Shown here: in pieces, positions 1-26,039 of the stretch
Numbering within the stretch: position 1 is the first letter of the stretch
Layout: every line of letters begins with the position of its first letter
Origin: a virus
DNA: 26,039 nt
Strand: one strand, 5' to 3'
IMG/VR virus record: IMGVR_UViG_3300025789_000140
Span: 1-26,039 of that record
Made by a program: the position numbers and the translations under genes
The notes under the pieces: generated by a model
Databases searched by the model: none
What the model saw: only the letters and a program-made list of their open reading frames with translations
Told to the model about the DNA's origin: nothing

Positions 1-819
1 AGTTCAATTGGTGGTACAGTCAGCTACGCAGATGGCGGAGGCAGTCCTGCCAGCGTTGGTGCTACATTGACATTTACCAACCCAATTACAGTATTAGACA
101 ACTATACTTTCACAGCACACGAGCGTATCTTGGTTAAAGATCAAGTTAACGCTAAACAAAACGGCGTCTATGTCTACACAAGTTCAACTGTTTGGACTAG
201 AGCAGATGACTTCGATCACCCAGATGTTATCACTGGCGCAGACTTCATGTTTGTTGAAGATGGTACTCTAAACGGATCAACAGGTTGGGTACAAACAGAT
301 CAGGCGATTAGCTCAATAGGAGCAAGTGGTTCTAACATTACATTTGTACAGTTCAGTGCTGCCAACAGTTATGTAGCCGGCGACGGTATTAACATTACTG
401 GTAACAGTATTGCTGTTAAACTTGCTACTCATAGTGCCTTAACTCTAAGTGGTGGATCACTAAGCGTAGATTCTGGTATCGCTGGAGACGGATTAGGATA
501 TAGTACCGGTGTACTAAATGTACAATATGACAGCACCAGTATCGATCTAAATGGTAGCAATCAGTTAGAAATCAAATCTACTTGGGCTGGATCGACTGGT
601 ATTACCACAGTTGGTACTATCACAACTGGTACATGGCACGGCACAGCCATTGCTGAAGGTTATGGTGGTACTAATCAAACTACCTATGCCAAGGGTGATA
701 TTTTATACGCCAGTGATACAAATACACTAAGTAAACTAACAGCCGGTACTAATGGACAAACACTACAACTACAAGGTGGAGTTCCTGTATGGGCTGACTT
801 AGACGGCGGCACATATTAA
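1..819 (+). CDS. Tail-fibre-like structural protein, 5' end cut by window edge
   Basis: The frame is open from the first base to a TAA, giving 272 visible residues with the N-terminus outside the window; the TTG at 67 is not a convincing start because the frame continues upstream. The protein is rich in Gly, Ser, Thr and Asn, has no hydrophobic segment, and shows fibre-like beta repeats. Near the C-terminus is a TGTWHGTAI element followed by GYGGTNQTTYAKGDILYA, a pattern often seen in phage tail fibres and side-fibre C-termini. A role in host attachment is inferred from composition, this motif and its place at the head of an adhesin gene cluster. No enzymatic motif is seen. Confidence 0.75.
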   Translation, partial: SSIGGTVSYADGGGSPASVGATLTFTNPITVLDNYTFTAHERILVKDQVNAKQNGVYVYTSSTVWTRADDFDHPDVITGADFMFVEDGTLNGSTGWVQTDQAISSIGASGSNITFVQFSAANSYVAGDGINITGNSIAVKLATHSALTLSGGSLSVDSGIAGDGLGYSTGVLNVQYDSTSIDLNGSNQLEIKSTWAGSTGITTVGTITTGTWHGTAIAEGYGGTNQTTYAKGDILYASDTNTLSKLTAGTNGQTLQLQGGVPVWADLDGGTY

Positions 820-844
820 TGCGCTGTCCAAAAAAGGTTAATCC

Positions 845-2110
845 ATGACAGCTAATACAGTAATAAGACCAAATGTAACGATCCGTCCTAACGTCATAGT
901 CAAGGGCTTTGTGGGCCCAACACTATTGTTGGATGCTATCAATTATGTTTCGGGCGCAGTTTGGTACGATACTAGTGGGCGTAAAATCACTAGAACATTT
1001 ACTTTTGGCACAGATTTTAGTTATGGTAGTGTAAAACTTGTAGGCGACGGTAGTGGCGGTGTACTATTAGAAATGGGTGGAAGTGACACAGGTGTAGTGT
1101 TCATGCTAGAGCACTTACACATCGGTGATGCTGTCAGTGTCGATATCGGTGGAGGCGCCCAACCGGCTGCCATTACCGGCTATGCCACTGCTTATTCAGG
1201 ACCCAATTCAAATGCCAGCGGTATGACTGGTTTCACCTTGTCGGCCAATAACTGGACTGTGACTGGCACCAATGATGCCAATGTTGGTACTATTACATTT
1301 ACCACAGCCAACTATGCCGACTTGTACAACAGTCCAACAGACAGTTATAATGTTCTAAACTTTACTACCAATCAATATGCCGAAGTGACACCGGGCGTAT
1401 ATTTTGGCACAAACTTTACAGTAGAAGCTTGGGTAAAAATAAACAGTTATGCCAGCTGGAGTCGAGTGTTTGACTTTGGTAGCGATGCCGGTAGCGATAA
1501 TGTTATATTAGCAGTTACTAGTGGTACTTCAGGAAACCCAGTGTTTGCTATCGAACCAGCGATATTAACTGGTAACACCACTGTGCCACTAGGACTTTGG
1601 GCATATCTAGCAGTGACCTATGATGGTGCGATTGCTACCATGTATCTAAATGGTACTAGCATTGGTGCCTTGGCCATGACACCTCCGGCACAGACTTCAA
1701 GAGCTCATTGCTATATTGGCAAGAGCAACTATACTGGTAGTGGTGATGCTTACTTAGAAGGCGCTATAGGACATTTAGAAATAGTGCCACACGCTATCAG
1801 CAGTACAAACATAGCGGCCAGATACACAGCAGGGCGCACACAATTCCCATTACAGTATTCATACGACGCAGTACAGGCGTCTATCAATAGTGGATCAAAT
1901 TCTATACATATTGACACTAGTTATTCATGGGCATCCTCAGTTCCAGTAGGAGCTAGTATCCTAGTTGACGGATATGGCACATATACAGTCATTGTTGTGG
2001 CTGCTCCCGGTGACGTTGGTAACAACAGTGGTAACTGGTGGTACTCAGTCACACCAACTACTTCTAACTTCCCCGGCGGCACTAATTTAACATTCATATG
2101 GACAGTATAA
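845..2110 (+). CDS. LamG/concanavalin-A-like adhesin with N-terminal hexad tag
   Basis: 421 residues; ATG preceded by AAAAAAGG. Residues about 5-21 form a hexad repeat (VIRPNV, TIRPNV, IVKG) shared with three other modules in this block. Residues about 165-330 look like a LamG/concanavalin-A-like sandwich: FTVEAWVKI, a GLWAYLAVTYDG strand, MYLNGTSIG, and a closing EGAIGHLEIV strand. Such domains bind glycans or act as fibre tips in phage virions. The C-terminal ~90 residues are an unrecognised beta-rich domain. The gene runs almost directly into the next (TAA, one base, ATG). Likely a tail-fibre or baseplate adhesin; the ligand cannot be told from sequence. Confidence 0.75.
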   Translation: MTANTVIRPNVTIRPNVIVKGFVGPTLLLDAINYVSGAVWYDTSGRKITRTFTFGTDFSYGSVKLVGDGSGGVLLEMGGSDTGVVFMLEHLHIGDAVSVDIGGGAQPAAITGYATAYSGPNSNASGMTGFTLSANNWTVTGTNDANVGTITFTTANYADLYNSPTDSYNVLNFTTNQYAEVTPGVYFGTNFTVEAWVKINSYASWSRVFDFGSDAGSDNVILAVTSGTSGNPVFAIEPAILTGNTTVPLGLWAYLAVTYDGAIATMYLNGTSIGALAMTPPAQTSRAHCYIGKSNYTGSGDAYLEGAIGHLEIVPHAISSTNIAARYTAGRTQFPLQYSYDAVQASINSGSNSIHIDTSYSWASSVPVGASILVDGYGTYTVIVVAAPGDVGNNSGNWWYSVTPTTSNFPGGTNLTFIWTV

Positions 2111-2111
2111 C

Positions 2112-4835
2112 ATGACAAGAGCATTTATAGCAGAATACGGCGGACTCGGAGCAAACACAGATAGTGTAGCGGCTTTTGGCACCAGCTGTTTTTATGACAG
2201 CCAGGGCAACTTATATGTTGTAGGATCTGCTACCTATGGAAACAACAGTGGCGGAGCACCAAGTGGTAGTAATACTGATGATAGCCTAATGCTCAAGTAT
2301 AGCCCAGATGGTAACTTACTATTCCACAAGACTTGGTGGGATAGCAGTAATCAAAACTGTGGTGCTACCAATGTGGCCATAGACATTGTACATGTAGGTG
2401 GTACGGATCATATTCTTTGGTTGGCCAACAGCTGGGGCAATGGCGGCTGCTTCTACGGTGTCATGGACACCAATGGGAATATAGCCCAAGGCGGCGTAGA
2501 CAATGCCAACGCAGGTATTGGCCAGACTAGCCCTTCAGATATTACTGTTAATAATAATGGTGCGGCACTTATCAGTACTAGTTGGTATTACACTAATCCT
2601 AATCCGCCAGCCGATTCTAACTATATACCAGCAATAGTATCTATTCCCAATATTCTTACGTCAGGTGTTCCTGGATTTTCAACAGGTATCGCAGGGCTAA
2701 ACACAGACTCAACCTTAGCTCATGGAGTGTTCAACGCTGTAGTAATCGACGACGGCGGATATGGTTATGCTATTGGTAATATAACTATAGACGGAGTTCA
2801 ACACGCATTACTAGTTGGTCTGGACCCTAGTGGCGCAGTTATATGGCAGTATGTAATAGATACTATTTCCGCAACTGGTACAAATTTTGGATGCTATGGA
2901 GAAAGCATAGCACTGAGCACGACGGAAGATGCTTTTTATACTGTAGTTAATGACAGATACAATGGCGTAACATATCTTGATAAATGGGGGGCAGGACCTA
3001 CTAGCATCACTAACATTTGGCGCTCTACTCTAGCAGCCGCGCCAGTGCCCGGTCCTGGAACTATATATGGCTATGATGTTAATTTTGATTCAGCAGGTAA
3101 TCCTATAGTCAGTGGTATCGCACAAAGCAGTCCTGGTCAGGTCAATAACGGTGATGCTCAAGGATACCCAGCTATAGCTAAATTTGACAAGACCACTGGT
3201 AATTTGACATTTGTTAATATAGTAGTTTTAGGAACCGAGTCAGGCGGCGAAACTCAGTGGGACGGATCTGCTGATCCATTGGTAGGACATCGTTGCGGTG
3301 CTGTATATCAAGATAGGTTTGCCTACAGTTGTATGACTGTTGATGATCTTGCTGACCCTACTCAAACTTATGCTCCTCGTGTACTTGTTCTTCAAGTACC
3401 TGCTGATGGAAGTCTAGCTCCGGTATATCAAGGTGGACCTCCAGGTACATATATTAATCTTACCTCTGTATATCTAACTACAGTTACTCAATTCTCACCA
3501 CTACCTACCGAATTTACTGTGATCGATTTAAGCTCACAGATAAATCATAATGCTAGCGCAATGATGGCAGAAACCAATGCCACAACGATCAACAACTACT
3601 CTAGCTCAAGTATAACACTGGGTCAATTTGGTAGTATGGGGTTAACCATGCGTCCGGGTGTTACTGTTCGTCCAGGTGCTATCTTAAGAGGCAACAAAGT
3701 TGGCTTAACAATACTTGAAAGTAGCTTTGGTGTAGGATATAACTATGGGTCCATGCAGGGACATGGTCGGGTGTTTGGTACAAATGGCACAGCAGGCTAC
3801 GAACTAACTATAACTGACAACTTGGTAAATCCATATATAGATTTACAGAATCCTACTTCCGCAATGGCAGCGGCACTGACAACGACTTATACCAACTTAG
3901 GATACACACTAGGACAGGCCTATGCCTGGAGAGCTACATTTGCCAGCTATACACCAACTTCTGGCAGTATGAATTTCGGCAATATTGGTTATCTTACACT
4001 GCCTAACAATTCAGCGTTTGACCAGAACACAGGCGCAGTCACAGTAGAATGTTGGGTGTACCCAACTGTTCCTAATCAAGAGGCGTGGATCTACAATCAA
4101 AATACTCCTGGATTCTTTGGCATATACTGGAACGCTAACGGTAGTTTTAACATAAGTCAAAACAGTTATTCAGATGCGGTTAATGGCACAACTAACCAAC
4201 CTACCGGTCAGTGGTATCATGTGGCCATGTGTATAGATACTAATGCTAACAGCATAACTTTGTATGTCAACGGTGTAAATCAAGGCAATCAAACTACAGC
4301 TGGTAATTATACCAACTCTCAGGATGTAACTGCGATTGGAGCACAAGAAGGTGGCGGTAGCTATCAACTTGATGGCGCACTAGTTACAAACTTGCGTGTG
4401 ACCAAATCAAGCACTCCGGTCTACACTGGCAACTTTACTCCACCTGCCAATGAACTATCGACTACACAGTCAAGCGATACTAACATTTCAGCTATCACTA
4501 GTGGACAAGTTCAGTTGTTGTTAAATGCTAACTCTAGTGGTACTTTACTAACAGACTCGAGCGCCAACAACTTTACTGTAACTAATCCTAATAATTATGT
4601 AATTTGGGATCCAGCGAGCCCAGCATTGTCTACAACAACCGTCTCAAATTATCAATGTCTAGTACGAGCTGAATGGAATCCATCAACATTTTTAATGATT
4701 GCGATTGATCCCGCAAACACAGGATGGCAAGGTGGTAACCCAAATAGTGGAACAGCTCTAACAGGAAAATTCCTGTTTCCAGTAACACTTACACCTTACA
4801 CGCCTACTACTGATTTAGGCAACAGTTGGTGCTAA
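2112..4835 (+). CDS. Beta-propeller plus LamG adhesin, apparent fusion of two modules
   Basis: 907 residues. The first ~500 residues contain repeated blades of the type GNLYVVGSA ... LMLKYSPDGNLLFHKTW and GNPIVSGIA ... PAIAKFDKTTGNLTF, typical of SBBP/beta-propeller repeats. At residue 509 a Met begins MGLTMRPGVTVRPGAILRG, the same hexad tag that starts neighbouring proteins. It is followed by a region with a LamG-like sandwich (about 630-790: VTVECWVYPT, GQWYHVAMCID, ITLYVNGVNQG, LDGALVTNLRV). The gene therefore looks like a propeller protein fused in frame to a complete tagged LamG adhesin. It probably belongs to the tail-fibre/receptor-binding apparatus. The initiation site has no strong SD and may rely on coupling to the upstream gene. 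Confidence 0.75.
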   Translation: MTRAFIAEYGGLGANTDSVAAFGTSCFYDSQGNLYVVGSATYGNNSGGAPSGSNTDDSLMLKYSPDGNLLFHKTWWDSSNQNCGATNVAIDIVHVGGTDHILWLANSWGNGGCFYGVMDTNGNIAQGGVDNANAGIGQTSPSDITVNNNGAALISTSWYYTNPNPPADSNYIPAIVSIPNILTSGVPGFSTGIAGLNTDSTLAHGVFNAVVIDDGGYGYAIGNITIDGVQHALLVGLDPSGAVIWQYVIDTISATGTNFGCYGESIALSTTEDAFYTVVNDRYNGVTYLDKWGAGPTSITNIWRSTLAAAPVPGPGTIYGYDVNFDSAGNPIVSGIAQSSPGQVNNGDAQGYPAIAKFDKTTGNLTFVNIVVLGTESGGETQWDGSADPLVGHRCGAVYQDRFAYSCMTVDDLADPTQTYAPRVLVLQVPADGSLAPVYQGGPPGTYINLTSVYLTTVTQFSPLPTEFTVIDLSSQINHNASAMMAETNATTINNYSSSSITLGQFGSMGLTMRPGVTVRPGAILRGNKVGLTILESSFGVGYNYGSMQGHGRVFGTNGTAGYELTITDNLVNPYIDLQNPTSAMAAALTTTYTNLGYTLGQAYAWRATFASYTPTSGSMNFGNIGYLTLPNNSAFDQNTGAVTVECWVYPTVPNQEAWIYNQNTPGFFGIYWNANGSFNISQNSYSDAVNGTTNQPTGQWYHVAMCIDTNANSITLYVNGVNQGNQTTAGNYTNSQDVTAIGAQEGGGSYQLDGALVTNLRVTKSSTPVYTGNFTPPANELSTTQSSDTNISAITSGQVQLLLNANSSGTLLTDSSANNFTVTNPNNYVIWDPASPALSTTTVSNYQCLVRAEWNPSTFLMIAIDPANTGWQGGNPNSGTALTGKFLFPVTLTPYTPTTDLGNSWC

Positions 4836-4847
4836 AAGGAATAACAA

Positions 4848-5567
4848 ATGACACAAGTTTCAGGAATAGCAATTAAACCAGGTGTAGCAATCAAACCCAA
4901 TGTGGTTCTAAAGCCCAGCCCTGTACTGGCCCTACACTTAGATGCTAGCACATTTACCACAGGTGATACTACATGGACTGACACTATCAGTTCCAAAGTG
5001 TTTACACTTTACAATGGAGTTACCCGTGACAATGCCAACGGTGGTAGTCTAGTATTTGATCAGGCAGCCGCTCAGTACGCCGAAGCTACTAGCCTAGCAG
5101 TTCTGCCCAAATGGACAGTTGAAGTTTGGCACTACTTCAGCGGGTTTACAACAGGTCAAGACCCTTGTATAGTAACAGAAATTTATAATAGCAGTGCCAT
5201 AAACTTTACTCTAGGCTGTATTGACGGTAATGATGACGGTATAAATGCCGCATGGTTTAATGGCGGTGGCTGGATCGCATCTGGCGCGGCCTATCCATTA
5301 ACAGCTGGCCAATGGTATCAGATAGTGGGAACTTATGATGGATCAACAGTTAAACTATATGTAAACAATACACTAGTAGGCTACAGCACAGGCGGTGGTG
5401 GCAGAGCTTGGCAAAGTGGTTACGGTATTAGATTAATGCGTCGCTGGGACAACACAGACTACTGGGGCGGCAAGTTGGCTATAGTTAAGATCTATGATGG
5501 CGACATCGGATCCACTGGTGTGGCCAACAGCTGGAATGCCAACAAGGCAAGATTTGGTTTGAGTTGA
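4848..5567 (+). CDS. LamG-like adhesin with N-terminal hexad tag
   Basis: 239 residues; ATG preceded by AAAAGGA. The N-terminus carries IAIKPGVAIKPNVVLKP, the shared hexad tag. The rest is one LamG-like domain: LALHLDASTF, a WTDTISSK turn, WTVEVWHYF, GQWYQIVGTYDGSTVKLYVN and GGKLAIVKIYDG are in the usual order. Third LamG-type module in the cluster and the shortest, essentially tag plus lectin fold. Its TGA stop overlaps the ATG of the pirin-like gene (TGATG), so the two are translationally coupled. Ligand unknown. Confidence 0.75.
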   Translation: MTQVSGIAIKPGVAIKPNVVLKPSPVLALHLDASTFTTGDTTWTDTISSKVFTLYNGVTRDNANGGSLVFDQAAAQYAEATSLAVLPKWTVEVWHYFSGFTTGQDPCIVTEIYNSSAINFTLGCIDGNDDGINAAWFNGGGWIASGAAYPLTAGQWYQIVGTYDGSTVKLYVNNTLVGYSTGGGGRAWQSGYGIRLMRRWDNTDYWGGKLAIVKIYDGDIGSTGVANSWNANKARFGLS

Positions 5568-6238
5568 TGATTACTCTAAGACCTGCGAACACACGCGGTA
5601 ATCCTAGAGCACCGTTTATCAACAGTTACCGCACATTTAGTTTTCCAGCTTATTATGACGCTCGTTATATGAACTATAGCGATTTACAAACTATTAACGA
5701 TGACCGTGTACAGTATGCTTGGCAAGTACCTTGGCATGAACATAAGAACATGGAAATCTTTGGCTATGTTGTAGAAGGATCCTCTCATCATGTGGACAGC
5801 TTAGGCAATGATGTAGAAGTGCCTGCTGGTGCTGTTCAGCGCATGACCTGTGGCAAGGGTATCAGCCACACAGAAGGCAATACTAGCAATACTCCTAACC
5901 GTTACTTACAGCTATGGATCTGCCCTAACGAGCTAGATACAGAACCCAGCCATGCTTGGCATCAGTTTACCCGTGAAGATAAACTCAACCGGTTCTGCGA
6001 TATAACTGCCAAGTTACCTATTAAGCAAGATGCTAGGCTATTAGCTGGTATTTTTACAGAAGATTACAGTTATAGTATAGATGCCGATAGACACTATTAC
6101 TTGTATGTTGTTACAGGAACAGCGACCATAAATAACTTAGAATTAACAGAAGGTGACGGGCTCGCGTTTGAACAGGAGTCTGTTATTGATATTTCAAATC
6201 CCCTAAACACTGAAATTATTGTGTTTGATTTGCGATAA
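5567..6238 (+). CDS. Pirin-family bicupin (YhhW/quercetin 2,3-dioxygenase-like)
   Basis: 223 residues from the ATG that overlaps the previous stop; a TTG one codon earlier is a less likely start. The pirin N-terminal cupin is clear: RTFSFPAYYD, then PWHEHKNMEIFGYVVEGSSHH, DVEVPAGAVQRMTCGKGISHTEGN, and LQLWI. The four metal ligands of the family are present (His57, His59, His101, Glu103 in this numbering). The C-terminal cupin is shorter. Known pirins bind Fe and some oxidise quercetin; others act as redox-sensing co-regulators. A pirin between tail-fibre genes is unexpected. It might be a virion cupin acting on host-surface phenolics or glycans, or a cargo metabolic gene. Family assignment is solid; role is not. 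Confidence 0.85.
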   Translation: MITLRPANTRGNPRAPFINSYRTFSFPAYYDARYMNYSDLQTINDDRVQYAWQVPWHEHKNMEIFGYVVEGSSHHVDSLGNDVEVPAGAVQRMTCGKGISHTEGNTSNTPNRYLQLWICPNELDTEPSHAWHQFTREDKLNRFCDITAKLPIKQDARLLAGIFTEDYSYSIDADRHYYLYVVTGTATINNLELTEGDGLAFEQESVIDISNPLNTEIIVFDLR

Positions 6239-6241
6239 ATA
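6234..6241 (+). promoter_or_regulatory. T4-type late promoter box GATAAATA
   Basis: The box overlaps the pirin-like gene's stop codon and lies 18 nt before the ATG at 6260, with AAAAGG between as ribosome-binding site. It matches the T4 late consensus TATAAATA at 7 of 8 positions. Confidence 0.5.
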
Positions 6242-6259
6242 TCTAAAAGGTACAGAACA

Positions 6260-6727
6260 ATGTCAGAGCCAAGACTTACAATTAAACCCGGAGTAACAAT
6301 TAATGCTGGAGTTACTCTTAACGGATATATTCCTACCAGTTTAACTATTACTGGCGATATGCTAACCAATGGTGCTATAGAATCGGGATCCTTTAATGGT
6401 GGTGAAGTTCCAACAGGTTTTACTATAAATGATCCAACTCATAGTGCTGTATTGCTAGCATTTGCTAGCTCTACAGCATTATGGACCGCCATTAGTAGCA
6501 CAGGTTATAGCATGGGTTATATATGGACAGCTAACTGGGCAACAGGCAGTACAACGTTAACTACCCCAGTGGTTATGGATGTCGGTGCTGAAGGCCCTTA
6601 CACAATAGGATTTTATGTGCTAGATCCTTCAGACAGTACTTATGCTACAGGACTAGCTGGAACATTTAATTTTCCAGTGACATTTACAGCAACTAGTACC
6701 CTAGATACTAGTCCTACTCCAGGATAA
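6260..6727 (+). CDS. Small tagged structural protein
   Basis: 155 residues. Starts with the hexad tag (LTIKPGVTINAGVTLNG) also found in three LamG-type modules of the cluster, followed by a ~130-residue beta-rich domain that I do not recognise. It includes FNFPVTFTATST near the C-terminus, resembling FLFPVTLTPYT at the end of the 907-residue protein upstream. It lacks a clear LamG core. The shared tag places it in the same virion substructure as the lectin-fold adhesins. Preceded by its own late-promoter-like box. Confidence 0.65.
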   Translation: MSEPRLTIKPGVTINAGVTLNGYIPTSLTITGDMLTNGAIESGSFNGGEVPTGFTINDPTHSAVLLAFASSTALWTAISSTGYSMGYIWTANWATGSTTLTTPVVMDVGAEGPYTIGFYVLDPSDSTYATGLAGTFNFPVTFTATSTLDTSPTPG

Positions 6728-6737
6728 AAAAAATATT

Positions 6738-6836
6738 ATGGCAACATTACCACCCCCAGTTCCAGCACCACAAAAGTGGAAAGACAAAGACTATAAAGGG
6801 TTTGCTAATCCTTTAAAACCTCCCAGTCAAAAGTAA
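6738..6836 (+). CDS. Proline-rich microprotein, 32 residues
   Basis: A short frame starts 10 bases after the previous stop: MATLPPPVPAPQKWKDKD followed by YKGFANPLKPPSQK and TAA. The codons match those of the neighbours and an AGGA lies just upstream. Proline-rich with a basic, aromatic middle; no membrane segment. Function unknown. The frame is short enough to be fortuitous, but the compact spacing on both sides favours a real gene. Confidence 0.4.
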   Translation: MATLPPPVPAPQKWKDKDYKGFANPLKPPSQK

Positions 6837-6848
6837 TCCCTTAAAAAC

Positions 6849-6856
6849 AATAAATA
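6849..6856 (+). promoter_or_regulatory. T4-type late promoter box AATAAATA
   Basis: AATAAATA stands 40 bases before the ATG at 6897. A small hairpin (CCGC/GCGG, about 6865-6880) follows, so a late transcript would begin close to a 5' stem-loop. Confidence 0.5.
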
Positions 6857-6896
6857 CGTAGTCAGCCGCGTTTTTGGCGGTTTTATAGGGTAAACA

Positions 6897-8387
6897 ATGA
6901 CAACCGTAGCCGCCAATATATTCAAGTTAAAAAGAAGTAATAGTACTGGAAATGTTCCAGCCGCTTCCGCTCTTCAAGACGGCGAACTTGCCCTTAATAC
7001 TTACGATAGTAAGCTATTCTTTAAGACTACTCAAAATGGTGGATCAAGCTATAGTATAGCTACACTTCAGCCTTTTCCTACTGGCGGAGAATATGGACAA
7101 GTTTTAGTAACAGATGGTGCTGGAAATCTAAGCTGGACTACCGTTTCCGGAGCAGGCGGTAGCGGATCTGTAACCAATGTCAGTGTTGCTACTAACAATG
7201 GTTTTTCTGGTACTGTATCAAATTCTCATACTAATGCTGTTATTAGTCTTAACACAACTATTACAGGATTATTAAAGGGTGACGGAGTAGGAATTAGAGC
7301 GGCAGTTGCCGGCACAGATTATGTTACTCCTAGCGCAACTTATACAACCAATCCTTTAACTATTGGAACTGGTTTAACAGGTGTAAGTTTCAACGGATCA
7401 TCTAATACTACTATTGCTATTGATACTAGTGTAGTTGCTACACACAGCTACGTAACCGGATTAGGATATCTTACTAGCTCAGCGATTAGTATTCATACTA
7501 ACAGTCCTGGATCACAAGCATTAAGTTTCAGCAATGGCGTCTTTACTTTTACTCCTGCTGATTTAAGTGGATATGCTACTACTAGTAGTTTAAACACAGC
7601 TCTAAGTAATTATGTAACTACTACAGGGTTATCTAGTACACTAGCTAATTATATAACTAGCACTAACTTATCAGATGCGTTAAGCACGTATGTATTAACT
7701 AGCACGTTAGCCAATTATGTAACTAACTCTAGTTTATCTACAACATTAAATTCTTACTTATTAAAAAATGCTAGTATCTATCTTGGTACTTCAAGTGTAT
7801 CACTTAATAGATCCAGCGGAGCACAAACACTCAACGGAGTAAGTATTAGCGGAAACGCTGGAACAGTTACTAACGGTGTTTATACTACAGGAAGCTATAG
7901 TAATCCTAGTTGGATCAGCACACTAGATGGCGGCAAATTAACAGGAACAGTTGTAGCTACAAATGGCGTAGTAACTACAGGAAGTTATGCTAATCCTAGT
8001 TTTATTACTAGTTTAGATTATAGCAAATTAACCAATATTCCAAGCGCCGTTACAGATAGTATTAACAAAGCCGTATTTTTATACCAGGACGGAAATCTAA
8101 AGTTAAAAACAGGAACCATAAGATGGTATGCTCCTGCGGCACTAACTATTTCTAGTATCGTAGCCAGGGTAGCTACAACTAGCGATAGCTATATAAGAAT
8201 TAATATCAAAATGAACGGAAGTGTAACAAATACGATAGATATTACCAGTCCGGATGTAAAAACTACCGATACCAACGGTTTTACCATGGGAATTGACGAT
8301 TATCTAACTGTCGATGTGGTTCATACGGGTTCTGAATCCCAACCTGGCGTAGGATTAAGTATACAGTTCAACTATACACTAGCATAA
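6897..8387 (+). CDS. Tail fibre with coiled repeat shaft
   Basis: 496 residues. The N-terminus (IFKLKRSNSTGNVPAASALQ, then DGELALNTYDSKLFFKT) is the widespread phage fibre/virion-binding motif of the type KLKRS...GELAxNxxDGKLYxK. Residues about 223-289 hold 5-6 repeats of the L-Tx-L-x3-Y-V/I type (e.g. SSLNTALSNYV, STLANYI, SSLSTTLNSYL), predicted to form a trimeric shaft. Residues 327-350 and 357-380 are a near-perfect duplication (TTGSYSNPSWISTLDGGKLT and TTGSYANPSFITSLDYSKLT). The C-terminal ~100 residues form a distinct beta domain, probably the tip. Typical architecture of a host-binding trimeric fibre. Confidence 0.8.
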   Translation: MTTVAANIFKLKRSNSTGNVPAASALQDGELALNTYDSKLFFKTTQNGGSSYSIATLQPFPTGGEYGQVLVTDGAGNLSWTTVSGAGGSGSVTNVSVATNNGFSGTVSNSHTNAVISLNTTITGLLKGDGVGIRAAVAGTDYVTPSATYTTNPLTIGTGLTGVSFNGSSNTTIAIDTSVVATHSYVTGLGYLTSSAISIHTNSPGSQALSFSNGVFTFTPADLSGYATTSSLNTALSNYVTTTGLSSTLANYITSTNLSDALSTYVLTSTLANYVTNSSLSTTLNSYLLKNASIYLGTSSVSLNRSSGAQTLNGVSISGNAGTVTNGVYTTGSYSNPSWISTLDGGKLTGTVVATNGVVTTGSYANPSFITSLDYSKLTNIPSAVTDSINKAVFLYQDGNLKLKTGTIRWYAPAALTISSIVARVATTSDSYIRINIKMNGSVTNTIDITSPDVKTTDTNGFTMGIDDYLTVDVVHTGSESQPGVGLSIQFNYTLA

Positions 8388-8405
8388 ATATGTACATAAT
8401 AAATA
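8383..8405 (+). promoter_or_regulatory. Two late promoter boxes in tandem
   Basis: CATAAATA (8383-8390) and AATAAATA (8398-8405) lie upstream of the ATG at 8432, which has an AAGGA ribosome site. Either could drive the small structural genes that follow. Confidence 0.5.
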
Positions 8406-8431
8406 TTTTGATTCAATTTTAAGGAAAAAAC

Positions 8432-8836
8432 ATGGCAGTCTTATTCACACAAGCAGGAGAGCAAATCGCGTTACAAAATTTGGTAAACGCAGTAGCACCA
8501 CAGACTCTTGTATTAAAATTATACTCGAACAACCAAACTCCAACTGAGTTAGATACTGCTAGTAATTACACTGAAGTTAGTGGTTACGGTTATACTAGTG
8601 TTACACTAACTCCAGGCAATTTTACATTCTCAGAAGGTGATCCTACAACAGCAACATACCCGCAGATTACTTATACATTTACTGGCGCGGCTGGATACAT
8701 TTATGGTTATTATGTAGTACAAACAAGTTCTAACGCACTAGTGTTTGCCAATAGATTTACCAATGCGCCTATTCAAATTGCCAACAACGGTGACCAAATT
8801 CGCGTAACATTAACTATCCAATTAGCTAACGCTTAA
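8432..8836 (+). CDS. Small virion structural protein, unknown
   Basis: 134 residues with a strong AAGGA site. Beta-rich (VLKLYSNNQTP, YGYTSVTLT, YIYGYYVVQTSSNALVFANRF, DQIRVTLTIQLA), no signal peptide or catalytic motif. The pattern fits small phage tail or fibre-associated proteins in which a two-sheet fold ends in an RVTLTIQL strand. First gene of a tightly packed group of three ending at 9730. Precise role unknown. Confidence 0.6.
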   Translation: MAVLFTQAGEQIALQNLVNAVAPQTLVLKLYSNNQTPTELDTASNYTEVSGYGYTSVTLTPGNFTFSEGDPTTATYPQITYTFTGAAGYIYGYYVVQTSSNALVFANRFTNAPIQIANNGDQIRVTLTIQLANA

Positions 8837-8842
8837 TAAATT

Positions 8843-9205
8843 ATGTCAGATGTATCCAACAAGGTTAGAGTTGACAGAGTAAGGGAAGGTTGTACGGTTA
8901 GTTCAATCGGCACATATACTCTTACCGGCGCTAGCCTTGGCTATAGAACATTCTACGGACATGTTCCTGATGGTAGTTTAATTGACTACGGTGTAACACA
9001 AACTTCCGGAGCTAGTTGGGAAAATGGAGAAGGCATTTATAATGCTGGCACAAATACTGTAACAGTAACTAAAGTAACTAGCAGTTCAAATGCTGATCAA
9101 GCAGTTAGCTGGACTAACCAGTCTATTACTATATTTGTTTCATTAAATTCAAATAGCATAAGCGATATAGAACAAACATTTACTAATGTTTTTATCCTGG
9201 GGTAA
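8843..9205 (+). CDS. Phage fibre-associated protein (DRVRE...YxLTGA family)
   Basis: 120 residues. It shows a pattern common in phage virion proteins: DRVRE, then S-x-G-T-Y-T-L-T-G-A, a Y-R-T-F-Y core, ASWENGEGIYN, TVTVTKVTSSSNADQAVSW, and a closing ITIFVSLN strand. Proteins of this kind usually sit next to tail-fibre genes and are thought to be structural. Six bases separate its ATG from the previous stop. No enzymatic motif; exact position in the virion unknown. Confidence 0.65.
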   Translation: MSDVSNKVRVDRVREGCTVSSIGTYTLTGASLGYRTFYGHVPDGSLIDYGVTQTSGASWENGEGIYNAGTNTVTVTKVTSSSNADQAVSWTNQSITIFVSLNSNSISDIEQTFTNVFILG

Positions 9206-9208
9206 CCA

Positions 9209-9730
9209 ATGATCCTAGGTACAGATGCAATAGGCTTATTAAACATTGGAGCAGACAATGATATTGTCTACGGTCCACAAAGCTATACTCAATCAAGTAC
9301 AGGTTCATTAGTAATTCGTGTTGAAGAGTATGTAAACAATCTTTATAACGAATTAACATCTTTTGAAGAAGACACTAGAGCTAGCTTGAAAATTACCGGT
9401 GGATTTGCTGGCGATTGGGGTTATGTATATACAGAGCCTACAACTGCTAACTTAAAAGTCACAGGTGTTTCAAGTCTTGGATTCGTGTATACTCAGATTA
9501 GCAGTCCAAGTCTTAAGATCAGTGCTACATATACAACAACAAGTATACAGTCCGACGCTCAATCATTTAACTTGTTAACATCTGCTCAAAGTAAAATGGC
9601 ATGGTATACATATAATCTACAGTCGTTTGAACAGAAGCCTGTTAAACTTAGACTCAATGGAACTAGTATAGATTATTACGTATCAACAAATGATGCGGCC
9701 GGCGACTCACCACAAATTTGGATAGGCTAA
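9209..9730 (+). CDS. Virion-associated protein, unknown
   Basis: 173 residues. Opens with MILGTDAIGLLNIGADNDIV and contains two related segments (ASLKITGGFAGDWGYVYTEP; PSLKISATYTTTSI), hinting at an internal beta repeat. It ends in an acidic-aromatic tail. No known domain recognised. Four bases after the preceding gene, with its TAA overlapping the ATG of the metallopeptidase (TAATG), so it closes the adhesin operon. Confidence 0.6.
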   Translation: MILGTDAIGLLNIGADNDIVYGPQSYTQSSTGSLVIRVEEYVNNLYNELTSFEEDTRASLKITGGFAGDWGYVYTEPTTANLKVTGVSSLGFVYTQISSPSLKISATYTTTSIQSDAQSFNLLTSAQSKMAWYTYNLQSFEQKPVKLRLNGTSIDYYVSTNDAAGDSPQIWIG

Positions 9731-10140
9731 TGAAAGTAACAGAAATATTAATGGAAGGGTTGAACAAAAAGGACACTTATGATATCCTTCACGAGTTTGT
9801 TCGATTTGCCGCTAAGGATTTAGAACTTAAATCATTGCCTAAGTTTGATTTTAAATTTGACAACAAACGTAGTGTAAAACATAAGAGCTTTGGCGGTTAT
9901 GCTCCTGGAGCAGAACATATTACTATCACTGTAGTTAACAGACACATTATGGATGTGTGCCGTACACTAGCACACGAACTAGTTCACTATAGTCAAGACT
10001 TAAAGAAAGAACTAGAAGACGATCAAGCTGGATCTACTGGCAGTCCACAGGAAAACGAAGCTAACGCTCGTGCCGCAGTTATCATGCGTAATTGGGGTAA
10101 ACTTCACCCTGAGTTCTTTGAAAAAGAAGCCATTGAATAA
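9730..10140 (+). CDS. HExxH zinc metallopeptidase
   Basis: 136 residues from the ATG in the TAATG overlap. The zincin motif HELVH is at residues 82-86 (RTLAHELVHYSQ), followed by QENEANARAA (108-115), whose Glu is the likely third zinc ligand. Small proteins with this layout are common in T4-like marine phages, and the helix after the motif resembles SprT/IrrE-type minigluzincins. The N-terminus MKVTEILMEG resembles the T4 capsid-targeting sequence with an LxE processing site, so the enzyme could be packaged with the head. No signal peptide. Its 3' end overlaps a convergent gene by 37 bases. Substrate unknown. Confidence 0.8.
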   Translation: MKVTEILMEGLNKKDTYDILHEFVRFAAKDLELKSLPKFDFKFDNKRSVKHKSFGGYAPGAEHITITVVNRHIMDVCRTLAHELVHYSQDLKKELEDDQAGSTGSPQENEANARAAVIMRNWGKLHPEFFEKEAIE

Positions 10141-10460
10141 GCCTTCATAGCTTTCATACGTGCTATCATTAGACGTATTTTTACATAATCACTTAATTCT
10201 TCTTCCTCTTCATCAACTAGCTCAATCTTATTACGATTACGAGCTAACACTAAATCATCATCTACTACGAGTTCTTCAGGACTTAGCGGTAATATTGCTA
10301 GAGTAGACTTCATCCTGAGTTTTGGTTTTTCGCCATGCGGCCGAACGTTTTTGGTCACACGCTTGATCTGGACAACGGCAGGTGTAAGTGTAGTCGCGCT
10401 CGTATTTTCCAGGTTTATCATCAAAGCTGTAATTACGGCTAAAACAGTTATCCGTTTCAT
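10104..10460 (-). CDS. Small acidic protein, start uncertain
   Basis: From the ATG at 10460 (GAGGA, spacing 6) the frame encodes 118 residues. The first ~24 resemble a signal peptide (MKRITVLAVITALMINLENT), the middle is basic, and the second half is clearly coding-like (ILPLSPEELVVDDDLVLARN, then an EEEEE run and a basic C-terminal helix). Codons in the first 49 residues (CGG, CTG, CCG, AGG) are unlike the rest of the window, whereas the overlapping 67-residue frame uses typical codons there. The real protein may therefore start at the ATG at 10313 (69 residues), coupled to the upstream gene. Function unknown. Overlaps the metallopeptidase 3' end convergently. Confidence 0.55.
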   Translation of the reverse strand: MKRITVLAVITALMINLENTSATTLTPAVVQIKRVTKNVRPHGEKPKLRMKSTLAILPLSPEELVVDDDLVLARNRNKIELVDEEEEELSDYVKIRLMIARMKAMKAYSMASFSKNSG

Positions 10461-10479
10461 TTCTAGTCCTCATTAGCAT
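10276..10479 (-). CDS. Small Cys-containing protein overlapping the next gene
   Basis: 67 residues with the best ribosome site in the area (AAGGAGG, spacing 6). It has a CxCxxxxC cluster (YTCRCPDQACDQKRSAAWRK) that might bind a metal, and typical phage codons (CGT, GAT, AAA, TAC). It overlaps most of the 5' half of the 118-residue frame in a different phase, so either the two genes overlap extensively or only one start is used. Function unknown. Confidence 0.45.
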   Translation of the reverse strand: MLMRTRNETDNCFSRNYSFDDKPGKYERDYTYTCRCPDQACDQKRSAAWRKTKTQDEVYSSNITAKS

Positions 10480-10490
10480 AATAAGCCTCC

Positions 10491-10517
10491 TTAGGCGTAT
10501 GCATATACAACGCCTAA
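10491..10517 (-). promoter_or_regulatory. Hairpin touching the ribosome site of the 67-residue gene
   Basis: TTAGGCGT and ACGCCTAA form an 8-bp perfect stem with an 11-nt loop. On the minus strand the 3' arm ends in TAA, and the AA is the start of the AAGGAGG ribosome site. It could lower access to the site or mark the end of the upstream message; there is no T-tract, so it is not a standard terminator. Confidence 0.4.
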
Positions 10518-10536
10518 AGAAGCAGTTTAGTTGACA

Positions 10537-11112
10537 TTAACTATACTCATATGGTGTACTAGGATGTCCATAATCTACAGGAATGTCATTCTTAAAGTTA
10601 TCATAATCCTGATAGTAACCTTCGTTTGGTTTAAGTTCCCGCCAATCATCGTATTTGATTTTAGCCAGCAATACTTCGTTCTTGCTTAACAAATCACAGA
10701 CAATAAACGAACTTGAACAAGCACCGCGAATAGTTTTGATAGGTGCGTGTTTATATTCGTTAGCCAACAGAGCTTTGTGCATAGCACTACCATATGGTGC
10801 CATAATACGTACAATGCCTAGTTTTTGATTGCGTAAGCGAAACTTAGCAGTTAGTGTGAGATTTGATATTGTAGCTTCGTTTGCGTCATTGATTGTTAGC
10901 AAACACTCTTTGACTTTGATGCTACCTTTTGTGTGACTATTATCAGGCGTTTCCTTAGTGCTCCAAGGTAGCTGACAATCCACATGATTGACATACAATG
11001 TTTCCCCATGAAATTTTAAGACCCACATAGGAATGGTCTCGTCTTCTAAATGCTTTTTGTTAAAATGGAAAACTACATTCTTACAAGCATATTCAATCTA
11101 TTGTTTTGACAT
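10537..11112 (-). CDS. Conserved T4-like phage protein with in-frame amber at codon 5
   Basis: The best start is the ATG at 11112, coupled to the previous gene by TAATG, with AAAGGAGA as ribosome site. It reads M-S-K-Q-TAG (amber at 11100-11098), then continues without another stop for 186 codons: IEYACKNVVFHFNKKHLEDE, TIPMWVLKFHG, PWSTKETPDNSHTKGSIK and so on. The piece between the TAG and the next ATG (11028) looks like real protein. The ATG at 11028 (163 residues, starting MWVLKFHG) has no ribosome site. Full expression therefore seems to need read-through. A tRNA with anticodon CTA lies 260 bases upstream on the same strand. The family looks like a conserved small protein of T4-like aquatic phages; function unknown. 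Confidence 0.75.
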
Positions 11113-11360
11113 TATACTATCTCCTTTAGTTTTTGTTTGATGTCTTTGTGTTTTACTATTATAAAGTTTTTTATTTCTTTATCAATCTTAATGGGTAAGT
11201 CTAAATGAACTACCACTTCAGGATTTACACCATCGATACAACGATCGTTGCCCACAGTACCGATAAATGGAGTTTTATTCCAAATACCAAATACCCTGTC
11301 TCCGATTGTATATTTACTCTTGTATCCTGTACGTTCGAAATAATCTGTTAGACTGCCCAT
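11112..11360 (-). CDS. Small conserved phage protein, SH3-like barrel
   Basis: 82 residues; ATG with AAAGGAATTAAT upstream. The sequence YTIGDRVFGIWNKTPFIGTV, then VVVHLDLPIKID and IIVKHKDIKQKL is laid out like a small SH3/KOW-type beta barrel and matches a type conserved in marine T4-like phages. It starts 12 bases after the tRNA 3' end, so the two are almost certainly co-transcribed and the tRNA must be cut out of the message. Its TAA overlaps the ATG of the amber-containing gene. Function unknown. Confidence 0.7.
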   Translation of the reverse strand: MGSLTDYFERTGYKSKYTIGDRVFGIWNKTPFIGTVGNDRCIDGVNPEVVVHLDLPIKIDKEIKNFIIVKHKDIKQKLKEIV

Positions 11361-11371
11361 ATTAATTCCTT

Positions 11372-11446
11372 TGGTGCGCTAGACAGGAATCGAACCTGCT
11401 GTCTCGGACTTTAGAGATCCTTGCTATACCAGTTAGCCTCTAGCGC
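11372..11446 (-). tRNA. Amber suppressor tRNA, anticodon CTA
   Basis: A 75-nt cloverleaf with CCA encoded. The acceptor stem GCGCTAG/CTAGCGC is a perfect 7 bp; D arm GCTA-ACTGGTA-TAGC; T arm GCAGG-TTCGATT-CCTGT; discriminator A73. The anticodon arm is AGGAT-CTCTAAA-GTCCG (four pairs, with a T-G closing pair and an A-G mismatch at the outer end). U33 is present and the anticodon is C34-T35-A36, which pairs with UAG. Even if the loop is drawn larger the central triplet stays CTA. Base 8 is A instead of U. Which amino acid it carries cannot be read with confidence: the G1-C72 pair and A73 do not fit bacterial tRNA-Gln well, and some features recall tRNA-Arg. Confidence 0.88.
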
Positions 11447-11454
11447 ATGACCTT

Positions 11455-11483
11455 ATTGTACATAAAAACAAAGGGCCCGTCAA
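11455..11483 (-). promoter_or_regulatory. Sigma70-type promoter for the suppressor tRNA
   Basis: On the minus strand: TTGACG (11483-11478), 17-base spacer, TACAAT (11460-11455). Each hexamer is 5/6 to consensus. The expected start falls at about 11448, two bases before the tRNA. The -35 is exactly the loop of the upstream gene's terminator hairpin. Confidence 0.75.
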
Positions 11484-11491
11484 GGCCCTTT
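11463..11491 (-). terminator. Rho-independent terminator of the 88-residue gene
   Basis: An 8-bp perfect stem, AAAGGGCC/GGCCCTTT (11470-11477 and 11484-11491), has a 6-nt loop and is followed on the minus strand by TTTGTTTTTATG. It ends the leftward transcript that covers the phasin-like and 88-residue genes. Confidence 0.8.
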
Positions 11492-11530
11492 GAGTAGTGT
11501 CACGCACTTCTGCGAAATAGCTATGCTAGA

Positions 11531-11797
11531 TTACTTCTTTGTACCTGAGTTAACAAAGCTGTACATCTTTTCTGCCGCTTCCATAATCTTTTCTAGACCT
11601 GGAAATTCTGGCATTGCTACTGAGCTAACAAGTTGTCCTGTCTTTTCATCTTTCTTAGCTGATACTTCCCAGCCATGTAGCTTAAACTTGTATTCATCCA
11701 TAACAGCATCTTTAGCCAATGCTAAGACGTCAGCACGGATCTCATAACCATTCTTGTTGAATTTAACTTCTGGTGCTTTTGGAGTTTCAAAGGACAT
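11531..11797 (-). CDS. Conserved small phage protein, unknown
   Basis: 88 residues; AAAGGAG site within the end of the upstream gene, start in a TAATG overlap. Sequence features: VKFNKNGYEIRADVLALAKD, HGWEVSAKKDEKTGQLVSSV, MPEFPGLEKIMEAAEKMYSF. Mixed alpha/beta, soluble, no membrane segment. The GYEIRADVLALAK...GQ...FPGLEKI layout looks like a protein that accompanies the phasin-like gene in marine T4-like phages. Followed by a strong terminator. Function unknown. Confidence 0.7.
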   Translation of the reverse strand: MSFETPKAPEVKFNKNGYEIRADVLALAKDAVMDEYKFKLHGWEVSAKKDEKTGQLVSSVAMPEFPGLEKIMEAAEKMYSFVNSGTKK

Positions 11798-12003
11798 TAT
11801 TTTGCTCCTTTGTAAACTGAATCTTTGTAGCTAGAAACTAGAGTTTGAGCAAGTGTTAGAGTTGTATCAACCCATCCTTGATAAAACTTAGTTTGTGCTT
11901 CGATTAATTTGATTAGTTCTTTTTGAACTAGTTCATCTTTAACAAATGTGTTAACGACTACTTTTTTGCCGCTTTGTACGGCGTCAATTGCTTGATTAAA
12001 CAT
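11797..12003 (-). CDS. Phasin-like helical protein
   Basis: 68 residues from the ATG at 12003, chosen because AAGGAG lies 6 bases upstream and the mapped promoter places the transcript start near 12054, excluding the longer start. Two amphipathic helices (MFNQAIDAVQSGKKVVVNTF; LIEAQTKFYQGWVDTTLTLA) resemble phasins, small proteins that coat polyhydroxyalkanoate granules or act as soluble helical scaffolds. The likeness is one of pattern, not a firm family call. Its stop overlaps the next ATG (TAATG). It could bind host granules or lipids, or simply be a small helical regulator. Confidence 0.6.
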   Translation of the reverse strand: MFNQAIDAVQSGKKVVVNTFVKDELVQKELIKLIEAQTKFYQGWVDTTLTLAQTLVSSYKDSVYKGAK

Positions 12004-12055
12004 ATTTTTCTCCTTGTGTGTGTTTAAGTGTGTAACAGCATTATTGCTGTCCATG

Positions 12056-12063
12056 TATTTATT
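12056..12063 (-). promoter_or_regulatory. Late promoter box AATAAATA on minus strand
   Basis: AATAAATA directly follows the TATAAT of the sigma70 promoter on the minus strand, so the phasin-like operon may also be transcribed late. Confidence 0.4.
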
Positions 12064-12089
12064 ATAACTTATAAAATACTAAATGTAAA
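12061..12089 (-). promoter_or_regulatory. Sigma70-type promoter of the phasin-like operon
   Basis: On the minus strand: TTTACA (12089-12084), 17-base spacer, TATAAT (12066-12061). It spans the end of the acetyltransferase gene, with an expected start near 12054. Confidence 0.7.
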
Positions 12090-12627
12090 GTGGTCTGGTA
12101 ATACGCTTGCTAAAATAGTCTACCACAGCCATATTAGCACTAGTAGCTTCTTCTACATAGGTATACACGTCTGCCTGTGGTAATTCTATAGTAGCAAGTG
12201 TCTCGCCCATCTCATTTTCCATTGTAATACCGTACTTAGAACATAGGTGTTTGATACGGTTATTAGTACTTAGGCATACCATACATCCTTTAAGAACGTT
12301 ATGCGTACGGCAATACTGGATACAACGTTTTATTAGCCTGTTGCCCATGCCCTGTCCTTGGTAGTCTTTGAGCACACTAAAAGCCAACTCCATCTCGCCT
12401 TCTAGGCTAATATGGCCCATAGCAACGAATTCTAACTGTTCATTTTCTATAGCAAATAGAATATGTTTATCAGGGTTGGCTTCAAACTTGTCACAAAGTG
12501 TGTCAATGATGTAGTCGCTAACTGTATAGCCAAACCGTAATACCTTAGATTCTGCGTCAAGAGATTTAAGGTGCGTACGATATTTGGCATACTCGTGTGG
12601 AAGTACACGACGAACTGTAGTAAGCAT
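12079..12627 (-). CDS. GNAT-family N-acetyltransferase ending in TAG
   Basis: 182 residues. The acetyl-CoA site of the GNAT fold is clear: MELAFSVLKDYQGQGMGNRL (residues 79-98), with the Q-G-Q-G-M-G loop after the beta-4 strand LAFSV. It is preceded by FAIENEQLEFVAMGHISLEG and followed by an RCIQYCRTHN helix. The substrate is unknown; single-domain GNATs acetylate amines on small molecules, ribosomal proteins or peptides. It is the only gene here to end in TAG. If that codon is read, the frame continues through 8 sense codons into the phasin-like gene. Ribosome site weak; follows the 30-residue gene by 3 bases. Confidence 0.85.
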   Translation of the reverse strand: MLTTVRRVLPHEYAKYRTHLKSLDAESKVLRFGYTVSDYIIDTLCDKFEANPDKHILFAIENEQLEFVAMGHISLEGEMELAFSVLKDYQGQGMGNRLIKRCIQYCRTHNVLKGCMVCLSTNNRIKHLCSKYGITMENEMGETLATIELPQADVYTYVEEATSANMAVVDYFSKRITRPLYI

Positions 12628-12630
12628 TGG

Positions 12631-12723
12631 TTAAATCCAGTGTTGGCCTTTGAGTATAGCTTCTGCACGAGCTTGCTGTACTGCTTTAACGATTTCGTAA
12701 AAGTCTTTAAAAAATTGTTTCAT
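12631..12723 (-). CDS. Short helical protein, 30 residues
   Basis: Encodes MKQFFKDFYEIVKAVQQARA followed by EAILKGQHWI, with AAGGGGG as ribosome site and 1-7 base gaps to its neighbours on both sides. A single amphipathic, basic helix. Similar very short proteins (DUF1127/DUF3563-like) occur near small regulators; function unknown. Missed by length cut-offs. Confidence 0.6.
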   Translation of the reverse strand: MKQFFKDFYEIVKAVQQARAEAILKGQHWI

Positions 12724-12724
12724 T

Positions 12725-12910
12725 TTAAAGCCCCCTTGCCCAATAGAATGTACTTCTATTAGTTTCGTATTCTTTGGTTAGACGATCAACGTCTGCGGCA
12801 TTTTGTGGATTGTTTTTGACAATGTAGTACTCTAGCCCACTACCGTAAGTTTGTGGTTTACTGAATGAATTTTCTAGGCTTTTGACCCAGTTTGATATGG
12901 TTTTTAACAT
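12725..12910 (-). CDS. Small DUF3563-like protein
   Basis: 61 residues; AAAGGA ribosome site. The pattern GLEYYIVKNNPQNAADVDRL followed by TKEYE recalls DUF3563-type proteins (L-E-x-Y-L...D-x-A-D-L-E-R-R). First gene of the leftward block, 70 bases downstream of a sigma70-type promoter, as expected for an early gene. Function unknown; might act on the host soon after infection. Confidence 0.6.
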   Translation of the reverse strand: MLKTISNWVKSLENSFSKPQTYGSGLEYYIVKNNPQNAADVDRLTKEYETNRSTFYWARGL

Positions 12911-12979
12911 TTTGTGTTCCTTTAAGTGTATGTGTAATATCAGTAAAAACGTTATCAGTGTTTCTACTGAGTATTTAGC

Positions 12980-13008
12980 AGTATATATGTTACAGCAAGA
13001 TTATTCAA
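12980..13008 (-). promoter_or_regulatory. Sigma70-type promoter of the leftward block
   Basis: On the minus strand: TTGAAT (13008-13003), 17-base spacer, TATACT (12985-12980). It lies back to back with a rightward promoter at 13014-13042, forming a divergent control region. Confidence 0.6.
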
Positions 13009-13013
13009 CTCAT

Positions 13014-13042
13014 TTGATATTCTTTACAATCATGTGTATAAT
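13014..13042 (+). promoter_or_regulatory. Sigma70-type promoter, near consensus
   Basis: TTGATA (13014-13019), 17-base spacer, TATAAT (13037-13042), with an expected start near 13049, 20 bases before the gene at 13070. Confidence 0.75.
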
Positions 13043-13044
13043 CA

Positions 13045-13052
13045 AATAAATA
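13045..13052 (+). promoter_or_regulatory. Late promoter box AATAAATA
   Basis: This box overlaps the start region of the sigma70 promoter just upstream and lies 17 nt before the ATG at 13070. The gene therefore appears to have both early and late promoters. Confidence 0.5.
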
Positions 13053-13069
13053 TACTAAAGAGAAACATT

Positions 13070-13321
13070 ATGCGTAAAAGCACCCGTAGTATTCTACAAG
13101 AAATTAGTGACATTGGCGTAGCCCGTGACCCAGACTTAGTTATAGAAAGTCGTGGTAGCAACATAATCCAAAGTGCTATTAATTTACTAGACATGATTCG
13201 TGAGAATTATGATGTGGAAACCGCCGCCGAGCTAGAGCGCCGCTTTATTAACAGTATTAAAGGCGCAGATCCCACCAAATTCAAGCGTGGAATCAAGCGT
13301 ATTCATGAGTCTAAAGAGTAA
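13070..13321 (+). CDS. Conserved small T4-like phage protein
   Basis: 83 residues; start chosen at MRKSTRSILQE because AAAGAGAA precedes it and the longer frame would include the -10 box. Helical and basic: SRGSNIIQSAINLLDMIREN, AAELERRFINSIKGADPTKF, KRGIKRIHE. This layout matches a conserved small protein of T4-like aquatic phages of unknown function. The N-terminus (RSILQE) fits an (L/I)xE head-protease site. It could be DNA-binding or head-internal; neither is shown. A hairpin with a T-tract follows. Confidence 0.7.
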   Translation: MRKSTRSILQEISDIGVARDPDLVIESRGSNIIQSAINLLDMIRENYDVETAAELERRFINSIKGADPTKFKRGIKRIHESKE

Positions 13322-13326
13322 ATTCA

Positions 13327-13360
13327 AATACCAAAATCCTGGCATATTCCTGGTATTTTT
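13327..13360 (+). terminator. Probable rho-independent terminator
   Basis: AATACCA and TGGTATT form a 7-bp stem around a 17-nt loop, followed by TTT. It is weaker than the terminator at 14057 because of the long loop. Confidence 0.45.
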
Positions 13361-13369
13361 CCAAACTGA

Positions 13370-13421
13370 ACTAAATAATTATACAAAGGCCTTTTAGGAA
13401 GGTCGTTCACAGAGTGTGAAC
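13370..13421 (+). promoter_or_regulatory. Late promoter box and 5' leader hairpin
   Basis: ACTAAATA (13370-13377) is followed by a perfect 7-bp hairpin GTTCACA-GAG-TGTGAAC (13405-13421) in the leader of the next gene. A stem-loop here would lie near the 5' end of the late mRNA and could stabilise it. Confidence 0.5.
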
Positions 13422-13448
13422 AGTTATGCTATTCGAGGAGAAATTAAA

Positions 13449-14018
13449 ATGGCACAATATTCAGGTAATCTTTTATCAACAGGTATCGTAGCGGCAAACT
13501 ATCGTCGTGCGATTGCTCCATTCAGCAACTTTGGCACACGTCAATTAGCTTTTATGGTAATCAGCTTTCCAAGCAACTCAATCAACACAAACACAACTGA
13601 AGCTAGCGTTTCAACAAGTGACACTACAAACGTAGGTGGTACAGGTGAAGACTACGCAATCTATGACGCAAGTGGTAACATCGTTATTCCACCAGCAAAG
13701 ATCTATAGCTCAAACAGCGCAATCTACGCCGCTCTAAACGGTGTTGCTATTGCAGCTGAAATTTTCATGGTTGGTGCTTTAACAACTGGTGGTACTCCTG
13801 GTTCAAACCAAACTGGTTTGTTAACAGTTGGTGTTTATATCGACACAGCCGCAAGTGCTAACGGTGCAATGGGTGCCGCTGGTGAGCAATCAAGTGGTAA
13901 CACAGCCGCTCAAACAATCCAAGCTGCAGTTATTGCTGCAACTGGTATTGCTGGTATCACAGTTCAACCTGGTTACTTAAACGGTAACACAATTACTATT
14001 CCAGGTCACACATACTAA
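13449..14018 (+). CDS. Unknown, probably abundant virion protein
   Basis: 189 residues; start at MAQYSGNLLSTG because GAGGAG lies 8 bases upstream (an upstream GTG at 13416 falls inside the leader hairpin). No Cys; rich in Ala, Gly, Thr, Ser. Contains NYRRAIAPFSNFGTRQLAFM and an Ala-rich helix (AAQTIQAAVIAATGIAG). Codon use is more uniform than that of its neighbours (GGT, GCA, ACA, AAC). It stands alone between a terminator-like hairpin with a late promoter and a strong terminator, which points to high single-gene expression, e.g. a head-decoration or tail protein. No family recognised. Confidence 0.7.
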   Translation: MAQYSGNLLSTGIVAANYRRAIAPFSNFGTRQLAFMVISFPSNSINTNTTEASVSTSDTTNVGGTGEDYAIYDASGNIVIPPAKIYSSNSAIYAALNGVAIAAEIFMVGALTTGGTPGSNQTGLLTVGVYIDTAASANGAMGAAGEQSSGNTAAQTIQAAVIAATGIAGITVQPGYLNGNTITIPGHTY

Positions 14019-14056
14019 TTTATTAGTTTATTCCTGTTCGGGATGGGAAGCAAATC

Positions 14057-14079
14057 AGGACTCTTCGGAGTCCTTTTTT
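14057..14079 (+). terminator. Strong rho-independent terminator
   Basis: GGACTC-TTCG-GAGTCC is a perfect 6-bp stem, extended by an A-T pair, with the very stable TTCG tetraloop and six T residues. It ends the transcript of the 189-residue gene. Confidence 0.9.
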
Positions 14080-14084
14080 GTTGG

Positions 14085-14092
14085 CTTAAATA
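14085..14092 (+). promoter_or_regulatory. Late promoter-like box CTTAAATA four bases before an ATG
   Basis: CTTAAATA lies directly after a strong terminator and exactly 4 bases before the ATG at 14097. If used as a T4-type late promoter, the RNA would start at or within a base or two of the ATG. Confidence 0.4.
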
Positions 14093-14096
14093 TGTG

Positions 14097-14498
14097 ATGG
14101 ATTACAAACTATACACACTTGTTGATATTACACATACTGGGCAGAATAGAAACGAGTCTGGTAAAGAACTAGCACGTTTAGAAGAACAGAATTTTCAAAC
14201 AGTATTACAAACACTGGGTATACGAGCCAACATAAACTATTCAACATTTCCAACTCAACTTGAAACTACTGGGCGTAACGCTGGGTTTGACACTGATGAA
14301 ATACTACGCTTATGGCGTTTTGACTTTAGTACAGAACGTGAAAACTTGTACGGCACAGAAGAAGATCCAGTAGAATTCTTAAAACAAGACTTCCATCTAG
14401 TTCCCTACATAGGTGGGCTCAATGAAGACATGGTACAACAATACGCAGTTTTCAATACAGCTGATCCTGGAAAGAACATTAGTTTCTTTAAAAAATAA
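14097..14498 (+). CDS. Conserved T4-like phage protein, unknown
   Basis: 133 residues. The longer frame from 14043 would run through the terminator, so MDYKLYTLVDITHTG is taken as the start. Recognisable pattern: LYTLVDITHTGQNR...EQNFQTVLQTLGIRANI, RLWRFDFSTERENLY, LKQDFHLVPYIGGLNED, FNTADPGKNISFF. It belongs to a type conserved in T4-like cyanophages and relatives, without known function. There is no SD motif; the box CTTAAATA lies 4 bases upstream, hinting at a leaderless late mRNA. Confidence 0.75.
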   Translation: MDYKLYTLVDITHTGQNRNESGKELARLEEQNFQTVLQTLGIRANINYSTFPTQLETTGRNAGFDTDEILRLWRFDFSTERENLYGTEEDPVEFLKQDFHLVPYIGGLNEDMVQQYAVFNTADPGKNISFFKK

Positions 14499-14526
14499 AA
14501 CACCTGCTTATCTATTACTCAAATGT

Positions 14527-14534
14527 AATAAATA
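14527..14534 (+). promoter_or_regulatory. Late promoter box AATAAATA
   Basis: Situated 103 bases before the ATG at 14637. The leader contains a GC-rich hairpin GCTCG-GAG-CGAGC (14594-14606) with the same GAG loop as the leader at 13405. No gene is seen in 14499-14636. Confidence 0.45.
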
Positions 14535-14636
14535 TAGTTGTAGGCAAAATATCATTATCTAGGCACATTATTACCAATCATACAATAGGCCCAGCTCGGA
14601 GCGAGCACAAGACTTATAACATTGGAGAGCCTGGGG

Positions 14637-15071
14637 ATGGCCACTAAATTAGCACAAGCACAACTAGCAGAACTACCAGAGCGTGTAGGCATACTAGAAA
14701 CTAAAGTTGAAAACATCAACGAAAAACTTGGTGAAGTTAAAGACGACATCAAAGAAATGCATGACTGCTTGGACAATACCCGCGACCGTGTTTTAGAGCA
14801 ATTAGATAAGATGACAGAAGAGTATCGTACTAATGCCCAACGTTATTACGAACACACAGATAAATTAAATGATCAGCAATCTGATCAACACAAAGAACTA
14901 GCTGGTAAATTAGAATCAACTAAAGACGAGCTACATAAGAAAATCAAAGAATTAGAAACAGTCAAAGACAAATGGATGCGTTGGGGCATGGTTGGCCTAG
15001 CATTCTTAGCTGGCGCAGGTTGGATACACGCTGGTAATATCAAAGACGTAATTAAACTAATCGGCCTATAA
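14637..15071 (+). CDS. Coiled-coil protein with C-terminal membrane anchor (XhlA/holin-like layout)
   Basis: 144 residues from the ATG at 14637; an upstream TTG is less likely. Residues ~10-110 are a long heptad-rich coiled coil (RVGILETKVENINEKLGEVK; KLESTKDELHKKIKELETVK). Residues ~115-132 form one hydrophobic segment (WGMVGLAFLAGAGWIHAG), then a short basic-hydrophobic tail. The order coiled coil then membrane anchor is that of XhlA-type haemolysin/holin accessory proteins. A role in lysis or membrane association is plausible but unproven. The next gene starts 16 bases later. Confidence 0.65.
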   Translation: MATKLAQAQLAELPERVGILETKVENINEKLGEVKDDIKEMHDCLDNTRDRVLEQLDKMTEEYRTNAQRYYEHTDKLNDQQSDQHKELAGKLESTKDELHKKIKELETVKDKWMRWGMVGLAFLAGAGWIHAGNIKDVIKLIGL

Positions 15072-15075
15072 TTCA

Positions 15076-15083
15076 GTTAAATA
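15076..15083 (+). promoter_or_regulatory. Late promoter-like box GTTAAATA four bases before an ATG
   Basis: GTTAAATA is followed by CTGA and ATG at 15088, the same spacing as at 14085-14097. No ribosome site is visible between. Confidence 0.4.
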
Positions 15084-15087
15084 CTGA

Positions 15088-15780
15088 ATGAACTTCGAAG
15101 AATTAATCGATCCAAATCCTCATCATCACGAGCTTAACCCTGTACTTTGGGACAACAACAAGCTACGCAAAGATGTACGCTTACAGCTATTAAAAATAGC
15201 TCGTCATTTTGCCCTTTATCTAAACGTTCCTGTACTACATTTAAAAGATGTAACCCTCAGTGGTTCAAGTGCTGGGTATAACTATAGCGATTATAGTGAT
15301 ATCGATTTACACTTAGTAGTAAACAAGTTAGAAAACGAAGAACTGTTTACAGCTAAGAAGAACTTGTACAATAGCCAACACGATTTACACATACAGAACA
15401 TACCTGTAGAATTGTATGTACAACCAGCAGATCAGCCACATCATTCAGCAGGCATCTATAGCGTATTAGACGATCATTGGATCACCGAGCCTGTACACGA
15501 AGAACCTACTATAGATCCAAAAGATATTAAAAACAAAGCACGTAATTATTCAGCTAAAATTAATCTAGCTATGCGTAGTCAAGACGTAAGTAAGTGTAGA
15601 GAAGCAATGGATGAATTAAAACGCTTACGCAAAGCTGGGTTAGAATCGGGTGGTGAACAAAGTGTGGAAAACCTAGCTTTTAAGTTACTCAGAGCCCGTG
15701 GGCAAATTGAAAAATTGCGTAAATACATAACTAAACTAGAGAGTGCTGAATTAAGCCTCGGAGAACACAATGAAAATTAA
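15088..15780 (+). CDS. Nucleotidyltransferase-fold protein
   Basis: 230 residues. The DNA-polymerase-beta-like nucleotidyltransferase signature is visible: LSGSSAGYNYSDYSDIDLHL has G59-S60 and the D71-I-D73 pair, and VELYVQ (E108) supplies the third acidic position. The C-terminal half is helical and basic (REAMDELKRLRKAGLESG...). Such proteins transfer a nucleotide to RNA, protein or a small molecule; the target is unknown. This family is frequent in T4-like aquatic phages. There is no SD; a TTAAATA box sits 4 bases upstream. It overlaps the next gene by 11 bases. Confidence 0.8.
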   Translation: MNFEELIDPNPHHHELNPVLWDNNKLRKDVRLQLLKIARHFALYLNVPVLHLKDVTLSGSSAGYNYSDYSDIDLHLVVNKLENEELFTAKKNLYNSQHDLHIQNIPVELYVQPADQPHHSAGIYSVLDDHWITEPVHEEPTIDPKDIKNKARNYSAKINLAMRSQDVSKCREAMDELKRLRKAGLESGGEQSVENLAFKLLRARGQIEKLRKYITKLESAELSLGEHNEN

Positions 15781-16405
15781 AGACATACTAGGCGAAGATG
15801 ATGCTACGCCAATGAAAGTTAAAAGTATCAGCGGCGACGAAGTTGACATTGATCAAGGCGGCACAGATATCAAAGCTAAGGTTAGCGATTTAATTGCTAA
15901 CCCAGATAAGCCTGGTGAGTTTCAAATGAAACCTCCTCCAACAAGCGGTCAGGGCGCAGTACAACCAGGATCTACTGTAACTACTAGTGAAGAAATTGGC
16001 GACGAAACTAAAAAAGTTTTCAAGCATCACGGAAAACCTGTAGGCGAAATTGGTATAGACCCTGAAGCAAGTCCAGGCGGTGGCAATTGGTATGTTAAAC
16101 ATTATGCGTCGGGCCACGACACAGTTGGTTTCGATAATGCCGAAGAAGCAATGGCTGAATTAAAGTACATTGTTAAACACCATATGGAAGAGAACCAAGA
16201 CTTAATTAGCCAAGGTAATCAGGATGTAGGCGGTGATGCTACAGATAACTTTATTGATCAAGTTCGCGATAAGGACTTTGAACGAGCACAGGGCCAAGGC
16301 GGCGAACGTTCTGGACGCGATGAAAGATCCGCAGGGATTTTAAGTCCTATTAGTGAAGACGATGCGCTATTAGAAAAAATGCGTGTGATTGCTGGCCTAA
16401 GATGA
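15770..16405 (+). CDS. Unknown acidic protein, possible head-internal protein
   Basis: 211 residues; GGAG lies 8 bases upstream. N-terminus MKIKDILGEDDATPM closely resembles the T4 capsid-targeting sequence and Alt N-terminus, with LGE as an (L/I)xE cleavage site. Residues ~75-135 contain a compact domain (KKVFKHHGKPVGEIGIDPEA, GNWYVKHYASGHDTVGFDNA, EEAMAELKYIVKHHME). The C-terminal part is charged and low in complexity (DFERAQGQGGERSGRDERSA). Acidic overall, no membrane segment. Ends in ATGA overlap with the next gene. Confidence 0.65.
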   Translation: MKIKDILGEDDATPMKVKSISGDEVDIDQGGTDIKAKVSDLIANPDKPGEFQMKPPPTSGQGAVQPGSTVTTSEEIGDETKKVFKHHGKPVGEIGIDPEASPGGGNWYVKHYASGHDTVGFDNAEEAMAELKYIVKHHMEENQDLISQGNQDVGGDATDNFIDQVRDKDFERAQGQGGERSGRDERSAGILSPISEDDALLEKMRVIAGLR

Positions 16406-16653
16406 AAATACACGAACTAGTCAACGGATTGGAACTTAAAGCCAAGGGTGAGAAATATAGTATCATCAATGGCTTTGAAATCTTCACGACTAACGAAGAA
16501 CGTGAACTACTTAAAAAGTTACAAAAACCTATTAAACTAAGACAACTAACTGAACACGAGCAATTTCAAGTTCAAGCCATGATTCGCAAAAGTCTGGTAA
16601 GTAAGATAGGACACGAAGATCCTACTGTAGTTGCCAATGAAAAAACAAAATAA
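16402..16653 (+). CDS. Small conserved unknown protein
   Basis: 83 residues, starting in an ATGA overlap. MKIHELVNGLELKAKGEKYS at the N-terminus again shows the M-K-I-x-E-L pattern. The rest (FEIFTTNEERELLKKLQKPI, LTEHEQFQVQAMIRKSLVSK) is helical, resembling small T4-like phage proteins with a closing LSERE/LTEHEQ helix. Function unknown. Overlaps the following gene by 17 bases. Confidence 0.65.
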   Translation: MKIHELVNGLELKAKGEKYSIINGFEIFTTNEERELLKKLQKPIKLRQLTEHEQFQVQAMIRKSLVSKIGHEDPTVVANEKTK

Positions 16654-17089
16654 AACAAAACCTAAAGTACTCAAAGAGTTAGCCAGTCAGTTTGAAGCAG
16701 AACTAAACAACTCTATGCCAATTGGTGTGTTGCCCAATGGCAATTTAACCTATAAAAACTTTGTTATAAAGAAAACAAAAGGCGAAAACTGGGCCGTTTA
16801 TTTTAAACACAGCAATTATATAGTAGACGAGTATCATTTAAAAACTTGTGCCTTGTTATCAGCTAAGGCTTACGACCGTAATGATTTAAACAAGTTCTTT
16901 GAAATTAAGAATTTAGACAATCAGTACTGGGCTAGCTATAGTGATAACCAAGTGTACCAGCAAAATATCAAAAAAGCCAAAGATTTCGGCAGATATATTG
17001 TATTATTAAACAAATTAGAAGATAGCCAAGCTCGCGCTGAACGTTTGAAGGAAAAGATTTCCACAATGTTTAAGTGGAGTTTTGTATAA
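16637..17089 (+). CDS. Conserved unknown phage protein
   Basis: 150 residues from the ATG at 16637. Lys-rich N-terminus (MKKQNKTKPKVLKELASQFE), central beta segment (YKNFVIKKTKGENWAVYFKH), and a helical C-terminus with DFGRYIVLLNKLEDSQARAE. No catalytic motif recognised. It sits in a closely packed operon with head-type genes. Its stop overlaps a perfect late-promoter box. Confidence 0.6.
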   Translation: MKKQNKTKPKVLKELASQFEAELNNSMPIGVLPNGNLTYKNFVIKKTKGENWAVYFKHSNYIVDEYHLKTCALLSAKAYDRNDLNKFFEIKNLDNQYWASYSDNQVYQQNIKKAKDFGRYIVLLNKLEDSQARAERLKEKISTMFKWSFV

Positions 17090-17092
17090 ATA
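17085..17092 (+). promoter_or_regulatory. Perfect T4 late promoter box TATAAATA
   Basis: The exact T4 late consensus TATAAATA lies 29 nt before the ATG at 17122, overlapping the previous stop. This is the strongest evidence in the window for T4-type late transcription. Confidence 0.7.
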
Positions 17093-17121
17093 GTAATAAG
17101 AAACGCTTTAGGGAAACCATC

Positions 17122-18126
17122 ATGCAAATTAGAGAATTATCAAAACCCGTAACTAGCAAACAGCTTAACGAAAGCCTTGCTAAGAAATTTGGTTACAAAA
17201 TTAACCTTGAACAATTCAGCGATGTTCAGTTAGAAGACGCACGTAACAAATTACGTACTAAAATTAGTCAGTTTGAAGTTAACGAAGGCTACGACGCATT
17301 GCATGATAGTCAAGAATATCAAAAGACACGCTTGTTCCTTGATTGTATCAATCAAGAGATCTTAGAACGTGATGAAGGCAAATGTGACACTTGCCACCAC
17401 AATCCTTGTGATTGCGTGGAAGAAAGTGTTGACACAGAAAAAGCAGAAGAAAAGAAAGAGCTACGTAAAAAAGTTCAGGCAGAATCAATTAAAGAAAAAG
17501 CTAGTCAATATCGTGTTCCACAAAGCTGGATCAATAGTGCTATCCAAAGAATCGAACTAGAAGAAAGTGATGAAGAAGAATTGGCCGCAGAACTAACTAC
17601 ACGTTACGATCTAAGTGAGTCAGTTGCTAATCACATTGTATATCTAGCAGAAGGCGAAGAAGACAAGGCCAAGGTAATTATGGCTACTAAAGATATGGTA
17701 GATCGTATTACTGGTTGGTTAGAAGATACAGCTCAAATGAAAGCTGAACAGCTTTTAGAATTATTAGACTCTATAAGAGAAACAATGGGCAGTGATGTTT
17801 CCCAACAATATAACGATGCTGTTAAGCCAGCATTAGAAGCAATTTACACAGCAATTGAAACAAGTCGTCAAGGCTTACAAGGCGCATTAGCTATTGTATC
17901 AGGCGGAGAAGCTCCAACAATGGGCACACCAGCTCCAGGCGGTATGGGTGGAGATATGAGTGCTCCAGCAGGCGCTCCAGGCGAAGAACCAATGCCAGGC
18001 GAAGAGGAAGGCGGAATGGGCGCAGAAGAAACTCCTGCGGCTATGGGCGCAGTTGGCCGTGAGAAACGTGAAAGCGTTGATTATAGCCGTAGACTAGGCA
18101 TGTTACTTAACTCAAAAAAAAAGTAA
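17122..18126 (+). CDS. Head- or assembly-type protein ending at a slippery A9 run
   Basis: 334 residues from the ATG at 17122, with TTTAGGGA upstream. N-terminus MQIRELSKPVTSKQLNESLA, then LEDARNKLRTKISQFEVNEG, a CxxCxxxPCDC cluster (CDTCHHNPCDC) that could bind zinc, a helical core with two coiled-coil stretches, and a Gly/Pro/Met/Glu-rich linker at about 275-310. The last residues are SRRLGMLLNSKKK. The N-terminal LEDARNKxRTKxxQxExNE element is typical of a structural/scaffold-type family in marine T4-like phages. The stop lies right after A AAA AAG, and coding-like sequence continues in the -1 frame. Confidence 0.7.
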   Translation: MQIRELSKPVTSKQLNESLAKKFGYKINLEQFSDVQLEDARNKLRTKISQFEVNEGYDALHDSQEYQKTRLFLDCINQEILERDEGKCDTCHHNPCDCVEESVDTEKAEEKKELRKKVQAESIKEKASQYRVPQSWINSAIQRIELEESDEEELAAELTTRYDLSESVANHIVYLAEGEEDKAKVIMATKDMVDRITGWLEDTAQMKAEQLLELLDSIRETMGSDVSQQYNDAVKPALEAIYTAIETSRQGLQGALAIVSGGEAPTMGTPAPGGMGGDMSAPAGAPGEEPMPGEEEGGMGAEETPAAMGAVGREKRESVDYSRRLGMLLNSKKK

Positions 18127-18473
18127 TTCAAGCAATTAGAGAATCAGTAGACCCCTTAGTTCTTACACTAAGGGCTCTACAAAGTGCAGCAGACAATAAC
18201 GGCTCTGAATCCCAACTAACATGGGACGCACTTAATCAATTAGGACAAGAATACGGATCTCCAGATATCGACTACGATCGCTTTGCCGCTCGTTGGGATA
18301 GTGATCCAATTTTAAAACAACTAGTTGATCGTTTTGATGGTCACGGAGTTGTTCTTAAAACAGCTAAAACCGCTGATCAACCAGAACAAGGCAATCCAGA
18401 ACAAAAGAAAGCTAGTAATGCTGTAGACAGTATGGCAATGTCGGCAACCAAAAAGGCTATGAAAGCTGATTAA
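18111..18473 (+). CDS. Frame -1 continuation of the preceding gene, no start codon
   Basis: The frame opens at 18111 and runs 120 codons to a TAA. It contains no ATG, GTG or TTG until close to its end, so it cannot be an independent gene as it stands. Yet it reads like protein: VIQAIRESVDPLVLTLRALQ, SQLTWDALNQLGQEYGSPDI, DYDRFAARWDSDPILKQLVD, RFDGHGVVLKTAKT, with codons like those of its neighbours. A -1 shift on A AAA AAG joins it to the 334-residue gene as a ~450-residue protein. Transcript slippage on the nine A residues, or an error in the sequence there, would do the same. Confidence 0.6.
   Translation, partial: LKKKVIQAIRESVDPLVLTLRALQSAADNNGSESQLTWDALNQLGQEYGSPDIDYDRFAARWDSDPILKQLVDRFDGHGVVLKTAKTADQPEQGNPEQKKASNAVDSMAMSATKKAMKAD
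18147..18180 (+). promoter_or_regulatory. Hairpin after the slippery run
   Basis: GTAGA and TCTAC enclose CCCTTAG-loop-CTAAGGG with one C-C mismatch: 12 pairs in all. It starts 23 bases after the slippery heptamer, farther than the usual 5-9 bases for frameshift stimulators. Confidence 0.4.
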
Positions 18474-18491
18474 TTTGTGTTATAATGTTGT

Positions 18492-19211
18492 ATGACATTA
18501 CTAACAGAAAGGTATTCTTACACACCTATCAATAGAGAAAGTGTAGAAGGCAAACGCTTATATGCGACACCGGATGGATCAAAAGTTCCTAGTGTAACTA
18601 CCATCTTAGACAAAACTAAGCCAGAAGAAAAACGAATAGCTTTAGCCAATTGGCGAAAAGCTGTCGGTGAAAAGAAAGCTCAGGAAATTACTACAGAGGC
18701 TGCCAATCGCGGTACTCGTATGCACAAGTACTTAGAGGACTATGTTAAGACTGGTGCTATCCAGCCCCCAGGAACTAATCCTTACAGTAAACAAAGCCAT
18801 GCTATGGCACAAGTTGTTATTCAACAAGGTTTATGTAATGTAAACGAAATATGGGGAGTAGAAGTACCATTGTATTTTCCGGGATTGTACGCAGGAACTA
18901 CAGACGGCTTGGGTCTACATTTAAACGAACAAGCTATTATAGACTATAAGCAAACAAACAAACCTAAAAAAGAAGAGTGGATTGAAGATTACTATCTACA
19001 ATTAACTGCTTACGCCTTAGCACACAACGAAGTACACGGAACTAATATAAACAAGGGTGTAGTTTTAATGTGTGTACAACCCAAGCTGAATGAAAAGCTG
19101 GAAATGATAGATGTACCTGTTTATCAGGAATTTATCCTAAAACCAGGCGATTTTAGCTACTGGGAGAAAAAGTGGTGGGATAGAGTAGAGGAATACTACA
19201 AGTATAACTGA
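18492..19211 (+). CDS. PD-(D/E)XK family nuclease
   Basis: 239 residues. The RecB/YqaJ-like nuclease core can be read in order: EAANRGTRMHKYLEDY helix (69-84), WGVEVPLYF (E124), GLYAGTTDGLG (D138), AIIDYKQTNK with D151-Y-K153, and YYLQLTAYALAHNE with the QxxxY motif (Q170, Y174). Such enzymes are Mg-dependent exonucleases or endonucleases; in phages they serve DNA recombination, packaging or host-DNA breakdown. Whether this one acts on ends or branched DNA is not clear. There is no SD; a TATAAT with an extended -10 TG lies just upstream, too near the ATG for a normal leader. Confidence 0.85.
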   Translation: MTLLTERYSYTPINRESVEGKRLYATPDGSKVPSVTTILDKTKPEEKRIALANWRKAVGEKKAQEITTEAANRGTRMHKYLEDYVKTGAIQPPGTNPYSKQSHAMAQVVIQQGLCNVNEIWGVEVPLYFPGLYAGTTDGLGLHLNEQAIIDYKQTNKPKKEEWIEDYYLQLTAYALAHNEVHGTNINKGVVLMCVQPKLNEKLEMIDVPVYQEFILKPGDFSYWEKKWWDRVEEYYKYN

Positions 19212-19235
19212 TAAATATCCTATATAGAGGATATT
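19210..19235 (+). promoter_or_regulatory. Late promoter overlapping a ribosome-site hairpin
   Basis: GATAAATA (19210-19217) overlaps the 5' arm of a perfect 8-bp hairpin AATATCCT-ATATAG-AGGATATT (19214-19235). The 3' arm holds the ribosome site GAGG of the tail spike gene. A late transcript starting near 19223 would begin inside the loop and lack the 5' arm. Confidence 0.65.
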
Positions 19236-19238
19236 TCA

Positions 19239-21194
19239 ATGGCTGTCGTACAGATCTCAAGAATACAAATTCGCCGTGGGCAAGCAAATCAAGGTACTGG
19301 GTTACCCCAATTAGCATCTGCTGAGATGGCATGGGCCATTGATACCCAGGAATTATACATTGGCAATGGCGCTGTTAGCGAAGGCGCACCTGCTGTTGGT
19401 AACACTAAAATTCTAACACAAAATGACTTGTCAGCCGCAGGTAATTTGTTAGGATTATTACAGTACGTTTATAAAACAAACGATACTACAATTATCACAG
19501 GTCCGGACGTTAACCATTCAGTTAGTCGTAGTTTACAAGCTCGATTGGACGATCGTGTAAGTTTAAATGATTTCTTAACGACAACGGATATTAGTGGTGG
19601 AGATTATACTGCCGCGTTACAACGTGCTATTAATGAATTATTTTTAAACACAAATAACAAAGCTAGTAATAATCCAGCTGGTGTTCCAAATAGACTTAAA
19701 TTAGAAATTCCAGCTGGTATATATTCAATTACTAGTCCCTTGTATGTACCTAGTTACGCAACGATTGTTGGTGCTGGTGTAGACAAAACAATTATTCAAT
19801 ACAATCCAACAACAACAGTATCTGGCAATACTGTTAATAATAGTACAACTGTTACAACAACAGGTGCTACAGCATTAATGGTTGGAGCTAGTATTACTGG
19901 AGCAAACATTCCTGTAGGCACTACAGTACTTGGAGCAACTCCTGGGGTAAGTCTTACAATTAGTCAAGCGGCAACTGGAACTTCTAGTTCTGCTGAAACA
20001 ATGACTGTAATACTATCAGTACCTGCTATACAGTTTGTAAATGATTCAAGTACACCGGGTGCTCCTAGTTTTATTAATAATACACTAGGCGGCACACAGC
20101 CTAAGTATATTATTATGGAAGGATTAACTGTTAATGTATCAACACAATATTCTTCGGCATTACAGTTAGACGCAGTTCGTGATAGTACTTTTGAAAATAT
20201 CAAACTGGTTGGATCTAGTACAACTAGTGCCAAATCAATTGGCATCCAAATGAATGTAGCACAAGGATATCAAACAACTGATGGTGTTAGCACAAGTAAT
20301 AACACATTTAGAAATGTATACGTGTCTAATTTCTATTATGGATTATACAGTATTCAAGACGTTAGAAATAACGTATTTGATACTTGTCATTTTTACAATT
20401 TAAATGTTGGTGTGAGTCTTAGTGTAGGAGCCGACATACAATTATATTATGCCAATGGAACTATTAGTCATACTGGCACTATTGGACAGTTATATGGTGC
20501 TCGTGAAACAGTATTCACTAATTGTAAATTTGAATTGATTAATCAGCAAGGTGTATTTATTGGCGCCGGTTATGGTAATAGCGTAGACAACTGTAGATTT
20601 GTTAACGTAGGCAATAATGGCAGTTTCCCAAGTGCTGTATTTCCGCAAGTATATTTTGCGTCTATTGGTAACAAAGCTTCTAGATTATACTCAGACCGTT
20701 CAGCATCATTAAGCCTTGCCGCAAGTCCAGCAAACGCATCCATTGCCTATGTACCTGAATTGTCAGGACCAAGTGTGTATGAAAGCTATGGCACACAGTT
20801 GGTAGCAATTACAAACACAACACAATATACTCCAGCATTTAGACTTCCAGTAGGAACAGACAACTACGGCGCTCCAACCGGAACTATAACTCATCTAGTG
20901 GACTACACCTATACAAGTAGTTATGGTTCATTTAGCAGAACAGGTACCATTACAATCGTGGCTAATACGCAAACAGGCAATGTCCAACTATCGGATGAAT
21001 TTAATTTTGCTGGAAATGATCCAACTAACGTAACATCATTATTATTGGATTTTAAAGCATTATTTTTATCACAAACTGGAGCAACATACACCGGCGCTGG
21101 CGGACAAGTGCCAAGCAGTATAGAAGTTGCTTATGTAAACAACTATACAAATGATTTTGGTACTTTCACTTATTCATACAAATCAATTTTATAA
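19239..21194 (+). CDS. Tail spike with pectate-lyase-like beta helix
   Basis: 651 residues. Residues 1-50 (SRIQIRRGQANQGTGLPQLA, then SAEMAWAIDTQELYIGNG) are the common phage fibre/spike attachment motif. Residues ~107-132 (VSLNDFLTTTDISGGDYTAA, LQRAIN) match the start of pectate-lyase-3 type spikes, followed by LEIPAGIYSITSPLYVPSYA and right-handed beta-helix rungs (STFENIKLVG, NNTFRNVYVSNF, NNVFDTCHFYN, ETVFTNCKFELI, NSVDNCRFVNV) up to about residue 450. An extra Ser/Thr-rich segment (~193-255) interrupts the helix start. The C-terminal ~160 residues are a separate beta domain. It probably binds or degrades host surface glycan; catalytic residues cannot be placed with confidence. Confidence 0.85.
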   Translation: MAVVQISRIQIRRGQANQGTGLPQLASAEMAWAIDTQELYIGNGAVSEGAPAVGNTKILTQNDLSAAGNLLGLLQYVYKTNDTTIITGPDVNHSVSRSLQARLDDRVSLNDFLTTTDISGGDYTAALQRAINELFLNTNNKASNNPAGVPNRLKLEIPAGIYSITSPLYVPSYATIVGAGVDKTIIQYNPTTTVSGNTVNNSTTVTTTGATALMVGASITGANIPVGTTVLGATPGVSLTISQAATGTSSSAETMTVILSVPAIQFVNDSSTPGAPSFINNTLGGTQPKYIIMEGLTVNVSTQYSSALQLDAVRDSTFENIKLVGSSTTSAKSIGIQMNVAQGYQTTDGVSTSNNTFRNVYVSNFYYGLYSIQDVRNNVFDTCHFYNLNVGVSLSVGADIQLYYANGTISHTGTIGQLYGARETVFTNCKFELINQQGVFIGAGYGNSVDNCRFVNVGNNGSFPSAVFPQVYFASIGNKASRLYSDRSASLSLAASPANASIAYVPELSGPSVYESYGTQLVAITNTTQYTPAFRLPVGTDNYGAPTGTITHLVDYTYTSSYGSFSRTGTITIVANTQTGNVQLSDEFNFAGNDPTNVTSLLLDFKALFLSQTGATYTGAGGQVPSSIEVAYVNNYTNDFGTFTYSYKSIL

Positions 21195-21204
21195 TTCAAT
21201 CCGA

Positions 21205-21233
21205 TAGACAATACGGATAAATGCGTATATAAT
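21205..21233 (+). promoter_or_regulatory. Sigma70-type promoter upstream of nrdA
   Basis: TAGACA (21205-21210), 17-base spacer, TATAAT (21228-21233). An expected start near 21240 gives nrdA a leader of about 160 bases, consistent with early or middle expression of nucleotide metabolism. Confidence 0.65.
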
Positions 21234-21338
21234 TTGTTTTGTCAGTATGATAAAATATATCCCAGAAGGGGAAAAAATCCCGCTCAAACCTCGCTAAAAT
21301 CAACGACTAAGGAATAGTTGTCGATCGGTTTCGCCACC

Positions 21339-21346
21339 ACTAAATA
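21339..21346 (+). promoter_or_regulatory. Late promoter-like box ACTAAATA
   Basis: It lies 53 bases before the nrdA ATG. With the sigma70 promoter upstream it may give nrdA two modes of expression. Confidence 0.35.
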
Positions 21347-21399
21347 CTACCTAAACACACCAACAACAATAAAGATTTATATATTTTGAAGAACACACA

Positions 21400-23721
21400 A
21401 TGAGCAAGATTACAGTTATTAAAAGAAGTGGAAATCGCGAACCACTAGCAGTCGAAAAATGGCAAGCTCAGATAGCTAAAGTTTGTAAAGGTATTGCCGA
21501 TGTCAGTCAGTCGATGATTGAAATTAAAAGTCAGCCGCACTTTTATGATGGCATTACTACACAAGAAATTGACAACATTACTTTACGAGCGATAGTAGAT
21601 TTAATCGACGTAGAACAAAATCCAGACATTGGTCATACTAATTATCAGTATGTAGCGGGCAAACAACGTTTGTCAATGTTACGTAAGGATGTATACGGTA
21701 GCTATGATGTGCCCCATCTTTATACTATCATAAAGAAAAATATTGAAGTAGGCTTGTACACTCCTGAACTGCTTGAATGGTATACAGAAGACGACTGGAA
21801 TAAAATGAATGACATGTTGGATCATGAAAAAGATGAACAATATGGATATGCTAGTATTGAGCAGTTAATAGAGAAGTATTTGGTACGCAATCGTGCGACA
21901 AAGGAAATTTATGAAACTCCACAAATTAGATATATTGTGGCCGCGGCTACTGTCTTCCATAAAGAAGAACCTAACACAGCTAGGATGCGTTATATTAAAG
22001 AATATTATAACGCCGCCAGTGATGGTTTGTTTACTCTCGCTACTCCAGTTCTTGCTGGTCTTGGCACTCCCACCAAACAGTTCAGTTCCTGTGTACTCAT
22101 CCGTAGTGATGATGACCTTGATAGTATTTTCGCTTCAGGCGAAATGATGGCCAAGTATGCTAGTAAACGTGCGGGGATTGGACTGGAGATCGGTCGACTT
22201 CGCCCATTGGGCTCCCCAATTCGCGGTGGCGAAATCATGCATACTGGTATGATACCATTTTTAAAGAAGTGGTTCGGAGATTTGCGTAGTTGTAGTCAAG
22301 GAGGTATTCGTAATGCTAGTGCTACAGTATTTTATCCCATTTGGCATCATCAGTTTGATGACCTTATTGTTCTTAAAAACAACCAAGGCACAGAGGAAAC
22401 TCGAGTCAGACACATGGACTACGGAGTTGTCCTTAGCAAGTTCTTTTGGCGCCGTTTCAAGAACAAAGAAAACATCACCTTCTTTGATCCGAATGAAGTA
22501 CCCGACCTATATGAAGCCTTTTATCGTAACACAGCAGAATTTGAAGAACTGTATGTAAAATATGAAAAGCGTACAGACTTACGTAAAAAGTCTATGACTG
22601 CTGAAGAAGTATTCAAAGGCGGAATATTAAAAGAACGTACAGACACTGGACGTATCTATCTAGTGTTTATCGACAACGTACAGAATCAAGGACCATTTGA
22701 TCCTGAGTTCCATACAATTTATCAAAGTAACTTGTGCTGTGAAATACTATTACCCACAAAACCTTTTAAACGTCTCGATGACGCAGATGGCCGTATTGCT
22801 TTATGTACACTTGGTTCGATCAACTGGGGAGCTTTCCGTAATCCAGAAGATATGCGTAGGGCTTGCCGTATTTTACAACGTAGTTTGTGTAACATTCTTG
22901 ATTACCAAGATTTTTTAAGTATCCAAAGTAAACTATCAAATGACGAAATACAACCATTGGGTATTGGTGTTACTAACCTAGCCTATTGGCACGCCAAACG
23001 TGGACTCAAGTATGGCGAGAAAGATGCCTTACAAGATGTTAAATCCTGGATGGAACATCAAGCCTTCTACTTAACAGAAGCTACAGTAGAGTTGGCAAAA
23101 GAACGCGGACCGTGTACACATAGTGATAAGACACGTTATGGGCAAGGTATATTCCCTTGGGAACTACGTGCCGAAGGTGCAAATGAACTTGCTGACTTTT
23201 CTCCAGAACTTGACTGGGAAACTCTACGTACTAATATGAAACAGTATGGAGTTCGCAATGCCACACTAATGGCGATTGCTCCAGTCGAAAGCAGTAGTGT
23301 TGTTATAAACAGTACTAATGGTATTGAGTTGCCTATGAGCTTGATCAGTACTAAGGAAAGTAAAGCAGGATCATTCACGCAAGTTGTTCCTGAATATCAC
23401 AAACTTAAGAACAAATATCAACTCATGTGGGAACAAACAGACTGTGATGGTTATTTGAAAACAGCCGCAGTTTTGGCTGCCTATGTTGACCAAAGTATAA
23501 GTACTAACACTTTTTACAATCCAGCACACTTTGTGGATCGTAAAGTTCCAACTACATTGATTGCTAAGAATTTAATGCAAGCTCAAATGTGGGGATTGAA
23601 AACATTCTACTACAGTTTGATTAACAAAGCAGGTAGCAAACAGATTGCCGAAGACGCTCCTGTTATGCTAGAAGTTATCGATTTTGATAATGAAGAAGAT
23701 TGCGAGGCTTGTAAGTTATAA
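21400..23721 (+). CDS. nrdA: Ribonucleotide reductase class Ia, large subunit
   Basis: 773 residues, normal length. It reduces ribonucleotides to deoxyribonucleotides for phage DNA synthesis. Key residues are all seen: C231 (QFSSCVLI) and C469 (ALCTLGSIN) as the redox pair, N444-L-C446-C-E448 as the catalytic site, Y737-Y738 (KTFYYS) on the radical path, and a C-terminal C768-E-A-C771 pair for re-reduction by glutaredoxin or thioredoxin. The N-terminal ~95 residues have an ATP-cone layout (KITVIKRSGNREPL...), so allosteric control may be kept. First gene of the nrdA-aldolase-nrdB-glutaredoxin run; its TAA overlaps the next ATG. Confidence 0.97.
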   Translation: MSKITVIKRSGNREPLAVEKWQAQIAKVCKGIADVSQSMIEIKSQPHFYDGITTQEIDNITLRAIVDLIDVEQNPDIGHTNYQYVAGKQRLSMLRKDVYGSYDVPHLYTIIKKNIEVGLYTPELLEWYTEDDWNKMNDMLDHEKDEQYGYASIEQLIEKYLVRNRATKEIYETPQIRYIVAAATVFHKEEPNTARMRYIKEYYNAASDGLFTLATPVLAGLGTPTKQFSSCVLIRSDDDLDSIFASGEMMAKYASKRAGIGLEIGRLRPLGSPIRGGEIMHTGMIPFLKKWFGDLRSCSQGGIRNASATVFYPIWHHQFDDLIVLKNNQGTEETRVRHMDYGVVLSKFFWRRFKNKENITFFDPNEVPDLYEAFYRNTAEFEELYVKYEKRTDLRKKSMTAEEVFKGGILKERTDTGRIYLVFIDNVQNQGPFDPEFHTIYQSNLCCEILLPTKPFKRLDDADGRIALCTLGSINWGAFRNPEDMRRACRILQRSLCNILDYQDFLSIQSKLSNDEIQPLGIGVTNLAYWHAKRGLKYGEKDALQDVKSWMEHQAFYLTEATVELAKERGPCTHSDKTRYGQGIFPWELRAEGANELADFSPELDWETLRTNMKQYGVRNATLMAIAPVESSSVVINSTNGIELPMSLISTKESKAGSFTQVVPEYHKLKNKYQLMWEQTDCDGYLKTAAVLAAYVDQSISTNTFYNPAHFVDRKVPTTLIAKNLMQAQMWGLKTFYYSLINKAGSKQIAEDAPVMLEVIDFDNEEDCEACKL

Positions 23722-24341
23722 TGTTAGAAACTATTTGCGATATATTAGTTGACGCATATAAGCGTAACTGGATTACTAGCCGAGATGGCAACGTAAGTAT
23801 ACGTCATCACGACCGTGACCATTTTTACATTACACCTAGTGGTGTACGTAAACAAACATTACAACCAGATCAATTTAAGAAGATTAGTATTCACGGACTA
23901 TTGTGGCAGGAAGAGTATTATACTGATATTAGTGCCAACTTAAAGCCCAGTGGAGAAATACCTTTACACTTTGGCCTACAAAGAGCAATGGGGCAACACA
24001 GCGGAGAAGTTCGTGTAGTTGTACACGTTCATCCTACATATTGTATTGCCGCCATGCATGCTGGTATTGATCTAAGTACTATTAGTGATGCGTTTCCAGA
24101 ATTGAATCGTTACACTAAGGTAGCACCTAATGTTCCAGATGTTGCTCCTATCAGTCAAGAACTAGCTGATCAGTGTTTTGAAAAATTAGGATTGGATAAT
24201 CAAGGCAACATAAAATACGATATTGTAGGCATCAAAGGGCACGGAGTAGTTGCTATTGACACAAGCCCCTGGCGTGCCTACGAACATATTGAAAGATTAG
24301 AACATATTTGTAAAATAGTATTAGCATCGGGAAAATATTAA
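23721..24341 (+). CDS. Class II aldolase/adducin family protein
   Basis: 206 residues. Family features in order: GNVSIR (the G-N-x-S phosphate-binding loop), ITPSGVRK, KPSGEIPLH (E79, catalytic), VVHVHPTYCIAAMHAG (H102, H104 zinc ligands), GIKGHGVVAI (H174 zinc ligand). This zinc enzyme family includes fuculose-phosphate aldolase, ribulose-phosphate 4-epimerase, methylthioribulose-phosphate dehydratase and sugar-acid decarboxylases; the substrate cannot be chosen from sequence. It lies between nrdA and nrdB, coupled to both by TAATG overlaps, so it is made together with the reductase. A role in sugar-phosphate or nucleotide supply is an inference. Confidence 0.88.
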   Translation: MLETICDILVDAYKRNWITSRDGNVSIRHHDRDHFYITPSGVRKQTLQPDQFKKISIHGLLWQEEYYTDISANLKPSGEIPLHFGLQRAMGQHSGEVRVVVHVHPTYCIAAMHAGIDLSTISDAFPELNRYTKVAPNVPDVAPISQELADQCFEKLGLDNQGNIKYDIVGIKGHGVVAIDTSPWRAYEHIERLEHICKIVLASGKY

Positions 24342-25444
24342 TGAGTAAAGAACAGTACAATTTAAAAACAAAAACAGATTACCTTAATCGTAAAATGTTT
24401 CTAGATCCGCAAGGGCCTGTGACCATCCAACGATTTGAAGAGGTTAAATACAAGAAGATTGCAGATTTTGAAGCGACAGCCCGAGGCTTCTTCTGGCAAC
24501 CCGAAGAGATTAGTCTTACCAAAGACGCAAATGACTTTAAGGATGCGAGCGATGCGATTAAACATATTTTCACCAGCAATTTATTACGTCAGACAGCACT
24601 TGATAGTCTTCAAGGTCGTGGACCAACGCAAGTGTTTACTCCTGTGTGTTCATTGCCCGAACTTGAAGCTCTCATGTACAACTGGGGCTTCTTTGAAACC
24701 AACATCCACAGTAAGAGCTACAGTCACATAATTCGTAATATCTATAATGTGCCCAAGGATGTGTTCAACACTATCCACGATACTGAAGAAATTATCAGCA
24801 TGGCATCAAGTGTTGGCAAATACTATGATTCACTACATCAAATTAATTGTCAGAAGGAATATAACTTTGTAGCAGTCGAAGAAAAAGATCACATCAAGGC
24901 AATCTGGTTGGCTCTTAATGCATCATACGCACTAGAAGCATTTCGCTTTATGGTTAGCTTTGCTACAAGTTTGGCAATGGTTGAGAACAAGATCTTTATT
25001 GGTAACGGTAACATTATCAGTTTGATTCTACAAGACGAATTGCTACACAAAGGCTGGACAGCCTACTTGATCAATCAAGTAGTTAAAGAAGATCCTCGAT
25101 TTGCTCAGGCTAAGATTGATTGCGAGCAAGAAGTCTATGCCATGTACGCAGACGTTATCCGTGAAGAAAAACAATGGGCAGACTACTTGTTCAAGAAAGG
25201 TCCAGTAATTGGACTGAACGCAAACATTCTCAAAGATTTTGTAGACTACACAGCAGTAGGAGCATTAAAGGACATTGGTATTAAGTATCAACAAGTTGCT
25301 CCTAAGTCGACTCCTATTCCATGGTTTAACAAACACGTAAACACAAGTAGCAAACAAACTGCTCTACAGGAAAGCGAATCGACTAATTATGTTATTGGCG
25401 TTATGAGTGAAGGCATTGACTACGACGCATTACCTGCGCTATAA
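24341..25444 (+). CDS. nrdB: Ribonucleotide reductase class Ia, small (radical) subunit
   Basis: 367 residues. Provides the diiron-tyrosyl radical to NrdA. Metal ligands by comparison with E. coli: D88 (ALDSLQGR), E119, H123, E199 (YALEAFRF), E233 and H236 (LQDELLHKG); radical Tyr Y127 (SKSYSHI). The motif reads E-T-N-I-H, one residue longer than the usual E-x-x-H, while the D88-E119 and H123-Y127 distances are normal. The C-terminal tail (NYVIGVMSEGIDYDALPAL) should bind NrdA. Translationally coupled to the aldolase gene. Confidence 0.95.
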   Translation: MSKEQYNLKTKTDYLNRKMFLDPQGPVTIQRFEEVKYKKIADFEATARGFFWQPEEISLTKDANDFKDASDAIKHIFTSNLLRQTALDSLQGRGPTQVFTPVCSLPELEALMYNWGFFETNIHSKSYSHIIRNIYNVPKDVFNTIHDTEEIISMASSVGKYYDSLHQINCQKEYNFVAVEEKDHIKAIWLALNASYALEAFRFMVSFATSLAMVENKIFIGNGNIISLILQDELLHKGWTAYLINQVVKEDPRFAQAKIDCEQEVYAMYADVIREEKQWADYLFKKGPVIGLNANILKDFVDYTAVGALKDIGIKYQQVAPKSTPIPWFNKHVNTSSKQTALQESESTNYVIGVMSEGIDYDALPAL

Positions 25445-25462
25445 TAGTAAAAAGGAATTAAG

Positions 25463-25690
25463 ATGAAAGCAATAGTATGGAGTAAAAATGCTTGTCCATT
25501 TTGTGTACAGGCTAAAGCATTATTAGAAATGAAAGGGATTGAGTACGAAGAACGTAATGTTCAAACCGATTGGACTAAGGAACAGCTATTAGAAGCCGTA
25601 CCCACAGCCAGAACTTTACCACAAATATTTTTAGACGATAATTATATAGGCGGGTTTACAGAACTCAAGAAACATTTCGAAAAGGTATAA
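25463..25690 (+). CDS. Glutaredoxin
   Basis: 75 residues; AAGGAA ribosome site. Active site C-P-F-C (residues 11-14), cis-Pro motif T-L-P, and the GGFTEL glutathione-binding end: a typical small phage glutaredoxin. It most likely re-reduces the C-terminal cysteine pair of NrdA encoded in the same run, as NrdC does in T4. Confidence 0.92.
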   Translation: MKAIVWSKNACPFCVQAKALLEMKGIEYEERNVQTDWTKEQLLEAVPTARTLPQIFLDDNYIGGFTELKKHFEKV

Positions 25691-25691
25691 T

Positions 25692-25982
25692 ATGTTAATT
25701 TCAAAAGGTATCGCACAAGGCGAAGTAGTTACAATCAAAACAACAGCTGGCGAAGAGATTGTTGCCAAGTTAATTGAAGACGGCCCATTGGGTGTTAAGG
25801 TTAGCAAGCCATTGTGTTTAACAGCTACGAAAGAAGGAATTGGATTAGTTCCATTTTTGTTTACAACTGATCCAGACGCAGAAGTTACTATAAATAAGAA
25901 TAGTATTATGGTGCTAGCCGCAACTATCAAAGATGCCGCAGATCGTTATACAGAACAAACATCAGGGATTAAACTAGTATAA
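25692..25982 (+). CDS. Small Sm-like barrel protein, tentative
   Basis: 96 residues, starting one base after the glutaredoxin stop. Pattern: GEVVTIKTTAGEEIVAKLIE, GPLGVKVSKPLCL, then GLVPFLFTTDPDAEVTINKN and SIMVLAATIKDAADRY. The strand order and the G-x-x-V-x-I-x-T-x-x-G-x-x-I-x-A-x-L start recall Sm/LSm-type barrels, but the resemblance is weak. Conserved-looking small protein placed between nucleotide metabolism and a PAAR gene; function unknown. TAATG overlap with the next gene. Confidence 0.6.
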   Translation: MLISKGIAQGEVVTIKTTAGEEIVAKLIEDGPLGVKVSKPLCLTATKEGIGLVPFLFTTDPDAEVTINKNSIMVLAATIKDAADRYTEQTSGIKLV

Positions 25983-26039
25983 TGCCAGCCGTAGCCAGAA
26001 TGAGTGGAACAGATACAGTATCTTGTACCGATGGAGCAG
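25982..26039 (+). CDS. PAAR-motif protein, cut by window edge
   Basis: Only 19 residues are visible: MPAVARMSGTDTVSCTDGA. The M-P-A-x-A-R start followed by a Gly/Asp turn and a Cys is the N-terminus of PAAR proteins, which form the metal-bound sharp tip of contractile-tail spikes (T4 gp5.4). Starts in a TAATG overlap. The identification rests on this short stretch. Confidence 0.6.
   Translation, partial: MPAVARMSGTDTVSCTDGA

What the first reader, a model, noticed from the sequence alone, without database searches (positions are those of the whole stretch)
10537..11446. Amber suppressor tRNA two genes upstream of a gene with an in-frame TAG at codon 5
The tRNA at 11446-11372 (-) has anticodon CTA. 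On the same strand, the gene starting at 11112 has the area's proper start (TAATG coupling, AAAGGAGA) but reads ATG TCA AAA CAA TAG, then 186 more coding-like codons. The only later ATG (11028) has no ribosome site and would drop a stretch that looks like conserved protein. Suppressor tRNAs are known in phages that recode TAG genome-wide. Here TAG is rare, one gene ends with it, and none of the other long genes is interrupted. The pair therefore looks like a local switch: full-length protein appears only once the phage's own tRNA has accumulated. A CAG-to-TAG point mutation is the simplest origin.
Basis: partly seen in the sequence, partly recalled or inferred. Interest (0 to 1): 0.92.

Follow-up and report, generated by a model that had tools for sequence, protein, structure and literature searches.

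The report
Phage gene gated by own suppressor tRNA
Over a hundred distinct environmental phages, including this one, carry one gene (or operon) that is interrupted by a stop codon right behind its start and, usually close by, a transfer RNA able to read that stop codon, so the protein should be made only when the phage's own tRNA is working.

Summary
The gene at 11112-10537(-) has an in-frame TAG at codon 5, and a tRNA with anticodon CTA lies 0.3 kb upstream on the same strand. This is not a recent CAG-to-TAG mutation. Of 122 distinct relatives, 117 have TAG 1-12 codons behind a start codon, never TAA, TGA or a sense codon. Purifying selection holds right up to the TAG but not before it. A CTA tRNA lies in 103 of those 117 loci, always on the gene's strand.

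Of five relatives where this gene starts normally, four have the same gate on a peptidyl-tRNA-hydrolase (PTH2) gene heading the operon. Agrobacterium phage Atu_ph07 has TGA there and carries a UCA tRNA instead. These phages still end ordinary genes with the same stops, so this is not genome recoding.

Best reading: a natural, gene-specific stop-codon gate opened by a phage-encoded suppressor tRNA, controlling a small translation-related operon and possibly sensing translation termination. Readthrough, the inserted amino acid and the purpose are inferred; no expression data exist here. It offers, for this phage group, an answer to what a non-recoding suppressor tRNA is for.

The parts
11372..11446 (-). 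Amber suppressor tRNA, anticodon CUA; acceptor GCGCUAG/CUAGCGC, A73, encoded CCA, loop CUCUAAA
11112..11360 (-). 82-aa gene of unknown function between tRNA and gated gene; its stop overlaps the gated gene's ATG (TAATG)
11121..11127 (-). Shine-Dalgarno-like AAAGGAG of the gated gene
11098..11100 (-). Gate: in-frame TAG, codon 5, present in 117 of 122 distinct homologues
10858..11097 (-). 'FHFN' domain (about 80 aa, all-beta model), present alone in short homologues; no Pfam or PDB match
10537..10857 (-). C-terminal domain of the long form (ferredoxin-like model), not PTH2-like; includes the TAA stop at 10537-10539

Best explanation
A two-part translational gate. In cis, a UAG sits 1-12 (usually 2-4) codons behind a good start codon of a small translation-related gene or operon (FHFN protein or PTH2). 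In trans, the phage encodes a dedicated CUA tRNA, usually on the same strand and upstream, probably often in the same transcript. Without charged suppressor tRNA, ribosomes release a peptide of a few residues and the protein (and genes coupled behind it) is not made. With it, a fraction of ribosomes inserts an amino acid at UAG and makes the full protein. Shown: the parts, their conservation, linkage and codon-anticodon matching. Inferred: that readthrough happens, and its purpose. My preferred purpose is coupling expression to suppressor-tRNA function or to UAG readthrough, as a sensor of translation-termination state for rescue factors (the linked genes are PTH2 and often tmRNA). Delayed timing is the main alternative purpose.
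For: TAG in 117 of 122 distinct FHFN proteins; CTA tRNA in 103 of the 117 loci, 103/103 on the gene's strand, 97 upstream, median distance 682 nt. pN/pS is 0.28 in the nine codons after the TAG, 0.22 in the next 60, but 0.75 in the two codons before it. Stop and anticodon change together: Atu_ph07 PTH2 has TGA and the phage a UCA tRNA; Phosso and IMG/VR relatives have TAG and CUA. The gate moves within the operon: four of five ungated FHFN genes sit behind a TAG-gated PTH2. Where the gate is lost, ATG stands at the TAG position (L127, L173, L178). Three cultured phages, Phosso, RHph_I1_18 and Atu_ph07, show it. A scan for start-proximal stops clusters 160/160 TAG for FHFN; the other plausible recurrent families are PTH2 and an inserted endonuclease-like ORF. 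Not recoding: the same stops end 18/215 ORFs (G006, TAG) and 292/741 (Atu_ph07, TGA). Suppressor tRNAs lack a 31-39 pair in 69/103 against 15/542 other tRNAs. The base after gate TAGs is A in 168/174 against 35/135 TAG terminators.
Against: No expression, proteomic or charging data. No CTA tRNA was found in 14 of 117 gated loci (10 with at least 3 kb upstream); two of these, L034 and L040, show one by eye that the programs missed. L173 is ungated yet has a CTA tRNA and no other gated gene was found. L213 PTH2 has TAA and its 33-kb fragment shows no UUA tRNA. TAG-ended genes do not have closer backup stops, so strong general suppression is doubtful. Counts are not corrected for relatedness. The short mini-ORF could have its own role.
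Confidence: 0.85

Rival explanations
1. Minigene regulator: ATG-xxx-TAG is a tiny upstream ORF that causes peptidyl-tRNA drop-off (like lambda bar minigenes) and the main protein is made by reinitiation; the tRNA is incidental.
For: 103 of 174 gates have ATG plus exactly one codon before TAG; one gated family is a peptidyl-tRNA hydrolase, and minigenes are known to produce peptidyl-tRNA (PMC3856088).
Against: No conserved start codon follows the TAG; coding constraint begins at the very next codon; leader length varies 1-12 codons; linked CTA tRNA on the same strand; stop type matches tRNA type.
Confidence: 0.07
2. Translation starts at a non-AUG codon (AUU) directly after TAG.
For: The next codon is ATT in 138 of 174, and AUU is a known rare start (infC; own knowledge).
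Against: In others the next codon is AAA, ACT, AAT, CAA, GTT, CAC; the ATG and Shine-Dalgarno upstream are kept; in L023 the ATG lies nine codons before the TAG.
Confidence: 0.03
3. The TAG encodes a required special residue (pyrrolysine-like), not a regulatory gate.
For: Invariant TAG; in the Phosso clade a class II synthetase-like protein sits next to the CTA tRNA.
Against: Relatives replace the TAG by a start codon or have Leu there; the position lies in the variable N-terminus; the gate occurs on two unrelated families in different sequence contexts; no such synthetase was found in 8 other genomes searched.
Confidence: 0.04
4. Broken gene, recent mutation or assembly error.
For: A single TAG in one genome could be that.
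Against: 117 of 122 distinct homologues share it under purifying selection; independent assemblies and cultured phages agree.
Confidence: 0.01

Closest known systems
Phage genome-wide stop-codon recoding by suppressor tRNAs (code 15 crAss-like and Lak phages)
   Same: Phage-encoded CUA tRNA reads in-frame TAG in a standard-code host; proposed to control gene timing.
   Different: Here one gene or operon is interrupted, near its start; TAG is still an ordinary terminator elsewhere.
Phages with orphan suppressor tRNAs (XacN1 PMC5852040, Summit PMC9022506, Atu_ph07 PMC6102473)
   Same: Stop-reading tRNA without genome recoding; the authors of XacN1 and Summit found no target. Atu_ph07 itself is a member here.
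   Different: A target is now proposed (Atu_ph07: PTH2). No start-proximal gate was found in the 320 kb of XacN1 scanned or in DLP_5, a close relative of Summit.
Engineered suppressor-tRNA feed-forward loop (PMC7969014)
   Same: Coherent feed-forward: tRNA and amber-bearing gene are both needed.
   Different: Synthetic; here natural and conserved.
Release-factor 2 programmed frameshift at an early in-frame UGA (own knowledge)
   Same: An early in-frame stop makes expression depend on termination efficiency.
   Different: Frameshift without a dedicated tRNA.
Pyrrolysine/selenocysteine decoding (own knowledge)
   Same: A dedicated tRNA reads a stop in few genes.
   Different: Serves a special residue; here the residue appears dispensable.

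Membership tests
Phage genome-wide TAG recoding (code 15) | Suppressor tRNA with anticodon CUA | tested here: met
Phage genome-wide TAG recoding (code 15) | Many genes with in-frame TAG | tested here: not met
   One recurrent interrupted family in the FHFN loci and only FHFN in G006
Phage genome-wide TAG recoding (code 15) | TAG avoided as terminator | tested here: not met
   TAG ends 138 of 2,082 ORFs in the first loci; 18/215 in G006
Pyrrolysine decoding | Dedicated PylRS | tested here: inconclusive
   A different class II synthetase-like protein only in the Phosso clade; PylRS itself was not searched for, and the window is a 26-kb fragment
Peptidyl-tRNA hydrolase PTH2 (gated partner gene) | PF01981 match above cut-off | tested here: met
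   68-75 bits for the L169-phage and Atu_ph07 proteins; the L147 type only 15 bits, below cut-off
Suppressor-tRNA-gated gene (works-like claim) | Readthrough depends on the phage tRNA | not testable with these tools
   needs an expression assay

The most novel reading that the evidence does not exclude
A natural regulatory class: stop-codon gates opened by dedicated phage suppressor tRNAs, used to make ribosome-rescue factors (PTH2, FHFN, with linked tmRNA) in proportion to stop-codon readthrough. In one jumbo-phage clade the tRNA has its own synthetase-like enzyme, that is, a natural orthogonal tRNA/synthetase/gated-gene trio.
Probability: 0.35. Interest if true: 0.96.

Novelty: new variant of a known kind. 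Interest (0 to 1): 0.88.

Why it matters
Many phages that use the standard code carry a stop-reading tRNA whose target was never found; papers on XacN1 and Summit say so outright. This names a conserved candidate target for a large group, including cultured Agrobacterium, Sinorhizobium and Rhizobium phages, and makes the question directly testable. It shows that gene callers miss such genes (RHph_I1_18 has the gene unannotated; PTH2 is annotated truncated). If readthrough is confirmed, it is a natural example of gene control by a dedicated suppressor tRNA, so far known to me only from synthetic circuits or genome-wide recoding.

Tried and rejected
C-terminal domain of the long FHFN protein as a PTH2 relative: rejected (hhalign probability 0.1%). 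Fold searches of the whole protein and of the FHFN domain: no PDB match; the best viral-library hit is a 160-aa uncharacterized phage protein, 47% identical. Search of bacterial genome contigs: none; plasmids: none; defence library: none. XacN1 (first 320 kb) and DLP_5 scanned for start-proximal gates: none convincing. Closer backup stops behind TAG-ended genes as a sign of strong suppression: not seen. tRNA identity by similarity to other tRNAs: ambiguous; glutamine looks unlikely because tRNA-Gln in these loci mostly starts TGG with G73. Short anticodon stems are reported to raise stop readthrough (PMC13092985), but there the open pair is 27-43, here 31-39, so that link is only suggestive; the window's own tRNA has a U-G pair at 31-39 and an A-G mismatch at 27-43.

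Full report
What is in the window. The window is a 26-kb IMG/VR virus fragment with phage ribonucleotide reductase, exonuclease and structural genes. On the minus strand it holds, in order, a tRNA with anticodon CUA (11446-11372), an 82-aa gene (11360-11112) and a gene starting at 11112 behind AAAGGAG, whose fifth codon is TAG, followed by 186 open codons and TAA.

Conservation. The read-through protein finds 39 relatives in viral contigs with peptide patterns that exclude the TAG codon, and all 39 have TAG at the same place. Two further scans bring the set to 122 distinct proteins, of which 117 have TAG 6-12 codons before the conserved FHFN motif, with a start codon 1-12 codons upstream of it; none of these 117 has TAA, TGA or a sense codon instead. 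Between TAG and FHFN the sequence evolves under purifying selection (pN/pS 0.28, like the 0.22 of the following 60 codons), whereas the two codons before TAG are nearly free (0.75). The codon after TAG varies (ATT, ATC, AAA, ACT, AAT, CAA, GTT and others), which speaks against a start there. These counts are not corrected for shared ancestry, but the divergence (down to about 49% identity, short and long forms, different genome sizes) makes a single recent event untenable.

The tRNA. In 103 of the 117 gated loci a CUA tRNA is present, always on the gene's strand, 97 times upstream, with a median distance of 682 nt and in 19 cases under 100 nt or so. Several that ARAGORN missed can be seen by eye, for example in L034, L036 and L040. 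The tRNAs share little except G1-C72, C2-G71, G3-C70, A73 and a YUCUAAA loop. The 31-39 pair is missing in 69 of 103 against 15 of 542 other tRNAs in the same loci. Short anticodon stems are known to raise stop readthrough, but at pair 27-43 (PMC13092985), so the meaning here is open; the window's own tRNA has U-G at 31-39.

The exceptions that support the rule. Five relatives start normally (L127, L147, L173, L178, L184). In three, ATG stands exactly where the TAG was. In four of the five, the gene sits in an operon headed by a peptidyl-tRNA hydrolase (PTH2, or a weaker PTH2-like type) that carries TAG two to four codons behind its start, and the following genes overlap or abut. A search for such PTH2 genes gives 25 viral loci, of which about 20 have TAG behind the start; one has TGA and one TAA, and only two clearly start normally (in L223, read by eye, a TAG stands near the start but the frame is broken). 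The TGA case is Agrobacterium phage Atu_ph07, whose only stop-reading tRNA has anticodon UCA. Its published description noted that tRNA without naming a target (PMC6102473). So codon and anticodon changed together. Rhizobium phage RHph_I1_18 has the short FHFN gene, unannotated, with TAG at codon 6 and a CUA tRNA directly behind it. Exceptions remain: L173 is ungated and has a CUA tRNA, and L213 has TAA with no UUA tRNA in its 33-kb fragment.

Not recoding. A scan of all loci for start codon, early stop and long open frame gives one dominant family (FHFN, 160 of 160 TAG) and the PTH2 families; a GIY-YIG-like ORF inserted at the FHFN start is the only other plausible cluster. In whole records only FHFN (G006) or PTH2 (Atu_ph07) is plausible, and the same stop codons end many ordinary genes (18 of 215 TAG; 292 of 741 TGA). 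TAG-ended genes have no nearer backup stop, so suppression at ordinary stops is probably modest. The base after the gate TAG is A in 168 of 174 cases against 35 of 135 TAG terminators, a context that favours amber suppression (own knowledge), though conserved isoleucine also explains it.

How it probably works. Shown: the parts, their conservation, linkage and matching. Inferred: charged suppressor tRNA reads UAG (or UGA) and only then are FHFN or PTH2, and genes coupled to them, made. The protein's role is unknown: the FHFN domain is a confident all-beta model without a PDB match. PTH2 and the tmRNA genes found in 29 of 122 loci, all on the same strand, point to translation rescue. I therefore favour a sensor that makes rescue factors when stop codons are being read through, over a simple timer, at roughly 0.4 against 0.35.

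A further surprise. In the Phosso-type jumbo clade a class II synthetase-like protein of about 250 aa lies within about 2 kb of the CUA tRNA in nine of nine phages, and there the tRNAs have G73 instead of A73; eight other genomes tested lack it. This might be a dedicated charging enzyme; it is unproven.

Verdict. It works like a suppressor-tRNA switch but is not a member of the genome-recoding phages, because their defining features were tested and not met.

Noticed in passing
L042 379-1538; L215-L219, L221, L222, L226: Class II aminoacyl-tRNA-synthetase-like protein (about 250 aa) beside the CUA tRNA in nine jumbo phages whose suppressor tRNAs have G73; possible dedicated synthetase.
   Followed up: partly
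L039 9316, L153 5422, L159 4475, L187 3124, L189 5332 (TAG); L185, L192, L195, L198 (TAA): GIY-YIG-like ORF preceded by what looks like a copy of the FHFN start (MS*IEYAC): a homing endonuclease gene seems inserted at the gate.
   Followed up: no
L064 10543-10941, L081 10539-10918, L072 9442-9852, L009 3888-4311 and others: tmRNA genes with degradation-type tags lie on the same strand near the FHFN gene in 29 of 122 distinct loci.
   Followed up: partly
L040 9735-9811, L041 1539-1615: Suppressor-like tRNA with an 8-nt anticodon loop (GCCCTAAC) upstream of the gated short FHFN gene.
   Followed up: no
L037 12268-12726: GOLLD RNA (Rfam RF02032, 182 bits) 2 kb downstream of the gated gene, overlapping a tRNA-Arg gene.
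   Followed up: no
L213 about 4985: PTH2-like gene with TAA instead of TAG behind its start; no UUA tRNA in the 33-kb fragment.
   Followed up: partly
window 11797-12627: A GNAT acetyltransferase gene that ends in TAG (12079) is in frame with the next gene, so suppression would fuse the two.
   Followed up: no
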